This document shows positions 1 through 64,000 of a stretch of DNA of 64,000 bases, piece after piece. The DNA is from Anaerovibrio lipolyticus LB2005. GTDB lineage: Bacteria; Bacillota; Negativicutes; Selenomonadales; Selenomonadaceae. Where the stretch lies: positions 62,001 through 126,000 of the forward strand of contig NZ_JHYA01000004.1 of the NCBI RefSeq assembly GCF_000621545.1, in the 5' to 3' direction. Both the position numbers and the translations under genes were made by a program. The notes beneath the pieces were generated by a model, which had not been told where the DNA came from, searched no databases, and saw only the letters and a list, made by a program, of their open reading frames with translations. The first letter of the stretch is position 1. Every line of letters starts with the position of its first letter.

Positions 1-142
1 ATGAAGCAAACAGGGCTCCTGCCACTGCCGCAATTGCAAAGGCACATAGGAGCAGGAACATTGGCCAGAAATTGCTTTTCTTTTTCCGGCGTCGCTTAGA
101 GCGGTAGATGGGTGGCTCTTGATTGTATTTATTATTTGGCAA
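1..142 (-). CDS. N-terminus of a membrane-anchored protein (cut by window edge)
   Basis: Reading leftward from a TTG codon at 142 gives 47 residues before the window ends. The TTG has an AAGGAAG ribosome site about 8 bases upstream. The peptide has a hydrophilic start, a strongly basic stretch (RSKRRRKKK), then a hydrophobic segment rich in L, A and F. That is the pattern of a single-pass protein with a cytoplasmic N-terminus. Class A penicillin-binding proteins of Firmicutes often begin this way, but nothing diagnostic of the family is inside the window, so the product is left open. The gene points away from the DnaA-box cluster to its right. Confidence 0.6.
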   Translation of the reverse strand, partial: MPNNKYNQEPPIYRSKRRRKKKSNFWPMFLLLCAFAIAAVAGALFAS

Positions 143-236
143 TATCTTCGCTTCCTTTTTTTATATGAAAGAATTGTATTTTAAAATTTAAACTGCCCAA
201 ATAGTATATTATTTTCAAATAACTTATGCAACTAAT

Positions 237-455
237 TGTGGATAATATTTCCGTTTTTTCAAGTATAATTTTGAAAAATGAAAAGGAGATGTAAAATATC
301 CACAAGTTTTATTGGATATTTTTGAAAAAATGAACCTATATATTGTGTTTTTGATGGAAAAAGCCACTATATATTGAGTTATTCACAAAGTTATCCACTT
401 TATCCACAGAAATAGAACACATATTATGTGTATAAATGATAATATCTGTGGATAA
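237..455. other. Cluster of DnaA-box-like 9-mers in an AT-rich gap
   Basis: The 313-base gap between the two minus-strand genes contains seven matches or near-matches to the DnaA box TTATCCACA: 237-245 (reverse), 296-304 (one mismatch), 379-387 (TTATTCACA), 391-399 (TTATCCACT), 400-408 (exact), 427-435 (reverse, TTATACACA) and 447-455 (reverse, exact). The sequence around them is very AT-rich. Such density is typical of replication origins or of DnaA-titrating or DnaA-regulated sites. No dnaA, dnaN or rpmH gene is adjacent, so calling it oriC is not justified from this window. It could also control the flanking genes. Confidence 0.7.
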
Positions 456-1709
456 TTATTTCAAACGGTCATAATGCTGTCTGGCCTTTTCATTATTAGG
501 GTCAAGCTCTTTGGCTTTGCCAATATCCTGAAGGGCCTGGTTGATATTACCCATTTGTTCATAGGTAAGTCCCCGATAAAGGTAGGCCTCTGCAAAATCA
601 CTATCCATGCTGATTGCCTTTTCCAATGCTTCCATTGCTCTTTCGTATTCACCAGTTGCCAGATATATTTCACCTAAAAGACAATAGTCGTATTTCTTCG
701 GTTTATTATTGGACATTTCCTTCTGTACATTGCTTAAGGCATCCTCATATTGCTCCATGGCCAGATAGGTTCTGGCTATATATCTATTTATACCAGGGAA
801 TTTAGGATTCAGGCGAAGAACCCTATTGTAGTTTTCCATGGCCTTATCATAATCATGGTATACATCGTTATAAAGCATACCCAGATTGCAATAGCCATAA
901 TCGTAGGAAGGGTCTATCTGTACAGAGGTTTCAAAGCATTCACGGGCCTTTTCATAGTTCATCAATACATCTTCATAAATTATTCCCAGATTGTTATATG
1001 CCTTGACATACCGAGGATCGTAGCTAAGAGCTTTTTGATAGCATTCAATGGCGTTAGAATAATCCTTGTTATTATCATAATCAAGGCCATCATTATATGC
1101 CAGCTTTGCCATTGCTGTATTATATGTAGATGAAGTATGTGGTTCATTTCTCATAAATTTGTCTCGAAGCTGCTTCATACGGAAGCGGATATTCTGCTTT
1201 TCTATTTCGCTGTAGGCCCGGGCATATTTATGCTTCAATTCATCCATTTCACGTATCAGACGGTTACGCTCCTCCCTTTGTCGACAGCTTTTCTGGATAG
1301 ACTCAATAGAAGTGTGCTTAAAGTCGTTGGTGTCTACCACCGCAACAAGATGGCAATAATACATGGTACCATTTCCTCTGGTTGAGCTGGTAAATTGTGG
1401 CAATCCCTGAACTTTTATAACGCTGGCAGCATAGCTATGTAATTCAGAAAAGGTCAGCTGGTCAAAATACAATTCAGGTGAAGTGTCAACAAAAATAGCA
1501 GCCTGCTCGCTGGCAATTTGCAATGCCTCATACTTGGCACGTTCTTTGGCAAGTGCTTCATCTTCAAGCTCATTGTTTATCAGGAAGTAGGAGCCATCAC
1601 CTTCTACCTGATGCCTCTCTGCAAATGCTGATGTGGAAAGAAATAATGGCAATAATAGGATTATTCCCATGATTAATATGTTTTTCTTGAGTGTGTTTAG
1701 GCTATTCAT
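456..1709 (-). CDS. Secreted TPR-repeat protein
   Basis: The ATG at 1709 is chosen over an upstream in-frame start because it follows a GAGGTG ribosome site and opens directly into a signal peptide (basic NTLKK, hydrophobic core, AFA at about residue 30). Residues about 45-75 contain an alanine/lysine-rich helix motif (EALAKERAKYEALQIA) that recalls LPP20/FlgT-like N-terminal domains. A charged helical stretch follows, then about six tetratricopeptide repeats (roughly 200-410) with the usual A-Y-N-G/L-G-x-Y and P spacing. The protein is probably exported and acts as a protein-protein scaffold; its partner is unknown. It is transcribed toward the DnaA-box cluster. Confidence 0.8.
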   Translation of the reverse strand: MNSLNTLKKNILIMGIILLLPLFLSTSAFAERHQVEGDGSYFLINNELEDEALAKERAKYEALQIASEQAAIFVDTSPELYFDQLTFSELHSYAASVIKVQGLPQFTSSTRGNGTMYYCHLVAVVDTNDFKHTSIESIQKSCRQREERNRLIREMDELKHKYARAYSEIEKQNIRFRMKQLRDKFMRNEPHTSSTYNTAMAKLAYNDGLDYDNNKDYSNAIECYQKALSYDPRYVKAYNNLGIIYEDVLMNYEKARECFETSVQIDPSYDYGYCNLGMLYNDVYHDYDKAMENYNRVLRLNPKFPGINRYIARTYLAMEQYEDALSNVQKEMSNNKPKKYDYCLLGEIYLATGEYERAMEALEKAISMDSDFAEAYLYRGLTYEQMGNINQALQDIGKAKELDPNNEKARQHYDRLK

Positions 1710-1790
1710 CTTCAGCACCTCTACTCCCTTATGATTATCTTGTGAAAATATCGTTATGTTATTTATATACATTAAGCTACATAAGTGTTA

Positions 1791-1818
1791 TAAAAAACTC
1801 CCAGCTGGTGCCGGGAGT
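1791..1818 (-). terminator. Rho-independent terminator
   Basis: On the minus strand ACTCCC and GGGAGT arms (1797-1802, 1813-1818) are followed directly by a run of T. It ends the transcript of the Rpn fragment before the TPR gene. Confidence 0.75.
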
Positions 1819-1835
1819 CATTTAAAAGCAAAATA

Positions 1836-2213
1836 TTAAATTATAGCATTTTTCTTGCCAATTTCTTTTACTTGTTCAACGGTGAGCTTAGTGGCACGGG
1901 CAATCATTTCTATAGATAATTTTTCTTTGAGCAACTCTATTGCAACCTCAGCTCTACCTTCAGCTCTATTTCTCTCAATTACCTCACACATCTCGCTCAC
2001 TCCTTCCTCAGTAGTCTTAAATCTACGTTTACGACTTGATGTAGCGGGGAAACGAATATCATCATACGCATTATCCTCTGTAAATATATTCATAAGTAAT
2101 GCCACATTTGAGCCATCACTTGTTATCAACAATAAAAGTGGAAAGGCCAGCTGCTTCCCATCACTCCTGGTAGTGATGTCGATTAAACAGAGGGTTAAAA
2201 AGCCAGGCGCCAA
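1836..2213 (-). pseudogene. C-terminal fragment of an Rpn-family (PD-(D/E)XK) nuclease
   Basis: The 125-residue frame ends in a segment typical of Rpn recombination-promoting nuclease / transposase-like proteins: TEEGVSEMCEVIERNRAEGRAE, a charged linker, then a small helical domain that reads L-S-x-E-x-I-A-x-A-T-x-L-T-V-E-Q-V. The catalytic nuclease half is absent. The only start is a TTG with no ribosome site. I therefore read it as a remnant of a longer gene whose 5' part is lost; full-length members are about 280-320 residues. It lies next to other accessory-gene debris (DUF1016 nuclease and an antitoxin remnant). Confidence 0.6.
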
Positions 2214-2448
2214 GACTGCTTAGTAGCCCGTTCCGGTTCAGTTGATATGTATATCGTAGCAGATATTTTGGTTGATGGATAATTGATATGTTTAAAAAAC
2301 AGACATTATAGCAAAATCTGACGTTCATACAGCCTTACCTTTTGTTTTTTCTTCAACGCGTTTGGTAGCCTTACAAATAAATTCTATGCAGGCCTTCAAA
2401 ATAGTGTCATATTTTACCTCATCATATTTATTTCCGCCTTGCGTCCAG

Positions 2449-2457
2449 TGGTATAAT
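2449..2457 (+). promoter_or_regulatory. Extended -10 promoter for the DUF1016 gene
   Basis: TGGTATAAT is an extended -10 box (TGnTATAAT) located 33 bases before the start codon of the nuclease gene. No convincing -35 is present, as is common for extended -10 promoters. Confidence 0.5.
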
Positions 2458-2490
2458 AATAGCAGATATACATTTCAAGGAGTCAAGCGA

Positions 2491-3579
2491 ATGCATACGA
2501 ATAATTCCTTTAACGGGCTGGTGGAAAATACTCGCACCATTCATGAAGTCACCTCCGGCTGGGCCAAAAGTGCGGTCAACCAGTCCCTGACTGCCCGGAA
2601 CTGGGCAATCGGTTTCTATATTGTGGAATATGAACAGAACGGCAATGACCGCGCAGAGTATGGTACCAAGCTATTGGAAAAGCTGGCGGCCCGCCTTTCC
2701 ATCAAGGGCCTTGACCGCTCTATGCTCAATTTATGTCGCCTGTTTTACCTGCGCTATCCCCAGCTGGGCGAAGCGGTGACCAAGCGACTCATGCAGACCG
2801 GCGGGCTACAAACGCCTCTTTTGCCCAAAACAGCCACCCCGCAGATTTGTGAGTCAGTGAATCACAAATTCACCACGACCCCGGAAACGCTGCTCAGCCA
2901 CCTGTCCTTTACCCATATTCGCGAGATTATGTCCCTTGAAGATGACTTCCAGCGGTTCTTCTACGAAACCGAATGCATCAAATGTGGCTGGAGCGTCCGG
3001 GAATTGCGGCGGCAGATTGCCACTAACCTCTATTTGCGTGCGGGAATCAGTCAAAAGCCGGAACTGCTGCTGACAAAAGGAACACAGGACTTAACCGTCA
3101 AAGAGCCTTTCGCTTTGGAATTTTTGGGTTTGGAGGCCAAAGAGGCCGTATCGGAATCGGACTTGGAAAATTCGCTGATTGCCCATCTGGAAGAATTCTT
3201 GCTGGAACTGGGCAAAGGCTTTTGTTTTGAAGCTCGGCAAAAGCGGATTATCATTGACGATAATTATTATTTCCCGGATTTGGTATTCTATAATCGCCTG
3301 CTTCATTGCCATGTCATCATTGAACTTAAAAATGACGAGTTCCGCCATGAATATCTTGGCCAGCTTAATGCTTATGTGGCCTATTACAAGGAAAATGAAA
3401 TGACGCCGGGAGATAATCCGCCTATCGGCATCCTGCTCTGTACGAAAAAAGGCGCAAAAATGGTGGAATACGCCCTGTCTGGCATGGACAATCAGCTGTT
3501 TGTGTCCACCTATATGCTCCAGCTGCCCGATAAGGCCATGTTGGAAAAATTTCTGTTAAAAGAAATAAATACCGATTAA
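2491..3579 (+). CDS. DUF1016/YhcG-type PD-(D/E)XK nuclease domain protein
   Basis: The ATG at 2491 follows AAGGAG with 8-base spacing, giving 362 residues. Residues about 10-160 match the DUF1016 N-terminal domain, a helical DNA-binding-like region (SGWAKSAVNQSLTARNWAIG, then Y-G-x-x-L-L-E-x-L-A). Residues about 240-340 are the nuclease fold, with PDLVFYNRLLHCHVIIELK providing the D and E-x-K of the PD-(D/E)XK motif, followed by GQLNAYVAYY. YhcG-like proteins are linked to mobile DNA and defence, but the exact function is not settled. The base composition is visibly richer in GC than its neighbours, and it sits between two gene remnants, so recent acquisition is likely. Confidence 0.85.
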   Translation: MHTNNSFNGLVENTRTIHEVTSGWAKSAVNQSLTARNWAIGFYIVEYEQNGNDRAEYGTKLLEKLAARLSIKGLDRSMLNLCRLFYLRYPQLGEAVTKRLMQTGGLQTPLLPKTATPQICESVNHKFTTTPETLLSHLSFTHIREIMSLEDDFQRFFYETECIKCGWSVRELRRQIATNLYLRAGISQKPELLLTKGTQDLTVKEPFALEFLGLEAKEAVSESDLENSLIAHLEEFLLELGKGFCFEARQKRIIIDDNYYFPDLVFYNRLLHCHVIIELKNDEFRHEYLGQLNAYVAYYKENEMTPGDNPPIGILLCTKKGAKMVEYALSGMDNQLFVSTYMLQLPDKAMLEKFLLKEINTD

Positions 3580-3641
3580 TCTCGATGTTAATTTCAGATT
3601 GAGTATAAACATAGTTAGCAATCTGATTGTAATCCTTTCTA

Positions 3642-3800
3642 TTATTTACACCAATAAAGAATGTTCCTTGTGAAGAATGTGAACAATGTGGCGAAATTGA
3701 AATATCTAACGAGGTCATGCAAAAACTGGATAAAATCATTGATACTGCCAAACAGCTTATGCAGGAAGTAGCTGTTATTGACTATAAAATGACTGCCTAA
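3642..3800 (+). pseudogene. Remnant of an MqsA/YgiT-type antitoxin
   Basis: A frame closed by the TAA at 3798 reads IKNVPCEECEQCGE, then a helical tail that includes KLDKIIDTAKQ and ends EVAVIDYKMTA. This resembles the C-terminal part of YgiT-type zinc-finger antitoxins (IKNVPA.CEQCGE...). There is no start codon or ribosome site, a stop lies just upstream at 3630, and no partner toxin is visible. Only the C-terminal half of one zinc-finger pair is left. It follows the DUF1016 gene directly and precedes a good terminator, so the original toxin-antitoxin pair was probably replaced or disrupted by that insertion. Confidence 0.6.
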
Positions 3801-3815
3801 TTCTAAAAGATTAAG

Positions 3816-3843
3816 GACCAGCTTGTAAGTTGGTCTTTTTTTA
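3816..3843 (+). terminator. Rho-independent terminator
   Basis: GACCAGCTT and AAGTTGGTC form a 9-bp stem with one G-U pair and a 2-base loop, followed by seven T. It ends the accessory patch. Confidence 0.85.
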
Positions 3844-3857
3844 TACGATTAGCGCAG

Positions 3858-3922
3858 TTATCCACATTTCTTGTGTTGATAGATGTTAATAACTGTGGAT
3901 AACCTGTGGAAATTGTGTATAA
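3858..3922. other. Second cluster of DnaA-box-like sequences
   Basis: Exact boxes lie at 3858-3866 (TTATCCACA) and 3894-3902 (reverse, TGTGGATAA). A variant lies at 3914-3922 (reverse of TTATACACA), with a weaker TGTGGAAAT between them. The cluster sits upstream of the cytidine deaminase promoter and about 3.4 kb from the first cluster. Confidence 0.6.
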
Positions 3923-3952
3923 ACAGGGCTTTTGGGCTTTGGAAAAAATGAA

Positions 3953-3981
3953 TTGATAAAATTATCCTTATCGAATAAAAT
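3953..3981 (+). promoter_or_regulatory. Sigma-A-type promoter for cdd
   Basis: TTGATA, 17-base spacer, TAAAAT, ending 61 bases before the cdd start codon. Confidence 0.6.
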
Positions 3982-4042
3982 ATACCTAAGTAGTATCGGT
4001 ATTATTACATTTGTAAAATATTAAGCAAAGGAGCCATGAAAT

Positions 4043-4492
4043 ATGTTAAATGAAGATATTTGCGACACTATGGTTAAGATGGCCAAGGATGCCCGCCAGA
4101 AAGCCTACAGCCCTTATTCTAACATTAAAGTTGGTGCTTGCATTTTAGCATCTGACGGCACTTTGTATGGAGCTTGCAATGTGGAAAACGGTTCCAGCAG
4201 CTTGTCTGTATGCGCTGAAAGGGCTGCGGTTTATAAGGCTATTTCCGATGGCAAGCAGGAGTTTGATGCAGTTGCCGTGGTGGCAGATACAGAGAATCCA
4301 TTTGTGCCATGCGGTGGCTGTCTACAGGTTATGGCGGAATTCGATATTCCGGAGGTTGTTATGGCCAATCTGGATGGTGATATCCGCGTAATGAAGCTGG
4401 AGGAGCTGGCACCATTTGTTAAGTACATGGGTATCAACCATGTTAAGGGACGCTATGAATCCCATTTCAGTGTATTTGATGAGCTGGAATAA
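4043..4492 (+). CDS. cdd: Cytidine deaminase
   Basis: Converts cytidine/deoxycytidine to uridine/deoxyuridine in pyrimidine salvage. The 149-residue length fits the homotetrameric class. The zinc and catalytic motifs are present: CAE at about residues 56-58 (Cys ligand and proton-shuttling Glu) and PCGGC at about 88-92 (two further Cys ligands). YSPYSNIKVGA near the N-terminus is the usual substrate-side motif. AAAGGAG precedes the ATG at 4043; an ATG seven bases earlier is out of frame and stops after five codons. It is a single-gene unit with its own promoter and terminator. A DeoR/SorC-type regulator lies 1.4 kb downstream and could sense deoxynucleoside catabolites. Confidence 0.95.
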   Translation: MLNEDICDTMVKMAKDARQKAYSPYSNIKVGACILASDGTLYGACNVENGSSSLSVCAERAAVYKAISDGKQEFDAVAVVADTENPFVPCGGCLQVMAEFDIPEVVMANLDGDIRVMKLEELAPFVKYMGINHVKGRYESHFSVFDELE

Positions 4493-4527
4493 GCAGCTGA
4501 AATTTTAAAATTTGATATTAAAAATAA

Positions 4528-4577
4528 GGCTATGACCGCTTGGCATCATGTGATGCACCTGGTCACAGCCTTTTTGT
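4528..4577. terminator. Terminator between convergent cdd and yitT-type genes
   Basis: GGCTATGACC and GGTCACAGCC form a 10-bp stem with one mismatch and an inner CATCA/TGATG stem, followed by TTTTT on the plus strand. Confidence 0.8.
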
Positions 4578-4583
4578 TTGCTT

Positions 4584-5633
4584 TTAATGTATGGATTTTT
4601 TCTTGAAGCGGCCGCCTACTATGTCGTGAACGGGGTTTATGGTTATGAAGGCGTTTTCATCCTTGTCGATGGTAATATCCTTCAGCTTGTCCACCTCCAG
4701 GCGGGTCACTACGCAATAAATAACCTTTTTGGGATCCCCGGTGTAGGCCCCCATGCCCTTTATAAAGGTAACACCACGACCAAGGCGGTGCATCAGGGCA
4801 TCGGCTATTTCATCGCTTTCCTCGGAGACAATCATTACAGCGTAGGATTCGTCCAGACCCTTGATTACCACATCAATCATCTTGGAAATAATGAAGTATG
4901 CCACCAGTGAATACATGGCCTTGTCCCAGCCAAATACGAAGCCGGCGGCACCAAGAATAAAGATGTTGAAGAACAGCACTACTTCTCCAACGGAGAAGGT
5001 AGTACGCTTGTCCATGATAATGGCCACGATTTCTGTACCATCCAGGGAGCCGCTGTTTCGGATTATCAGTCCCACACCAATACCGGCCACAATACCACCG
5101 AAGATGGCGGCTAAAAAGAAGTCATCCGTCACCTGGGGTACCGGCTTAAAATATTCAGTCCACAGAGATAACAACAAAATAGAAACTATAGTGGATATGG
5201 AAAAGGTTTTGCCGATGTGTTTATATCCCAAATATAGGAAGGGAATATTAATGACTACCAGGTACACACTGAAGCTGATTGGGGTAAGGGACGCAGCCAT
5301 AATGGATATGCCTACCACACCACCATCAATGATATTGTTGGGAATAAGGAAGGTTTCCAGACCCACGGCATAGAGAAAGGCACCAAAGCACAGTATGAAA
5401 AATTTCTTAACATAGCTGCCAAGAGTTTTTCTTTTGCGCACGAATTCCTTTTTAACTTGTAAATCAATTATTGGTGAGTCTTCCTCTTTGATAGGGGCGT
5501 TTTCGTTTATTTTATTCTGGGAAGAAATCTCTGATTCAGATGCTTTAGAGGCATCTGCTTTATCTGAAATTTTGTCAATTATTTTCGGTTCTATATCACT
5601 GTTTTCTATATGCTCATTTTGGGTTTCATTCAT
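4584..5633 (-). CDS. YitT family membrane protein
   Basis: The ATG at 5633 has GAGGTG 8 bases upstream. Residues 1-70 form an unusual hydrophilic, acidic N-terminal extension (S/E/K/I-rich) absent from most family members, which are about 280 residues. Residues about 75-270 hold five to six hydrophobic segments of the YitT (DUF161) membrane domain, including NNIIDGGVVGISI and GSLDGTEIVAI. The end (about 285-340) is the DUF2179 domain (GDPKKVIYCVVTR, FITINPVHDIVGG). The transported substrate of the family is not established. It is a monocistronic unit convergent with cdd. Confidence 0.85.
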   Translation of the reverse strand: MNETQNEHIENSDIEPKIIDKISDKADASKASESEISSQNKINENAPIKEEDSPIIDLQVKKEFVRKRKTLGSYVKKFFILCFGAFLYAVGLETFLIPNNIIDGGVVGISIMAASLTPISFSVYLVVINIPFLYLGYKHIGKTFSISTIVSILLLSLWTEYFKPVPQVTDDFFLAAIFGGIVAGIGVGLIIRNSGSLDGTEIVAIIMDKRTTFSVGEVVLFFNIFILGAAGFVFGWDKAMYSLVAYFIISKMIDVVIKGLDESYAVMIVSEESDEIADALMHRLGRGVTFIKGMGAYTGDPKKVIYCVVTRLEVDKLKDITIDKDENAFITINPVHDIVGGRFKKKSIH

Positions 5634-5851
5634 ATTTTTTCACCTCTAATATTTATTAAAGCACAAGAATATAGATGGCACAAGTAATCTTTAATATAGT
5701 AGCTAATAATAGAAATTCACTTTTTGAAAAAAGTTTCAGTAAATTTTAATTATTACTTGATTTTTACATTTGTAACATAGATAATGAAATTGTGTTTACA
5801 ATTATGCGAACGATTTTTCTGGCATAATAGAAATTAGGGGGAAATAGGGGT

Positions 5852-6790
5852 ATGACTCGTGACAGGGACAAGCTATCCATTAACGTGGCCAAGCTGTATT
5901 ACCGCTCGGAATACAGTCAGCAACGGATAGCGGAGGAGCTGGGCATATCGAGGCCGTCGGTGTCGAGGCTGCTGCAATATGCCAAGGATAAGGGCTATGT
6001 TAAAATCCAAATTATGGACCCGGTGGAGGATATGTCCAATATGGAGCAGATGCTTGTGGAAAAGTATCATCTCCATGAGGTGCGTATAGCTTCTTCCACC
6101 ATCAACGATGAAAATGAAATCAAGAAGTACATCGGTATCAAGGCAGCCGAGTATCTTGATTCCATTGTGCAGGATGGGGATATTATAGGCGTTGGTTGGG
6201 GGACCACTCTATATGATATGTCCTGTTCATTGTTGCCAAGGGTGCTGAAGGGCTCACAGATTGTGCAGCTGGAGGGTGGTGTGACCCATTCCAAGTGGCG
6301 CAACTACGCCAAAGATATTTTGGAGAATTTTTCCAATAATTACAGCACCATTGCCCAATATTTGCCGTTGCCGGTAGTGTTTGGCAGTCGTGAGGTAAAG
6401 GAAATGGTGGATCAGGACCGTCATATCAAGAGGGTTCTGGAAATGGGCTCTCATGCCAATATTGCCGTTTTTGGCGTTGGTACGGTTCGTCCAAATGCCT
6501 TGTTCTTCCGTCTGGGCTATACTGACCAGGAGGAACAGACAAGAATTCAGCAGATAGCTGTGGGGGATATTTGTTCCCGTTTCTTTGATGCAGATGGGCG
6601 TATCTGTAACAAGGAGCTGGATGCCCGTACCGTGGGTATCACCCTTGATGAGCTTAGGAATAAGGAGCACAGCATTATGATTGCCGGTGGTGAGGCAAAG
6701 GTGCCTGCCATCAGGGCAGCTTTAAAGGGTCATTATGCCAATGTGTTCATAACGGATCAGTTTACTGCCAAGGAGCTGCTGAAGGATTAA
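5852..6790 (+). CDS. SorC/DeoR-type transcriptional regulator
   Basis: 312 residues with an N-terminal winged helix-turn-helix (about 10-55: LYYRSEYSQQRIAEELGISR, then PSVSRLL) and a C-terminal sugar-phosphate-binding domain of the SorC family (GVGWGTTLYDM at about 110-120, GVGTV about 207, GITLDELRN about 272, MIAGGEAKVPAI about 283). This matches the architecture and size of the B. subtilis-type deoxyribonucleoside regulator DeoR. cdd lies on the same strand 1.4 kb upstream, which makes control of nucleoside salvage plausible, but no operator was identified. The -10-like TGGCATAAT at 5820-5828 lies just upstream. Confidence 0.85.
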   Translation: MTRDRDKLSINVAKLYYRSEYSQQRIAEELGISRPSVSRLLQYAKDKGYVKIQIMDPVEDMSNMEQMLVEKYHLHEVRIASSTINDENEIKKYIGIKAAEYLDSIVQDGDIIGVGWGTTLYDMSCSLLPRVLKGSQIVQLEGGVTHSKWRNYAKDILENFSNNYSTIAQYLPLPVVFGSREVKEMVDQDRHIKRVLEMGSHANIAVFGVGTVRPNALFFRLGYTDQEEQTRIQQIAVGDICSRFFDADGRICNKELDARTVGITLDELRNKEHSIMIAGGEAKVPAIRAALKGHYANVFITDQFTAKELLKD

Positions 6791-6810
6791 TAACTGAATA
6801 TGTGAGAAGA

Positions 6811-6866
6811 AAAAAACTCTTCCCGATGTGTCAATGGCGACACAGCTCACGGGGAGAGTTTTTGTT
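6811..6866. terminator. Bidirectional terminator
   Basis: AAAAACTCT...AGAGTTTTT outer arms with CCC/GGG and GTGTC/GACAC inner stems. T-runs occur on both strands between the convergent regulator and MutS-like genes. Confidence 0.85.
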
Positions 6867-8636
6867 TTAGTTTATGCCCACCAGCTTGAGCAGGAACTGA
6901 GCGTTGGTGGTTTTACACGGGCCATCCTTCATAGTGTAATCAAAGAGAAGTTTATCTTCATGGAAATGCTCCTCAAAATGGTAATTGTTTACAGGCACCT
7001 GCTCTGATTTAATGTTGCACAGCTCAAAATCATGGGTGGAAACCAGGGTAATGAGATTAGTACGGCTGAGATGCTTCAGTGCAGCCTCTGCCCCTACGAT
7101 TCTGTCAGCGGAGTTGGTACCCTTAAATATTTCGTCGATAACTGCAAGAACAGGGATACCCTTATTTGCAGTTTCAATCATATTTTTTATACGTATAAGC
7201 TCAGCATAGAAGGTGGATATGCCGCTGCTAAGATCATCATTAACCCTTATGGAGGTGAGAATATGTACAGGAGTCAGCTTAAAGCCCTTGCCACATACTG
7301 GTGCTCCTGCGTAGGCAAGAACACAGGAGCTGGCCAGAGTCCGCAGCCATGTGGTTTTACCGGACATATTGGAGCCGGTAATAATGTTTAGGGAAGGCTT
7401 TAAAGTAAGGGAATTTGGTACAGTCTCTCCATAAGGAATAAGGAGATGGCTAAGCTCATTTGCCTCTATATGGGGGTCGTTAGGGTTATCATTTACAAGC
7501 TCCGGCATAATGGCATCTGGTCTGATATGGCCGATAACGGACAGGCTTATGGCAGCTTCTGCCTCATACCAGATGTTCAGCCACGTTTCCAGCTTATGGC
7601 CATATTCCTTCTGCCAACTTATAAACATTCTTACCACGTGAAAATCCCATAAAACCAGGGCATTGAGTGCAAACAGCAAAATGAAATTATGGCGCACCTC
7701 TGCCATGGCACACAGCTTTCCCAGACTGCGGATAGGCTTTAGGGCCTCATCAATTTCTGCGGGATCAAGTCGTCCCATTTTTTCAGGCAGCATGGATTTC
7801 ATGGTATATAGCAGCTGACAATAGGTAATTAATTCTTTATTAAGCTTATAAAGGGGTGTTATATGAACAGCATTTTTTCCCAGGGATGCTAAGGCAATAC
7901 CAAGTTGTATGATAAATATTACTATGGACGCTTCCATGGGAATCAGATTCATCAGGCCAGCTCCAAGAAGTATAATGGCAGCCGCTGGCAGAATAAATAT
8001 AAATTTATTAGTAAAGGAACCAGGGTCATGCTGTCTGTCCTTAAGGTAGTCCAAAAGGTTTTGGACACTGTGCTTTAAAGGAATCTGACGGCTGATGGCC
8101 TGTAGCTTAATGGAGTCCTCCACCCTGCTATTAAAGAAGGCAGTTTCATCCTGACGCAGCTTCAGTTCATTGGTGTTAATAGGATAAGGTACAAGACGGC
8201 TGGCCAGAAGGCGGCGGCCCTCAAGGGTACGGGCTGTATTAAGGTACTGGTAAATTGAAGCCTCGCCTAATATATTAAGGTCAATGTCCTGGGTAAGATT
8301 CCTATCAAGGAAATCCTCTCCCCTGTCTTCAAATTTTTTCCAGTCACCTGTAAAACGGCTAATATAATCATTAATAACGGCTTCCCGGTTTATCTCGTAA
8401 TTAAGGTCATCGTGGAGGCGGCTATGGCCCCGTATTAAATAGAAGAAATAGGCAAAAATCAATATTCCAGCCAAAAGGGGCCAGGGTGAATTCATATCAT
8501 ATGCCACTGCCACCGTCACCAACAGTGCCAAAAAGGATAGGGTGCGCTTGGTGGTAAAAAGCTGGCTTTTCCTTTTGTATCCTTCTATAGTTGCCTGGGA
8601 TTCCCGGCGTAGCTGTTCAAAATAAGACAAATCCAT
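6867..8636 (-). CDS. Membrane-associated MutS-like ATPase
   Basis: The ATG at 8636 follows AAGGAGGG. The 589-residue protein has two hydrophobic helices at about residues 30-75, a second hydrophobic pair at about 215-265, a helical core resembling MutS lever/clamp domains, then the MutS domain V ATPase: Walker A GSNMSGKTTW at about 419-428, a signature loop with DDLSSGISTFYAEL, Walker B VLAVIDEIFKGTNS and the STHDFEL switch. The N-terminal mismatch-recognition domains of true MutS are missing. Such 'MutS-family DNA mismatch repair' proteins occur in many Firmicutes and Bacteroidetes, with no firm role. The membrane helices argue against classical mismatch repair. It is a single-gene unit. Confidence 0.85.
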   Translation of the reverse strand: MDLSYFEQLRRESQATIEGYKRKSQLFTTKRTLSFLALLVTVAVAYDMNSPWPLLAGILIFAYFFYLIRGHSRLHDDLNYEINREAVINDYISRFTGDWKKFEDRGEDFLDRNLTQDIDLNILGEASIYQYLNTARTLEGRRLLASRLVPYPINTNELKLRQDETAFFNSRVEDSIKLQAISRQIPLKHSVQNLLDYLKDRQHDPGSFTNKFIFILPAAAIILLGAGLMNLIPMEASIVIFIIQLGIALASLGKNAVHITPLYKLNKELITYCQLLYTMKSMLPEKMGRLDPAEIDEALKPIRSLGKLCAMAEVRHNFILLFALNALVLWDFHVVRMFISWQKEYGHKLETWLNIWYEAEAAISLSVIGHIRPDAIMPELVNDNPNDPHIEANELSHLLIPYGETVPNSLTLKPSLNIITGSNMSGKTTWLRTLASSCVLAYAGAPVCGKGFKLTPVHILTSIRVNDDLSSGISTFYAELIRIKNMIETANKGIPVLAVIDEIFKGTNSADRIVGAEAALKHLSRTNLITLVSTHDFELCNIKSEQVPVNNYHFEEHFHEDKLLFDYTMKDGPCKTTNAQFLLKLVGIN

Positions 8637-8789
8637 AGTTGGCCCTCCTTGCCAGTATTCACAAAACAAATTATACAATTTATGAGGTGAATTAACAAAT
8701 TATCTTAAAATTTATCAGACAACCAGTCTTTTTTAGATAGACATATTAAAAAAAGTATGTATGGAGTATACAAAACAAAAAATACTTGC

Positions 8790-8833
8790 TATAATGAAAA
8801 TGTGTAAAGCTGAAAATAGTGTGAATTTTCAGC
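8790..8833 (+). promoter_or_regulatory. Extended -10 promoter and leader hairpin of the symporter gene
   Basis: TGCTATAAT (TATAAT at 8790-8795) is an extended -10. About 13 bases downstream GCTGAAAAT/ATTTTCAGC (8809-8833) forms a perfect 9-bp hairpin without a following T-run, which could be an operator or an mRNA 5' stabiliser. Confidence 0.5.
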
Positions 8834-8884
8834 GAATTTATATCATTTATCTCATTATGTTTATTATTAATGGAGGGATGAAAA

Positions 8885-10117
8885 ATGTCAGAAGAAGAAG
8901 GTAAGAAATCTATTCTTGACAGTCTGGGCAAGTGGATTATTATTGCCACAATCCTGGGTGCTGTCGTAGGTCTGGTAATGGGGCCACCAGCCCACATGTT
9001 TGCTCCAGTGGGTGATTTGTTTATGTCACTCATCAAAATGGTAGTTGTACCTATGGTTTTCTTCTCATTAGTAGGAGGAGCTGCTTCATTGGGAAATTCC
9101 AAAGGTGCAGGCAAAATCGGTCTTATAACATTTATTTATTATGGCGTAACCACTGCCGTAGCTGTAGCATTGGGATTGTTCTTCAGTGAGATGTTCAAGC
9201 CAGGTGCTGGCATCAATATGGCAGCAATTTCTGAGGCAGCTATCGATATCGATATGTCCCAGAGCGGTCAGATTCCAGGCTTCTGGGAGACTGTAATCGG
9301 TTTCGTTCCAACTAATCCATTTGCTGCCCTGGTTCAGGGTAACATCCTCCAGACCATCGTATTTGCACTGTTTGTAGGCTTTGCCTTGGCTATGCTGGAT
9401 GAGGATAAGAAGAAGTTCATGATGAACATCTTCAATTACTTTACCGAGATTTTCATTAAGATTATGACTGCCATTATGTGTGTGGCTCCTATCGGTGTAT
9501 TTGCCCTGATGGCTGATGCCACTGGTACCTTTGGCTATGACGTATTGGTTAAGATTATTAATCTGATTGTTCTCTATGTAGTTGTACTGGCCATCGTTAC
9601 CTATGTAATGATTGGTGGTTCTGTAGCTCTCTTCTCCAAGAAGGTTGGCTATGTTCAGTTCTTCAAGAGCATGTGGAAGTGCCAGGTATTTGCCTTCTCC
9701 ACTGCTTCTTCCATGGCTACCTTGCCATTGAACATGAAGACCAACGAGGAAGAATTTGGCCTTGATAAAGGTACTGTTTCCTTTGCCCTGCCACTGGGTG
9801 CTACCATTAATATGAATGGTAATGCGGCATACTATGCAATGGCAGCCACCTTTATTGCCCAGATGTTTGGTATGGAGCTGAGCTTTGGACAGTATATTGC
9901 CATTATTATTACTTCCACCTTGGGTGCTGTTGGTCAGGCCGGTGTGCCTGGTCCTACCCTGTTGGTAGTTGCTGTATTGGTAGCTGCTGGTATTCCTATC
10001 GAGGCTTTGCCAATTCTCTTTGGTGTAGATCGTATCTTCGATATGCTTCGTACTGCTGTTAACATCACTGGTGATGCAGCCTGTGCATGTATCGTTGATC
10101 GTTTCCGTGAGGAATAA
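8885..10117 (+). CDS. Dicarboxylate/amino acid:cation symporter (DAACS family)
   Basis: 410 residues with eight predicted membrane segments and two re-entrant hairpins, a GltP/DctA-like secondary transporter coupled to Na+ or H+. Seen: the serine-rich HP1 tip FSTASSMATLPL at about residue 275, the TM7 motif region GATINMNGNAAYY (the family's NMDGT motif is altered here to NMNGN), HP2 GVPGPTLLVVAVLVAAGIP at about 355, and the TM8 substrate-site region FDMLRTAVNITGDAACA. The N in place of D and N in place of T in the TM7 motif may shift cation or substrate preference; glutamate, aspartate, serine/threonine and dicarboxylates are all possible. Own promoter and terminator. Confidence 0.9.
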   Translation: MSEEEGKKSILDSLGKWIIIATILGAVVGLVMGPPAHMFAPVGDLFMSLIKMVVVPMVFFSLVGGAASLGNSKGAGKIGLITFIYYGVTTAVAVALGLFFSEMFKPGAGINMAAISEAAIDIDMSQSGQIPGFWETVIGFVPTNPFAALVQGNILQTIVFALFVGFALAMLDEDKKKFMMNIFNYFTEIFIKIMTAIMCVAPIGVFALMADATGTFGYDVLVKIINLIVLYVVVLAIVTYVMIGGSVALFSKKVGYVQFFKSMWKCQVFAFSTASSMATLPLNMKTNEEEFGLDKGTVSFALPLGATINMNGNAAYYAMAATFIAQMFGMELSFGQYIAIIITSTLGAVGQAGVPGPTLLVVAVLVAAGIPIEALPILFGVDRIFDMLRTAVNITGDAACACIVDRFREE

Positions 10118-10141
10118 GTTCAATAAGCTAGGAGATATTTT

Positions 10142-10178
10142 AGAGTGTCGTCTTTTGACGGCACTCTTTTATTTTTTT
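10142..10178 (+). terminator. Rho-independent terminator of the symporter gene
   Basis: AGAGTGTCGTC / GACGGCACTCT stem with a TTTT loop and a T-rich tail. Confidence 0.9.
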
Positions 10179-10182
10179 GTAC

Positions 10183-10200
10183 AACACGTTATAATGTGTT
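10183..10200 (+). promoter_or_regulatory. Palindrome over the -10 box of the small ORF
   Basis: AACACGTTATAATGTGTT is an 18-bp inverted repeat with a single mismatched pair, centred on a TATAAT at 10190-10195. This is the arrangement expected for a repressor operator. With its upstream TTGTACAA it also resembles the composite promoter element described at 29.09, 37.97 and 56.97 kb. Confidence 0.45.
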
Positions 10201-10227
10201 AGATAAAAATAAAAGGTGGTAGAATCC

Positions 10228-10377
10228 ATGGCTCTTAGTCAGGAAGTTAAGGAAAAGCTCCAGAAGCGTATAGACGAATTGAAGAAGCGTATGCAGTATG
10301 ATGCCAATGATCTGGATTATGAGACTCATCTGCACCAGGTGCGGGAGCTTCAGAAGCTCATTAATAATAGTAAATAG
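10228..10377 (+). CDS. Small basic helical protein, 49 residues
   Basis: Starts MALSQEVKEKLQKRIDELKK after an AAAAGGTGG ribosome site and ends at TAG 10375. The composition (K, E, Q, L, R) and heptad-like spacing suggest a single or paired amphipathic helix with no cysteine and no membrane segment. It has its own palindromic -10 region and follows a terminator, which supports real expression. I do not recognise a family. It precedes a large RNA-like hairpin and a GmhA-type gene on the same strand. Confidence 0.65.
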   Translation: MALSQEVKEKLQKRIDELKKRMQYDANDLDYETHLHQVRELQKLINNSK

Positions 10378-10408
10378 GGCTGGGAATATCCGGAAATAGC
10401 TGAGAAAG

Positions 10409-10547
10409 TATAATGGACGGCTGGGGAAGATATATGCGGACATATTTTACCTTGGTACTTAGTGAATTCAAGCCTATGGCGCCGAATGAGCTTAGTACCA
10501 TTAGGTAAACTAGAGAGCGCGAGCGTTCCGCATATACTTTCACAGCC
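10409..10547 (+). ncRNA. Candidate structured RNA or palindromic element (large branched hairpin)
   Basis: A -10-like TATAAT at 10409-10414 is followed by a region that folds on itself almost end to end: GGCTG/CAGCC (10419/10543), TATATGCGGA/TCCGCATATA (10431-10440/10527-10536), TTACC/GGTAA (10447/10504), GGTACT/AGTACC (10454/10494) and a terminal GCC-TAT-GGC loop. The 3' side of the internal bubble holds a small GC-GCGA-GC tetraloop hairpin. A long rod with a central asymmetric bubble recalls 6S-like RNAs, but it is short and lacks a clear terminator. Alternatively it is one copy of a multi-copy palindromic repeat. It is also the 5' region of the isomerase gene, so a cis-acting role is possible. 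Confidence 0.5.
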
Positions 10548-10586
10548 AATACATGTATATAGAATTTCATTAATGAGGTGAGAAAT

Positions 10587-11234
10587 ATGAAAAACACTAC
10601 TTTGAATATGATTGATGATTTAGTTAAACGCTATCCTGCATTGGCGGTGTGCCGCAGCTCCATTCAGGAGGCTGTGGAGTCCATTTGTGCGTCTTACAGC
10701 AAGGGTGGCAAGGTGATTGCCTGTGGTAACGGTGGCAGTGCCTCTGATGCGGAGCATATTGTGGGTGAGCTGATGAAGGGATTTATTTTGAAGCGCCCAA
10801 TTGATGATGAGCTATATGGCAAGATGAAGGAAGTATGTCCAAATGAGGCGGATTATTTACGGGATAATCTCCAGGGGGCTTTGCCAGCTATTTCCCTTAT
10901 GAATGCAGTGGCCCTGAACAGTGCCTTTGCCAACGACCAGGCTCCGGATTTGGCCATGGCCCAGCAGGTGTTGGGACTGGGAACTAAGGAGGATATCCTT
11001 ATTGGCATCAGTACCTCCGGCAATTCCACCAATGTGATTTACGCGGTGCAAATGGCCAAGGTAAAGGGCATAAAGACCATCGGCCTCCTTGGTGGTCGTG
11101 AGTGCAAGCTGAAGGGCCTTTGTGATATTGCCATCTGCGTTCCTGAAATGGAAACCTACAAGATTCAGGAGCTTCATTTGCCTGTTTACCACGCTTTGTG
11201 TATGGCAGTGGAAAATGAATTCTTTTTAAATTAA
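10587..11234 (+). CDS. gmhA: SIS-domain phosphoheptose isomerase
   Basis: GmhA-like isomerase converting sedoheptulose 7-phosphate to D-glycero-D-manno-heptose 7-phosphate, the first step toward heptose for envelope glycans. 215 residues from the ATG at 10587 (GAGGTG seven bases upstream; an in-frame GTG nine bases earlier is inside the ribosome site). SIS-fold markers: CGNGGSASDAEHIVGEL at about 47-63, a substrate loop ending NAVALNSAFANDQ, GISTSGNSTNV at about 135, and the C-terminal helix with ELHLPVYHALCMAVE. DiaA-type SIS proteins are the main alternative, but the GELMKGF and insert regions fit GmhA better. Heptose synthesis would fit a diderm Negativicute. Confidence 0.8.
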   Translation: MKNTTLNMIDDLVKRYPALAVCRSSIQEAVESICASYSKGGKVIACGNGGSASDAEHIVGELMKGFILKRPIDDELYGKMKEVCPNEADYLRDNLQGALPAISLMNAVALNSAFANDQAPDLAMAQQVLGLGTKEDILIGISTSGNSTNVIYAVQMAKVKGIKTIGLLGGRECKLKGLCDIAICVPEMETYKIQELHLPVYHALCMAVENEFFLN

Positions 11235-11251
11235 TTTACAGCATAAAAAAT

Positions 11252-11294
11252 ACGCCCCTATTCATGGAAAATAACCATGAATAGGGGCGTGTTT
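11252..11294. terminator. Strong bidirectional terminator
   Basis: ACGCCCCTATTCATGG pairs perfectly with CCATGAATAGGGGCGT (16 bp, 7-base loop) between the convergent gmhA and TPR genes. Confidence 0.85.
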
Positions 11295-11312
11295 GCTATA
11301 TTTTGCTATATC

Positions 11313-13250
11313 TTAAAACAAGACTCCACTGTATTGGAGGAAAATACGGAAACCATCTGTTTGAAGTGTTGGAACAAAGTCTACAACATTTCTCGCAAAG
11401 AATGCCTCGACATTATCGGAATAATCCCTTTCTGTCCAGTCTACAAAACCATCACCAAAATTTCCTTTTTGGCCAGAAATATTCACAAGATGAGCCAGTG
11501 GCCGTCCATTAGACGGATCCTTAACAAATATTAAAGAATAGTCATGCTTCTTTGTTTTGTTGTCATATATGTAAAAAGTATTTGTGTCAAAATCAAAGTC
11601 GAAGCAAATATAATGATATTTCTCCGTCGGACTTTCAGTAACTATTATGTATGTCCCATAATCGGTCACATTGTTTCTTTGCAGTTGGTTACGTGTATAA
11701 TCTATGTTTTCTGGCATTTCAAGTTTCCACTCTTTATACGAACAATAATAAATAACATTATTGCTCCAATATGCTGCTGCATCTGCAACAGTTTTAGAAT
11801 GTTGGAAGCGGTCAGGATGTAATGATTCCCAAAGCTCATCACGGAGATTGTGACGTGATGAAGGATTCTGCGCAATGGCATCACACTCGCTGTTGCAGGC
11901 ATAGGTAGTTCTACGCACTGGTGCAGCCGCTATCTGAGGCTCATTTACAGCAACAGCAGCTGCTGCGGCAGCCTCTTCAGCCTCTACTTCTGCCTTCAGC
12001 TGTTCATACTGCTGCTGGTACACACCATTTTCATAATTATTACGAACTTCCTGAGGAATTACCTCCTGGTAGAACTCCTCACCTTCATCGTATTTGATTT
12101 TTTCAGTATCGATGATAATGGCGTTTGCAGAGTCAAATACTGTCCTCTTTGGGAACTGGGATGCATTATTACATACATATACAGCATCGTTGAGCTTCTT
12201 TAAAGTGTCTTTGTACTTGTTCAGCTTCTGCTTATGTGCTAACAGATTCTTTGCAACTATCTGACTTTGCTGGTTCGTAAATTCTGTTTTGTCATCAATT
12301 ATTTCATTATCATATTTCTTGGCTTGTTTATAATCAGCAGTGCTTTTATCTTTATTGCCCAGAGCTTCATAACACTTGCTGCGATAGAAGTAGGCATGGG
12401 CAAATTTATCATCGAGCTTTATAGCCGCATTAAAATCAGCAATAGCCTTGTCATATTGGCCTAATTCATAATAAATACTGCCACGGGTATCCAGTATATA
12501 AGCATTATTTTTATCCTTAAATACCGCCCATTCAGCATCCTCCAGTGCCTTATCATTTTGTCCTAACAGATAATACCACCATGCCCGCGTATTATAAACA
12601 TCACCTGAAGGGTTTATCTCAATCAACTTGCCAGCCCATTCAATAGCTGCATCAAAGTCGCCTGATTTCCAGGCAGACTCTGCCAAATTATGAAGCACTC
12701 CCTGAGACTGGCAACCCTTATCGTAGGCTTGTTTCAAGGAATTGTACTCTGTTTTCCAATCCTCATCCTTTTGGGCTGCAATGGCCTTGGAAATTTCATT
12801 ACCGTATTTTGCGCTAGCTAACTGGTTGTCCGTGAGCACTTCCTCACAAAGATTAGGGAAGGAATCTCTTATGGCCTTATAGGCATATTGAGACTCGCCT
12901 CCGATGTCCTTTAAATAACTCATGTCATACCAGCCTTTATCCGCATACGGCTGGCTTTCGCCCCAATACAGCATTTTGTCGTTTAGTGGGTCAAACCAGG
13001 CATAATATGGTCCACTCTGAGTTACATAGGGAATGCCATAGGGAAGCATCTGCTCAAGATGTCTGGTATATGAGCATTCGATAAAAGAATAACCATAGTA
13101 CTCAACTTTTTTTACGCTAGGCATATTCAATCTGTAATACCCATGATCTATATAGGCAATAATTGGATTATCTGTATTCTCGGCATAACAGGTGCCAACT
13201 AACAGTAGCAGAACTGCCCAAAGTCCCGCCAAAATTTTTCTTAATTTCAT
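11313..13250 (-). CDS. Large secreted protein with TPR repeats, unknown function
   Basis: 645 residues. Begins with a clear signal peptide (MKLRKILAGLWAVLLLLVGTCYAEN, cleavage near residue 23) after TAAGGAGGATGG. Residues about 25-140 form an aromatic-rich domain (YYGYSFIECSYTRHLEQMLP, YYAWFDPLNDKMLYWGES). Residues about 165-330 contain four to five TPR-like repeats. A helical, alanine-rich linker (EEAAAAAAVAVNEP) leads to a C-terminal aromatic domain (about 500-620: NVIYYCSYKEWKLEMPENID, YHYICFDFDF, DPSNGRPLAHLVN). I do not recognise the N- or C-terminal domains. It has the same signal-peptide-plus-TPR plan as the protein at 456-1709 but no obvious sequence duplication. Its promoter carries inverted repeats (see 13349-13394). 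Confidence 0.75.
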   Translation of the reverse strand: MKLRKILAGLWAVLLLLVGTCYAENTDNPIIAYIDHGYYRLNMPSVKKVEYYGYSFIECSYTRHLEQMLPYGIPYVTQSGPYYAWFDPLNDKMLYWGESQPYADKGWYDMSYLKDIGGESQYAYKAIRDSFPNLCEEVLTDNQLASAKYGNEISKAIAAQKDEDWKTEYNSLKQAYDKGCQSQGVLHNLAESAWKSGDFDAAIEWAGKLIEINPSGDVYNTRAWWYYLLGQNDKALEDAEWAVFKDKNNAYILDTRGSIYYELGQYDKAIADFNAAIKLDDKFAHAYFYRSKCYEALGNKDKSTADYKQAKKYDNEIIDDKTEFTNQQSQIVAKNLLAHKQKLNKYKDTLKKLNDAVYVCNNASQFPKRTVFDSANAIIIDTEKIKYDEGEEFYQEVIPQEVRNNYENGVYQQQYEQLKAEVEAEEAAAAAAVAVNEPQIAAAPVRRTTYACNSECDAIAQNPSSRHNLRDELWESLHPDRFQHSKTVADAAAYWSNNVIYYCSYKEWKLEMPENIDYTRNQLQRNNVTDYGTYIIVTESPTEKYHYICFDFDFDTNTFYIYDNKTKKHDYSLIFVKDPSNGRPLAHLVNISGQKGNFGDGFVDWTERDYSDNVEAFFARNVVDFVPTLQTDGFRIFLQYSGVLF

Positions 13251-13348
13251 TTTCCATCCTCCTTAGACACCGACCAGATAACAGCATCAAACTATCACCT
13301 GGTCGTTCATTTTAATACCTCCATGTATTACACTTTTCCATGTTCACA

Positions 13349-13394
13349 AGTATAGCACCTATGTCCCCATCCAGCAAGACATAGGTACTATGTC
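13349..13394 (-). promoter_or_regulatory. Promoter with inverted-repeat operator for the secreted TPR gene
   Basis: On the minus strand TTGCTG (13372-13377), 17-base spacer, TATACT (13349-13354). Immediately upstream is a perfect inverted repeat GACATAG-n3-CTATGTC (13378-13394), and a third half-site CTATGTC lies at 13359-13365 inside the spacer. Three half-sites around a core promoter suggest a regulator-binding array. Confidence 0.55.
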
Positions 13395-13518
13395 AATTCA
13401 TTTTTAATACAACTCTTAAAGGGGTTTAATATTAATTTTATCAACATTTAATACTATTTTAATTATGAAATCTGATATACTAAGGTTATAGTTGGTAATA
13501 GAAAGGAAGTTTTTGATT

Positions 13519-14235
13519 TTGGCTCAAATTAATGATTTAAAAGAAACATCATCTATAAATGGCAGTAAATGGGCACATCTCTTAGCGGGGATTGCGTGTG
13601 GGGTATTATTCTTTGCTGCATTCTTCTATCTTTTAGCTCCAAACTTCTTCAGTACAGGTTTTTCCATCAGAACACTTATAGCTCTTGGTGTAGTTATGGG
13701 AGTAGGCGTCATTGCAAATCAGCAACTGAATTTATTTAATAGAAGCTCTATGATAGAGCATAGCTATAAAGTAACAAACAAGGTTTTGTCTGGATTGCCT
13801 GACTACTATACTGTTTATAATAATGTATGCATCGGTGAGGCAAAAATGGACCATGTTGTGGTTGGAAATAATGGCGTATTTATTGTATTAGACAGAAGCG
13901 TAAAAGGCGTAGTCCATTGTAATGAAGATGAAAAGCGTTGGACAATAGACAAGACAGGCAGACAGGGTGGTAGCTATACTTCATCCATGGGAAATCCATT
14001 AAAACAACTAAAATGGCAAATACATACATTGGCTAAGTATCTAAAAGACAATGGTATTAATATTTGGATTGATGGTTGTGTATTCTTCTCTAACGCGGAT
14101 TCGGATTTAGTTAACAAGCCTTCTGGATGCTTTGACTCTGATAGAGAGGTTGTGTCCTTCATTATGAATTATTCTCCGAAGAAAAACATTAATCCACAGA
14201 TGATTAATAGAGTAAAAGACCATTTAGCAGTATAA
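13519..14235 (+). CDS. Membrane protein with NERD (nuclease-related) domain
   Basis: The most likely start is TTG 13519, eight bases after AGAAAGGAAG, giving about 238 residues; an upstream TTG at 13492 lacks a ribosome site. Two hydrophobic helices (about 20-45 and 50-70) anchor the protein, followed by a NERD domain: GLPDYYTVYNNV, KMDHVVVGNNGVFIV (about 115-130, the D and hydrophobic strand of the degenerate nuclease core), then QLKWQIHTLAKYL. NERD proteins are of uncertain function; some are linked to DNA processing. The extended -10 TGATATACT lies at 13473-13481. Convergent with trkH. Confidence 0.75.
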   Translation: MAQINDLKETSSINGSKWAHLLAGIACGVLFFAAFFYLLAPNFFSTGFSIRTLIALGVVMGVGVIANQQLNLFNRSSMIEHSYKVTNKVLSGLPDYYTVYNNVCIGEAKMDHVVVGNNGVFIVLDRSVKGVVHCNEDEKRWTIDKTGRQGGSYTSSMGNPLKQLKWQIHTLAKYLKDNGINIWIDGCVFFSNADSDLVNKPSGCFDSDREVVSFIMNYSPKKNINPQMINRVKDHLAV

Positions 14236-14252
14236 AAAGTACATATGAAAAA

Positions 14253-14320
14253 GCCCCTGCTTTGAGCGTTCTGTCTTGGCTTTGCCAAGGATTCAGCTCC
14301 AGAGCAGGGGCATTTTTTAT
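14253..14320. terminator. Bidirectional terminator
   Basis: GCCCCTGCT...AGCAGGGGC arms with inner GAGC/GCTC and CTTGGC/GCCAAG stems, T-run on the plus side, between the NERD gene and trkH. Confidence 0.85.
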
Positions 14321-14324
14321 TTAT

Positions 14325-15770
14325 TTACCAGCTGGCTCCTGTCTGCCAGAAGGATGGCTTCAACATAACCAGGAACAGGAATATTTCCAGACGGCCTACA
14401 ACCATAAGACCGCAACAGATGTATTTTGTCAAATCATTCAAGGTGCTGAAGTCGTTGGCAGCACCAAAGGCCACGCCTGCATTTCCTATGGCGGAAAAGC
14501 CCAGTACAATGGCATCCATAATAGGCAGTCCCTCAATGGTAAATACCAGGGCACCCATAAGGGCCAAAAATACATAGAGGAAGAAGAAGCGTCCCACTCT
14601 GTTAACCACAATATCCAGCCGTTCCACCGTATCGTATTTCATGTGAATTATCTGATTTGGGTGGAGCTTCTCCTGAATAATATAATGAATCATCTTAAAC
14701 AGCAGCAGGAATCTGGCTACCTTCATTCCGCCGGAGGTGGATCCGGCACAGCCTCCTGTAATCATTACTATCAGCAGGCAGTATTTGGAAAAAGCGGGCC
14801 ATGAGTCAAAGTCACTGTTGGAAAAGCCCGTGGTGCTGATGGTGGCCGCAGTCTGGAAGGAAGCATAACGAAAGGCCTCAAATAGATTCATATCCATGGC
14901 AGCGAACAGATTGGTGGTAATAGCCAGGGATAATAAGCCAAAGAGGGCCATATAGGCGATGAATTCCCCGTCCTTTAAAATCTTGTGATAACCCTGCTTC
15001 CAGGCAATCAGATAAAGGGAGAAGTTGCCTCCTCCCAGCAGCATGGCAATGGTAAGCACCACCTCTGCCGGCAAATTATCAAAGTAACCGATGCTTTCAT
15101 TTCTGGTGGAAAAACCACCAGTGGCAATGGCAGACATGGCATTATTTACGGCGTCGGAAAAGCTGAAGCCGCATAACAGCAGCAGCGCAATAATCAAAAA
15201 GGTGAGGAATATATACACTATTAGCAGGGCATGGGCGGTATCCTTAAACCTTGGTAGTGGTCTGGTTTCCGTTGGTCCCGTGGTTTCCACCTCAAACATT
15301 TTCAGGCTCTTGGTGCCTGTCTGGGGAACGATGGCAATAAAAATAACGATGATTCCCAAGCCTCCCAGCCAGTGGGTAAGACTGCGCCATAGCATAATAC
15401 TGGTGGGCAGCCCCGGAATATCCCTTACCACAGAGGCACCACTACCGGTAATTCCTGATACACCCTCGAAAAGACAATCCACAAAGGGCATATAGTGTCC
15501 CGTCAGAAAAGGCAATGAAGCAATTATGGAGGCAAAGAGCCAGCTAAGGCCAGTAATGGCAATTCCCTCACGGATACTAATGTCATTGGTGGTTATCTTT
15601 CCACGGTTACTGAAAAATACCGCCAAGGAGAGACTGCATAATATGGCAGCCAAAAAATCCAGCTCATTATTTTCATTAAGCTGTATTGCCATAAAAAATG
15701 GAATCAGCAGGGTGACAGACATGGCAACCATCAGGCGGCTAAGCATATAATATATCACCGGATAATTCAT
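14325..15770 (-). CDS. trkH: TrkH-type potassium uptake channel subunit (copy 2)
   Basis: 481 residues with ten or so membrane segments and four MPM pore repeats. The selectivity-filter glycines are visible in SGITGSGASV (about 115), ATGGFSTRN (about 220), ISTTGFSNSD (about 315) and SAIGNAGVAF (about 435). It works with cytoplasmic RCK subunits such as TrkA to import K+. The ATG at 15770 follows TAGGGGGG. It is the third gene of trkA-trkH-trkH, separated from the second by 11 bases. Its C-terminus keeps the GRLEIF motif typical of TrkH. Confidence 0.9.
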   Translation of the reverse strand: MNYPVIYYMLSRLMVAMSVTLLIPFFMAIQLNENNELDFLAAILCSLSLAVFFSNRGKITTNDISIREGIAITGLSWLFASIIASLPFLTGHYMPFVDCLFEGVSGITGSGASVVRDIPGLPTSIMLWRSLTHWLGGLGIIVIFIAIVPQTGTKSLKMFEVETTGPTETRPLPRFKDTAHALLIVYIFLTFLIIALLLLCGFSFSDAVNNAMSAIATGGFSTRNESIGYFDNLPAEVVLTIAMLLGGGNFSLYLIAWKQGYHKILKDGEFIAYMALFGLLSLAITTNLFAAMDMNLFEAFRYASFQTAATISTTGFSNSDFDSWPAFSKYCLLIVMITGGCAGSTSGGMKVARFLLLFKMIHYIIQEKLHPNQIIHMKYDTVERLDIVVNRVGRFFFLYVFLALMGALVFTIEGLPIMDAIVLGFSAIGNAGVAFGAANDFSTLNDLTKYICCGLMVVGRLEIFLFLVMLKPSFWQTGASW

Positions 15771-15781
15771 GTTGCACCCCC

Positions 15782-17239
15782 CTACCAGTGTTTATGCAGC
15801 AGCTGCTGGCGGCTGCCAAAAATAAGAATTAAAAAGGCAAAAATATCCAGCTTGCCCAGAACCATCAAAAAGCAGCAAAATAGCTTTACGATAACCGGCA
15901 GTGCCAATATTTCACTGTGGCTGGTATGAAACAGCATAATGGGTCCTGTACTTGTGATGCAGGCTATGGCAATATCCATGGATTGCTGCATATCCAGTCC
16001 CGCTGCGGAAATTACCAGAATGGAAATGGCAATGGTAATAAATACGATAAAGAAAAAGCCTAAAATTCTGTTTATTACCTTTGAAGGCACGATTTCGCCA
16101 TCGATTTTCATGGTCATAATAATATCGGGGTGAATGGTTCTGGTCATTTCGTTGGCACAGGATTTAAAGAGAATCATAAGTCTGAGAATCTTGAAGCCTC
16201 CTGCCAGGGAACCAATACAGCCACCGATGGAAGCCACCACGATAAGCAGCATTTTGTCGAAGTCTGTCCACGTCAGTACCTCAAAGGGCGGGGCTCCGGT
16301 GGTGCCGGCATACAGGGCCACGGAGAAAAAGCCATAAAGCAGACTGTCAGACAGATTGTAGTAATTATTGTGATATAGATGTAAGCCACAAATCAGACCG
16401 ATTACCAGGATAATCAGCACGAAGATATGAAACTCCGTATTGCGGATAGTTTTTTTCAGCATGGAATACTGGCGGCGTTTAATAGCCTGCCAATATATAA
16501 TTACATTACCTCCAGCGGCTATAAGGCCTACTATGGCAGCTGAGGCAAACCATACATTATTGTATAAGTAGGCATCAGAAAAATAACAGCCACCAGTGGA
16601 AATGGTGACCATGGCAAAATTAATGGCATCGTAGGTGCCAAGCCCCGCAATGCTGAAGAAGAATACGCCAATAATGGTTAATAGGGCGTAGAGAATGGAG
16701 AGACGGCGGGTGTTTTTCCGCAGTCTGTTGATGGTTACTACGCCGGTTTTCAGGGCCACCGGCATGGCAAAGCTAATGCCAAACATTCCAGTAATGGCAG
16801 GCAGTACAGTGGCAATAAACATGAGAATCATGCCACCACCCATCCATTGGGTCATGCTGCGCCACAGAATAAGGGCAGGATCCTGAAGGGAAAGAATATT
16901 GGTATAGCCGGTGGTGGTAAAGCCGGATACGCTTTCCACGAAGGCGTCTATTGGTCCCAAATAATGGCTGAAATAATAGGGAAGACCGCCGAAAAAGCCT
17001 ATGGTGACCCAAATTGCGCACAAAAAGATAGCACCGCCGTACACAGACAGTGATTCCGGCGGATTAGTGGATTTTTTTATCAGCAATATTGCCATCAGCA
17101 GGGTAATACATATAGATTGTCCAAATACTCCCGTCATAAAGTTATGATGGAGATATATGCTGTAGGCAAAGGGAATGGCCATACAGGCTGAGCAAAGGAG
17201 CAATGCCCTGCCCATAAGATAAGGAATCAGTTTATCCAT
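15782..17239 (-). CDS. trkH: TrkH-type potassium uptake channel subunit (copy 1)
   Basis: 485 residues, same fold as the downstream copy but clearly diverged. Filter regions read SGFTTTGYTN (about 105), ISTGGCYFSD (about 212), AGTTGAPPF (about 315) and CITSTGPIML (about 432). The second and fourth loops differ from the G-F-S-T and G-N-A-G of copy 2, so ion selectivity or gating may differ (K+ versus Na+-coupled Ktr-like behaviour cannot be decided from sequence). Starts 9 bases after the trkA stop codon with AAGGAT as the ribosome site, so the three genes are surely co-transcribed. Confidence 0.88.
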   Translation of the reverse strand: MDKLIPYLMGRALLLCSACMAIPFAYSIYLHHNFMTGVFGQSICITLLMAILLIKKSTNPPESLSVYGGAIFLCAIWVTIGFFGGLPYYFSHYLGPIDAFVESVSGFTTTGYTNILSLQDPALILWRSMTQWMGGGMILMFIATVLPAITGMFGISFAMPVALKTGVVTINRLRKNTRRLSILYALLTIIGVFFFSIAGLGTYDAINFAMVTISTGGCYFSDAYLYNNVWFASAAIVGLIAAGGNVIIYWQAIKRRQYSMLKKTIRNTEFHIFVLIILVIGLICGLHLYHNNYYNLSDSLLYGFFSVALYAGTTGAPPFEVLTWTDFDKMLLIVVASIGGCIGSLAGGFKILRLMILFKSCANEMTRTIHPDIIMTMKIDGEIVPSKVINRILGFFFIVFITIAISILVISAAGLDMQQSMDIAIACITSTGPIMLFHTSHSEILALPVIVKLFCCFLMVLGKLDIFAFLILIFGSRQQLLHKHW

Positions 17240-17248
17240 CGTTTATCC

Positions 17249-18586
17249 TTAGTTGTAAAAAAATTTTAAGACCTTGGTGGTTTCCTGTTTTTCAGTAATG
17301 ATAATGGCTCTGCCACCGGCAGCCAGCACAGTATTACCATTAGGAATCTCCACCACATCGTCCTTTACAAAGGCACATACCAGACAGGACTTTGGCAGCT
17401 TGGCATTCATGAGCTTTTTATTGCAGACGCTGCAGCCATCCTGGATGGTTACCTCCGTAACCTCAGCTCTAGCGTCCTGTAATAGGGACACTGCGGAATT
17501 GCCCCGGACGAAGGCCAGCACCTCATTGGTGGCCAGCACTCTGGAGGAAAGGGAAATATCCACACCCAGCTCTGCCAAAATTGATTTATAGTCGGTTTTA
17601 GCCTGGCGGATAATGGTCTTTTTGACTCCGTGATGCTTGCCCAAAAGGGCCAACAGGAAATTAAGCTTATCATCATCTGTAAGGCAGATAAGGGCGTCAG
17701 CCTCGTTGATACCCTCCTCCAGCATTTTGTTGATATCTGCTGCATCAGCCCAGATGGCCTTGCCGTGGTATTTAAACATGGAGGCTACAAGACGGCACCG
17801 TTCTTTGTTGGTATCGAAAATTTTTACCTTTACATGCTGCTTGTCCAGCATGGTGGCCACGAAGCGTCCCATACGGCCTGCACCTACGATGGTGACCTTG
17901 CTCAGCTTTGAGTTGTTGCGCTCCACCAGATTTTTACTGAAATTATCAATATCCTGGGTCAAACCAATAAAGTAGGCATTATCTCCAGGCTGGAAGGAAT
18001 CATCGCCATGGGGCAGAATCATGCGCTGACCACGGAAAATCATGGCAGCCATAATGGTGGTTGGCATATCCAAATCCTTCATTTTTATATTGGCCAAAGG
18101 TGATTTCTTCTTGATTTTGGTTTCAAAAAGACGGACCTGACCGTCGGCGAAGTCCTCAATGTTAAGGGCTGCCGGTACCATGAGAATACGATTTATTTCC
18201 ATGGCCATAATCAGCTCAGGGTTCAGCATAAGGTCTATATCAAAGTTGGATTTAAGGTATTCCTTGGCTTCGGAAATGAACTGCATATCCCTTATACGGG
18301 CAATGGTGCGCTTAATGCCATGCTTTTTGGCAAGAATACAGGACACCATATTTACCTCATCGGTGGCAGTAACAGCTATAAGGACATCAGCACCACGAAT
18401 GTCATCATTATTCATGGTAATAGGGCTGGAGCCGTTGGCTTCAATGGCCAGAACATCCAGACTGGCCTGAACATTTTGCAGGCGGGATGCATTGTTATCC
18501 ACCACAATTACGTCATATTCTTCCTGGGAAAGGCGTTCAGCAATGGAATAGCCCAGCTTTCCCGCGCCAACTACAACGATTCGCAC
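17249..18586 (-). CDS. trkA: Trk potassium uptake regulatory subunit TrkA
   Basis: Peripheral NAD-binding gating subunit of Trk K+ channels. The GTG at 18586 is placed by an AGGAGG ribosome site 7 bases upstream, giving 445 residues. Two RCK_N Rossmann modules are present: MRIVVVGAGKLGYSIAERL at residue 1 and KVTIVGAGRMGRFVATML at about 227, each followed by a TrkA_C module (NIKMKDLDMPTTIMAAMIFR about 165; the final part of the protein about 370-440). The duplicated RCK_N-RCK_C layout is that of full-length TrkA rather than the half-size KtrA. It is first in the operon with two TrkH channels. Divergent from tadG. Confidence 0.93.
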   Translation of the reverse strand: MRIVVVGAGKLGYSIAERLSQEEYDVIVVDNNASRLQNVQASLDVLAIEANGSSPITMNNDDIRGADVLIAVTATDEVNMVSCILAKKHGIKRTIARIRDMQFISEAKEYLKSNFDIDLMLNPELIMAMEINRILMVPAALNIEDFADGQVRLFETKIKKKSPLANIKMKDLDMPTTIMAAMIFRGQRMILPHGDDSFQPGDNAYFIGLTQDIDNFSKNLVERNNSKLSKVTIVGAGRMGRFVATMLDKQHVKVKIFDTNKERCRLVASMFKYHGKAIWADAADINKMLEEGINEADALICLTDDDKLNFLLALLGKHHGVKKTIIRQAKTDYKSILAELGVDISLSSRVLATNEVLAFVRGNSAVSLLQDARAEVTEVTIQDGCSVCNKKLMNAKLPKSCLVCAFVKDDVVEIPNGNTVLAAGGRAIIITEKQETTKVLKFFYN

Positions 18587-18784
18587 GATGGAACCTCCTA
18601 TAAAATCTAACAATATTTCAAGCTATATCATACTCTATTTTGACAAAAAAAACCATCATTATGGATTATGATAAAAAGTTATATGTTAATATGAAAATAA
18701 ATGTTAGCCATAATATGGAAAAGTGCTGTATAATATAAAGTAGACATAATATGATAACTTATTGGTAATGAAAGGGGTGAGGCT

Positions 18785-20053
18785 ATGATAAAGGAACAGC
18801 GGGGAGCGGTAATTATTCTTTTTGCGGTGCTGATTCCATTTTTGATGTGCTTCGCCGGCTTGGTGGTGGATTTGGGAAATTTATATGCCCACTATTCCAA
18901 ACTGCAAAATGCAGCAGATGCTGCGGCTCTGGCTGGAGGAAGTGCCTATGCGGAAAGTGGTGGCGATCTGGATAGAGCAAATGAGTTTGCCCAGAATTAT
19001 GTGACTCAAAACGATCCAAAGGCATCCTTCAAATCACCGCCTAAAATAGAAGAGAAGAACAGAAAATTCTATTATGTGGTGGTTCTCAAGGAAAGAGTTC
19101 CTCTGTATTTTTTGCGTTATTTTCCGCAAATTGGGTCTGATACGGAAATAAGTGCCGCTGCCTGCGCCCAGATTTCTGTACAACGGCAGGCTTCGGGAAA
19201 TAACAGCGGTGGCTTTGTCCTGTTTGATAATCTGTTTACTGCCAAGCAGGGCTTTGATTCGGTTAATTCCATTCAAAATCCTGATAATCATGATATTGCC
19301 CAAAATAAAAATAACTGCTCCACCTATCATGGAAACATTGTTATTGGTGACGAAAGTGCCTTTAATGAGGCTTCAAAGAATGTCTATTTGCAGCCAGAGG
19401 CCTTTGGTACCGACGGTAATAGTCAAACTACTGTAAATGAAGCTACAAGACAGGGGTACATCAATATTCCGGAATATAATGGCAGTCTGGAGGTAACAGA
19501 TTATTATCGTGACACAGTGCAGCAGCTGATGACTGCGGCTTCTACCTATAAGATTACGAACCAAAACAAGAACTATCTAGATAGCAGTTCTTTAGATCAG
19601 CTAAGCAGCCAAGGGGTGGATGTGATTTATTCTAATATTCCCAACTTGGATATAGGTCTCACCAAGGCCATAATTGGTGATACAAATAAACCGCTATATA
19701 TTATTTGCGATAACATTAACAATTTTAATACCTCTGCCGATATGACCGGAGGTAGGCCAATAGTGCTTATATATAATGGGTCAGGGAGTTTTGCAATGAA
19801 TTGTAATGACGGTACTTTTATGGGGGATATTTACGCCCCCTTTGGATCTGTCTTTATTAATGATAATCATCATCTTTTCTATGGCAGTATCGTGGCGGGT
19901 AATAGGATTCAGTTGCAAAGTCAGGGATATTATATTCAAAGGAACTACACTGCTACAGGCAGTGGGGGCAGCGGTTCCGGCTCCGGGGGGGCTGGATCTG
20001 GAGCTGGTGTCAGCTACAGAGTAAATCTTGTAAATATAAGTGAAGTGCTCTAA
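18785..20053 (+). CDS. tadG: TadG-like pilus assembly protein
   Basis: 422 residues. The N-terminus (QRGAVIILFAVLIPFLMCFAGLVVDLGNLY, about 5-35) is the Tad/Flp TadG-like signal-anchor, followed by LQNAADAAALAGGSA, a hallmark of Tad pilus minor components. The central region is rich in N, Y and S and probably extracytoplasmic. Near the C-terminus is a glycine/serine linker (GSGGSGSGSGGAGSGAG) before a short tail. It is transcribed opposite to the main Tad operon and starts after AAAGGGGTGAGG, with a TATAAT-like box about 50 bases upstream (near 18732). It likely acts as a minor pilin or envelope tether in Flp pilus biogenesis. Confidence 0.8.
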   Translation: MIKEQRGAVIILFAVLIPFLMCFAGLVVDLGNLYAHYSKLQNAADAAALAGGSAYAESGGDLDRANEFAQNYVTQNDPKASFKSPPKIEEKNRKFYYVVVLKERVPLYFLRYFPQIGSDTEISAAACAQISVQRQASGNNSGGFVLFDNLFTAKQGFDSVNSIQNPDNHDIAQNKNNCSTYHGNIVIGDESAFNEASKNVYLQPEAFGTDGNSQTTVNEATRQGYINIPEYNGSLEVTDYYRDTVQQLMTAASTYKITNQNKNYLDSSSLDQLSSQGVDVIYSNIPNLDIGLTKAIIGDTNKPLYIICDNINNFNTSADMTGGRPIVLIYNGSGSFAMNCNDGTFMGDIYAPFGSVFINDNHHLFYGSIVAGNRIQLQSQGYYIQRNYTATGSGGSGSGSGGAGSGAGVSYRVNLVNISEVL

Positions 20054-20070
20054 ATAAAAGGAAGAAAAAA

Positions 20071-20125
20071 AGAACCGGATTCTCCGGATACTTAATGTAT
20101 CACGAGGATTCCGGTTCTATTTTTA
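20071..20125. terminator. Bidirectional terminator of tadG and the Tad operon
   Basis: AGAACCGGATTCTC and GAGGATTCCGGTTCT arms (one bulge) with inner GGATAC/GTATC stem, followed by TATTTTT. The hairpin overlaps the last codons of the DUF192 gene. Confidence 0.8.
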
Positions 20126-20453
20126 TGTTGGTAAGTGCCTCAGGGGTAAGACGGCTTAATGTTCCTGCAGGAAGCTCGATGGCTCCCTTGGCCCCCGGAG
20201 CAACACATATTCCCGTCCAGGGCTTTAGGTTTGTGGCCACCTTCACCACATTATATTCCTCATCGTAAAAGATTACGTCAATGGGAAAACGCATAAACAT
20301 CATGTGAATGCTGTTGCATGGGGCCAGCAATAGTCCCGTATTAGGCTCCAGCCTGAATCGCCCCATAAGCCCCAAAAATCTTTTTAAAAAGTTATCTGCC
20401 ACCGTAAGCCTAAATTTTTCCTCAGGGTCACAGTTCATGGTTAAAATCATCAT
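20100..20453 (-). CDS. DUF192 family protein
   Basis: 117 residues, the length of a bare DUF192 domain. Family motifs are visible: FLKRFLGLMGR, GLLLAPCNSIHMMFMRFPIDVIFYD (about 42-65) and the closing VLELPAG-like AIELPAGTLSRL. The usual signal peptide of periplasmic DUF192 proteins is absent, so this copy is probably cytoplasmic. It sits 17 bases downstream of tadC at the end of the Tad operon, a linkage seen in other Tad loci, though the function is not known. GGAGG precedes the ATG. Confidence 0.8.
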   Translation of the reverse strand: MMILTMNCDPEEKFRLTVADNFLKRFLGLMGRFRLEPNTGLLLAPCNSIHMMFMRFPIDVIFYDEEYNVVKVATNLKPWTGICVAPGAKGAIELPAGTLSRLTPEALTNIKIEPESS

Positions 20454-20470
20454 TTCACAGTCCTCCGGTA

Positions 20471-21424
20471 TTAGAAATGCTTAATCATATTCAGTATAAT
20501 TGGCACCAATATTACCACGAACAGGGCCGGGAATATAAACATTACTAAAGGAAAGAGTATCTTTATGGGAGCCTTCAGGGCTTCCTCCTTGATGGATTGA
20601 CGCCGCCGTTCCCTCATATTGTCAGCCTGAATAGTAAGGGTATTGCTGATACTGGTACCAAGGCGCTCTGCCTGTACTATGGAGGATACGAATAAGGATA
20701 GCTCTGGCACCTCACAGCGGTTGGCCATACTCTTAAGGGCCATACGTCTGGCTACGCCCATGCTCATATCGTCCAAGGCTTCCCTTAATTCGTCAATGAG
20801 AGGACCATGGGTGCGCTGGACTATTTTTTTTACGGCCGCATCAAAGGTGAGACCTGCCTGTACGCTGACACACATCAAATCCAAAACCTCCGGCAGCTGT
20901 TTTACTATTTTGGCCTGCCGCTTGGTGATTAGTGAATTAAGTATCATCAATGGCAACGAACCACCCACAATAAAACCCAATCCCAGCCAAAGGGCAGTCT
21001 GTATAAGAGGCAGACTGTGATAGCTGGCATATCTGTAGGCAAAGTAGAGGGCAAAGCATACAAAGATGGCCCAAATAATGGAAAAGCCACCTACAGACAG
21101 CTTTTGCTTAAGACCGGCCACCGTCAGCTTGTGTTGAATAGTGCCCGTAAGTGAAGATGGGGTCAGCTCAAAGAAATTATGTTCCAGCATGTCCGTCAAG
21201 GGTTTAATTACTCTGTTGTAGAAGGAAAGGTCCTCCTTTTCCTGTTCCCTGTTTATGGGCAGAGTGTTCATTAAGCGGCTGGCATCCACTGTGTTCAGTT
21301 CATTAATGGAGTTAAGACGCTTTTGATATGTGGATTGTGGCACCACATATTTTTGGATGAACCCAAAGCAAAGGAAAAATATTAATAAAGCCACGGACAT
21401 GGAAAAAAGAAGGGCTAAAAACAT
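20471..21424 (-). CDS. tadC: Tad inner-membrane platform protein TadC
   Basis: GspF-fold platform protein of the Flp pilus. N-terminal membrane helix (about 5-25), two central helices (about 105-155), cytoplasmic T2SSF domain with LPEVLDLMCVSVQAGLTFDAAV (about 185-205), then a C-terminal helix. The ATG at 21424 overlaps the tadA stop by one base (TGATG), indicating translational coupling. 317 residues is normal for TadC. Works with TadB and the ATPase TadA. Confidence 0.88.
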   Translation of the reverse strand: MFLALLFSMSVALLIFFLCFGFIQKYVVPQSTYQKRLNSINELNTVDASRLMNTLPINREQEKEDLSFYNRVIKPLTDMLEHNFFELTPSSLTGTIQHKLTVAGLKQKLSVGGFSIIWAIFVCFALYFAYRYASYHSLPLIQTALWLGLGFIVGGSLPLMILNSLITKRQAKIVKQLPEVLDLMCVSVQAGLTFDAAVKKIVQRTHGPLIDELREALDDMSMGVARRMALKSMANRCEVPELSLFVSSIVQAERLGTSISNTLTIQADNMRERRRQSIKEEALKAPIKILFPLVMFIFPALFVVILVPIILNMIKHF

Positions 21425-22827
21425 CAATACATTCCCCCCTCATCTCCCATATTCTGGAACATTTCATCAGGTAGCTCAACACCGTTGGCTTGGAATTTAT
21501 CCAAAAAGCCAGGCAGCAGTCCCGTAGCCACAAAGCGTCCCGTAGCTTTGCCGGTTTCGTCCATACCCGTCATCTGGTAATAGAACAGATCCTGGGTAGT
21601 AATGGTATCACCCTCTAAATGCTGAACCTCAGTTATATGGGTAATCTTGCGGCTGCCATCCTTTATGCGGGACTGATGGAGTATCAGGTCAATGGCAGAG
21701 GAAATCTGCTCTCTAATGGCCTTTACAGGCAAATCAAAGCCAGACATGAGCACCATGGTTTCCAAACGGCTGAGAGCATCTCTTGGGCTGTTGGCATGGG
21801 CGGTGGTAAGGGAACCATCATGGCCCGTATTCATAGCCTGCAGCATATCCAGAGCCTCACCGGAGCGCACCTCTCCCACTACAATGCGGTCAGGACGCAT
21901 ACGCAAGGCGTTTCTTACAAGATCGCGAATGGTAATCTGCCCCTTGCCTTCGATATTGGCAGGGCGGGATTCCAGAATTACCACATGGGGCTGCTGTAAC
22001 CGTAGCTCTGCCGCATCCTCAATGGTGACGATGCGTTCATTGCTTGGGATAAAGGAAGACAGGGCATTGAGGGTGGTGGTTTTACCAGAGCCGGTACCAC
22101 CTGTTACCAGTATATTAATTTTGGCCGCCACACAGGCCTGCAGAAATTTGGCCATCCTGCGGTCCAAGGTACCAAAATTAATGAGATTATCAAAGGTCAA
22201 CGGCTTTTTGGAAAACTTACGGATGGTTACCACCGGTCCCACCAAGGAAAGTGGAGGGATAATAATATTGACGCGGGAACCATCACTAAGACGGGCATCC
22301 ACCAATGGGGAGGCCTCATCAATGCGGCGTCCCAGTGGGGAAATAATCCGCTCGATTATATTCATCAGGTGTTCATTATCGTGGAAGGTAATATCTGTCA
22401 GCATCAGCTTGCCCATACGCTCCACAAATATTTTCCGGGGACCGTTTACCATTACCTCTGTGATGGAATCATCCTTTAAGAGGCCCTCAATAGGCCCCAG
22501 TCCCAGCATTTCATCCCTAAGGTCACTGATGACTCTGCTCCGCTCACCCCTAGGAATGGCAAAGGGATTTTCATCCAGTACCTTTTGGACATAGGAATCT
22601 ATGATGTGCTCGATTTCCAGCACATCCTGATTTTTAGTGGATAAAATCCGCTGCTCCTCCGGAGTCATTTCTTCCACTATGCGATGATGTATTTTTAATT
22701 TAATTTCCTGAAAGGAATTGTCCACCTGATCCACGGAAAGGGAGGCAAAGATTCTCACCTGTACATTCCGCTGATTGGGGCGGCCTAATCTTTCCAAAAG
22801 TGACAAGGTAACTTCACTCCACTTCAA
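21424..22827 (-). CDS. tadA: Tad secretion ATPase TadA/CpaF
   Basis: Hexameric ATPase that powers Flp pilus assembly. 467 residues: N-terminal helical domain (about 1-120, KIHHRIVEEM), then the T2SSE core with GPRKIFVERMGKL, Walker A GGTGSGKTTTLNAL at about 241-254, the Asp box TIEDAAELRLQQP, Walker B IVVGEVRSGEALDMLQA and the His box TAHANSPRDAL. The TTG at 22827 opens the frame; a second TTG at 22806 with GGAG upstream is an equally possible start. Between tadE and tadC. Confidence 0.9.
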   Translation of the reverse strand: MKWSEVTLSLLERLGRPNQRNVQVRIFASLSVDQVDNSFQEIKLKIHHRIVEEMTPEEQRILSTKNQDVLEIEHIIDSYVQKVLDENPFAIPRGERSRVISDLRDEMLGLGPIEGLLKDDSITEVMVNGPRKIFVERMGKLMLTDITFHDNEHLMNIIERIISPLGRRIDEASPLVDARLSDGSRVNIIIPPLSLVGPVVTIRKFSKKPLTFDNLINFGTLDRRMAKFLQACVAAKINILVTGGTGSGKTTTLNALSSFIPSNERIVTIEDAAELRLQQPHVVILESRPANIEGKGQITIRDLVRNALRMRPDRIVVGEVRSGEALDMLQAMNTGHDGSLTTAHANSPRDALSRLETMVLMSGFDLPVKAIREQISSAIDLILHQSRIKDGSRKITHITEVQHLEGDTITTQDLFYYQMTGMDETGKATGRFVATGLLPGFLDKFQANGVELPDEMFQNMGDEGGMY

Positions 22828-22847
22828 ATCACCACAAAAACTGCCCG

Positions 22848-23306
22848 TTAATTCCCACTGGAGTTAAGGCCAGGAGGGCAGTACATGGTATATACTATAT
22901 TGACCCCCTTTTTGCTAGGGGAGATTTTACTAAAGTTTTTCATAATTCTTCCAAAGTAGGAACTGGAGGAATAATCCATATGGGAGGTTACCACAACATC
23001 CATTCCTTTTTGGGAGGTATTGTCTATATTCTTATATTCAACCTTTAAATACTTAGTATCATTAGGTTTCCATATAAATATATCACTGATAAATGTTAGG
23101 TCTTTGGTTTCTCGTTCAATGAATTGTTGTACTTTTGCCTGATCCTGAACTATGGATGCCTCATGGGCAATGCTTCTGGTGGTATTACTTACGGTAAGAT
23201 AATCCGCAAAAGCAAAGCCAAAGTAAAATAATCCCACCATAAGCAAAAGAAATAGAGGCAGAACGAATGCAAATTCCACAATGGCTTGTGCTTTTTGGAA
23301 TCTCAT
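22848..23306 (-). CDS. tadE: TadE-like minor pilin
   Basis: 152 residues beginning KAQAIVEFAFVLPLFLLLMVGLF, the TadE domain. If processed at the type IVb site, cleavage would fall after A of QKA, with Glu at +5 and Ala instead of the usual Gly at -1. The remainder is a periplasmic, beta-rich pseudopilin-like region with few cysteines (one near the C-terminus). GAGGAGG lies seven bases before the ATG. Follows flp in the operon after a 103-base gap. Confidence 0.82.
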   Translation of the reverse strand: MRFQKAQAIVEFAFVLPLFLLLMVGLFYFGFAFADYLTVSNTTRSIAHEASIVQDQAKVQQFIERETKDLTFISDIFIWKPNDTKYLKVEYKNIDNTSQKGMDVVVTSHMDYSSSSYFGRIMKNFSKISPSKKGVNIVYTMYCPPGLNSSGN

Positions 23307-23409
23307 AATTCTGCCTCCTCAGTTTTAATTTTTCTTTTAAAGATTTCCGAATGCAGTCACTTCAACTAGCGTTCCTCCGCTGATGTAGCTTCTAATACAT
23401 CCAGAGGAA

Positions 23410-23616
23410 TTAGCTAGCTTCATTGACACTGGTGCCACTCTGATCTTTTGTTTTATTAAGCTGCTGTGTAACGGACGAAAAAGTATTTTTGATTGCCTGT
23501 CCTAAACCGTTATCACTCTGAAGTGCAACAGCTGCAATACCAACTACAAATGCCAGAATGAGCGCATACTCCACCATACCCTGAGCCTTCTGTTCCAAAT
23601 AACGCATAACCTTCAT
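23410..23616 (-). CDS. flp: Flp type IVb pilin
   Basis: 68 residues, the size of a Flp prepilin. Short leader MKVMRYLEQKA, then QGMVEYALILAFVVGIAAVAL, the conserved hydrophobic helix with Glu at +5 and Tyr at +6. The residue at -1 is Ala rather than Gly. The C-terminus is polar (NKTKDQSGTSVNEAS). It is the major pilus subunit, processed by the A24 peptidase encoded at 29187. It has its own promoter (23695-23723) and a strong AGGAGGAGC ribosome site, in keeping with a need for high expression. Confidence 0.92.
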   Translation of the reverse strand: MKVMRYLEQKAQGMVEYALILAFVVGIAAVALQSDNGLGQAIKNTFSSVTQQLNKTKDQSGTSVNEAS

Positions 23617-23694
23617 AGTAAGCTCCTCCTTTCAAGATAAACCAATGTTGCTACAATTGTCATAAAATAATTAACAAATAATAGCTATGAAATA

Positions 23695-23723
23695 ATAATA
23701 CACGTTTTCCCTAAAAAAGTCAC
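23695..23723 (-). promoter_or_regulatory. Promoter of flp
   Basis: GTGACT, 17-base spacer, TATTAT on the minus strand, 80 bases upstream of flp. The spacer and flank contain a TTTTCCC/GGGAAA inverted repeat that could attenuate read-through from tadB. Confidence 0.5.
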
Positions 23724-23746
23724 GGGGGAAATGAATTATTATTTAC

Positions 23747-24715
23747 TTATGTATCGATATTTACGATCCGTTTAATAACTATAAAACCAATAATTTCTAA
23801 AAAAATTGCAATTCCTATGGCAATGTGGCCGATTTCCTCCTCAAATAAAGGATTTAAATAGCTGGGATTAACGGCATTTATAAACACCGCCAGGGCAATG
23901 GGCAACAGGGCCAGAATAATTCCCGACATTCTTCCTTGGGAGGTAAGGGTTTTTATTTCCCGACGCATTCTTAGCCGGGCATTAATGGTATTACTGATGC
24001 TGTCCAGTATCTGGGACAAATTACCTCCCACCTGACGCTGAATCAGCACGGCGGTTATTACCAGATCAAAGTCCTTGCTCTTGACTCGTGAGCTCATATT
24101 TTCCAGGGCTGTTTCCAGAGGTACTCTGAGATTAGTTTCCCGCATGAGCTTTTCTACTTCCCGGCTGGCCGGGGCATCCATTTCTCTGGCCACATGCTCC
24201 ATGGCCTGCATAAAGCTAAAGCCAGCCCGCATGGCATCTGCAATCATCTTCAGCATATCGCTGAGCTGGTTGGTAAAGGCAGCCTGTCGCCTTTGAATGT
24301 GTAAATTAAGTACAGTCCATCCCAGCAGGGCACCAAAAATAAAGCCAAAAAACACACTGACTATTTGGTGGGTATAGGCGAGGAACCCTAGGGCACCTAA
24401 TATGCCCAAGCTAGTCAGAACAAGCTGAAATTCCGGTCCTGTAAGGGGCCAGTCAGCCTGCTGCATCTTCAGCTCAAAAGAATTGCTTCTCTTAAAGGGC
24501 TCCAGCATTTCACCTCCACGGTGAAACAGGTCCTTTATAAAATCCCCCAGAGTTTTTTTCCTGCCAGAAGCTGTATGGCCTGCTTGGTAGTCGGCAAAAT
24601 AAGCGATACGCTTTTTGATATTTTGTTTTTCGCTGTTCTTGCGGCCCAGAAAAAACATAAATACACTAAAAACTATAAGGGCAGCAAGAAGGGCCATCAT
24701 TAGCTTAAAAATCAT
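23747..24715 (-). CDS. tadB: Tad inner-membrane platform protein TadB
   Basis: 322 residues with an N-terminal helix, a central helix pair (about 100-140), the T2SSF domain (TNQLSDMLKMIADAMRAGFSF about 150-170, then LRVPLETALENM, RQVGGNLSQILDSISNTI) and two C-terminal helices. Partner of TadC. Its ATG overlaps the 3' end of the upstream tadZ-like gene by 11 bases. Here tadB lies upstream of the pilin gene, separated from tadA-tadC by flp and tadE, a split of the usual tadABC order. Confidence 0.88.
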   Translation of the reverse strand: MIFKLMMALLAALIVFSVFMFFLGRKNSEKQNIKKRIAYFADYQAGHTASGRKKTLGDFIKDLFHRGGEMLEPFKRSNSFELKMQQADWPLTGPEFQLVLTSLGILGALGFLAYTHQIVSVFFGFIFGALLGWTVLNLHIQRRQAAFTNQLSDMLKMIADAMRAGFSFMQAMEHVAREMDAPASREVEKLMRETNLRVPLETALENMSSRVKSKDFDLVITAVLIQRQVGGNLSQILDSISNTINARLRMRREIKTLTSQGRMSGIILALLPIALAVFINAVNPSYLNPLFEEEIGHIAIGIAIFLEIIGFIVIKRIVNIDT

Positions 24716-25841
24716 CGTCGTTATCCTGCTTTTCCTTGGTGATTCTCCCCGCCAGATAGTTAATTCGCTGACTGAGAGGGCTGTTTGGTTTTAAATCAAG
24801 AGCCATACGGCCGTCATCGGCGGCGGTGGCCACATCCAGATAGGCATTAGGAATAATACCAACCACCGGATAGCCGATTAATTCCTCCATTTGTTGCTTG
24901 GAAGTAATAGTACAAGGCTCTACACGAGTAAGAATAATCTTCACCCTTTCCTTGTAATCAGGCCAGGTGGTAAAAATATCCAGAGAACGCTGAATATGTT
25001 GCACCTCGAACCCACTGCCATTCAGCATGGTAACAATGTAGGTGGTATCAGACATTTCCGCTGCTGCAATGGAGGTGGGATTAAAGCCTGCCGGAACATC
25101 AATGAGCACGTACTGGAACATGGTTCTGGCCATATTTATAATAGTTTCCAAAGAGTGTATGCTCACCTTGTCAATAAGGCTTGGCTCCTTGGTACCACAA
25201 AGGATAGAAACGTTCTTGTCCACGGGCACAAAGTAGGAATTAAGGGACACCGGAGAAAGGAAATCCGTATCTCTGGCAGCCTCCACAATGGTGCTTTGTG
25301 GCTTTAGGTTGAAAAAGAAGGCCATATCCCCAAATTGTAGGTCGGCGTCAATAATGCCCACACTGGCATTGGTTTTTCTGGAGATGGCCATGGCCAGATT
25401 GGCAATAAGGGTGGTCTTGCCACTTTTTCCCTTAGGGCTGAAGAAGGTCATAACCTTGGCTTCCTTCCCTCCGGCTGCCGGCTTGCTGAAGGCAAAGATG
25501 GCATCCAGCAGCTCCTCAGAGGAAAAAGGCTTTACCAAGAAGCACTTGGCTCCTGCATTTACATAGAGGCTGGAGCTTTCAGCGGACCATTTTTCACCGG
25601 TGCATATTATATCCGCATGGGGATACACCCGATGAAACTCCTCCAACAGACTCATAATATTAGGATTATCTGCATCCAGCAGAATAATATTGGGGGTAAA
25701 TACCATGCCCTGGCCCAGAGCATCCTTGGCATCCCTAAAACGGGCCACCAGGGTGACGGTTTCTGTTTCCCGAATTATGTTGGAAAGCTGCTCCAAATAA
25801 AGGCGGTTGCCCTCCACCAGCATGACGTTGTTGTTAATCAT
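24705..25841 (-). CDS. tadZ: TadZ/CpaE-type ATPase with receiver-like domain
   Basis: 378 residues. Residues 1-120 form a response-regulator-like receiver (LLDAD phospho-acceptor region about 52-56, LVKPF lysine about 104). Residues about 130-365 are a MinD/ParA-type ATPase with the deviant Walker A FFSPKGKSGKTTL (about 133), DADLQFGDMAFFF, and ILTRVEP. TadZ directs polar localisation of Tad machines. Strong AGGAGGTG ribosome site. It is the second of two adjacent ParA-like genes; this one has the intact P-loop. Confidence 0.85.
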   Translation of the reverse strand: MINNNVMLVEGNRLYLEQLSNIIRETETVTLVARFRDAKDALGQGMVFTPNIILLDADNPNIMSLLEEFHRVYPHADIICTGEKWSAESSSLYVNAGAKCFLVKPFSSEELLDAIFAFSKPAAGGKEAKVMTFFSPKGKSGKTTLIANLAMAISRKTNASVGIIDADLQFGDMAFFFNLKPQSTIVEAARDTDFLSPVSLNSYFVPVDKNVSILCGTKEPSLIDKVSIHSLETIINMARTMFQYVLIDVPAGFNPTSIAAAEMSDTTYIVTMLNGSGFEVQHIQRSLDIFTTWPDYKERVKIILTRVEPCTITSKQQMEELIGYPVVGIIPNAYLDVATAADDGRMALDLKPNSPLSQRINYLAGRITKEKQDNDDDF

Positions 25842-25855
25842 TGAGAAGGCACCTC

Positions 25856-26668
25856 CTACCTAAATATCTTGGACAGCCACGAGTTCTTCTTTTGAGTTTC
25901 TGTGGTCTGGTAGCCCTTATTGGTATATCTTGCCACCAAAGCACGGAGCTCCTGGGTCAGCTCGCTGTCCTGACCGTTTAATACCAGGGGAATTCCACTG
26001 GCAATGGATTCACTGGCGGAAATGAAATCATTGTGGAGAATGTGATAGAAATCCTCACCCAGTATGCTTACCACATCCTTCAGCTGAATATGGGTCTTGG
26101 AATCACTGCGGTTCAGCACCAGACGAATCTTGTTGGAATCATAGTTCAGTGTACGGAGGGTTTCATTACCTATCTTCATATTTTTTATGGTTGGTATGAA
26201 ATCCACAATTCCCAGGAAGGTAACGATGGTACTAATATCCAAAAGGGCCAGATTCAGCACGCTGAACATGGATGTGGTGTCCACGATAATATAGTCATAT
26301 TGCATCCGCAGATTCTTCAGCACATCAATGATGGTTTCGGGACTAAGATTGTAGGCCTCCTCCAGCTTGTTGGGATTTGGAATCACCTGAAAGGCTACCC
26401 CTTCGTAGGCGTAGGTGGTGAGCATAGGCATCAGAGAGCTGCCTGAATCCGCCTTTATCCTGTCACAAAGGTCCGTAATGGTATATTCAGGGTTAAGGCG
26501 CAGATAATTTCTGATGTCTCCAAATTGAAGGTCAAAATCTGCCAGGCACACACTATAGCCCTCTCTGGCCAGCTCTGAGGCCATATTGATACTTATGAGG
26601 GTTTTTCCCACAGCCGAGGCTGTACTAAAAAAGGTTATAATGACACCGTTAATTTGTTCTTCAGCCAT
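25856..26668 (-). CDS. Second CpaE/ParA-like protein with degenerate P-loop
   Basis: 270 residues, MinD/ParA fold without a receiver domain. The P-loop region reads FFSTASAVGKTLIS: it keeps GKT but lacks the signature first lysine of the deviant Walker A (KGGxGKT). ADFDLQFGDIRNYL (about 43) and IIVDTTSMFS (about 127) mark the other core strands, and IRLVLNRSD the base-binding loop. Probably a TadZ paralogue that may bind nucleotide weakly and partner the downstream TadZ, 15 bases away. Ends with a basic tail (WLSKIFR). Confidence 0.8.
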   Translation of the reverse strand: MAEEQINGVIITFFSTASAVGKTLISINMASELAREGYSVCLADFDLQFGDIRNYLRLNPEYTITDLCDRIKADSGSSLMPMLTTYAYEGVAFQVIPNPNKLEEAYNLSPETIIDVLKNLRMQYDYIIVDTTSMFSVLNLALLDISTIVTFLGIVDFIPTIKNMKIGNETLRTLNYDSNKIRLVLNRSDSKTHIQLKDVVSILGEDFYHILHNDFISASESIASGIPLVLNGQDSELTQELRALVARYTNKGYQTTETQKKNSWLSKIFR

Positions 26669-26698
26669 ACGCTCATCTCCGAAAAAACTGCATCATAA

Positions 26699-28024
26699 TT
26701 ATTTTTCTTCATAGTTGTTCTTTACGATATCCAAATCATTTGGACTTACTTCCTTCATGGTGGCATACTCCTGCTTGGCCTGCTCCACTGCATTGGCAAA
26801 TGGCTGGGAAACCTTTAATGGATCATCACTGTTCACGATGGTAGGAGTGATAAGGATAACCAGCTCATGACGGTCTCTGGAGGTGCTGGTGTATTTGAAG
26901 AATTCACCAATGATAGGAATGGAACTGAGAAGTGGAATCTTGTTTACATTCTTGCTTTCACTGTTGTTCATAAGGCCGCCAATGGACATGGTCTCACCAT
27001 CAGGAATAGTAATAACGGTGGAAGCCTTACGGGAAAGGAGGGCAGGAATGGTGCCCGCACTGGTGGTTACAGCATTGCTGTTATCCAGGGAACTGATTTC
27101 TGCATTTATCCCTGTAGTAATATTGTTGTCCGGGGTGGCAGTAGGCTTGATATGGAGCTTAATGCCGTATTCACGCCAGGTGATGGAAACATCACCGTTT
27201 TTGTTGGAAGTAGGCAATGGAATCTCGCCACCTATGAGAATTTCGGCTTCCTCACCGCTCATGGTGGTAACATTCGGTCTGGAAAGAATCCTGGCCTTTC
27301 CCTGTTTTATAAGAAGACCGAGCTTAAAATTAATGTTGTTGTATACATGGGGGCCAAACTGCTTGAAATCCTGACCGCCATAGAAGCTGCCAAAGGATAT
27401 TCCGCTGAAATCCCCGGCTTCAGTCCTGACAGTACCGCTGGAGCCTGTCATAACGCCCAAATCCTTGGCGTCAGCGTTGGAAATATCAATTACCATGGCT
27501 GCCAGATTAATCTGGGTAGGGTTGTCCATTTCCAGCATATTGATGACGTTTTCAGGATTGCTTACGAACATAACGGCTACGCTGTGGGCCTGCTGCTTTT
27601 CATATTGGTTTTTAACCTTTCCCTTCAGGAGAATTCTGTCCCCCACCTTTTCCACAGTGATTCCGGGAATGTTTATGGCCTGCTTGATGGCATTTGAGGT
27701 GCCGGAGTCCTTGTTGGAAACATTTACTATAAAATCCTGCTGCATACCATCATCGGTCCATACTGTAAGGCTGGTGGAACCAGGAGATACGCCGATAATA
27801 TTAAGGGTTCTGTTGTTGATAACATTTACATCCGCAATGGCGGGATTTGCAATGGCTACCCTGATAATGTCAGCATAGCTGGAGGCATTAAAAAGGGTAG
27901 ATTGATTTATCTCCAGATAGAGAGGCTGAACGTAGGCTGCTGCCACAGAGGTGGACAGAAAAAGCATAAATGCGGTCAGCATGGTGGCTATATGAAGTTG
28001 CCAATTATGTATAGTATTTTTCAT
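26699..28024 (-). CDS. rcpA: Outer-membrane secretin RcpA/CpaC
   Basis: 441 residues. Signal peptide (HIATMLTAFMLFLSTSVAAA, cleavage near 29), the CpaC N-terminal domain with YADIIRVAIANPAIADV (about 50-66) and GVSPGSTSLTVW, a BON-like domain (GITVEKVGDRILLKGKV about 125), then the secretin domain with ARILSRPNVTTMSGEEAEILIGGEIP and the closing VPLLS-type motif NKIPLLSSIPIIGEFFKYTS plus ELVILITPTIV. A secretin implies a diderm envelope, which supports a Negativicutes origin. Between rcpC and tadZ-like genes. Confidence 0.92.
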   Translation of the reverse strand: MKNTIHNWQLHIATMLTAFMLFLSTSVAAAYVQPLYLEINQSTLFNASSYADIIRVAIANPAIADVNVINNRTLNIIGVSPGSTSLTVWTDDGMQQDFIVNVSNKDSGTSNAIKQAINIPGITVEKVGDRILLKGKVKNQYEKQQAHSVAVMFVSNPENVINMLEMDNPTQINLAAMVIDISNADAKDLGVMTGSSGTVRTEAGDFSGISFGSFYGGQDFKQFGPHVYNNINFKLGLLIKQGKARILSRPNVTTMSGEEAEILIGGEIPLPTSNKNGDVSITWREYGIKLHIKPTATPDNNITTGINAEISSLDNSNAVTTSAGTIPALLSRKASTVITIPDGETMSIGGLMNNSESKNVNKIPLLSSIPIIGEFFKYTSTSRDRHELVILITPTIVNSDDPLKVSQPFANAVEQAKQEYATMKEVSPNDLDIVKNNYEEK

Positions 28025-28026
28025 TT

Positions 28027-29025
28027 TTAGGCTCCCTCTCTGGTAACTTTGGTACCGCGAATAACTTCAACTGAACCATAGGATTGGGCTGGTGCCGGTG
28101 CTGCTGCCCCGTTGGATACAGGCTGACTGCCACCTGTCGGCATAGGCTGTCCTCCCTGTGGTGTAGCCCCCTTATTAGTTACCTTGGAATATTCCGTGTT
28201 AGTAGTAAATGTATCTCTAGGCTTATAAGGTCTCAGTACCAGATATACGGTGCCGGACTGGGCTGCTGCGATAAGCTCCATGGCATCCCTAGGTGATACT
28301 GCCAAAGTAGCGGTGGCTACGCCTGAGGAAGCGGTATTACTAGGTGCAGGCTGGTTGTTGCCCAGAACACTGCCGTTATTATTGTTATTACTATTATTAT
28401 TTTTGTCCCCCTCGCCACTGGCTGGTGTATTTACCACAACATTTCGCTGACTGTACATCGGTGTTTTGTTTATGGCCAAAAGCAGGATATTTTGCAAAAT
28501 AATGTTGGAGGTAATGCGGTTATCACTGTTACTGCCGGATACCACCAACACATCCACATAATCTCCTGGCTTGGCGAAGCCGGAAATGCCGGTAACATCG
28601 TTAATGCCTATGGATATGGCCCGACAATCCGGTGGAATGGTGCCGGTGAAGCCAGCCATCTTTATATCCATCAATACCTTTCTGTCGGTAACGATATCAT
28701 CGCGCATAATCTGGAATTTAGCAGGCTTGCCTACAATATCCTTTACATCGGTAATGGCATCATCTGGCACAAATTCCACGGGAATTTCCTTTGTAGTGAG
28801 CATATTTGATTGAATAAGGGTCCGGGGGGCAATATCTGTGGCCGCCACAATGACTGTGGCCTTTTCCCCGTTATAGGCGGGCACCGGTGTTTCTGGTTTT
28901 TGCTCCAGATAAATAAATAACAGGATGCCAAATAACAAGCTGGCAATGGCGGCGAAAATTATCCAATATTTGTAGCTGATTTTTTCAGCCATTTCAGAAA
29001 ATTGTTTTTTAAATTCTGGTTTCAT
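28027..29025 (-). CDS. rcpC: Flp pilus assembly protein RcpC/CpaB
   Basis: 332 residues. One N-terminal membrane helix (about 20-42), a SAF domain (IVAATDIAPRTLIQSNMLTTKEI about 60-82), then the RcpC domain (PPDCRAISIGINDVTGISGFAKPGDYVDVLVV). An asparagine-rich linker (DKNNNSNNNNNGS, about 210) and a Pro/Gly/Gln-rich C-terminus are low-complexity regions. First gene of the minus-strand Tad operon, 2 bases before rcpA, and driven by the composite promoter at 29093-29148. Confidence 0.88.
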   Translation of the reverse strand: MKPEFKKQFSEMAEKISYKYWIIFAAIASLLFGILLFIYLEQKPETPVPAYNGEKATVIVAATDIAPRTLIQSNMLTTKEIPVEFVPDDAITDVKDIVGKPAKFQIMRDDIVTDRKVLMDIKMAGFTGTIPPDCRAISIGINDVTGISGFAKPGDYVDVLVVSGSNSDNRITSNIILQNILLLAINKTPMYSQRNVVVNTPASGEGDKNNNSNNNNNGSVLGNNQPAPSNTASSGVATATLAVSPRDAMELIAAAQSGTVYLVLRPYKPRDTFTTNTEYSKVTNKGATPQGGQPMPTGGSQPVSNGAAAPAPAQSYGSVEVIRGTKVTREGA

Positions 29026-29092
29026 TTTTATGCCTGTCCTTATTTAAAAATTGTTTTATTGTATTTAATATTCTAAAATAAGCTATAGATAT

Positions 29093-29148
29093 ATTATAAC
29101 GCAATTGTTCAAATTTTTCTTTAAAATTTGTTAGCAAAAGAAAAATAT
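29093..29148 (-). promoter_or_regulatory. Composite promoter element (copy 1), upstream of rcpC
   Basis: On the minus strand: TTTTTCTTTT...AAAGAAAAATTT inverted arms, then GAACAATTGCGTTATAAT with TATAAT at 29093-29098. A very similar block occurs before the phosphohexomutase gene (37971-38016) and MetY (56974-57021). The predicted transcript start lies about 60 bases before rcpC. Confidence 0.6.
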
Positions 29149-29186
29149 TATCATGGTTTGCAAAAAAATATTTTAAGCAGGTGATT

Positions 29187-29864
29187 ATGGTGTTGAGTCA
29201 CATTTTTTTAAATAACATTTTGATTATTTCCCTAATGTTAATTCTAGGTTATTTTGGTAGCCGTGGTCTGCTGACCTGGTCCGAATATCTAAGCTGGGAA
29301 TACGAGAATGAATTGGATACCTTCATTCCCGTCACAAGGCCAGTAACAGAAAATAAATGGCTTATGCTCATAGCAGCCATAGTGCCTTTGATATGTGTTG
29401 CCATAGCTTGTCACTTATATGGGATTCAGTACCCTATTATTCTATATGTATTTGCTGTTTCCCTTTTTATGGTGCAATTTTCTTTAACAGATTTTTTGTG
29501 GCAGGTGATTTTTGATAAACAGCTGGCCCTGTTTGCCATTCTGGGCATCAGCAGATTACTGGTAACAGGTGATGGTCTGGTGGACTGCCTTGTGGCATCA
29601 GTGACAGGCTTCGTGGCATTTTTCCTGCTGGCGGTAATTACCCGGGGAGGCTTCGGCGGCGGTGATGTGAAGCTCATAGGTGCCATGGGACTGTGGCTTG
29701 GTTCGGATCTTCTTCTTACCACTGTGATAGTGGGCTCAATTCTTGGAGGAATTGTGGCCCTGCTGCTGTTAATTACCAAAAAAAGAGGCCGCAGGGAATA
29801 TTATCCCTACGGACCCTATTTTGCCATCACTGGCATGATATTGTTTTTGTTGACACTTAACTGA
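29187..29864 (+). CDS. tadV: Type IV prepilin peptidase (A24 family, TadV/CpaA)
   Basis: Integral-membrane aspartic protease that cleaves Flp and TadE leaders. About 225 residues with five to six helices; catalytic aspartates are in LTDFLWQVIFD (about 95) and the GxGD-type GGFGGGDVKLIGAMG (about 155). No N-methyltransferase domain, as usual for the Tad type. ATG 29187 is preferred over the in-frame GTG 29181 because AGCAGG is six bases upstream. It is divergent from rcpC, so pilin processing is expressed separately from the rest of the machine. Confidence 0.88.
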   Translation: MVLSHIFLNNILIISLMLILGYFGSRGLLTWSEYLSWEYENELDTFIPVTRPVTENKWLMLIAAIVPLICVAIACHLYGIQYPIILYVFAVSLFMVQFSLTDFLWQVIFDKQLALFAILGISRLLVTGDGLVDCLVASVTGFVAFFLLAVITRGGFGGGDVKLIGAMGLWLGSDLLLTTVIVGSILGGIVALLLLITKKRGRREYYPYGPYFAITGMILFLLTLN

Positions 29865-29892
29865 TCATTTGTTGAATGCTTATTGGGCTGCT

Positions 29893-30822
29893 TTAAGAAA
29901 AGAGGGGGGTGGACAGATAGCGGTCACCGGTATCTGGCAGGAGAACCACAATGTTCTTGCCCTTGTTCTCAGGCTTCTTGGCCTGCTGAACTGCTGCAGC
30001 CAGAGCTGCACCGGAGGAAATACCGATGAGAATACCCTCACTCTGGGAGAACTGACGGCCAAACTTAAATGCATCCTCGTTTTCAATAGGAGCGATTTCA
30101 TCGTAAATCTTGGTATTAAGGGTATCTGGAACAAATCCTGCGCCAATGCCCTGGATCTTGTGAGGGCCTGCAGTGCCCTTGCTGAGAACAGGAGAAGTAG
30201 CAGGCTCCACAGCCACTACCTTCACATCTGCCTTCTGGGACTTCAGATACTCACCTACACCGGTAAGGGTACCACCAGTACCAACGCCGGCAATAAAGAT
30301 ATCTACATTACCATCGGTATCATTCCAAATTTCTGGGCCGGTGGTCTTTTTATGTGCTTCTGGGTTAGCAGAGTTGGTGAACTGGGATGGGATAAAGGAA
30401 TGTGGGGTGCTCTTTGCCAGCTCCTCAGCCTTTTCAATGGCACCCTTCATACCCTTGGCACCATCTGTGAGGACAATCTCTGCACCATAGGCCTTTAAGA
30501 GATTGCGGCGCTCTACGCTCATGGTTTCCGGCATGGTGAGGATGGCCTTGTAGCCACGGGCTGCAGCGAAGCTGGCCAAGCCGATTCCAGTGTTGCCACT
30601 GGTAGGCTCGATGATAACGGAGTCAGGGGTGAGCTTGCCCTCTGCCTCGGCCTGTTCAATCATAGCCTTGGCGATGCGGTCCTTAACACTGCCTGCTGGA
30701 TTGAAATACTCCAGCTTCACAAGAATATTAGCCTCAAGGTCATTGGCCTTGGCGAAATTGTTTGCCTTTAAAAGAGGGGTACCACCGATAAGTTCAGTAA
30801 CACTGTTGTAGATTCTAGCCAT
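29893..30822 (-). CDS. cysK: Cysteine synthase A (O-acetylserine sulfhydrylase)
   Basis: PLP enzyme making cysteine from O-acetylserine and sulfide. 309 residues, standard size. PLP lysine in [15 protein letters not shown] (about 42-47), [11 protein letters not shown] (about 69-79), the PLP-phosphate loop [12 protein letters not shown] (about 175-186), and [10 protein letters not shown] (about 265). TAGGAGGCG ribosome site. It has a near-consensus promoter at 30890-30918 and no T-box or other recognisable leader. Cysteine supply is relevant to the SUF desulfurase encoded further right. Confidence 0.95.
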
Positions 30823-30889
30823 AATAAACGCCTCCTAAAATATCATTTATTAGTTCGTTGGTGAAAACATATATGTTTAGTATGTTTGT

Positions 30890-30918
30890 ATTTTAATACC
30901 TACCATTTTGGTTGTCAA
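30890..30918 (-). promoter_or_regulatory. Promoter of cysK
   Basis: TTGACA, 17-base spacer, TAAAAT on the minus strand; leader about 60 bases. Confidence 0.75.
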
Positions 30919-30953
30919 TAGACTTTTTATTATTTTTAAAAAATTTTTGGACA

Positions 30954-31006
30954 CAAAAAAGCCCGATTATCCATGGAGATAAATGATATGGATAAATCAG
31001 GCTTTA
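30954..31006 (-). terminator. Terminator of the yybS-dnaB operon
   Basis: AAGCCTGATTTATCCAT pairs with ATGGATAATCGGGCTT (two mismatched or wobble pairs), followed by TTTTTTG on the minus strand. Confidence 0.85.
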
Positions 31007-31029
31007 AATTTGAACGATAAACTATGTCA

Positions 31030-32367
31030 TTACTGCATCTTGGACAAGTCGTTGAATCTGGTAAATTCCTTTTTGAAGAACATCTTAACCGTATCCACCG
31101 GGCCGTTACGATGCTTGGCTACAATAACTTCCGTAATGTTTTTGTTCACTGTTTCCGGATCATAGTAATCCTCGCGGTAAAGGAACATTACGATATCCGC
31201 ATCCTGCTCCAGGGAACCGGATTCACGGAGGTCACTGAGCATAGGACGCTTTATCTGACGGCTTTCCACGCTTCGGGAAAGCTGGGAAAGGGCAATGACG
31301 GGAACATTCAGCTCACGGGCCACTGCCTTTAGGGAACGGGAAATTTCGGATATTTCCTGCTGACGGTTATCTGTGGCCCCCTTGCCGGTGCGTCCCTGCA
31401 TCAGCTGGAGATAGTCGATGATAATCAGATCCAGTCCCTTTTCTGCTTTCAGACGGCGGGCCTTGGACCGCAGCTCCATTACGGTGATACCAGCGGTATC
31501 ATCAATATACAAAGGCGCCTCTGCTACTTTGTTGGCCACGTTTACCAGCTTACTCCAGTCAGTTTTGTCCAGTTCTCCTTTACGGAGCTTTTGGGAGTCA
31601 ATACCACCCTCGGAGCACAGCATACGCTGAACCAGCTGCTGCTTGGACATTTCCAGGGAGAAGAAGGCCACGTTCTTGTGTTCCTTTAGGGCCACATGGG
31701 CGCCTATGTTAAGAGTGAAGGCGGTCTTACCCATACTTGGGCGGGCAGCCACCAAAATAAGGTCAGAGGCCTGAAGGCCGGAGGTGAGCTTGTCCAAATC
31801 CGTAAAGCCGCAGGGAATACCAGTAAGTCCCCCCTTGCTTTCGTAGAGCACATTGATTTTGTCAAAGGTCTCCATTACGATGTCCCGCATTGGGGTAAAG
31901 GCACTGACATTTTGGCGGTTGGCCACCTCCATAATCATCTTTTCCGACTTATCAATAACGTCAGCCACATCGTCGGAGGACTCGTAGGCCATGCTCGCAA
32001 TGTCTGTGGCGGTATTTATCAGGTGTCTCAAATCAGACTTTTCACGCACTATCTTGGCATGATAGGTAACATTGGCTGCCGTTGGAACAGTATTGGCCAA
32101 GGCAGTAATAAAGGTAACGCCACCCACCTTTTCCATAAGATTCTCATTGTTGAGATAATCGGAAACGGTGACGATGTCCGCCGGCTCGTTTTTGTTAAAG
32201 AGAGTCAGCATAGCTTCATATACGATTTTGTGGGCATCACGGTAGAAATCCTCAGGTCTTAAAATCTGGGAAACTTCGGCGATGGCCTCTTTTTTTATTA
32301 GCATGGCTCCCAAAACAGCCTGTTCAGCATCTATGTTTTGAGGCGGAACTCTATCAATCATTGGCAT
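31030..32367 (-). CDS. dnaB: Replicative DNA helicase DnaB
   Basis: 445 residues, full length and without an intein. N-terminal domain PPQNIDAEQAVLGAMLI (residue 8 on), linker helix, then the RecA-like helicase core: Walker A VAARPSMGKTAFTLN (about 202-216), Walker B LIIIDYLQLMQG (about 310), SRSLKAVARELNVPVIALSQLSR and the arginine-finger region KRPMLSDLRESGSLEQDADIV. GGAGG precedes the ATG. Last gene of the block yybS-gdpP-rplI-lonB-dnaB, three bases after lonB. Confidence 0.97.
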   Translation of the reverse strand: MPMIDRVPPQNIDAEQAVLGAMLIKKEAIAEVSQILRPEDFYRDAHKIVYEAMLTLFNKNEPADIVTVSDYLNNENLMEKVGGVTFITALANTVPTAANVTYHAKIVREKSDLRHLINTATDIASMAYESSDDVADVIDKSEKMIMEVANRQNVSAFTPMRDIVMETFDKINVLYESKGGLTGIPCGFTDLDKLTSGLQASDLILVAARPSMGKTAFTLNIGAHVALKEHKNVAFFSLEMSKQQLVQRMLCSEGGIDSQKLRKGELDKTDWSKLVNVANKVAEAPLYIDDTAGITVMELRSKARRLKAEKGLDLIIIDYLQLMQGRTGKGATDNRQQEISEISRSLKAVARELNVPVIALSQLSRSVESRQIKRPMLSDLRESGSLEQDADIVMFLYREDYYDPETVNKNITEVIVAKHRNGPVDTVKMFFKKEFTRFNDLSKMQ

Positions 32368-32370
32368 CTG

Positions 32371-34362
32371 CTAATCCTCCGATTTTTCTGGCTCTGGAGC
32401 CAGAAGTAAATCAAATGCTTCCTTGGCAGTGGAAACGGGGTGAATATCCAGTCCCAGATGCTGCTTTGGAATATCCTTGCTGTTTTCCTTTGGAATAATC
32501 AGGGTCTTTATACCCGCCTGTTTGGCGCCATAAGCCTTTTCGAAGACGCCACCCACAGGACGGACGCGCCCCTGAAGAGAAATTTCTCCTGTCACTGCCA
32601 CATCCTGACGGATAGGACGCTTGGTGATGGCAGATAAAATAGCGGTTAGAATGGCGGTTCCGGCACTTGGGCCGTCAATATTGCCTCCCCCAATAACGTT
32701 AATGTGAATGTCGTAATCATGAATATCCTTACCCGTAATCATGCGCACCACGGAGGCCGCGTTAAATACTGAGTCTTTGGCCATACTGCCGGCGGTTTCA
32801 TTAAAGCGTACTGTCCCCTTGCCCTTTTCACGGGCTTCAAAGGCAATGGCCTCGATTTCAATAACGGATCCCAGAAAGCCTGCTACTCCTAAACCGAAAA
32901 TATGGCCGACCTCCAGACGGTCTGACGCCTTTTTGGTTACATAAGGACTTAGGCGGCTCACCTGGGCCACCCTGTAAATGTCCGCCTTTTCAATGGAAAC
33001 TGTGGCGTCAGCCTCCTGGTCCAACTCCTGCTGGGCATTACGCTCTAAAGCAAGACTGTAGGCATCGGCCAAAATATTGATGGCTTTACGGCCTTCGATG
33101 GTATATTCACTTATAAGCTCTGCCACCCCATCCCCTAAATCTGCGGAGAGCTTTTTGGCGGCATTTCGTACGATTTCCTGAATATTGGCAGGAGTCAGTG
33201 GCTCGAAATATATTTCCGCACATCTGGAACGTAGAGCCGGATTGATGTGTGATGCTTCTCTGGTAGTGGCACCAATGAGTACGAAGTCAGCCGGAGCCCC
33301 CTCCTCAAATAATTTTTTGATATAAGGAGGAATCTTCTCGTCAGCCGGATCATAATAGGCGGATTCAAAGAAGGCCCGCTTATCCTCAAGAACCTTAAGG
33401 AGCTTGTTTTGGAGCATAACATCCATTTCGCCGATTTCGTCAATAAAGAGAATACCACCATGGGCATCGGTAACCAGTCCGGGCTTTGGCTCCGGAATAC
33501 CAGTATCAGCTAAATCCCTACGGGCCCCCTGGTAAATAGGGTCATGGACAGAGCCCAGCAACGGGTTGGTCATGTCCCGGGGATCCCAGCGTAAGGTCGT
33601 ACCATCTGTTTCAATGAAAGGTGCATCATCAGCAAAGGGAGATAGCTTCCGCCTTTTAGCTTCCTCCAGCACCAGACGGGCGGCAGTGGTTTTGCCCACT
33701 CCCGGTGGCCCGTACAGGATAAGATGCTGTGGATATGGGGAACTGAGCTTGGCCAGCAAGGAGTCCACAGCCCTTTTCTGGCCTACAATTTCATCTGTGG
33801 AGGATGGTCGTAAAAGCTCCATAACAGACTGGGTCAGACTAACCTTCTCCAGCTCCTCCAAATGCTCCCGCTTCTTCTGCTCCAGAGGAGATTCCACATT
33901 CTTTTTCTCCTCTTTGAGAATCTGCATTTTTATGTCCTTAACGTAATCCTGATGATTTTCCTCAAGGCGCTCTGCCACCTTCTTCTCCAAATCATCCTCC
34001 ACCGAGCGGCGGGCCAGAATATCGGAGAACTGCTCCGTAAGCTGCTCCAATATGTTCAGCAGCTCATCATCCTTGGGTACCTCCTTGATGGTGGGATTTT
34101 CGTTAATAATTCTCTGTAAAGCAAGTACACGCTCACCTCTTTTAGGTGAGCGCACGTACTGTAAAGCATCCATTTTGCCTGCCTTGATAACCAGCTTGTC
34201 GGAGCCGTAATAGTCCACAAGCAGATTAAACAGGGCATCTATTTTTCTGTCCACCTCATCCCGGGGACCCATTTCAGCCTCCAGAGCTGCCTTGGCAGAA
34301 TCCAGATTGGCATCCCGGTCCTGGGTTTTGAGATTTAACAATTTTGAAAAGAAATTTTTCAT
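32371..34362 (-). CDS. lonB: ATP-dependent protease LonB/LonC-type
   Basis: 663 residues. Lacks the long Lon N-domain; begins with a helical, charged region (about 1-180), then an AAA+ module with Walker A YGPPGVGKTTAARL (about 220) and Walker B GGILFIDEIGEM (about 310), and a C-terminal Lon protease domain with catalytic Ser in GGNIDGPSAGTAI (about 565) and Lys in FEKAYGAKQAG (about 608). This is the LonB-like architecture found next to rplI/dnaB in many Clostridia and Negativicutes. Weak ribosome site, 12 bases after rplI, suggesting coupling. Confidence 0.88.
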   Translation of the reverse strand: MKNFFSKLLNLKTQDRDANLDSAKAALEAEMGPRDEVDRKIDALFNLLVDYYGSDKLVIKAGKMDALQYVRSPKRGERVLALQRIINENPTIKEVPKDDELLNILEQLTEQFSDILARRSVEDDLEKKVAERLEENHQDYVKDIKMQILKEEKKNVESPLEQKKREHLEELEKVSLTQSVMELLRPSSTDEIVGQKRAVDSLLAKLSSPYPQHLILYGPPGVGKTTAARLVLEEAKRRKLSPFADDAPFIETDGTTLRWDPRDMTNPLLGSVHDPIYQGARRDLADTGIPEPKPGLVTDAHGGILFIDEIGEMDVMLQNKLLKVLEDKRAFFESAYYDPADEKIPPYIKKLFEEGAPADFVLIGATTREASHINPALRSRCAEIYFEPLTPANIQEIVRNAAKKLSADLGDGVAELISEYTIEGRKAINILADAYSLALERNAQQELDQEADATVSIEKADIYRVAQVSRLSPYVTKKASDRLEVGHIFGLGVAGFLGSVIEIEAIAFEAREKGKGTVRFNETAGSMAKDSVFNAASVVRMITGKDIHDYDIHINVIGGGNIDGPSAGTAILTAILSAITKRPIRQDVAVTGEISLQGRVRPVGGVFEKAYGAKQAGIKTLIIPKENSKDIPKQHLGLDIHPVSTAKEAFDLLLAPEPEKSED

Positions 34363-34374
34363 GAATAAAACCTA

Positions 34375-34821
34375 TTAACCCTGTACGACTTCTACCTTAA
34401 TGGTGGAGGTGATTTCTGGGTGTACCTTAATGATTGCCTCATAGGTGCCTACGCCGGAAATTTCAGTCTTGAGGGAAATCTTACGCTTATCAATATCAAT
34501 GTTGTGCTTTTTTTTCAATACCTCGGCAATGTCCTTGCCACCAACGGAGCCAAAGAGACGACCGTTTTCACCGATTTTTACAGGAATGGTAACGCTGACC
34601 TGGGAAAGCTGGGCAGCCATGAGCTTGGCCTCATCAGTGTCCTGGGCCTTCTTGCGGGCAGCGGAGCCAGCCTGGGCCTTGGCAACATTTATATTGTTGG
34701 AGGTTGCTTCCACAGCCACCTTCTTTGGCAGCAGAAAATTGCGGCCGTAGCCGTCGGAAACCTCTACGATATCACCTTTTTTACCTACGTTCTTAACGTC
34801 CTTCTGCAGTATTACTTTCAT
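34375..34821 (-). CDS. rplI: 50S ribosomal protein L9
   Basis: 148 residues from ATG 34821 (GAGGAG about 10 bases upstream); MKVILQKDVKNVGKKGD, then VEVSDGYGRNFLLPK is the L9 signature, followed by the long connecting helix and the C-terminal domain (ISLKTEISGVGTYEAIIKVHPEI). The start lies inside the end of gdpP (29-base overlap), so translation of the two is linked. Confidence 0.97.
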   Translation of the reverse strand: MKVILQKDVKNVGKKGDIVEVSDGYGRNFLLPKKVAVEATSNNINVAKAQAGSAARKKAQDTDEAKLMAAQLSQVSVTIPVKIGENGRLFGSVGGKDIAEVLKKKHNIDIDKRKISLKTEISGVGTYEAIIKVHPEITSTIKVEVVQG

Positions 34822-36817
34822 TGCTATCAAACTCCTCTATAAAGCTATTTGTATATTCCAATACTTGGTTATAAACATCATCCACAGTGCCGTCCTTCAG
34901 CTGGGTTCCAGCCACATTCTGATGGCCGCCGCCACCAAAGTTTTCCATGATAAGCTGAACATTTATATCCCCTGCGGAGCGGGCACTGACACCTACAGTA
35001 TTCTGAGTCAGCTGGAATACCACTATGCTGACCCGGACCCCTTCGATTCTCAGCATGGAGTCCGCCACCTGAGCTGCCACCACCTGAATATTAGGCATGA
35101 CTTCAGGACATTTTGTAATAATAAGGCCATTTGGCAGCATATTGGCTGTGGACTTGGCCTTGGCCTCTGCCACCTCAGTGGCAAAGTCAGTTCTAAAGAG
35201 CTGGCGGACAGCCACCAGATCAGCACCCCAACGGCGAAGATATGCTGCCGCTTCAAAGGTGCGCACACCCACCTGAACAGCAAAGTTCTTTGTATCCACC
35301 AAAATACCGCAGTACAGGGCAATGGCCTCTATGCGGCTGATTTTCAGCTCATCACCAAAGTACATAAGCAGCTCTGTAACCAACTCACTGGTGGAGCTGG
35401 TGGCAGTTTCAGTGTAGGCAATTTTTGTATTTTTGATGCAGTTTTCACTGCGGCGATGATGGTCGATTACCACCACCTGCTCAATGCGATCCAGCATTTC
35501 CGGGGCGGCAGTGAGATGAGGAATAAAGGTATCCACCACGAAGAGTACAGGATTCTGGGCAGTAATGTTTACCACCTTGTCGTTAGGAATAAAGAGTCCT
35601 GCATATTCCTCACGGGAGGACAGCAAATCGATAATCTTATCAATGCCCTCGTTCATGTCGCTGAGGATAATGTGAACTGGCTTTTCAAGGATTTTGGCCA
35701 TGCGGGCCACACCCATGGCAGCACCAAGAGCATCGAAGTCCTCGTTGTGATGGCCCATGATAAATATCTCATCGGCAGTCTGCATGAGGGCTTTAATGTT
35801 GGAGGCCATAACTCTGGCCTTAACCCGGTTCTGCTTTTCCAGTGCCTTGGTTTTTCCACCAAAGAAGCTGGTCTGGCCGTTCATCATAATAGCTGCCTGG
35901 TCACCGCCACGGCTCAGTGCCAAATCCAGCATAGCCTGGGCTTGCTGGCCCAGCTCAATGTAGGTCTGACGGTCAGCCACGGAAATACCCATACTCAAGG
36001 TAATTGGCAGCTTGCTGGTGGTGTTAAAGAGATTGTGAATCTTGTCTAAAATATCAAACTTTTCACCTATGGCCATATCCAGATTGCGGCGCTCAATAAC
36101 CGCAATATACATATCGTTGCTGATACGACGGGTATAGCCCTCAAGGTGTGTGGTCCATTCATCAATCATCTTGTTGGCCTCAAATATGAGACTGTTTTTC
36201 TCCGCATCATTCAGGCCCTTCAGTACGTCATTGTAGTTATCAATCTGAATGTACATGAGGACTGAGCGGCTGTTGGCGTGAATACGCTTCAGCAGCTGAA
36301 AAGGAGTGTCATCAATAACATAAAGGGCCATAAGTCCACAGGAGTCATCCTTGGTGGCGATAGGCACATATTTTACTTTGTAATGGACATTTTCATGGAT
36401 AAATACAGTTTCCCCGTTTTTACCCCAGATAGAATTCAAATCCAGCTCCGGCCAAAAGGCATCATCGCCCTTGCTGATGGACATACCATATTCCGGAATA
36501 ACCCTGATGTGCTTTTCCAGCTCCTTGTTAAACCACTGGAGTCGTCCGCTTTTATCTGTGATGACAATCATCTGTGGCAGATTATCCAGGGCGTAGTTGG
36601 AAGCATCATTAACATTGCTGATTACAGTATGGCAATAGTGGGCAAATTCCTCACTTCGATAGCGACACCGTTCATAGCCGAAGAACAAGGTGGCGCACCA
36701 TACCATCAGTGATGCTGCACCGATATACCAGTTGTATAAAAACAGTACAACCACCAACAAAAGGGCAGCCAAATGTATAATGGCAATATCAATCCAGGCA
36801 TTTAGATTTCTAGGCAT
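34793..36817 (-). CDS. gdpP: Cyclic-di-AMP phosphodiesterase GdpP
   Basis: 674 residues with the full GdpP layout: two membrane helices (about 10-50), a degenerate PAS domain (about 75-165, NLPQMIVITDKSGRLQWFN), a degenerate GGDEF domain (about 180-300; no GGDEF signature, ends LALSRGGDQAAI), then DHH-DHHA1. Catalytic motifs: MGHHNEDFDALGAAMG (about 350), FVVDTF, VVIDHHRRSENCI (about 437-449) and GGGGHQNVAG near the C-terminus. It hydrolyses c-di-AMP to pApA, thereby affecting K+ and osmotic control, notable with a Trk operon in the same window. Between yybS and rplI. Confidence 0.95.
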   Translation of the reverse strand: MPRNLNAWIDIAIIHLAALLLVVVLFLYNWYIGAASLMVWCATLFFGYERCRYRSEEFAHYCHTVISNVNDASNYALDNLPQMIVITDKSGRLQWFNKELEKHIRVIPEYGMSISKGDDAFWPELDLNSIWGKNGETVFIHENVHYKVKYVPIATKDDSCGLMALYVIDDTPFQLLKRIHANSRSVLMYIQIDNYNDVLKGLNDAEKNSLIFEANKMIDEWTTHLEGYTRRISNDMYIAVIERRNLDMAIGEKFDILDKIHNLFNTTSKLPITLSMGISVADRQTYIELGQQAQAMLDLALSRGGDQAAIMMNGQTSFFGGKTKALEKQNRVKARVMASNIKALMQTADEIFIMGHHNEDFDALGAAMGVARMAKILEKPVHIILSDMNEGIDKIIDLLSSREEYAGLFIPNDKVVNITAQNPVLFVVDTFIPHLTAAPEMLDRIEQVVVIDHHRRSENCIKNTKIAYTETATSSTSELVTELLMYFGDELKISRIEAIALYCGILVDTKNFAVQVGVRTFEAAAYLRRWGADLVAVRQLFRTDFATEVAEAKAKSTANMLPNGLIITKCPEVMPNIQVVAAQVADSMLRIEGVRVSIVVFQLTQNTVGVSARSAGDINVQLIMENFGGGGHQNVAGTQLKDGTVDDVYNQVLEYTNSFIEEFDSNESNTAEGR

Positions 36818-36839
36818 TTTAATAAACCTCTGTTTCTAA

Positions 36840-37796
36840 TTAATTGCGTCTTGCAGAAAAACGCTTGCGATAATCAAAAATCATATCAAACAGGCCCACA
36901 AATGCTAACAGCTGAGCCAACAGTCCGTTAATAAATATGAAGCCAATGATAATCCAGAACATCCATCTGGAGATTTTGTTCCTAAGTAGGTTGCTCAGTA
37001 TGGCCACTCCTTGAACAAAACCAGTACAGGTGGTGAGGAAAAATGCATTGTAGGAAATCTGAGTCAATAATGAGATATTGCGGGATTCCCCCCAGTAAAT
37101 TCCCACCAGAGAAAAACCAAAGAGATAAAATAGGGCTACAGGCAAACGCCACTGATCAAGCGGTGGCAGTTCTGGGAGATTGTAGCCTAAACGGGTCAGC
37201 ACTTTGCGTCCCATAACATAGTTAATGAGGGTGGTAACAAGGCCGGAGCAGATTATTATCAGTGGCATGAGCATCCCCACCAGCTTAAAGGCCTGGCCGA
37301 AGTTGTCTTTCATCTCGGCCACCTTGTCAGCTGGTACTCCCATGGCTTCATAAGCTGAAATAGAAGAATTGAAGGTATCCTCCATCATCTCCAGCTCCAT
37401 GTTGAATGGATTAATACCCGTAACGGCCAAAAACAGTCCCAAGGCCAACAGCATGGAAATTACAGCTGTTACCAGGGATATGAGCAGGTTCTGACCAGCG
37501 GGCAGAGACCTTCTGAAGCCATATCCAAGGGCAATAGCTGGTGGGGCAAAGCCCAATACCAGTCTGATAGCCGACATTGGTTCAATCAGTATGGTCATAA
37601 TAATTCCAGCGGCCAATACACTCAGCAGGGCCCACTTTAGGCCGTGCCGTACCTCCAGAATCAGAATGGGCAAAGGCCAAATTAAAATAGCCACTTCACC
37701 CAACAGGGGGATATAGACTCCCACTAAGGCTACTATAACAGTGATAGCCACCAACAGGCTGCTTTCTGTCATAGATTTTATTTTTATATCTGCCAT
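36840..37796 (-). CDS. yybS: YybS family (DUF2232) membrane protein
   Basis: 318 residues, about eight hydrophobic segments, with the DUF2232 pattern (LLVAITVIVALVGVYIPLLG, PLPILILEVRHGLKWAL, GFAPPAIALGYGFRR, and the C-terminal NGLLAQLLAFVGLFDMIFDYRKR). TTAAGGAG precedes the ATG. The family is regularly found directly upstream of gdpP and rplI, as here, but its function is not known. First gene of the operon. Confidence 0.9.
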   Translation of the reverse strand: MADIKIKSMTESSLLVAITVIVALVGVYIPLLGEVAILIWPLPILILEVRHGLKWALLSVLAAGIIMTILIEPMSAIRLVLGFAPPAIALGYGFRRSLPAGQNLLISLVTAVISMLLALGLFLAVTGINPFNMELEMMEDTFNSSISAYEAMGVPADKVAEMKDNFGQAFKLVGMLMPLIIICSGLVTTLINYVMGRKVLTRLGYNLPELPPLDQWRLPVALFYLFGFSLVGIYWGESRNISLLTQISYNAFFLTTCTGFVQGVAILSNLLRNKISRWMFWIIIGFIFINGLLAQLLAFVGLFDMIFDYRKRFSARRN

Positions 37797-37910
37797 GCTT
37801 TAATTCTCCTTAAATAGTAACGCGAGATGGAGACTACCCCGCATTAATACATCATTATATCATTTTATAAAAAAACATGCCACCTGTGTACTGTTTGTGG
37901 TACTAAGTCT

Positions 37911-37952
37911 TCAATTGCGTTATAACTCGGTGAAAAATGTTCTCACCGAGTT
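37911..37952 (+). repeat. Partial promoter-element copy with adjoining hairpin
   Basis: TTCAATTGCGTTATAAC at 37911-37926 repeats the core of the composite element located 85 bases downstream. It runs into AACTCGGTGA-n9-TCACCGAGTT, a perfect 10-bp stem-loop. Confidence 0.55.
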
Positions 37953-37970
37953 GAAACGCTAGTAGGAGGA

Positions 37971-38016
37971 TTTTTCTTTTATTTAAAAAGAAAAATTTGA
38001 ACAATTGCGTTATAAT
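37971..38016 (+). promoter_or_regulatory. Composite promoter element (copy 2), upstream of the phosphohexomutase gene
   Basis: TTTTTCTTTT...AAAAAGAAAAA inverted arms followed by TTGAACAATTGCGTTATAAT, with TATAAT at 38011-38016, about 38 bases before the start codon. No -35 box lies at the normal 17-base distance; the conserved block directly abuts the -10. Confidence 0.6.
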
Positions 38017-38053
38017 ACTAGATGTAGAAAAAAATACCCTGGAGGTGTTCAAT

Positions 38054-39565
38054 ATGGACGAAAAAATGTTGTTAAAGCTGCAAAATGGCAGCGATATACG
38101 CGGTGTTGCCATGGAAGGTGTTGAAGGCGAGGAGGTCACCCTTACTCATGACGCTGCCAATGTTATTGGTGCAGCCTTTGTTAATTTTTTGGCAGAGAAA
38201 ATCGGTAAGCCAGCCAATAAGCTGAAGATTGCCGTTGGCCATGACTCCCGTCTTAGTGCTGAGAGCCTGAAGGAAGCAGCAATACAGGGGGCTATGAACT
38301 TGGGGGCACGGGTTTTTGACTGTGGTCTTTCCTCCACCCCTGCCATGTTTATGTCTATTGTTTTTGAAGACACCCAGATGGACGGCGCCATCATGATCAC
38401 CGCCAGTCATTTGCCATATAACCGTAATGGTTTGAAATTCTTTACGGCTGAAGGCGGCTTGGAGAAAGCTGATATTAAGGCAATTCTCAAGGGGGCAGCC
38501 AAGCTGGAGCCTGCGGATTATGATATCAGTGACGTGGAGACTTTGGAGCTTATTGATCTTTACTCTGAATATTTGTGTGACAAAATCAGAGTAGGGGCCA
38601 ATCTGGAGGAGAACTACATGCAGCCTCTCTCTGGTATGAAGATTGTGGTGGATGCAGGCAATGGAGCTGGTGGCTTCTTTGCGGACAAGGTATTAAAGCC
38701 ATTGGGGGCAGATACCACCGGCAGTAAGTATCTTGATCCTGACGGACGGTTCCCTAATCATGTTCCTAACCCTGAGAACAAGGATGCCATGGCTTCTATT
38801 AAAAAGATTGTTAATGATTCCAATGCAGATTTGGGGCTTATTTTTGATACTGATGTGGACCGTATGGGGGCAGTGCTGCCAGATGGAAAGGTTATCAGCC
38901 GCAACGCCCTTATCGCCATGATGGCGTCAATTTTGGCTCCGGATTATCCGGGCAGTACCATTGTTACAGATTCTGTAACCTCTGATGAGCTCACGGAATT
39001 TTTGGAGGGAACCCTTCATTTGAAGCACCATCGCTTTAAGAGAGGCTACAAGAATGTTATTAATGAATGTATCCGCCTTAACGAGGAAGGCACTGCATCC
39101 CCATTGGCCATTGAGACCTCTGGTCATGGTGCCCTGCAGGAAAACTACTATTTGGATGATGGTGCATATCTGGCTGTTAAGCTGATTATAGCCGCTGCCA
39201 AGGCTAAACGCGAGGACAAGACTCTTGCCAGCCTTATTGAGGAGCTGGGTTACCCGGCAGAGGCCAGAGAGTATCGGTTATACATCCGTGGGCTGGAGGA
39301 TTACAAGACATACGGCAGAGGTGTGCTGGAGGAGTTTAAGGAGCTGGCTGAGGCCCGTGGAATTCAGGTAGCATCACCTTCCTATGAGGGAGTTCGTCTG
39401 GTATTCCCTGGTGAAGGCTGGATTCTTCTTCGCCTTTCCCTCCACGATCCAAATATGCCAATGAATATAGAGGGCAAGCATGCCGGGGACTGCGATAAGC
39501 TCACCAGCATTGCCAAGGAGCTGGTATCCGGCTTCGTTCATCTTGATGACAGTGTGATGTATTAA
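38054..39565 (+). CDS. Phosphomannomutase/phosphoglucomutase family enzyme
   Basis: 503 residues from ATG 38054 (GGAGGT seven bases upstream). Alpha-D-phosphohexomutase fold: N-terminal NGSDIRGVAMEG, phosphoserine loop MITASHLPYNRNGLKF (about 112-127), metal loop IFDTDVDRMGAV (about 272; the common D-G-D-x-D-R reads D-T-D-V-D-R), sugar-binding loop ETSGHGAL (about 356) and the phosphate-binding C-terminal domain with LSLHDPNMPMNIEG. It interconverts hexose 1- and 6-phosphates for glycan or glycogen precursors; which hexose is not readable from sequence. Single-gene unit under the composite promoter. Confidence 0.88.
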   Translation: MDEKMLLKLQNGSDIRGVAMEGVEGEEVTLTHDAANVIGAAFVNFLAEKIGKPANKLKIAVGHDSRLSAESLKEAAIQGAMNLGARVFDCGLSSTPAMFMSIVFEDTQMDGAIMITASHLPYNRNGLKFFTAEGGLEKADIKAILKGAAKLEPADYDISDVETLELIDLYSEYLCDKIRVGANLEENYMQPLSGMKIVVDAGNGAGGFFADKVLKPLGADTTGSKYLDPDGRFPNHVPNPENKDAMASIKKIVNDSNADLGLIFDTDVDRMGAVLPDGKVISRNALIAMMASILAPDYPGSTIVTDSVTSDELTEFLEGTLHLKHHRFKRGYKNVINECIRLNEEGTASPLAIETSGHGALQENYYLDDGAYLAVKLIIAAAKAKREDKTLASLIEELGYPAEAREYRLYIRGLEDYKTYGRGVLEEFKELAEARGIQVASPSYEGVRLVFPGEGWILLRLSLHDPNMPMNIEGKHAGDCDKLTSIAKELVSGFVHLDDSVMY

Positions 39566-39589
39566 GGCCTTGTATACATGGCGGAGCGG

Positions 39590-39619
39590 TTGACAGTGCC
39601 TTCTGTGTAATGCTATGAT
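39590..39619 (+). promoter_or_regulatory. Promoter of purB
   Basis: TTGACA, 18-base spacer, TATGAT, about 93 bases before the purB start. Confidence 0.7.
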
Positions 39620-39656
39620 GTATGCGGATAACAATGGGGTGAACAATGTTTTCCCC

Positions 39657-39673
39657 GCCTGGGTTACCCAGGC
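39657..39673 (+). promoter_or_regulatory. Leader hairpin of purB
   Basis: GCCTGGG-TTA-CCCAGGC is a perfect 7-bp stem in the 5' leader; a T-rich stretch (GTTTTCTTTTT) follows about 10 bases later, just before the AAGGAGG ribosome site. It may attenuate or shield translation. Confidence 0.4.
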
Positions 39674-39711
39674 AATAGAAGCTGTTTTCTTTTTAAGGAG
39701 GAATTGCATCA

Positions 39712-41004
39712 ATGATCGAACGGTATACCAACCCTGAAATGGGTAATATCTGGACTCTGCAGCATGAGTTTGAGGTTATGCTGGATGTGGAAATCGCCGC
39801 TTGCGAAGCTATGGCAGAGCTGGGGGAGATTCCAAAGGAGGCTGCCAAGAACATTCGTGAAAAGGCCCATTTCGAGCTGGATCGAGTAAAGGAAATTGAG
39901 AAGGAAACCAACCATGATATTATTGCTTTCCTGACCAATGTGGCTGAGTATGTAGGCGATGATTCCAAGTATATTCACAAGGGATTGACTTCCAGTGATG
40001 TTAAGGATACTGCCCTTGGCATTATGATGAAGAAATCCGCCGAGCTGATTATTGATGATTTGAAAAAATTCCGTGAGGTACTGAAGCGCCGCGCAGCTGA
40101 GTTCAAGCACACAGTTTGTATCGGCCGTACCCATGGCATTCACGCAGAGCCAATGACCTTTGGTTTGAAGCTGGCTCTCTGGATGAATGAGATTGACCGT
40201 GACATTGAGCGCGTGGAGCATGCCAAGAAGATTGTTTCCGTTGGTAAGCTCTCCGGTGCTGTTGGTACTTATTCCAACATTAATCCAAAGATTGAAGAGC
40301 TGGTTTGTCAAAAGCTGGGTATTACTCCTGCTCCTTTGGCTACTCAGGTTATTCAGCGTGACCGTCATGCCGAGTACATGACTACTCTCGCTATCGTAGC
40401 AAGCTCCTTCGAAAAGTTCGCTACTGAGATTCGTAACCTCCAGCGCACCGATATCCGTGAGGCTGAGGAATATTTCAGCCCAGGTCAGAAGGGTTCTTCT
40501 GCTATGCCTCATAAGCGTAATCCTATTACCTGTGAGCGTATTGCTGGTATGGCCCGTCTGGTTCGCGGTAATGCTCTGGCATCCATGGAAAATATTGCTC
40601 TCTGGCATGAGAGAGATATTTCCCACTCCTCCGTAGAACGTGTTATCCTGCCAGATTCTACTATTAATGTAGATTACTGCATAAAGAAGTTTACCAACAT
40701 CATTGACAAGCTGCTGGTATATCCAGATGCTATGATGGAGAACTTAAATAAGACCGGCGGTCTGATTTTCTCCCAGCGCATTCTTATTGCCCTGGTATCC
40801 AAGGGCGTTCTTCGCGAGGACGCTTACAAGTGGGTACAGCGTAATGCCATGAAGAGATGGCTGGAGAAGGAAGACTTTAAGACCAATATCAGCAAGGATG
40901 AGGATGTAGTTAAGTACCTGTCTCAGGATGAGATTGATGAGTGCTTTAAGGTAGATTATTTCCTACGTCACGTTGACATGATTATGGCTCGCTTCGGACT
41001 GTAA
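39712..41004 (+). CDS. purB: Adenylosuccinate lyase
   Basis: 430 residues of the fumarase/aspartase superfamily, acting twice in purine synthesis (SAICAR cleavage and AMP formation). N-terminal MIERYTNPEMGNIWT, IHKGLTSSDVKDTALG (about 83), the catalytic His region GRTHGIHAEPMTFG (about 138) and the signature GSSAMPHKRNPITCERIAG (about 261). AAGGAGG ribosome site. It is followed by purA, which completes IMP to AMP conversion, but two hairpins separate the genes. Confidence 0.97.
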   Translation: MIERYTNPEMGNIWTLQHEFEVMLDVEIAACEAMAELGEIPKEAAKNIREKAHFELDRVKEIEKETNHDIIAFLTNVAEYVGDDSKYIHKGLTSSDVKDTALGIMMKKSAELIIDDLKKFREVLKRRAAEFKHTVCIGRTHGIHAEPMTFGLKLALWMNEIDRDIERVEHAKKIVSVGKLSGAVGTYSNINPKIEELVCQKLGITPAPLATQVIQRDRHAEYMTTLAIVASSFEKFATEIRNLQRTDIREAEEYFSPGQKGSSAMPHKRNPITCERIAGMARLVRGNALASMENIALWHERDISHSSVERVILPDSTINVDYCIKKFTNIIDKLLVYPDAMMENLNKTGGLIFSQRILIALVSKGVLREDAYKWVQRNAMKRWLEKEDFKTNISKDEDVVKYLSQDEIDECFKVDYFLRHVDMIMARFGL

Positions 41005-41031
41005 TAAATTGATTTTTGGAATTTGTTAATA

Positions 41032-41060
41032 AAGGGGGGCCGCCAAGCGGTCCCCTATAC
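41032..41060 (+). terminator. Terminator after purB
   Basis: GGGGGGCCGC-caa-GCGGTCCCC stem followed by TATACTTTTTT. Confidence 0.75.
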
Positions 41061-41072
41061 TTTTTTATAAAT

Positions 41073-41099
41073 GTATCGGGATGCTCCCGATACTGTTTT
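41073..41099 (+). terminator. Second hairpin in the purB-purA gap, possible purA attenuator
   Basis: GTATCGGGA-tgc-TCCCGATAC is a perfect 9-bp stem followed by TGTTTTT and then directly by the purA ribosome site (GAGGGGAGAG). Confidence 0.6.
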
Positions 41100-41116
41100 T
41101 GAGGGGAGAGACCTTT

Positions 41117-42406
41117 ATGGCTTCAGTAGTAATCCTTGGAACCCAGTGGGGTGACGAAGGCAAGGGCAAAATCGTTGATTATTTGGCACAGCAGGCAGAG
41201 GTGGTTGTCCGTTCCCAGGGCGGCAGCAATGCAGGTCATACTGTGGCTGTTGATGGTGTAGAATATAAGCTCCGCCTTATGCCATCTGGTATTTTGTTTA
41301 AGGGTACCTTAAATGTGGTGGGTAACGGCGTTGCCTTTAATCCAAAGGTTATGCTTCAGGAAATGGATGGCATGATTGAAAAGGGCATTGATGTTAGTGG
41401 TATCCGTATCAGCAACCGTGCCCATGTGGTAATGCCATATCACTGTGAAATGGATGGCTATCTGGAGGAGATGAAGGGTGCCAACAAGGTTGGTACCACC
41501 AAGAACGGCATTGGTCCATGCTATGTTGACCGTGACGACCGTATTGGTATCCGCGTATGCGACTTCATTGACAAGGAAGAGTTCAGAAAGCGTCTGAAGG
41601 AAAATCTTGAAATCAAGAATAAGCAGGTTGTGGGCATGTATGGCAAGGAGCCATTTGACTACGAGGCTATCCTTAAGGAATATGAGGGCTATGCTGATCG
41701 TCTTCGTCCTTATGTATGCGATACTATTGCTCTTCTCCACGATGAAATCAGGGCTGGCAAGAAGATTCTCTTCGAGGGTGCTCAGGCTACCATGCTGGAT
41801 ATTGATTATGGTACTTACCCTTATGTAACATCTTCCCATCCTGTATCCGGTGGTGTGTGCGTTGGTGCTGGTGTGGCTCCACGGGACATTGACAAGGTTG
41901 TGGGTGTAGTAAAGGCCTATTGTACCCGCGTTGGTGAGGGTCCATTCCCTACTGAGCAGCTTAACGAAATCGGTGATAAAATCCGTGATGCAGGCCATGA
42001 GTACGGTACAGTTACCGGCCGTCCACGTCGTACAGGCTGGCTTGATGCTTGCGTAGTCCGCTATGCTGGTATGCTTTCCGGAATTGACTATATGGCCATT
42101 ACCCGTCTGGATATTTTGGATATTATGCCAGAAATCAAGATGTGTGTAGGCTATAAGTACAAGGGGGAGTTGCTTAATGAGATTCCGGCTTCCCTTAAGG
42201 TGCTGGCCGAGGTTGAGCCTGTTTACGAGACCTTCGAGGGCTGGCAGACTGATATCAGCGGCATCAGAAAGTATGAGGATCTTCCAGAAAAGGCCCGTAT
42301 TTATCTGGAGCGCATGGCTGAGGTTACTGGTATTAAGCTGGGCATCGTATCCGTTGGTCCTAACCGTGATCAGACCATCATCATCGCTGATGATTTATTT
42401 AAATAA
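41117..42406 (+). CDS. purA: Adenylosuccinate synthetase
   Basis: 429 residues from ATG 41117, the start of the P-loop MASVVILGTQWGDEGKGKIVD. Further motifs: SQGGSNAGHTV (about 33), GIGPCYVDRDDRIGIRV (about 129), FEGAQATMLDIDYGTYPYVTSS (about 216) and GRPRRTGWLDA (about 299). It uses GTP and aspartate to convert IMP to adenylosuccinate. An in-frame upstream ATG at 41081 lies inside the attenuator-like hairpin and lacks a ribosome site. Confidence 0.97.
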   Translation: MASVVILGTQWGDEGKGKIVDYLAQQAEVVVRSQGGSNAGHTVAVDGVEYKLRLMPSGILFKGTLNVVGNGVAFNPKVMLQEMDGMIEKGIDVSGIRISNRAHVVMPYHCEMDGYLEEMKGANKVGTTKNGIGPCYVDRDDRIGIRVCDFIDKEEFRKRLKENLEIKNKQVVGMYGKEPFDYEAILKEYEGYADRLRPYVCDTIALLHDEIRAGKKILFEGAQATMLDIDYGTYPYVTSSHPVSGGVCVGAGVAPRDIDKVVGVVKAYCTRVGEGPFPTEQLNEIGDKIRDAGHEYGTVTGRPRRTGWLDACVVRYAGMLSGIDYMAITRLDILDIMPEIKMCVGYKYKGELLNEIPASLKVLAEVEPVYETFEGWQTDISGIRKYEDLPEKARIYLERMAEVTGIKLGIVSVGPNRDQTIIIADDLFK

Positions 42407-42418
42407 GACAAAAATACA

Positions 42419-42457
42419 GTAGGAAGAGGTCCACATGAGGACATCTTCCTACGTTTT
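42419..42457 (+). terminator. Terminator of purA
   Basis: GTAGGAAGAGGTCC and GGACATCTTCCTAC arms followed by GTTTTT. Confidence 0.85.
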
Positions 42458-42478
42458 TCTAATGTATACACATAGGAG

Positions 42479-42507
42479 CTGGACTGGAAATGCAGTCCAG
42501 TTTTTTT
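42479..42507 (+). terminator. Second, back-up terminator after purA
   Basis: CTGGACTG-n6-CAGTCCAG stem followed by seven T. Confidence 0.85.
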
Positions 42508-42536
42508 GCTATGAAATCTTAGAGAATCGAATCTGA

Positions 42537-42612
42537 AAGATGAAGATGAACTTAGATTTCGTGTAAGGGCTGATGAAAGCCCTTATGCTTTCATCTTGCT
42601 TTATGTTATAAT
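42537..42612 (+). promoter_or_regulatory. Nested hairpin followed by extended -10 promoter of the small SUF pair
   Basis: AAGATGAA (42537) pairs with TTCATCTT (42590), enclosing TAAGGGCT-gatgaa-AGCCCTTA (42564-42585). Directly after it TGTTATAAT (TATAAT 42607-42612) forms an extended -10. The hairpin lies over the region where a -35 would be, so as DNA it could be an operator. Confidence 0.4.
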
Positions 42613-42668
42613 AAAAAGTGTGTTGTTTTTTGTGCCGTGAGCACATTTTTTTCAAGGAGAGTTGCACT

Positions 42669-43397
42669 ATGCTTGAGCTAAAGGATTTAACCTATCAGGT
42701 TGAAGAAAACAATGAGATTAAGACGATTATTGACCATCTTGACCTCAACATAGATGATGGCAAATTTGTGGTTATTACCGGGCCTAATGGTGGTGGTAAA
42801 TCCACCCTTGCCAAGCTGATTATGGGGGTTAAGGAGCTTACCTCCGGCAAGATGATTTTTGACGGCGAAGATATTACAGAGTGCTCCATTACTGACCGTG
42901 CCCGTAAGGGAATTAGCTTTGCCTTCCAGCAGCCAGTTCATTTTAAGGGTATCAAGGTACTGGATTTGCTTCGCCTGGCCACCGGAAAAAATATTTCCGT
43001 AAATACGGCTTGCGAATATCTGTCCAAGGTGGGCCTCTGTGCCAAGGAGTATATTGACCGTGAGGTTAATTCATCCCTTTCCGGCGGTGAGCTGAAGCGC
43101 ATTGAAATTGCTACTGTATTGGCCCGTGGCACTAAGTTCTCCATTTTCGATGAGCCGGAGGCTGGTATTGATATCTGGAGCTTCCAGAACCTTATCCAGG
43201 TTTTTGAAAATATCAGAAAGACAGTGAAGGGCACTGTGCTTATTATTTCCCATCAGGAGAGAATACTTAATATTGCTGATGAAATCATTGTTATTGAGGA
43301 CGGCAAGGTGAAGAAGCACGGTCCAAAGGATGAGGTATTGCCAGAGCTTTTGGGCACTGCTGATGCGGTAAACAGGGCTTGCAGCAAGATGAGTTAA
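42669..43397 (+). CDS. SufC-like ABC ATPase of a minimal SUF pair
   Basis: 242 residues from ATG 42669 (AAGGAGA upstream). ABC ATPase: Walker A ITGPNGGGKSTLAKL (about 35-49), Q-loop SFAFQQPVHF, signature SSLSGGELKRIEIA (about 137), Walker B FSIFDEPEAGIDIWS, H-switch ISHQERIL. It resembles SufC but differs from the second copy at 45806 (PVHF versus TPEEIPG after the Q-loop). Together with the next gene it forms a two-gene SufC/SufBD unit of the kind recently named SMS (SUF-like minimal system), proposed as a scaffold-only Fe-S cluster machine. Confidence 0.82.
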   Translation: MLELKDLTYQVEENNEIKTIIDHLDLNIDDGKFVVITGPNGGGKSTLAKLIMGVKELTSGKMIFDGEDITECSITDRARKGISFAFQQPVHFKGIKVLDLLRLATGKNISVNTACEYLSKVGLCAKEYIDREVNSSLSGGELKRIEIATVLARGTKFSIFDEPEAGIDIWSFQNLIQVFENIRKTVKGTVLIISHQERILNIADEIIVIEDGKVKKHGPKDEVLPELLGTADAVNRACSKMS

Positions 43398-43410
43398 GGA
43401 GGCATTTTAA

Positions 43411-44331
43411 ATGTTAGATAATATTCAGAAGCAGCTGCTGAAGGAAGTGGCTGACCTTTATAAGATGCCAAAGGGTGCTTACAATATCCGTGCCAACGGT
43501 GAGAAGGCAGCCCGTAATACTACGGAAAATATAGATATCGTTACCAAGGAGGATAAGCCTGGTATCGATATTATCATTAAGGATGGCACTAAAAACGAGA
43601 GCGTTCACATCCCTGTCGTTCTCAGTGAGAGTGGTATCAAGGAAACTGTATATAATGATTTCTATATTGGTGAGGACTGTGATGTGGTTATCGTTGCTGG
43701 CTGTGGTATCAGCAATTGCGGCAGTCATGATTCGGAGCATGATGGTGTTCACCGCTTCTTTGTGGGCAAAAATTCCAAAATTCGTTATGTGGAAAAGCAT
43801 TACGGTGAAGGGGATGGCAGTGGTAAGCGCATTTTAAATCCTGTAACTGAGGTTTATCAGAAGGAAAACAGCTATGTGGATATGGAAATGGTGCAGATTA
43901 AGGGCGTGGACAGCACTCATCGGGTTACCAAGGCGGAGCTGGCTGAAGGGGCTACCATGATCGTTCACGAGCGCCTTATGACCCATGGTGAGCAGAAGGC
44001 CACCAGCGTTTACGAGGTGGAGCTTAACGGGGAAGGCTCCAGCACTGATGTTATTTCCCGTTCTGTGGCCAAGGATAATTCTGAGCAGATTTTCGAGGCG
44101 GCTATTATTGGTAACACCGTCTGCAACGGCCATGCGGAATGTGATGCTATTATTATGGACAATGCCCATGTGGTGGCAGTGCCAAAGCTGGATGCCAGAA
44201 ACGTGGATGCTGCCCTTATACATGAGGCAGCCATCGGCAAAATCGCCGGTGAACAGCTCATTAAGCTCATGTCTCTGGGACTTACCGAGGCAGAGGCCGA
44301 GGAGCAGATTATCGGTGGCTTCTTAAGATAA
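43411..44331 (+). CDS. SufB/SufD-family protein of a minimal SUF pair
   Basis: 306 residues with the SufBD beta-helix domain; cysteine-rich early segment (EDCDVVIVAGCGISNCGSHDSEHDG, about 88-112) not found in the two larger SufBD proteins in this window, and the C-terminal core HNxA-type region (GNTVCNGHAECDAIIMDNAHVVAVPKLDA, then LIHEAAIGKIAGEQLIKLMSLGLTEAEAEEQIIGGFL). The C-G-x-x-x-C-G-x-H cluster is a candidate metal or Fe-S ligand set. Starts 13 bases after the SufC-like gene with AAGGAGG. Followed by a terminator, so it is a closed two-gene unit. Confidence 0.8.
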   Translation: MLDNIQKQLLKEVADLYKMPKGAYNIRANGEKAARNTTENIDIVTKEDKPGIDIIIKDGTKNESVHIPVVLSESGIKETVYNDFYIGEDCDVVIVAGCGISNCGSHDSEHDGVHRFFVGKNSKIRYVEKHYGEGDGSGKRILNPVTEVYQKENSYVDMEMVQIKGVDSTHRVTKAELAEGATMIVHERLMTHGEQKATSVYEVELNGEGSSTDVISRSVAKDNSEQIFEAAIIGNTVCNGHAECDAIIMDNAHVVAVPKLDARNVDAALIHEAAIGKIAGEQLIKLMSLGLTEAEAEEQIIGGFLR

Positions 44332-44337
44332 TACAGA

Positions 44338-44365
44338 AAGGGACTGCAATAGCGGTCCCTTTTTA
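44338..44365 (+). terminator. Terminator of the minimal SUF pair
   Basis: GGGACTGC-aata-GCGGTCCC stem followed by TTTTT. Confidence 0.85.
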
Positions 44366-44395
44366 GTCAAGTAAGAGGATAAATGGAGGCTGGGT

Positions 44396-45595
44396 ATGAA
44401 ACATCTGAATTATTTGCAGTATATGGGCAGGCTTATGTTATGTGTGGCATTTGTTTTGGTCTTGGCTGGCTTTACCAATGGCTGTAAGGCCCAGGAGGGG
44501 CAGGAAATTCATCATCGCATTACTCACTACAGGCCTGTAAGCAGCTGGGAAGGGCTGGAGGACACGGATAAGGTGACCATTATGGGAGCGCCTTCCATAA
44601 GTCAGGAGCAGATGGTCCAATATATTCTCTCCCGCAATTCCAATCCAAAGCTGAACTGTACATTGGAAGAATTGGTGGCCTACTATTATGAGGAGGCTGG
44701 CTCTGAAGGGGTCCGTCCTGATATTGCATTGTGTCAGGCATTGAAGGAAACAGGCTTTTTTAAATATGGCAATGATGTGAAGGCAATGCAGAACAACTAT
44801 TGCGGCTTGGGGGCCCTTGGCAACAACGTGCCGGGATATAGTTTTTATTCTCCACAGCGGGGGGTTCGGGCCCATATCCAGCATTTGTTGGCCTATAGCA
44901 CTACCCGTATGCCAAATAAGGAGCTTGTAGACCCGCGTTTCATGGTTTTGGTGGAAAAATATCCACAATATCGGGGCGCAGCTAAGTATTGGCCAGATTT
45001 AAACGGACGTTGGGCAGTGCCGGGAACCACCTATGGTCAGGATATATTAAGGCTGTGGCGGGAAGCAAAGCATTTTCAGGAGCTGGAAAAGGGCTTAAAC
45101 AAGGCTCTGGATACAGCCCAGCGCCAGGCGAATAGTGTGGAGGCCTGGGAACGAGTTTATAGTTTGGCTTACGGTGATGTCAATTATGATATAGCTATCT
45201 TAAGCATTGACAATATCCTTAAGCTGGATAAGAAGAATGTTGATGCTTATGTTAAGCGGGCCAATATTTATCGGGAGTGGGGCTACAATGAAAAGGCTCT
45301 GGCAGATTATGATTCTGCCCTTTCTCTGGATAAGAATAATTATACTGCCCTGTCTGGCAGGGCGTACCTATATGCGTCCATTCAGGAGAATAAGAAGGCC
45401 TTGGCGGATTATGATACTCTGCTTGATATTAATCCGGCTGATACAGTAGCCCTTTATAATCATGGCTGCCTTTTGGCTGATGAGGGATATTACAATGAGG
45501 CCATGGAGGATTTGACCATGGTGCTGACTCTTGAACCGGACAATGAAATTGCTCAGCAGGCTGTAGATGACTTAAGGGCTTATTTAAAAAAATAA
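44396..45595 (+). CDS. Exported glucosaminidase-domain protein with TPR repeats
   Basis: 399 residues. N-terminal hydrophobic segment (RLMLCVAFVLVLAGFTNGC) with LAGFTNGC, which could be a lipoprotein-type box ending in Cys at about 30. Residues about 75-210 form a glucosaminidase/LytD-like domain (EELVAYYYEEAGSEGVRPDI, ALCQALKETGFFKYGNDVKA, NYCGLGA, PQRGVRAHIQHLLAYS), with the catalytic Glu likely in LKETGFF. Residues about 250-395 carry three to four TPR repeats. It probably trims peptidoglycan in a complex. GGAGG precedes the ATG. Sits between the two SUF loci, apparently as an independent gene. Confidence 0.82.
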   Translation: MKHLNYLQYMGRLMLCVAFVLVLAGFTNGCKAQEGQEIHHRITHYRPVSSWEGLEDTDKVTIMGAPSISQEQMVQYILSRNSNPKLNCTLEELVAYYYEEAGSEGVRPDIALCQALKETGFFKYGNDVKAMQNNYCGLGALGNNVPGYSFYSPQRGVRAHIQHLLAYSTTRMPNKELVDPRFMVLVEKYPQYRGAAKYWPDLNGRWAVPGTTYGQDILRLWREAKHFQELEKGLNKALDTAQRQANSVEAWERVYSLAYGDVNYDIAILSIDNILKLDKKNVDAYVKRANIYREWGYNEKALADYDSALSLDKNNYTALSGRAYLYASIQENKKALADYDTLLDINPADTVALYNHGCLLADEGYYNEAMEDLTMVLTLEPDNEIAQQAVDDLRAYLKK

Positions 45596-45617
45596 ATAAC
45601 TAGGATTTACATCCTTG

Positions 45618-45650
45618 ATCCCGTCTTTATTTTGAAGGCGGGATTTTTCT
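45618..45650 (+). terminator. Terminator
   Basis: ATCCCGTCTT-n7-AAGGCGGGAT stem followed by TTTTT. Confidence 0.9.
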
Positions 45651-45695
45651 GTGGCATTATTTCCTTTTTATTTCCGACAAATTTGGTAGGAATTA

Positions 45696-45753
45696 TTGAC
45701 ATTGAGAAAAAAACACCCTATTATAAAAGCGTGAATTAATTCCGAGTGAATTA
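45696..45753 (+). promoter_or_regulatory. Promoter and direct repeats upstream of sufCBDSU
   Basis: TTGACA (45696), 17-base spacer, TATTAT (45719-45724). Two direct repeats GTGAATTA (45731-45738 and 45746-45753) lie just downstream, over the start region, where an iron-sulfur-responsive repressor could bind. Confidence 0.6.
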
Positions 45754-45805
45754 GTAAGAATAAAATGTGTTTATAAATATGTGTGTTATATGAGGAGAGA
45801 CTACC

Positions 45806-46570
45806 ATGGAAAAATTGCTTAATATCAAGAATTTGCAGGTAACTGTGGCTGATAAGGAAGCCGAAGATACCAGCAAGGAAATCCTCAAGGGTATAGACCT
45901 GCAGGTAAATAAAGGTGAGATTCACGTTGTACTGGGGCCAAATGGCTCCGGCAAATCAACCCTGATGAATGCCATTATGGGGCATCCAAAGTATGAAATT
46001 GCCGGCGGAAGTCTGGAATTTGAGGGAGAGGATCTTACTGAGCTTAAGACCTTTGAACGGGCCCGTAAGGGAATTTTTCTGTCCTTCCAGACTCCGGAGG
46101 AAATACCCGGCATTACAGTGGAGAATATGATTCGTACAGCCAAGCAGGCTGTAACCGGTGAAAACATCAAGGTGGTTAAGTTCCGCAAGGAATTGAAGGC
46201 TGCCATGAAGGAGCTGCAGATGGATGAATCTTATGCCCAGCGTTATATGAATGTGGGCTTTTCCGGCGGTGAGAAGAAGCGCAACGAGATTCTGCAAATG
46301 CTGATGCTTCAGCCAAAGCTGGCCCTTTTGGATGAAACGGATTCCGGCCTTGATGTGGATGCGATTCAGATTGTATCCAACGGCGTCAAAAAATTTCATA
46401 ATGAGGATAATGCCTGCCTCATCATTACTCATAACACCCGCATATTGAAGCAGCTGAATGTGGACAAGGTTCACGTTCTGATGCAGGGAAAAATTGTAGC
46501 TGAGGGTGGCCCGGAGCTTATTGAGAAAATAGACAAAGAGGGCTTTGGTTTTTTGCAGGGAGCTGAGTAA
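45806..46570 (+). CDS. sufC: Fe-S assembly ATPase SufC
   Basis: 254 residues. ABC ATPase with Walker A VLGPNGSGKSTLMNAIMGHP (about 40-60), the SufC-specific FLSFQTPEEIPGITVENMIR (about 93), signature GFSGGEKKRNEILQML (about 150), Walker B LALLDETDSGLDVDA and ITHNTRIL. Energises the SufBD scaffold. First gene of a five-gene operon with its own promoter; two bases separate it from sufB. Confidence 0.96.
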   Translation: MEKLLNIKNLQVTVADKEAEDTSKEILKGIDLQVNKGEIHVVLGPNGSGKSTLMNAIMGHPKYEIAGGSLEFEGEDLTELKTFERARKGIFLSFQTPEEIPGITVENMIRTAKQAVTGENIKVVKFRKELKAAMKELQMDESYAQRYMNVGFSGGEKKRNEILQMLMLQPKLALLDETDSGLDVDAIQIVSNGVKKFHNEDNACLIITHNTRILKQLNVDKVHVLMQGKIVAEGGPELIEKIDKEGFGFLQGAE

Positions 46571-46572
46571 AT

Positions 46573-47979
46573 ATGGCACAGGAAAAGACTTATATAGAGG
46601 ATATTGAGCGTACCCTCTATGATATAAAAAATGTAGATAAATCAAAATATAAATCCCAGTCAGGTCTTACGGAGGACATCATCCGAGATATATCCGCCAG
46701 AAAAAATGATCCTGATTGGATGCTGGAGTTTCGTTTAAAATCTCTGGAGGTGTATAATCAGCTGTCCCTGCCAAATTGGGGCCCGGATCTTTCAGAGCTG
46801 AACATGGATGAAATCGTCACCTATGTACAGCCAGATGCCAAAATGACTGGCAGCTGGGATGAGGTGCCTGAGGACATAAAGGAAACCTTTGACCGTCTTG
46901 GCATTCCGGAGGCGGAGCAGACATCATTGGCGGGAGTTGGTGCCCAGTATGATTCTGAGGTGGTATATCACAGTATTCAGGAGGATCTGGTTAAGCAGGG
47001 GGTTATCTATACAGATATGGAAACCGCCCTTCATGAGCACGAGGAAATCGTAAGGGACCATTTTATGAAGCTGGTACCTCCAAAGGATCATAAATTTGCG
47101 GCCCTTCATGGTGCTGTATGGTCTGGCGGTTCCTTTGTGTATGTGCCGGAGGGAGTTCATGTGGAAATTCCTCTTCAGTCCTATTTTCGTTTAAATGCCG
47201 CAGGAGCAGGGCAGTTTGAGCACACCCTTATTATTGTGGAAAAGAACGCCAGCCTCCATTTTATTGAGGGCTGCAGCGCTCCCAAATATAATGTAACCAA
47301 TTTGCATGCCGGCTGTGTGGAGCTGTTTGTCAATGACGGGGCAAGACTTCGCTATTCCACCATTGAAAACTGGTCCAGAAATATGATGAACCTGAACACC
47401 AAGCGGGCTGTGGTAGGAAAGGACGGCGTTATTGAATGGGTGTCCGGTTCCTTCGGCTCCCATGTATCCATGCTGTATCCATGCAGCGTGCTGAAGGGGG
47501 AAAATGCCAAGTGTGAATTTACTGGTGTTACCTTTGCCTCCAAGGGGCAGAATCTGGATACAGGAGCCAGTGTTATTCATTGCGCACCTCATACTTCAGC
47601 CAACATTAGCACTCGTACAATTTCCAAGGCCGGGGGCAAGGCCACCTACAGAAGTGCTGTGAAGGTTACGAAAAATGCTCCCTATGCCAAGTGCTCTGTA
47701 AATTGTGAGTCCCTGATGCTGGATGATATTTCCCGTTCCGATACCCTGCCAACCATGGATATTGAGGGTGACGAGGCGGATATCGGTCATGAGGCTACCA
47801 TTGGCCGCATCAGCGATGAGGCAATTTTCTATCTAATGAGTCGGGGAGTCAGTGAGGATGAGGCCCGTTCCATGATAGTCAGGGGCTTTGTGGAGCCAAT
47901 TGCCAAGGAGCTGCCGCTGGAATATGCGGTGGAAATGAACAATCTGGTTAATATTGAGCTGGAAGGCACCATGGGTTAA
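46573..47979 (+). CDS. sufB: Fe-S scaffold SufB
   Basis: 468 residues, normal for SufB. Conserved regions: GVIYTDMETALHEHEEIVRDHFMKL, AVWSGGSFVYVPEGVHVEIPLQ, FIEGCSAPKYNVTNLHAGCVELF, WVSGSFGSHVSMLYP, and the cluster-site region YAKCSVNCESLMLDDISRSDT (about 374-394) with the C of NCES as the likely persulfide or cluster ligand, ending in IGHEATIGRISDEAIFYLMSRG. Forms SufBC2D with its neighbours. Confidence 0.97.
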   Translation: MAQEKTYIEDIERTLYDIKNVDKSKYKSQSGLTEDIIRDISARKNDPDWMLEFRLKSLEVYNQLSLPNWGPDLSELNMDEIVTYVQPDAKMTGSWDEVPEDIKETFDRLGIPEAEQTSLAGVGAQYDSEVVYHSIQEDLVKQGVIYTDMETALHEHEEIVRDHFMKLVPPKDHKFAALHGAVWSGGSFVYVPEGVHVEIPLQSYFRLNAAGAGQFEHTLIIVEKNASLHFIEGCSAPKYNVTNLHAGCVELFVNDGARLRYSTIENWSRNMMNLNTKRAVVGKDGVIEWVSGSFGSHVSMLYPCSVLKGENAKCEFTGVTFASKGQNLDTGASVIHCAPHTSANISTRTISKAGGKATYRSAVKVTKNAPYAKCSVNCESLMLDDISRSDTLPTMDIEGDEADIGHEATIGRISDEAIFYLMSRGVSEDEARSMIVRGFVEPIAKELPLEYAVEMNNLVNIELEGTMG

Positions 47980-47993
47980 GGGAGGCGTTTGGA

Positions 47994-48827
47994 ATGAATA
48001 AAGAAATTTTTAGTGAGATTCCTATGCGGACCTGGAACTGGCTGGGTGTCAATGAAGCCGTTGTGGATAAGGACCTGCTGGTGGAATCCCAAAATTTGGA
48101 TATAAAAATTGAGGCTGATCATCAGGAAAAAATGCTCGTGGAATATCGTAAGGAATCCTACGGTATTGTAAATATAAATATCGGTGAAAATGCATCACTG
48201 AAGCTGACTCAGCTGCAGCTGATGCCACAGGACTGTGATCATGTGAATGAGATAAATGTTGTTCTTGAGAAAAAGGCAAGACTACAGCTGGTGGCTGTGG
48301 AAACTGGGGCAAAGTCCTTTGCCTCCAAGGTTAACATTATTCTCAAGGGTGATAAATCCCAGGCGGATGTGTCCTTGCTTTATTTTGGTGACGGAGACCG
48401 CAGTCTGGATATGAATTATGTATTGGAATTCCAGGGCCGTAAAACCGTGGGCAATTTGGAGGTTTATGGTGGCCTTATGGGGGAGAGCCAAAAGATTTTT
48501 AGGGGAACCTTAGATTTTAAGCAGGGTTCCAAGCAGGCCAAGGGCTATGAAAAGGAAAATGTGGTGGTGCTCTCCTCTGGGGTACGGAACCGCTCAGTAC
48601 CAATTATGCTTTCAGGAGAGGATGATGTGGTGGGAAACCATGCTGTATCCTCCGGCAAGATTAATGAGGATAAGCTACACTACCTTATGAGTCGTGGGCT
48701 AAGTCCGGCAGAGGCCCGTAAGCTGGTGCTGGAGGCTGCCTTTAATCCAGTGCTGGAATTAATTGATGATGAAGCACTTCGGCAGGAGATTGATTCTTAT
48801 ATAAAGGAGCGTCTTGAAAATGAATAA
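47994..48827 (+). CDS. sufD: SufD-like scaffold partner
   Basis: 277 residues, shorter than E. coli SufD (about 420) because the N-terminal helical domain is reduced. Begins IPMRTWNWLGVNEAVVDKD, continues with a beta-helix core, and ends with the SufBD motif (DDVVGNHAVSSGKINEDKLHYLMSRGLSPAEARKLVLEAAF), where the conserved His is in GNHAV. GGAGG before the ATG. Its end overlaps sufS by eight bases. Confidence 0.92.
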   Translation: MNKEIFSEIPMRTWNWLGVNEAVVDKDLLVESQNLDIKIEADHQEKMLVEYRKESYGIVNINIGENASLKLTQLQLMPQDCDHVNEINVVLEKKARLQLVAVETGAKSFASKVNIILKGDKSQADVSLLYFGDGDRSLDMNYVLEFQGRKTVGNLEVYGGLMGESQKIFRGTLDFKQGSKQAKGYEKENVVVLSSGVRNRSVPIMLSGEDDVVGNHAVSSGKINEDKLHYLMSRGLSPAEARKLVLEAAFNPVLELIDDEALRQEIDSYIKERLENE

Positions 48828-50055
48828 TACCGTAAAATTTAAAGCAGACTTTCCTTTATTAGGCAAGCCAATGGGAAATAATCCCCTGGTATATCTTGAT
48901 AATGGGGCCACCACTCAGAAGCCCCTGGAGGTAATCAAGGCTATTACGGAGTATTATGACAGCTTTAATGCCAATCCCCATCGGGGGGCCTATGAGCTGA
49001 GCATTAAGGCCACGGACATCTATGAAAATGCCCGTATCAAGACCCAAAAATTCATTAATGCCAAATACTCCCATGAGATTATTTTTACCAAAAATGCCAC
49101 AGAATCCTTAAATTTGGTGGCCTACAGCTATGGCCTTTCCCATGTGGGGGCGGGAGATGAGGTGCTTATTGCCATTTCCGAGCATCACAGTAATCTGGTT
49201 CCTTGGCAGTATGTGTGCCAAATGAAGGGTGCCACCTTAAAATATATTTATCTCGAGGAGGATCATAATCTTTCCCAAAGGGATATTGAGGAAAAGATTA
49301 CCGAAAAAACTAAGGTAGTGGCCGTGGCCCAGGTGTCAAATGTGCTGGGGCTTATTAACCCCGTAAAGGAAATCGTTGCCAGAGCTCATGAGGAAGGGGC
49401 AGTAGTGGTTGTTGACGGCTCTCAGAGCGTACCTCACATGGCTGTGGATGTACAGGATATGGACGCGGATTTCTTCGTATTTTCCGGCCACAAAATGCTT
49501 TCTCCTATGGGAATTGGAGTCCTCTATGGTAAAGAGAAGCTGCTGAATGATATGCCGCCTTTCCTGATGGGAGGGGACATGATAGATTATGTGGAGGAGC
49601 AGCATACGGATTATGCTCCCCTGCCTGCCAAATTTGAGGCGGGTACCCAGAATGTTGGTGGGGCAGCTGGTCTTTCTGCTGCCATTGATTACCTTAATAG
49701 GGTGGGGTTTGAGTATATCGAAAAGCAGGAAAAGGAGCTTACGGAATACGCTATCAGTCGCATGAAGGAAATGGATTACATTGAGCTTTATGGCTGTGAC
49801 AGTTCCCGGGATAATAAAACTGGTATTGTTACCTTCAATGTTAAGGATGTACATCCCCATGATGTATCCACCATTATGGATGCCCATGGAGTGGCTATCA
49901 GGGCAGGCCATCATTGTGCCCAGCCTCTGATGATTTACTTGAAGCAGAATGCCACCTGCCGGGCTAGCTTTTACTTCTACAACAGCAAGGAAGATGTGGA
50001 TAAATTTATCGAAGCATTATCAAAGGTGAGAGGAGTGTTGGGCCTTGGAGCTTGA
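48820..50055 (+). CDS. sufS: Cysteine desulfurase SufS
   Basis: 411 residues from ATG 48820, inside the last codons of sufD. Group II desulfurase: NPLVYLDNGATTQKPLEVI (about 20), NPHRGAYELSIKATDIYE, PLP lysine in VFSGHKMLSPMGIGVLYG (about 225) and catalytic Cys in RAGHHCAQPLM (about 364). It provides sulfur from cysteine and hands it to SufU, encoded directly downstream. Confidence 0.96.
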   Translation: MNNTVKFKADFPLLGKPMGNNPLVYLDNGATTQKPLEVIKAITEYYDSFNANPHRGAYELSIKATDIYENARIKTQKFINAKYSHEIIFTKNATESLNLVAYSYGLSHVGAGDEVLIAISEHHSNLVPWQYVCQMKGATLKYIYLEEDHNLSQRDIEEKITEKTKVVAVAQVSNVLGLINPVKEIVARAHEEGAVVVVDGSQSVPHMAVDVQDMDADFFVFSGHKMLSPMGIGVLYGKEKLLNDMPPFLMGGDMIDYVEEQHTDYAPLPAKFEAGTQNVGGAAGLSAAIDYLNRVGFEYIEKQEKELTEYAISRMKEMDYIELYGCDSSRDNKTGIVTFNVKDVHPHDVSTIMDAHGVAIRAGHHCAQPLMIYLKQNATCRASFYFYNSKEDVDKFIEALSKVRGVLGLGA

Positions 50056-50485
50056 CAGTATTTATACAGAGCTGATTTCGGAGCATAGTCGCTCCACAGA
50101 GCATAAACATCATTTGGAATGTCCTAATATGTCTTTAAAGGGCAGAAACCCCAGCTGCGGTGACGAAATAACCTTGGAGCTGCAGGTGGAGGATGGTTAT
50201 ATAAAGGATGCCTCCTTTGTGGGAATTGGTTGTGCAATTTCCCAGGCCTCTACCTCCATTATGATTGACCTTATAAAGGGTGAATCCGTGGCTAAGGCCA
50301 GACATTTGGCCAATCTTTTTCTGCGCATGATTAAGCGGGAGGAGCTGACAGAGGATGAGGAGGAGGAGCTGGATGAAGCCTTCGCCCTGAAGAATATCTC
50401 CAATATGCCCGCCAGGGTGAAATGTGCGGTGCTTTCCTGGCATACACTGGAGGAGGCGTTCAAAGAGGCTGAGGGAATACAGTAA
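50045..50485 (+). CDS. sufU: Sulfur-transfer protein SufU
   Basis: 146 residues from TTG 50045 (AGGAG nine bases upstream), overlapping the sufS end by 11 bases. The three zinc/sulfur-relay cysteines of SufU are present: NPSCGDEITL (about 37), GIGCAISQASTS (about 61) and VKCAVLSWHTL (about 128), as is the SufU-specific insertion region (KGESVAKARHLANLFLRMIKREE) absent from IscU. SufU is the Gram-positive-type partner of SufS. Last gene of the operon; no separate T-run terminator is seen before the palindromic repeat at 50511. Confidence 0.94.
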   Translation: MELDSIYTELISEHSRSTEHKHHLECPNMSLKGRNPSCGDEITLELQVEDGYIKDASFVGIGCAISQASTSIMIDLIKGESVAKARHLANLFLRMIKREELTEDEEEELDEAFALKNISNMPARVKCAVLSWHTLEEAFKEAEGIQ

Positions 50486-50510
50486 ATTCAGTTGTTGATG
50501 ATAAATATAA

Positions 50511-50738
50511 ATAGCGAGGGCATTGCCTCTAGCATGAATCCGTCACTAAAATTTTTTCTTGTTCTCATATAGTGGAAAAAATTACAACTCGCATCGTCCT
50601 TTAAGGACTCGCTCAAACAAGTAATTTTTTCCACTAATATATAGGTAAAACAAGAAAAAGATTTCTTTACGTTCCGGCTTCAACTGCTATCGGCAATTGC
50701 CCTCGCTTATTTTTTGCTATCGGCAATGGCCCTCGCCT
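50511..50738. repeat. Palindromic repeat family, copy A
   Basis: Nearly the whole 200-base segment folds back on itself. Outer arms AGCGAGGGCA-TTGCC (50513-50527) and GGCAATTGCCCTCGCT (50692-50707); middle arms TTTTTTCTTGTT (near 50543) and AACAAGAAAAAG (near 50650); inner arms GTGGAAAAAATTAC (50572) and GTAATTTTTTCCAC (50620), perfect over 14 bp. The central loop carries CTCGC...GTCC-TTTAA-GGAC...CTCGCTCAAACAAG. The right outer arm is present twice in tandem (GCTATCGGCAATTGCC at 50687 and again with one change at 50716). Copies B and C share the core, not the outer arms. Lies between the convergent sufU and thioesterase genes. Confidence 0.75.
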
Positions 50739-50772
50739 TTTCTTTTTGATTGTTATATAACTGACTACGTTA

Positions 50773-51207
50773 TTATTTGCTTTCTGCCAGCAGCTTTCCG
50801 ATGACGAAGAAGCTGCCGCTGGCCTTGCAAAACAGCTTTCCATCCTCATTTTTCAGCTCGCATTCGCACATCATGGTGCGGGAGCCGTTGTGTACCACAT
50901 GGCCGGTGGCAATGAGCTTTTCACCTAAAGGCACGCCCTTTATAAAGCTCATGTTAAAGGACAGGGTTACTACCTTTTTATTGTGGGAAAGGCAGGCGGC
51001 ACCCATAGCAGTATCAGCCAGACTCATTAAGGCGCCACCGTGGGACATTTCATAGAAATTGGTGTGCTTGCGGTCAATTTTCATTTCCAGGGTAACGGAG
51101 CCCTCCTCCACATTGTCCACCCAAATGTGTAACAGCTCCACATAAGGATTTTCCTTGTAAAAAAGTCGCAGATGCTTGGTTAGTCGGTTTACAATACTGT
51201 CTGTCAT
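50773..51207 (-). CDS. PaaI-type hotdog thioesterase
   Basis: 144 residues, a single hotdog domain. Family motifs: GSVTLEMKIDRKHTNFYEMSHGGALMSLADTAMGAA (about 35-70; the HGG-loop and the Asp on the following helix are the catalytic region) and VVTLSFNMSFIKGVPLGEKLIATGHV. It hydrolyses acyl- or phenylacyl-CoA thioesters; the substrate is unknown. Convergent with sufU, divergent from the HAD gene. Confidence 0.85.
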   Translation of the reverse strand: MTDSIVNRLTKHLRLFYKENPYVELLHIWVDNVEEGSVTLEMKIDRKHTNFYEMSHGGALMSLADTAMGAACLSHNKKVVTLSFNMSFIKGVPLGEKLIATGHVVHNGSRTMMCECELKNEDGKLFCKASGSFFVIGKLLAESK

Positions 51208-51322
51208 TTTAATACCTCGCTAAATTTTTCTTATGTCATCTATGGTATAATTACATATTATAGATTAATTATACATCTCATGAACTAATTATACGCCAAC
51301 TGGCTGGAAAAGGAAAAAGTAG

Positions 51323-51958
51323 ATGAAGTATAAGTATTATTTTTTTGATTTTGATTATACCCTGGTAAATTCTGAAAAGGGTATTGTGGAATGCTTCTTG
51401 CGGACCTTGGAGGAATTTAACATACCTGCAAAGCCCTGGGATGAAATTAAGCTGACCATTGGTATGCCCATGATGGATGCCATTACCCAGGTTACGGGAT
51501 TAACTGATGAGGGGGAGAAATATAAATTCCTTTTGTCATATAAAAAATATGCGGCGGAATTAATGACTCCCAATACCCATTTCTTCCCAGACGCCATTGC
51601 CACCTTGAAAAAGCTGAAGGCAGCAGGCTGTACGGTGGCTATTATTTCCACTAAAACCCGTCATCGCATAGAAGAAAAATTTCAGCAGGATGGCCAAACT
51701 CATCTTATTGATTTTATTATTGGCAGCGAGGACACCACTGCCAGCAAACCGGATCCTCAGGGCATCAATATGGCTCTTAAGCGCACCGGAGCAGACACAA
51801 AGGAAGTGCTTTATGTGGGGGACAGTCTTTATGATGCCGGGGCGGCGAAAAATGCCGGGGTGGATTTTGCCGCTGTTCTTACGGGTAACACAAAAGGAGA
51901 AGAATTTGCCTCTTATCCTTCAGTGCAGATAATAAATAGTTTAAGTGAGTTGCAGTGA
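51323..51958 (+). CDS. HAD-superfamily phosphatase (Gph-like)
   Basis: 211 residues. Motif I FDFDYTLVNS at residue 8 (nucleophile Asp and acid Asp), motif II ISTKT (about 111), motif III lysine in TASKPDPQG (about 143), motif IV VGDSLYDAGAAKNAG (about 168). A helical cap follows motif I. Size and motifs fit phosphoglycolate phosphatase or pyrophosphatase-like members; the exact substrate is open. AAAGGAAAAAG serves as ribosome site. The metallophosphoesterase gene follows 34 bases later. Confidence 0.88.
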   Translation: MKYKYYFFDFDYTLVNSEKGIVECFLRTLEEFNIPAKPWDEIKLTIGMPMMDAITQVTGLTDEGEKYKFLLSYKKYAAELMTPNTHFFPDAIATLKKLKAAGCTVAIISTKTRHRIEEKFQQDGQTHLIDFIIGSEDTTASKPDPQGINMALKRTGADTKEVLYVGDSLYDAGAAKNAGVDFAAVLTGNTKGEEFASYPSVQIINSLSELQ

Positions 51959-51992
51959 TTTTCTATTTTTCCATGAAATGGGAGATAAAAAT

Positions 51993-53255
51993 ATGACTTC
52001 AAAAATAAACAGGCGGTCATTTTTAAAGGTCTTTTTTACAGGCATTGTGTCAGCGATAATGGGGAAATTCAATAAATCCTCTGCTGCAGCGGCAGGCACG
52101 GATATTTATATGCCCCGCCAGATTGTAACAAAGGACAGCACCACTTCCAGAACCATTATGTGGCATTCCCGCACCCCACATAATTCCTTGCGGGTAAATG
52201 TAAGGGACAGTGGAGGAAATGTAACCTCTTATATGGGAAGCGGCGGCCCTTTTCAGGATGATGGGGACAGCTTCTATATAAATAAGGTTTTGGTTAATCG
52301 ACTTCAGCCCCAAAGTAAGTACACATACCAGATTGTGCAGGACGGGGCCACAACCCCTTGGTATCCACTGGAAACAGCTGGCAGTAATGCCATGGAGGCC
52401 TTGATTTTCCCTGATTCCCAATGCTCTGATGGCTACGAAACCTGGAGAAAAGTGGCTTCAGGGGCCTTTAATGCCCACCCTAATATTAATATGTTCATAA
52501 ATATGGGGGATCTGGTGGATAATGGTGAGGCGGCCTATCAGTGGCGCCAGTGGTTCAACGCCATCAGTGCCTATATGCCTTCCAAAATATTTGTGCCACT
52601 TATGGGCAATCACGAGACTTATAATCTTAACTGGAAATGCCGTATTCCCCATGCCTTTTTGAATTTCTTTTCGGTGCCGGACAATGGAAGCAATGCCTTT
52701 CAGCGGTATTATTATTCCTTTGATTATGGCCCGGTGCATTTTATTGTGCTGAATACCCAGTTTGAGGAGCTGGACCCTATAAAGCCAGGGCTGATGGAAG
52801 AACAGCTTCAGTGGCTGGTCCAGGATGTGGCGGCTTCAGATAAAACGTGGAAGGTGGTGCTGATGCACAAGGATATTATTAATTATGATAATCTTGACAG
52901 CAGTGAGCCTCTGGCAGATATAGATGAAGTGGGGAAGCGGTTTATGCCATATTTTGATGCGCTGGGAATACATCTGGTTTTTACAGCCCATCAGCATACC
53001 TATAGGCGTCACGGTCATATATATAATTTTGAGCCCTCTGATCGGGGACCGGTGTATATTGATACCGGGGTGGCGGGAAATTGTCGCTACAGTGTACCCC
53101 GTACTAAGAGATTTGATAAAATTATGTTGCCTCAGCCGGAAACGGATAATTATCTGACAATTAATGCCAGCAATAAGGACATAACAGTACAATGTTTTCT
53201 CCCTGATGGACAGTTGGGGGATTCTTTTGTATTGACTAATAGTAAACAAAAGTAA
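51993..53255 (+). CDS. Tat-exported metallophosphoesterase (purple acid phosphatase-like)
   Basis: 420 residues from ATG 51993 (GGGAGAT upstream). Tat signal INRRSFLKVFFTGIVSAIMG at about 5. A fibronectin-like N-terminal domain (about 40-120: SRTIMWHSRTPHNSLRVN, LVNRLQPQSKYTYQIV) precedes the calcineurin-like domain: IFPDSQCSD (about 141), NMGDLVDNGEA (about 170), MGNHETYN (about 203), MHKDIINYD (about 290), TAHQHTYRRHGH (about 331). This two-domain layout is that of purple acid phosphatase-type enzymes acting outside the cytoplasm on phosphomonoesters. Confidence 0.88.
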   Translation: MTSKINRRSFLKVFFTGIVSAIMGKFNKSSAAAAGTDIYMPRQIVTKDSTTSRTIMWHSRTPHNSLRVNVRDSGGNVTSYMGSGGPFQDDGDSFYINKVLVNRLQPQSKYTYQIVQDGATTPWYPLETAGSNAMEALIFPDSQCSDGYETWRKVASGAFNAHPNINMFINMGDLVDNGEAAYQWRQWFNAISAYMPSKIFVPLMGNHETYNLNWKCRIPHAFLNFFSVPDNGSNAFQRYYYSFDYGPVHFIVLNTQFEELDPIKPGLMEEQLQWLVQDVAASDKTWKVVLMHKDIINYDNLDSSEPLADIDEVGKRFMPYFDALGIHLVFTAHQHTYRRHGHIYNFEPSDRGPVYIDTGVAGNCRYSVPRTKRFDKIMLPQPETDNYLTINASNKDITVQCFLPDGQLGDSFVLTNSKQK

Positions 53256-53318
53256 CTAATTTTAAACTTTAGGGTAGTAAAAAGTCCTATTTTTTTTGAA
53301 AAATATTGTTTTTATTAC

Positions 53319-53347
53319 TTGACATGGGTATTTGAGAGCCGTATAAT
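53319..53347 (+). promoter_or_regulatory. Consensus promoter of small RNA candidate 1
   Basis: TTGACA, 17-base spacer, TATAAT; no ORF follows before a terminator. Confidence 0.8.
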
Positions 53348-53353
53348 GTATAC

Positions 53354-53451
53354 ACAAGGTCAGGAGAGGTGGCCTCGTCGTTTTACATAGGGAGATTACG
53401 GCGGACGTCACAGACCTAAGCAAAGGCGGATTTAAATACCGCCTTTTTCTT
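53354..53451 (+). ncRNA. Candidate small structured RNA with terminator
   Basis: Starting about 7 bases after the consensus promoter, roughly 95 bases fold as a three-way junction: closing stem AGGTC/GACCT (53358/53412), hairpin GAGG-tgg-CCTC, and a third arm CGTC...GACG enclosing a purine-rich loop (AGGGAGA). Immediately downstream AAAGGCGG-n9-CCGCCTTT plus a T-run is a strong terminator. No start codon with a ribosome site lies inside. It may be a free small RNA or a riboswitch whose downstream gene has been lost. I compared it by eye with glycine, THF, preQ1, fluoride, purine and T-box signatures and found none. Confidence 0.6.
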
Positions 53452-53679
53452 TTTGCAAAAAATTTGTCAGACAATTCGAAACAATAAAATCATAAGTCAA
53501 TACAAAACAATTATATAGACTCAAAAATGAAATCTGATAGGAATAAGATGAATTGTACAGATTAGCTGTAAACCAGCCAATTCTTTTCTATATAAAATTA
53601 GCTCCTGTTAATAAATAGAAAGGATAACTTAAATTATTCCTTATATTATTCGTATTTCGGAATATAATTAGACCTAGAC

Positions 53680-53708
53680 TTTACAAAAATAAGGTTTCGT
53701 AATATACT
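53680..53708 (+). promoter_or_regulatory. Promoter of the alanine/glycine symporter leader
   Basis: TTTACA, 17-base spacer, TATACT, giving a leader of about 205 bases. Confidence 0.65.
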
Positions 53709-53714
53709 CTTTAA

Positions 53715-53876
53715 TATACATTTTGTATAGTTTGGGCAATGAAGCCCGTAGCCCTAGTATTTGCTGGAGTTGCGGTATTTTGCCCGCAACACTTGATGAG
53801 GTCGAGCTGCTAGCGATGATTGAGTTTAGTGATGCTCACTGAAAAATGGGCTGCTGATACAGTCCATTTTTGTTTT
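53715..53876 (+). ncRNA. Candidate riboswitch/attenuator leader of the symporter gene
   Basis: The leader contains consecutive hairpins GGGC-aatgaa-GCCC, GTTGCGG-n8-CCGCAAC and AGTGA-tgc-TCACT, and ends in an intrinsic terminator AAAATGGGCTG-n6-CAGTCCATTTT with a T-rich tail, 45 bases before the symporter start. GTAGCCC near 53750 can pair with GGGCTGC inside the terminator, giving a possible antiterminator. A terminator in a leader with an alternative pairing is the typical expression platform of a riboswitch or attenuator. No glycine-riboswitch or T-box signature was found. Confidence 0.55.
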
Positions 53877-53920
53877 GCATCTTTTTCAGGTGATGACAAT
53901 TGCTATAGGGAGGATAGGTT

Positions 53921-55363
53921 ATGGATTATGGACTTATAATAAAACAGGTCAATGATTTTGTATGGGGACCTGTCATGCTGGCGTTGCTGGTGGGTACCGG
54001 TGTTTTTCTTACGGTGCGGCTGAAGTTTAAGCCTTGGCTTAATTTGCCATACGCTCTCAAAATGATTTTGGCCAAGAAGGATTCATCAGAGGGTGATGTT
54101 ACTCCTTTCCAGTCACTTATGATTGCCCTTTCTGCTACAGTGGGAACCGGTAATATCGTGGGTGTGGCTACTGCTATGGTTTTAGGTGGACCGGGTGCTT
54201 TGGTGTGGATGTGGATTTCCGCCGCCTTTGGTCTTTCCACCAAATATGCTGAATCCGTTTTGGCGGTTAAGTATCGTGAAAACAATAATAGGGGAGAAAT
54301 GGCCGGTGGCCCTATGTATGCCATGAAAAATGGTATTGGTGGCTTTATAGGTAAGACCATGGCAACCCTGTTTGCGGCCTTTGCCGTATGTGCTTCCTTT
54401 GGAATTGGCAATATGACCCAGGCCAACTCCATTGCCGCTGCCTTTAATTCCAGCTTCCATGTGGATCCGGCCTTTGTAGGTGCTATTCTGGTTATTCTCA
54501 CCATGGTGGTACTCTTTAAGGGTGTTCGCTCCATTGGTGCTGTATCCAGTATTGTAGTGCCTGTTATGGCTGCTTTTTATATGATAGTAACTGTAGTGGT
54601 TATTGTTGCCAATGCCGCAAATCTTCCAGCTGGTGTTGCTGAAATTTTCACCATGGCATTTGCCCCTGAGGCTATGGCTGGTGGTGTGGGCGGTTCCATT
54701 GTGGCTACTATGATGTCAGCCATGCGTTGGGGTGTTGCCCGTGGTGTTTTCTCCAATGAGGCGGGCCTTGGTTCTGCCCCTATTGCGGCGGCTGCAGCCC
54801 GTACAGACCACCCATCCCGTCAGGGCTATGTAAATATGACTGGCACCTTCTTTGATACCATGATTATCTGCGTGCTCACTGGTCTGGTTATTGCCTCCTC
54901 CGGTGCCCTGGGAACCATTGATCCGGAAGCTGGCAAGGCTGTATCCGGCGCTCATCTGACTATTTTGGCTTTTTCCACCGTATTTGGGGAGCATGCCAGA
55001 GTGATTATTTCCTGTTCCTTGGCCCTCTTTGCCTTCTCTACCATTCTTGGTTGGGAGTATTACGGCGAAAAGGCTTTGGAATACCTGTGGGATAATCACG
55101 ACCTCACTGTAATGTACAGAACCGTTTATGCTTTTGTAACCTATATCGGTGCCACTCAGGCCCTGGATATGGTATGGGATTTCTCCGATACTGCCAACGG
55201 TCTTATGGCCATTCCAAACCTTATCTGTCTACTGTGGCTCAGCAAGGATGTGGCCCGGGAATGCTTCGATTATGAGGAGCGGGTAGCAGTTCGGGAGAAG
55301 AGGGGCGAAAAGGTTAATCTTAATCTTGAGTCCACGGACTATGCAAAGAAGAGCTTAATTTAA
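53921..55363 (+). CDS. Alanine/glycine:cation symporter (AGCS family)
   Basis: 480 residues, about eleven membrane helices. AGCS signatures: FQSLMIALSATVGTGNIVGVATAM (about 60-83), GGPGALVWMWISAAFGLSTKYAES (about 88-112), GGPMYAMKNG, and FSNEAGLGSAPIAAAAARTDHPSRQG (about 275-300). It imports alanine or glycine with Na+ or H+. GGGAGG is the ribosome site. The C-terminus is a long basic/acidic tail. Controlled by the structured leader just upstream. Confidence 0.94.
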   Translation: MDYGLIIKQVNDFVWGPVMLALLVGTGVFLTVRLKFKPWLNLPYALKMILAKKDSSEGDVTPFQSLMIALSATVGTGNIVGVATAMVLGGPGALVWMWISAAFGLSTKYAESVLAVKYRENNNRGEMAGGPMYAMKNGIGGFIGKTMATLFAAFAVCASFGIGNMTQANSIAAAFNSSFHVDPAFVGAILVILTMVVLFKGVRSIGAVSSIVVPVMAAFYMIVTVVVIVANAANLPAGVAEIFTMAFAPEAMAGGVGGSIVATMMSAMRWGVARGVFSNEAGLGSAPIAAAAARTDHPSRQGYVNMTGTFFDTMIICVLTGLVIASSGALGTIDPEAGKAVSGAHLTILAFSTVFGEHARVIISCSLALFAFSTILGWEYYGEKALEYLWDNHDLTVMYRTVYAFVTYIGATQALDMVWDFSDTANGLMAIPNLICLLWLSKDVARECFDYEERVAVREKRGEKVNLNLESTDYAKKSLI

Positions 55364-55378
55364 AAATAGAATTTAGAT

Positions 55379-55434
55379 AAAAAAAGCTAGGGTAAATGCA
55401 GTACAAATATGTGCTACATACCCTAGCTTTTTTA
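55379..55434 (+). terminator. Terminator of the symporter gene
   Basis: AAAAAAGCTAGGGTA and TACCCTAGCTTTTTT arms, with an inner GTAC/GTGC stem. Confidence 0.9.
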
Positions 55435-55447
55435 TTGAATAGTTATG

Positions 55448-55655
55448 GATAGCAGAGCGTTTCCTGTAGCAAGAACCCGTCACTAAATTTTTTTCTTTCC
55501 CTCATATAGTAGCAAAAATTACAACTCGCTTCGCCCTTACAGTACTTGCTTCGCTCAAACAAGTAATTTTTACTACTAATACATAGGTAAGGCAAGAAAA
55601 AGAATTTTTAACGCTCCGTGTTCAACTGCTCCAGGAAATCGCTCTACTATCTATC
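55448..55655. repeat. Palindromic repeat family, copy B
   Basis: Outer arms GATAGCAGAGCGTTTCCTG (from 55448) and CAGGAAATCGCTCTACTATC (55632-55651, a few changes). Middle arms TTTTTTTCTTTCC and GGCAAGAAAAAGAA. Inner arms AGTAGCAAAAATTAC and GTAATTTTTACTACT. The loop has CTCGCTTCGCCC...GCTTCGCTCAAACAAG, the family core. The right arm ends directly at the stop codon of metY, so the element fills the gap between two convergent genes. Confidence 0.75.
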
Positions 55656-56942
55656 TCATATTGCCTCTAAAGCCTGCTTCAGATCATCGATAAGGTCATT
55701 TTTGTCCTCAAGACCGCAGGACATGCGCACCAGTCCTGCTGGAATTCCAGCAGCTGTAAGCTGTTCCTCTGTAAGCTGACGATGGGTGGAGGTGGCAGGA
55801 TTCAAACAACAGGTTCTGGCATCTGCCACATGGGTTTCAATGGCTGCCAGCTTTAAATTCTTCATAAAGGTCTCTGCTGCCTTACGGCCACCCTTTAATT
55901 CAAAGGATACCACGCCACAGCCACCCTTTGGCAGATACTTCTGGGCGAGGCTGTTATACTTGTTGCTCTTGAGTCCAGGATAATTTACGGAAACAACCTG
56001 TGGCTGGCTCTCAAGGAATTCAGCTACAGACTGGCCATTTTCCACATGACGGGCCATACGCACATGGAGGGATTCCAGACCGAGATTCAGCATAAAGGCA
56101 CTCTGAGGGGACTGAACGCAGCCCAGATCACGCATAAGCTGAACAACGGCCTTGGTAATAAAGGCTCCCTCCTTGCCGAATTTTTCTGCATAAATAAGGC
56201 CGTGATAGGACTCATCAGGGGCAGTAAGGCCTGGGAACTTGTCCTTGTGGGCTATCCAGTCGAATTTTCCGGAATCGATAATGGCACCGCCTACAGCAGC
56301 ACCGTGGCCATCCATATACTTAGTGGTGGAGTGGGTAACAATATCTGCACCCCACTCTATTGGTCGGCAGTTTACAGGGGTAGGGAAGGTGTTATCCACG
56401 ATAAGCGGTACTCCGTGGGCATGGGCCACCTTGGCGAATTTTTCAATATCAAGAACAGTAAGGGCAGGGTTGGCAATGGTTTCGCCGAACATGGCTCTGG
56501 TATTTTCCTTAAAGGCGGCTGACAGCTCCTCCTCGGAGGCATCAGGGGAAACGAAGGTGGCTTCGATGCCCATTTTTGCCATGGTTACTGCAATAAGGTT
56601 AAAGGTACCACCGTAAATGGAGGATGATGCCACAATATGGTCTCCTGCTTCACAGATATTGAATAGGGCGAAGAAGTTGGCTGCCTGACCGGAGGAAGTG
56701 AGCATGGCGGCACTGCCTCCCTCTAAATTGCAAATCTTGGCTGCTACAGTATCGCAGGTAGGATTCTGCAGACGGGAATAGAAATAGCCAGTGGCTTCCA
56801 GGTCAAAGAGCTTTCCCATATCCTCGCTGGTATCGTATTTAAAGGTTGTGGACTGGATTATTGGAATCTGACGTGGCTCTCCGTTGCCGGGAGTGTAGCC
56901 GGCCTGAACACATCTGGTGTTAATGGAATAATCATTGTTCAT
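55656..56942 (-). CDS. metY: O-acetylhomoserine aminocarboxypropyltransferase (MetY-type)
   Basis: 428 residues from ATG 56942 (AAAAGGGG eight bases upstream). Cys/Met-metabolism PLP enzyme: IPIIQSTTFKYDTSEDMG (about 27), YSRLQNPTCDTVAAKI, TSSGQAANFFALFN, PLP lysine in THSTTKYMDGHGAAVGG (about 202), and SCGLEDKNDLIDDLKQAL at the C-terminus. Length about 430 and the SG-x-A pattern favour direct sulfhydrylation of O-acetylhomoserine to homocysteine over gamma-synthase (about 380). Driven by composite promoter copy 3. Confidence 0.88.
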   Translation of the reverse strand: MNNDYSINTRCVQAGYTPGNGEPRQIPIIQSTTFKYDTSEDMGKLFDLEATGYFYSRLQNPTCDTVAAKICNLEGGSAAMLTSSGQAANFFALFNICEAGDHIVASSSIYGGTFNLIAVTMAKMGIEATFVSPDASEEELSAAFKENTRAMFGETIANPALTVLDIEKFAKVAHAHGVPLIVDNTFPTPVNCRPIEWGADIVTHSTTKYMDGHGAAVGGAIIDSGKFDWIAHKDKFPGLTAPDESYHGLIYAEKFGKEGAFITKAVVQLMRDLGCVQSPQSAFMLNLGLESLHVRMARHVENGQSVAEFLESQPQVVSVNYPGLKSNKYNSLAQKYLPKGGCGVVSFELKGGRKAAETFMKNLKLAAIETHVADARTCCLNPATSTHRQLTEEQLTAAGIPAGLVRMSCGLEDKNDLIDDLKQALEAI

Positions 56943-56973
56943 ATACAAAACCCCTTTTTATCAATATGAAATA

Positions 56974-57021
56974 ATTATAACGCCATTGTTCAATTTTTTC
57001 TTCTAAAAGAAGAAAAAAATT
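56974..57021 (-). promoter_or_regulatory. Composite promoter element (copy 3), upstream of metY
   Basis: Minus strand: TTTTTTCTTCT-n-AGAAGAAAAAA palindrome (56992-57021), then TTGAACAATGGCGTTATAAT with TATAAT at 56974-56979, about 32 bases before the metY start. One base differs from copies 1 and 2 in the block before the -10. Confidence 0.6.
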
Positions 57022-57041
57022 CTAATAATGAAGAAAATGTG

Positions 57042-57074
57042 TAAAAAAAGGCACTGGCCGAAGCCAATGCCCTT
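57042..57074 (-). terminator. Terminator of the PRC-barrel gene
   Basis: GGCATTGGC-ttcg-GCCAGTGCC stem followed by a T-run on the minus strand. Confidence 0.85.
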
Positions 57075-57093
57075 TAAAATTTTAGTTTAAATT

Positions 57094-58062
57094 TTACTGC
57101 ACGTTCAGTGTAAGAGGAACGAACATGTTGGAGAGCTGTGCTCTCTGGATAACTTCCTCAGTGATAGGGTCGCCTTCGTTTACGATAACGACACCAGTTG
57201 GAGAAGTAAGGGTACGGCGGGCAGTCTTGCCAAGGATAAACTTGCGCTGTCTATCAATGGTAGTGTTGTTTGCCGCCTGATGCATGGAATCATGGGCTGC
57301 AACTGGTTCAGGTGCAGGTTCTTCTTCCTTAACCTCTTCAGCTGCTGGCTCTTCCTCTGGCTGAGCCTCCTCTGCAGGAGCTTCCTCCACAGGAGCCTCT
57401 TCAGTTGGTTCCTCAACTACTGGTTCCTCAGCTGCTGGCTCTTCCTCTGGCTGAGCTTCCTCTACAGGAGCTTCTTCCGTAGGAGCCTCTTCAGCTGGTT
57501 CCTCAATTACTGGTGCCTCTGCTGCTGGTTCTTCAACGACAGGAGCTTCCACAGCAACCTCAGTGGATTCAGCAGGAGCTGCACTTAATTCATCAGTTTT
57601 TTTTTCCGAGTCGATGATGGTTACCTGCTTACCAAAAATGGAAATCTGGTCAGAGGTGATTTCAGACAGGCTGCCATCTGATGCTTCGATTTCGCACTTT
57701 TCGATCTTGCCGCCTTCACCGACATAAATCTCAACTACATTACCCTGGATAGTACCGGACTTGGTGATGGCCTTGGTGCCGATAACCTTTACGTTTTCGT
57801 CCATCATGGTCTCATAGTCACCGGCATTCTCAAGGGTGAGAATGGTTTCGCTGTTAACAACGGTTACAGCGTCTTCACCGATAGCTACTACAGAAGAATA
57901 TGGGAGAAGCTTTACGCCTCTGTACCAATCCTCGTCCTCAATAATAATGGCAGCAATGGCACCATTCTTGGCATCAACCAGCAGGCCCTTGCTCATGCCC
58001 AGTTCACGGCCCTCAGTGATACTGATGACTGGCAAACCGATAATTTCTACACTCTTTTTCAT
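57094..58062 (-). CDS. PRC-barrel protein with acidic E/P/A repeats
   Basis: 322 residues. Residues 1-75 are a PRC-barrel (VEIIGLPVISITEGRELG, GLLVDAKNGAIAAIIIED), and a second PRC-like unit follows (about 80-155, VIGTKAITKSGTIQGNVVEIYVGEGG). Residues about 165-265 are a low-complexity region with tandem E-E-A-P-V-E-E-A-Q-P-E-E-E-P-A units of about 31 residues. The C-terminus (about 275-322, KFILGKTARRTLTSPTGVVI, ITEEVIQRAQLSNMF) is a compact conserved tail. PRC-barrels occur in ribosome-maturation and envelope proteins; the function here is unknown. GGGAGG ribosome site; 24 bases after the next gene in the same direction. Confidence 0.82.
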   Translation of the reverse strand: MKKSVEIIGLPVISITEGRELGMSKGLLVDAKNGAIAAIIIEDEDWYRGVKLLPYSSVVAIGEDAVTVVNSETILTLENAGDYETMMDENVKVIGTKAITKSGTIQGNVVEIYVGEGGKIEKCEIEASDGSLSEITSDQISIFGKQVTIIDSEKKTDELSAAPAESTEVAVEAPVVEEPAAEAPVIEEPAEEAPTEEAPVEEAQPEEEPAAEEPVVEEPTEEAPVEEAPAEEAQPEEEPAAEEVKEEEPAPEPVAAHDSMHQAANNTTIDRQRKFILGKTARRTLTSPTGVVIVNEGDPITEEVIQRAQLSNMFVPLTLNVQ

Positions 58063-58086
58063 GGAAAAATCCTCCCTAATGATTTA

Positions 58087-59331
58087 TCAAATAGAGCGAG
58101 CCTTTCTCTCATTGTAGATAGACTCGATTTTTGACATATAGTCCTTTGGAATATCGAAGAATGGGGTATCAGGCTGATTTTCTGATATCAGCACCTCTTT
58201 GGTGGCCTCAAGATAAATCATACTGTCCTCAAACTCCGCCAGCATGTCAGGACTGTCCGCAACTGCTGGTATTTCAAGTGCATCATAGAAGCACTGAATT
58301 GCTTCGTCATAACGTCCGTGATCCTTGTGGATATTGACAATTTCCAGTACAAGGAATGGGGCGTAGGCATCGTCACGATACTGCTCCAGGGCATAATTGT
58401 AAGCCTTCAGAGCACTGCTCCAATCAGAAGAGCCCTTTAATTCAAAGGCATAATCCAGAACATCGTCCAATGTAGCAGTGTCGGCCAGCTTTTCATCCAC
58501 GGAAGGTACTGGCTCAGCCTCAATCATAGGCTCTGGCTCTGGAATTTTTTCTTCTGGCTCTGGTTCAGAAGTATCTTCAAGCTCTATTTCAACTTCAGCC
58601 TCAGGAGCTTCCTCCTCAACTACAGTCTCGGTTTCTGTTTCTTCAGGAGCTTCTTCTTCAGCCACATCCTCAATCACAGGCTCTGGTTCCGAAATTTCTT
58701 CTTCTGGCTCTGGTTCAGACGCTTCTTCAAGCTCTATTTCAGCTTCAGCCTCAGGAGCTTCCTCCTCAACTACAGTCTCGGCTTCTGTTTCTTCAGGAGC
58801 TTTCTCCTCAATTACAGCCTCGGCTTCTGTTTCCTCAGGAGCAACTTCCTCGACAACAGCCTCAATCATAGGCTCTGGCTCTGGAATTACTTCCTCCACC
58901 TTTGGCTCAGCTTGAACAATAGGCTCTGGTTCCGGCTCCTTGTCCTTGGCAATTAAAGCCTCGACCTCTTCATCGGAAAGAATGGCTGAATTGACCACTG
59001 GAACCAGTTCTTCCTTAGCTGGAGCAGCTTCCTGCTTCAGCTGGCTGTTTTCGCCATCAGTAGCTTCCAGCTGCTTTCGTCGTTTGCGGATAAAGAAATG
59101 ATTAATACTGGTTATAACTATAGCCGCAACGAGAACCATGGCGCCCAAAACGGTGAAACGGTATTCCGTAAGAAATGGTGCCACTGGAATTGACAGGAAA
59201 TTTATAAGCAGTGCGCAAACACCACAACCCACCAGGGCCGGAAGGCTCAAGGCCCAGTCCAGGGCACGGGCTACCTTATACACGACCAAAATGGCCACTG
59301 TCATAATGATAGCCGTCATAATAAAGAACAT
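58087..59331 (-). CDS. Membrane protein with acidic tandem repeats and TPR-like C-terminus
   Basis: 414 residues. Three N-terminal hydrophobic helices (about 1-85) and a basic stop sequence (IRKRRKQ) place the rest in the cytoplasm. Residues about 115-290 are E/P/V/A-rich with a roughly 50-residue unit duplicated (E-E-A-P-E-T-E...E-V-E-I-E-L-E...S-E-P-E-P-E-E), encoded by an approximately 150-bp tandem duplication at 58527-58826. Residues about 295-400 contain two TPR-like helix pairs (GSSDWSSALKAYNYALEQ, GRYDEAIQCFYDALEI). Same acidic repeat style as the downstream PRC-barrel protein; the two likely act together. Function unknown. Confidence 0.75.
   Translation of the reverse strand: MFFIMTAIIMTVAILVVYKVARALDWALSLPALVGCGVCALLINFLSIPVAPFLTEYRFTVLGAMVLVAAIVITSINHFFIRKRRKQLEATDGENSQLKQEAAPAKEELVPVVNSAILSDEEVEALIAKDKEPEPEPIVQAEPKVEEVIPEPEPMIEAVVEEVAPEETEAEAVIEEKAPEETEAETVVEEEAPEAEAEIELEEASEPEPEEEISEPEPVIEDVAEEEAPEETETETVVEEEAPEAEVEIELEDTSEPEPEEKIPEPEPMIEAEPVPSVDEKLADTATLDDVLDYAFELKGSSDWSSALKAYNYALEQYRDDAYAPFLVLEIVNIHKDHGRYDEAIQCFYDALEIPAVADSPDMLAEFEDSMIYLEATKEVLISENQPDTPFFDIPKDYMSKIESIYNERKARSI
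58527..58826. repeat. In-gene tandem duplication of about 150 bp
   Basis: The E/P-rich unit at about 58528-58678 recurs at about 58679-58826 with scattered substitutions, in frame within the membrane protein gene. Confidence 0.65.
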
Positions 59332-59408
59332 CAAATAAAATCACCACTATAGAATTGTAAGTATAGTTTGTGGTTATAACTTGTAGATATTATTCCCCAC
59401 AATAAAAA

Positions 59409-59505
59409 TATATTCGACAAACCACAGGAAAATCCTTTAAAATAAGCAGAGGAACAATAAAAACTGCATTTCCTTGCAGGGGATTTTCCCATTGTGTCGA
59501 ATATA
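59409..59505. repeat. Large interrupted inverted repeat upstream of ptsH
   Basis: TATATTCGACA (59409-59419) and TGTCGAATATA (59495-59505) are perfect outer arms; AGGAAAATCC (59426-59435) and GGATTTTCC (59481-59489) are inner arms. The spacer is about 45 bases. It lies between the divergent membrane-protein and ptsH genes and just before a TATAAT at 59523. Confidence 0.6.
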
Positions 59506-59575
59506 CAGTTTTGCATTACAAGTATAATTTTATCATAACAATTTAAATAAGCATAGTAGGAAAAGAGGTATTTTT

Positions 59576-59851
59576 ATGCAGGAATTAAATTTGAAGGTAT
59601 TAAACAAGCCAGGATTACATGCGCGTCCAGCCAAGGAACTAGTAAAATTCAACAAGGGAATTGAGTCTGATGTGGTAATTAAGTTCAATGGCAAAAGTGC
59701 CAATATTAAGAGCATGATGGCTGTTATGGCTTTGGGTGCCAAGCAGGATGCTGAGGTTACCGTTACCATTGAGGGTCCAGATGAGGCTGATGTGGCAAAG
59801 GCTGTAACTGAAATGTTCGCCAATGGTTTTGGATTCCCTGAAGAGCTGTAA
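59576..59851 (+). CDS. ptsH: Phosphocarrier protein HPr
   Basis: 91 residues. Phosphorylation site His in KPGLHARPAKELVKF (His at about 16) and the regulatory Ser in ANIKSMMAVMALGAKQ (Ser at about 47), the site used by HPr kinase in Firmicutes for carbon catabolite control. It carries phosphate from Enzyme I to PTS sugar permeases. AAAGAGG ribosome site. Followed after 33 bases by ptsI. No sugar-specific EII gene is in the window. Confidence 0.95.
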   Translation: MQELNLKVLNKPGLHARPAKELVKFNKGIESDVVIKFNGKSANIKSMMAVMALGAKQDAEVTVTIEGPDEADVAKAVTEMFANGFGFPEEL

Positions 59852-59884
59852 TTAAATACTGATCCGTGGGGGGAGGATTTGTTT

Positions 59885-61591
59885 ATGTCAGAGAAAATTC
59901 AGGGGAATATTGCCATCCCGGGAATTGCCATCGGAAAAATAATGAAGGTGGGCCAGTCTCTTGATGGGTATATGGCAGCCTATAATCCAGGCAGTGCAGA
60001 AGAGGAACTCTCCAAGCTGGAGGAGGCTATTGATACAATATCTGCAGCTATTGATGAAAGCGTTGAGGCCATGCGGGCAGCAGGGCAGGATGAGCAGGCT
60101 GAAATTATGGAGGCACATTCCTTCTTGCTGATGGACCCAATGCTTACTGATGGCATGAATGATAAGACCCGTGAAATGGGCCATGCTCCAAAGGCTGTTT
60201 TGGAGGCTGCCCAGGAATGTGCTGAAATGCTGGCGGGTATGGACGATGAATACATGCGGGAGCGTTCTGCTGATGTAAAAGACATTGGTCGTCGTATTGC
60301 CCGTCATTTGTTGGGGGTCAAGGAGCCGGAAATCGGTGAGGAGCCAGTGGTGCTCTGCGGCTTTGAGGTGGAGCCATCTGCCATTGCCAATATCTCCGAT
60401 GATAAAATTGCCGGCGTTATTATGGGCCAGGGCAGTACCACCTGTCATGCCGTTATTATTGCCAAATCCAGGGCCATTACCACTGTTGTAGGTCTGGAAA
60501 ACCGGGTGGAGGATATTCCTGAGGGGGCCAAGGTGCTGCTGGATGGCAACGAAGGCCTTGTGCTGGTAAATCCGTCTGCGGATGAGCTGGCAGCCTACGA
60601 GGCAAAAATTAAGGCCCAGCAGGAGGAGCAGAAGCGTCTGGATGCTCTGAAGGATCTGCCGGCTGAAACCACTGATGGGGTGAAGGTGCAGCTGGCTGCC
60701 AACATTGGACTTCCAGAGGATGCAGAGGCTGCAGCCAAGTTTGGCAATCAAGGTGTTGGCCTGTTCAGAAGTGAGTTCCTTTTCATGGGCCGTGAGAATA
60801 TTCCGGATGAGGAGCTGCAGTTTGAGGCTTATAAGCGGGCCATTGTGGCCTGCAAGGGGGAGACCTGTGTCATCCGTACCATGGATATTGGCGGTGACAA
60901 GCCTCTGGCATATTTAAATATTCCCCATGAGGACAATCCATTCCTTGGTTATCGGGCTATCCGCATAAGTCTGGAGCGCCCTGACCTGTTCATGCCACAG
61001 CTGAAGGGCATTCTGAGAGCCGGTGTATACGGTAAGGCCGCTATTATGGCCCCTATGGTTATCAGCGTGGATGAAGTAAAAGGTATTCGGGCTGCCATGG
61101 AAAAGGCTATGGCGGAGCTGGAGGCTGAGGGTAAAGAATACTCCAAGGACGTTGAACTGGGTATTATGGTGGAAACCCCGGCGGCAGCTGTAATGACTCC
61201 GGTACTGGCAAAATATGTGGATTTCTTCAGCATTGGTACCAACGATCTGGTACAGTACACTTTGGCAGTGGACCGTGTAAATCCACAGATCAGCAAGCTC
61301 TATGATCACTTTAATCCTGCTGTGCTGCAGCTGATTTACCGCACCATTAAATCCGGTGTGGAGAATGGAAAATGGGTAGGCATGTGCGGTGAAATGGCCA
61401 GCGACCCTTATGCAGCTGTTATTCTTATGGCTATGGGGATTACTGAGCTCAGTATGAGTGCGCCTTCCATTCCAAAGGTAAAGGAAAAAATCCGTTCTGT
61501 ATCTATGGATGAGGCCAAGGCCCATCTTGAAAGGGTTATGGCCATGGAAACAGGTGCAGAAATTCGTGAATACCTACATAGCAAAATCTAA
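59885..61591 (+). CDS. ptsI: PTS Enzyme I (phosphoenolpyruvate-protein phosphotransferase)
   Basis: 568 residues from ATG 59885 (GGGGAGG upstream). Domains in order: N-terminal HPr-binding helical domain, the phosphohistidine swivel domain with GQGSTTCHAVIIAKSRAITTV (the family usually reads G-G-x-T-S-H; here T-C-H), and the PEP-binding barrel with GVGLFRSEFLFMGR (about 295), IRTMDIGGDKPLAYL, GIMVETPAAAVM, FSIGTNDLVQYTLAVDR (about 447) and GMCGEMASDP. Starts the PTS phosphorelay by moving phosphate from PEP to HPr. Followed by a terminator. Confidence 0.95.
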   Translation: MSEKIQGNIAIPGIAIGKIMKVGQSLDGYMAAYNPGSAEEELSKLEEAIDTISAAIDESVEAMRAAGQDEQAEIMEAHSFLLMDPMLTDGMNDKTREMGHAPKAVLEAAQECAEMLAGMDDEYMRERSADVKDIGRRIARHLLGVKEPEIGEEPVVLCGFEVEPSAIANISDDKIAGVIMGQGSTTCHAVIIAKSRAITTVVGLENRVEDIPEGAKVLLDGNEGLVLVNPSADELAAYEAKIKAQQEEQKRLDALKDLPAETTDGVKVQLAANIGLPEDAEAAAKFGNQGVGLFRSEFLFMGRENIPDEELQFEAYKRAIVACKGETCVIRTMDIGGDKPLAYLNIPHEDNPFLGYRAIRISLERPDLFMPQLKGILRAGVYGKAAIMAPMVISVDEVKGIRAAMEKAMAELEAEGKEYSKDVELGIMVETPAAAVMTPVLAKYVDFFSIGTNDLVQYTLAVDRVNPQISKLYDHFNPAVLQLIYRTIKSGVENGKWVGMCGEMASDPYAAVILMAMGITELSMSAPSIPKVKEKIRSVSMDEAKAHLERVMAMETGAEIREYLHSKI

Positions 61592-61596
61592 AAATA

Positions 61597-61624
61597 GTGG
61601 GACTGCGTTTGCGGTCCCTTTTTC
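61597..61624 (+). terminator. Terminator of ptsHI
   Basis: GGGACTGC-gttt-GCGGTCCC stem followed by TTTTT. Confidence 0.9.
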
Positions 61625-61666
61625 TATTTTCATTTGCTGTGGTATACTTCTTTTTAGGTGATAGTT

Positions 61667-62344
61667 GTGAGAATTTTTACAAATGATTGGGAACAATATC
61701 TGCTTCCTGAAATGGAGAAGCCGTATTATAAAGAGCTTCGACAGTTTCTTATAAATGAATACCGCACCCGGCAAATCTTTCCGGATATGTATTCCATATT
61801 TAATGCCCTGCATTATACCAGCTTGGCGGATACCAAGGTGGTTATCTTTGGGCAGGACCCATATCATGAGCCGGGGCAGGCCCACGGACTGAGTTTTTCT
61901 GTATTGCCGAATGTGCCACCACCTCCATCCTTGCAGAATATTTTTAAGGAGCTGGAAACGGATTTGGGCTGCAGCGTGCCGGATAATGGCTGTCTGGAGC
62001 CATGGGCAAGACAGGGAGTATTATTGCTAAACACTGTTTTGACGGTGCAGGCCCATAATGCCAATTCCCACCAGGGAAAGGGCTGGGAAATTTTTACTGA
62101 CAGGATAATTTCCATTCTTAATGAGCGGGAAAAGCCTATGGTGTTTATTTTGTGGGGGGCACCGGCAAGACGGAAAAAGGCCATGATTACCAATAAGGCT
62201 CATCTTATAATTGAGTCGCCCCATCCAAGTCCTCTTTCTGCTTATCGGGGCTTTTTTGGCAGTCGGCCATTTTCCAGAGCCAACGAATTCCTGAAGTCAA
62301 CAGGCCAGGAGCCTATTAATTGGCAGCTGCCAAATATACATTAG
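61667..62344 (+). CDS. ung: Uracil-DNA glycosylase
   Basis: About 225 residues from GTG 61667 (AGGTG six bases upstream; GTG 61658 in the same frame is inside that site). Family 1 UDG: catalytic Asp in [22 protein letters not shown] (about 61-82), [20 protein letters not shown] (about 120), [10 protein letters not shown] (about 163), and the His loop [24 protein letters not shown] (about 184). It excises uracil from DNA. Palindromic repeat copy C begins four bases after its stop codon. Confidence 0.96.
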
Positions 62345-62347
62345 ATT

Positions 62348-62565
62348 TTATTGGGCAAATGACTAATGGCTTTCACGCCGTCCCTGTGCTAAAACTTTTT
62401 CTTGCTTTTTATATAGCGGCAAAAATCATAACTCGCTTCGCCCTAAAGGACTAGCTTCGCGTCGCTCAAACAGATGATTTTTCCCACTATGATTAAGGTA
62501 TAGCAACAAAAAGTTTCTGAACGCACAGTGACTAAATGTTCAAGCCACTAGTCATTTGCCCATAA
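62348..62565. repeat. Palindromic repeat family, copy C
   Basis: Outer arms TTGGGCAAATGACTAATGGC (from 62351) and GCCACTAGTCATTTGCCCA (62544-62562), almost perfect. Further arms CACGC...CTGTGC / GCACAGTG, AAAACTTTTTCTTGC / GCAACAAAAAGTTTC, and inner GGCAAAAATCAT / ATGATTTTTCCC. The loop carries CTCGCTTCGCCCT-AAAGGACTAGCTTCGC and TCGCTCAAACAG, the family core. Lies between ung and the tRNA gene. Confidence 0.78.
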
Positions 62566-62587
62566 ATCAAATATTAAAAAATAATTG

Positions 62588-62616
62588 TTGACAAGCTGCC
62601 ACCTTTTAGATATAAT
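62588..62616 (+). promoter_or_regulatory. Promoter of tRNA-Gln
   Basis: TTGACA, 17-base spacer, TATAAT, 22 bases before the tRNA. Confidence 0.85.
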
Positions 62617-62638
62617 TCTCGTTGTCTGAAAGACTAAT

Positions 62639-62714
62639 AGGGGTATCGCCAAGTTGGTAAGGCACTGGATTCTGAATCCAGCATTCGTAGGTTCGAGTCC
62701 TGCTACCCCTGCCA
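62639..62714 (+). tRNA. tRNA-Gln (anticodon CUG)
   Basis: 76 bases including encoded CCA. Acceptor AGGGGTA/TACCCCT, D-arm GCC-AAGTTGGTAA-GGC, anticodon stem CTGGA/TCCAG with loop TTCTGAA (anticodon CTG), T-arm with GTTCGAGTC, discriminator G. Reads the CAG glutamine codon. Own promoter and terminator. Confidence 0.95.
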
Positions 62715-62725
62715 TTTAACTTCAA

Positions 62726-62749
62726 GAGACTGCGTTGCAGTCTTTTTTT
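62726..62749 (+). terminator. Terminator of tRNA-Gln
   Basis: AGACTGC-gtt-GCAGTCT stem followed by eight T. Confidence 0.9.
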
Positions 62750-62823
62750 TATGCCTTACCCTATGGGGAAGGGGAATTGTCCCAGTCTTTTGAGACGTTG
62801 GATGAGGTAATAAAAAATATTTC

Positions 62824-62852
62824 TTGCATCGAATCTTTCAGAGTGATATAAT
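62824..62852 (+). promoter_or_regulatory. Promoter of rpsF-ssb-rpsR
   Basis: TTGCAT, 17-base spacer, TATAAT; about 95-base leader before rpsF. Confidence 0.8.
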
Positions 62853-62906
62853 TTTCAAGTCACAAGGACAAAGATAGTTTCAAATTTTCGTTTGATAACT
62901 TTCTCT

Positions 62907-62927
62907 GCTCCTTATGTAATAAGGAGC
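62907..62927 (+). promoter_or_regulatory. Leader hairpin upstream of rpsF
   Basis: GCTCCTTAT-gta-ATAAGGAGC is a perfect 9-bp hairpin in the 5' leader, 26 bases before the start codon. The position is where an S6:S18 autoregulatory RNA element is found in other bacteria, but I cannot confirm its conserved bulge here. Confidence 0.45.
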
Positions 62928-62953
62928 CAAAGACCAAAGAGGGAGGTGATTTC

Positions 62954-63238
62954 GTGAGAAAGTACGAAGTCATATTCATTGTTAAACCAATGGAAGAAGA
63001 GGCAACTAACGCTGTAGTTGAGAAGTTCACTAAGCTGTTTGCTGCTAATGGCGGTACTGTTGATTCCGAGGATCGTTGGGGCAAGAAGCGTCTTGCTTAT
63101 GAGATCAAGGATTGTACCGAAGGCTACTATGTTCTGCTTAACGTAACTGCAGAGCCTGCTTGCGTAGCTGAAGTTGACCGTGTTATGAAGATTACTGATG
63201 ATCTTCTCAAGCACATGGTTGTACGTGTAGAAGAGTAA
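62954..63238 (+). CDS. rpsF: 30S ribosomal protein S6
   Basis: 94 residues from GTG 62954 (GGGAGGTGA upstream). Ferredoxin-like fold with RKYEVIFIVKPMEEE at the start and DRWGKKRLAYEIKDCTEGYYVLLNV centrally. First gene of rpsF-ssb-rpsR; 19 bases before ssb. Confidence 0.97.
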   Translation: MRKYEVIFIVKPMEEEATNAVVEKFTKLFAANGGTVDSEDRWGKKRLAYEIKDCTEGYYVLLNVTAEPACVAEVDRVMKITDDLLKHMVVRVEE

Positions 63239-63257
63239 TAGTTTCGGGAGGTAAACC

Positions 63258-63698
63258 ATGAACAAGGTTATACTGGCAGGCAGATTAGCTCGTGATCCAG
63301 AAATGCGTTATACCACTTCTGGTAAGGCAGTTGCATCATTTTCTTTGGCAGTAAATCGCCGTTTTGGCCGTAATGCCGGAGATCAGCAGCAGACTGCGGA
63401 TTTTATTCCGATTATCGCTTGGGAAAAATTAGCTGAAATTTGTGGTAATAACCTCATAAAAGGAAGTCAGGTATTGGTAGAAGGCCGTATGCAGGTGAGA
63501 TCCTACGATGCCCAGGACGGATCCAAGAGATACGTTACTGAGGTAGTTGCGAACGAGATTGAGTTTATGGGATCAAAGCAGCAGCGTGACCCTAATGGTG
63601 GTGGATTTGCTCCATCCCCTGCTGCAGCACCAGCTGAAGCAGCTCCTATGGGCGGTTTTGGTGGCAGCCCAGTACCGGATGACGATATTCCATTTTGA
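63258..63698 (+). CDS. ssb: Single-stranded DNA-binding protein
   Basis: 146 residues. OB fold begins MNKVILAGRLARDPEMRYT; FIPIIAWEKLAEICGNNLIKG follows, then a Gly/Pro/Ala-rich flexible linker and the acidic partner-binding tip DDDIPF. Conserved position between the S6 and S18 genes. GGGAGG ribosome site. Confidence 0.97.
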   Translation: MNKVILAGRLARDPEMRYTTSGKAVASFSLAVNRRFGRNAGDQQQTADFIPIIAWEKLAEICGNNLIKGSQVLVEGRMQVRSYDAQDGSKRYVTEVVANEIEFMGSKQQRDPNGGGFAPSPAAAPAEAAPMGGFGGSPVPDDDIPF

Positions 63699-63713
63699 TA
63701 GGAGGGAATATAC

Positions 63714-63947
63714 TTGATTAAGCGTGATAGAAGCAGAAGACCTCGTAAGAAGGTTTGCAGTTTCTGCGTAGATAAAGTAGAAGTTATCGACTATAAGGAC
63801 GTTGCTAAGCTCCGTCGTTATATCACCGAGCGTGGTAAGATTTTACCTCGTCGTATTTCTGGCAACTGCGCAAAGCATCAGCGTCAGGTTACCGTAGCTA
63901 TTAAGCGCGCACGTAACATCGCTTTGTTGCCATTTACTGCTGAGTAA
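63714..63947 (+). CDS. rpsR: 30S ribosomal protein S18
   Basis: 77 residues from TTG 63714 with AGGAGGG eight bases upstream. The sequence includes [19 protein letters not shown], then [20 protein letters not shown] and [20 protein letters not shown], the S18 signature. C-x-x-C plus a later Cys makes this the zinc-ligand-containing form. Last gene of the operon. Confidence 0.97.
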
Positions 63948-63958
63948 TAAAATGATAA

Positions 63959-63990
63959 GGAGGTGTCACTTCGGTGATGCCTCTTTTTAT
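63959..63990 (+). terminator. Terminator of rpsF-ssb-rpsR
   Basis: GGTGTCAC-ttcg-GTGATGCC stem (two G-U pairs, UUCG tetraloop) followed by TTTTT. Confidence 0.85.
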
Positions 63991-64000
63991 TATGTTCCCT

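Follow-up and report, generated by a model that had tools for sequence, protein, structure and literature searches.

A putative ANTAR-type transcription attenuator ahead of an alanine/glycine symporter gene in Anaerovibrio lipolyticus

Results

Organization of the symporter leader

The window, as the whole analysed stretch of 64,000 nucleotides is called here (G000:C4:62001-126000), comes from a member of the Anaerovibrio lipolyticus group in the Negativicutes. It carries a gene for an alanine/glycine:cation symporter (AGCS) that is 98% identical to its counterpart in DSM 3074 and is preceded by a leader of ~ 206 nt, running from the predicted start near 53715 to the ATG at 53921 (Table 1). 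The segment 53715-53876 has a folding energy of -59.2 kcal/mol with z = -4.9, and equally stable structures were obtained in 0/200 shuffles. The leader, the promoter, the structured RNA and the terminator-like hairpin at 53842-53871, all proposed in the initial annotation, are upheld. Between the promoter and the hexaloop hairpin described below, the sequence is not conserved across species, and the small 5' hairpin in this stretch is poorly kept in L018 and L019.

Comparison of the leader with Rfam 15, cis-regulatory families included, gave nothing at or above the gathering score, and relaxed thresholds returned only chance matches. The covariance model of the glycine riboswitch (RF00504) likewise has no match in this leader, in agreement with the earlier remark that this element is unrecognisable at the gene. 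It does match upstream of a paralogous AGCS gene elsewhere in the genome (L235, 56.4 bits, L235:1290-1392, G000:C6). Because this paralogue stands behind a glycine riboswitch, AGCS paralogues in one cell appear to be under different RNA devices.

In addition, a candidate small RNA was noticed further upstream, at 53319-53456 (+), where a perfect consensus promoter (TTGACA-17-TATAAT) is followed by ~ 100 nt that hardly differ between five Anaerovibrio genomes and end in a GGCGG..CCGCC-TTTTTC terminator. This region has no ORF of at least 80 aa and no Rfam family at the gathering score.

Table 1. Features of the AGCS locus and the gene of the ANTAR regulator (window positions unless a contig is named)
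Feature	Position	Strand	Basis or remark
Promoter, -35 TTTACA / 17 nt / -10 TATACT	53680..53708	+	kept in sister species L015-L019
Small 5' hairpin UAUAC-AUUUU-GUAUA	53715..53729	+	sits where an ANTAR P1 would; without A1/G4 hexaloop
Putative antiterminator hairpin (P2-like) GGGC-AAUGAA-GCCC	53734..53747	+	hexaloop 53738-53743 with A1 and G4
Ancestral intrinsic terminator T1, CCGTAGC-C-CTAG..CTGG-A-GTTGCGG then UAUUUU	53746..53781 (hairpin 53746-53775)	+	-14.4 kcal/mol
GTAGCCC, 5' half of the earlier proposed alternative pairing	53748..53754	+	partner GGGCTGC 53848-53854
Repeat element inside the insertion	53781..53845	+	dispersed copies between genes of RM50 share 80% identity with it
92-nt insertion within the T1 U-tract	53782..53873	+	alignment; boundaries uncertain by a few T
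Second terminator T2, AAAAATGGGCTG..CAGTCCATTTTT + GTTTT	53842..53871	+	part of the insertion; hairpin -13.5 kcal/mol
Shine-Dalgarno-like AGGGAGG	53907..53913	+	sequence
Alanine/glycine:cation symporter (AGCS), 480 aa	53921..55363	+	Na_Ala_symp 454.5 bits; TIGR00835 agcS 477.6 bits
ANTAR regulator gene	L095:1099-1674		

A hexaloop hairpin overlapping a terminator

The initial annotation had overlooked an older terminator hairpin (T1) at 53746-53775, which overlaps a small hexaloop hairpin at 53734-53747, and the status of ~ 53782-53873 as an insertion. The hexaloop carries A1 and G4, as do the loops of the hairpins that form ANTAR targets, of which the second (P2) overlaps a terminator (Ramesh et al. 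2012, PMC3369931). The 5' arm of T1 and the 3' strand of the P2-like hairpin have CC in common, and the two structures are mutually exclusive. The simplest arrangement is present in L016, L018 and L019, which have no insertion and in which T1 ends in a 7-T tail: promoter, ~ 25 nt, GGGC-AAUGAA-GCCC, CCGUAGC..GUUGCGG-UAUUUUUUU, RBS and ATG. In more distant relatives the hairpin takes the forms GGAC-AAAGAG-G(C)UCC, AGAC-AAAGGA-GUCU and AGAC-AAUGAG-GUCU, and the terminator sequence is altered there, yet the overlap of hairpin and terminator is retained.

Covariation was examined in 47 distinct hairpins taken from the leaders of AGCS, amtB and permease genes. One of the base pairs occurs as AU 26 times and as GC 21 times, and is never broken. 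Paired cells amount to 93%; shuffles reach 82% and slid controls no more than 46%. Loop A1, loop G4 and the closing C-G pair are invariant across the 47, a set chosen for A1/G4. The conserved core is a 4-bp hairpin whose A1/G4 hexaloop is the signature of targets of ANTAR proteins. Transcription attenuation, the other part of that proposal, is well supported by a hairpin and terminator that are mutually exclusive, conserved and covarying.

Sites with an A1/G4 hexaloop over a terminator arose in 0/3000 dinucleotide shuffles of six leaders, and the 64-kb window contains exactly one, at 53734-53747. A P2 covariance model (R1), too short for use genome-wide, gives this site its best score in the window (20.1 bits, E 0.016), with the sequence of the hairpin itself in the seed. 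The ANTAR-target 13-mer AGCAANGRRGCUY, quoted for the eut genes of E. faecalis (PMC3369931), is matched at 11/13 positions by the window (GGCAATGAAGCCC) and at 12/13 by L019 (GGCAATGAAGCTC).

The hairpin is absent from the AGCS orthologues L218 and L219 of the same genus, and has a 7-nt or bulged loop in L020, L022, L023 and L225-L227. In AGCS leaders from other genera it is mostly absent. A terminator lies within 160 nt of the gene in 37 of the 77 AGCS leaders examined, outside Anaerovibrio mostly without a hexaloop.

Two further features of AGCS leaders were observed. Those of L020, L022 and L023 are longer, with an extra 5' hairpin (e.g. AGTGTC...GACACT) ahead of a hexaloop hairpin that has a one-base irregularity in loop or stem. 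Leaders of the Mitsuokella/Selenomonas type (L031, L041, L044, L048, L052, L056, L059, L062 and L073) have a different element in common, in which AAAGCARYGTTGCTT comes first and a complementary terminator, GCAGCGCTGTTTC-TTTTT, after it, with no ANTAR hexaloop; this is possibly another attenuator class.

A lineage-specific insertion and the second terminator

The 92-nt insertion is found only in A. lipolyticus-type genomes (the window, L015 (DSM 3074) and L017) and is missing from sister species. It interrupts the U-tract of T1, the tail of which reads UAUUUUGCCC in the window instead of UAUUUUUUUGC; in L017, T1 is weaker. As judged from the alignment, the insertion brought or acquired T2 and shortened the U-tract of T1; the attenuator itself exists and predates this event. 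P2 is identical letter for letter across the three insertion-bearing genomes, and because it is unchanged in all of them we suggest that it is still in use.

The initial annotation had placed an intrinsic terminator directly before the gene and proposed GTAGCCC/GGGCTGC as the alternative pairing of a switch. The terminator is present as T2, and the complementarity also exists, with -11.5 kcal/mol for the bare duplex. This pairing, however, is absent from both the MFE fold and the P2-enforced fold, which retain the 53842-53871 hairpin, and a scan of the window found no ANTAR hairpin overlapping T2. Since the pairing and T2 lie within the lineage-specific insertion or depend on it, neither can be the ancestral switch.

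Part of the insertion resembles a repeat that lies between genes in strain RM50 and also follows a tRNA-Ser gene. A dispersed intergenic repeat of Anaerovibrio, GCCAGCAACACT...AGTGATGCTCACTGG, was recorded at L010:1501-1568, L013:1501-1568, L014, L007:324-477 and L341:318-380. In L007, with two tandem copies, and in L341 it starts exactly at the CCA end of tRNA-Ser, and it may be derived from tRNA-flanking sequence. The insert was also considered as the 3'-terminal part of a protein-coding sequence (frame ...ATLDEVELLAMIEFSDAH*). This reading was rejected, as other copies are intergenic and have no common frame.

The ANTAR regulator and its putative regulon

The genome contains exactly one ANTAR gene (profile match, 71.9 bits), which encodes a 191-aa receiver-ANTAR protein of the PdtaR/EutV-like kind. 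The protein aligns over its full length with Rv1626 (1S8N, the best solved relative, E 6e-59) and with EutV (6WSH), and its gene adjoins that of a GAF_PdtaS-HisKA_2 kinase (PdtaS/EutW-like) and groES/groEL. In alignment with the RNA-contact residues listed for EutV (PMC8934654), R142, K143, E160, M172 and R175 are kept, K147R and Y164F are conservative, and N173 and R177 are changed, with T at 177 as in Rv1626. Most of the contact residues are therefore present. The regulator gene lies apart from its putative targets.

To map further sites, the genome was scanned with two stem patterns (83 GRCAAHGNNGYC and 30 AGCAANGNNGCT matches, screened for an overlapping terminator), a procedure that sites with other stems would escape. 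Among these matches, the ones that lie in leaders and overlap a terminator are confined to three genes: AGCS, amtB (TIGR00836), which has two of them in series, and an ethanolamine permease gene (TIGR00908, 470.8 bits), which likewise has two in series. At the first of the permease sites, AGCAATGAAGCTT, the eut consensus is matched exactly. One more flagged site (L106) looked like spurious long pairing. All confirmed targets are nitrogen-source transporters.

Co-occurrence with ANTAR genes was followed in amtB leaders. In Selenomonadaceae, one or two A1/G4 hairpins are present in 44/44 ANTAR-encoding genomes, 40/44 qualifying under the strict rule of an overlapping terminator. In genus g13, which has no ANTAR match above the cut-off, the hairpin is present in 0/6 amtB leaders; because these six genomes form a single clade, the contrast is supportive and not independent evidence. 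Hexaloop hairpins overlapping a terminator in amtB leaders belong to the A1/G4 class in 65 of 69 cases, the other observed classes occurring once each. Outside Selenomonadaceae, the unit was found in 25 of 29 amtB leaders of Negativicutes; two of the 29 come from incomplete MAGs (87-88%) in other families that are ANTAR-negative yet carry amtB units.

Tandem pairs of hexaloop-terminator units occur widely ahead of amtB across Negativicutes families (e.g. L099:1500-1720, L324, L328, L333 and L336). In families other than Selenomonadaceae, the first unit often follows a conserved CATCAACAAGAT-like stretch.

Lack of a recognisable P1 hairpin

In eut leaders, antitermination in vivo depends on a first hexaloop hairpin, P1, which precedes P2 by 5-12 nt (PMC3369931, PMC8934654). 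A search of the 45 nt upstream of 90 sites found A1/G4 loops no commoner than chance (4 of 62 hexaloop hairpins). In the window, the position is occupied by a hairpin with a 5-nt loop, and no hexaloop hairpin lies 5-12 nt before P2. The distance from the -10 hexamer to the start of P2 is 13-27 nt in amtB leaders and 24-25 nt in short AGCS leaders; most amtB leaders have the P2 stem 13-23 nt past the -10 hexamer, which leaves no room for P1. Because P1 is not recognisable, the element falls outside the dual-hexaloop ANTAR RNAs as strictly defined in 2012; its action would be like theirs, with a single hexaloop.

Discussion

A model of the attenuator and alternative explanations

The leader is very probably a transcription attenuator controlled by an ANTAR protein and shared with amtB and the ethanolamine permease as a regulon of nitrogen uptake. 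This reading draws on the hairpin, its overlap with the terminator, the covariation, the regulon members, the ANTAR gene and the co-occurrence of ANTAR genes and the motif, all of them observed in the sequences. By default, the nascent RNA would fold T1 (53746-53781) and transcription would end ahead of the symporter gene. The single ANTAR response regulator, once activated, presumably through phosphorylation by the adjacent PdtaS/EutW-like kinase, would bind the A1/G4 hexaloop of the hairpin at 53734-53747 and stabilise it. The stabilised hairpin would block pairing of the T1 5' arm, so that the polymerase would read into AGCS. The AGCS gene, amtB (two units) and the ethanolamine permease gene (two units) would form a common regulon for the uptake of nitrogen sources. 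The mechanism would be a known one with a new target and in a single-hexaloop variant; protein binding, phosphorylation, the direction of control and a nitrogen-related signal are what we infer within it.

A new metabolite riboswitch controlling termination, for example in response to alanine or glycine, was the initial proposal. A highly structured leader (z -4.9), a terminator before a transporter gene and the lack of an Rfam match agree with it, but the conserved part is a 14-nt hairpin with a 4-bp stem, too small for a classical aptamer, and the sequence from the promoter to this hairpin varies between species. The same hairpin recurs before ammonium and ethanolamine transporters in a genome with one ANTAR regulator, and its conserved positions are exactly those of ANTAR contact, which makes a riboswitch very improbable. 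Somewhat less remote, and still improbable, is binding of the hairpin by another RNA-binding protein, the co-occurrence with ANTAR genes being incidental. The missing P1 and the two incomplete ANTAR-negative genomes that retain amtB units speak for such a protein; against it stand the A1/G4 enrichment (65/69), the close match to the eut target, the disappearance of the units from the ANTAR-less genus, and the known association of ANTAR regulons with nitrogen genes (PMC3369931). Attenuation through a leader peptide is hardly credible. A leader ORF (ATGAAGCCCGTA...) is rich in Ala/Val/Gly codons through which amino-acid supply could be sensed, and a short frame starts at an ATG within the hexaloop in the window, L016, L018 and L019; yet no Shine-Dalgarno sequence lies ahead of this ATG, which is absent in L020 and L022-L025, and the conserved letters track RNA pairing. 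This candidate was rejected as not conserved and without an SD.

Decay or rewiring of the switch in A. lipolyticus is the alternative to be taken most seriously, although we consider it unlikely. Here, the insertion would have broken the U-tract of T1, and expression would now be set by T2, whether or not 53748-53754 pairs with 53848-53854. The altered T1 tail, the strength of the T2 hairpin (-13.5 kcal/mol) and the weaker T1 in L017 point in this direction. Against it stand the letter-for-letter conservation of P2 in three insertion-bearing genomes, the alternative pairing, which is not predicted to beat T2, and the lack of an ANTAR hairpin over T2 in the window.

Beyond this locus, we lean slightly towards the view that Negativicutes use single-hexaloop ANTAR antiterminators, with one A1/G4 hairpin to each terminator, often as two hairpin-terminator units in series and with no recruiting P1, to run a regulon of ammonium, ethanolamine and alanine/glycine uptake through one PdtaR-like regulator. 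If true, this would be at odds with the prevailing opinion that antitermination requires P1. A single hexaloop was proposed as the minimal ANTAR binding site in the 2022 structure paper, with P1 retained as a recruiting hairpin (PMC8934654). If P1 is truly missing here, these leaders offer a natural system to test that proposal, and either antitermination without a recruiting hairpin or a replacement for P1 would be expected to come to light.

Comparison with known systems

The closest parallel is provided by the E. faecalis eutP/G/S/A leaders and EutV. Both systems have an A1/G4 hexaloop with C-G closure over the 5' arm of a terminator, a nearly matched 13-mer, a REC-ANTAR regulator with a HisKA_2 kinase, and nitrogen- or ethanolamine-linked targets. 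Unlike in eut, where P1 and P2 are both needed, only the P2 equivalent is recognisable here; an AGCS symporter gene is the putative target, and the gene of the regulator lies away from the putative targets, beside groES-groEL. NasR/nasF and AmiR/amiE are similar in having a hexaloop hairpin ahead of an intrinsic terminator, ANTAR antitermination and a role in nitrogen metabolism (PMC3369931), but their sensory domains differ (NIT; AmiC-bound AmiR) and theirs are described as dual-hairpin leaders. The mycobacterial PdtaS/PdtaR pair (Rv3220c/Rv1626) is related through its proteins, since Rv1626 is the best solved relative of the regulator and the kinase has a GAF_PdtaS domain. Its targets and signals are other ones, and terminator-based control is seen here at the level of sequence.

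The glycine riboswitch RF00504 is found before genes of the same transporter family, with an aptamer on L235 and none in this leader. The word "symporter" is absent from the main text of the 2012 survey (PMC3369931), a statement that leaves aside its supplementary tables. The present analysis adds an AGCS symporter to the ANTAR targets as a putative member, and replaces a supposed orphan riboswitch with a named mechanism and a candidate regulator.
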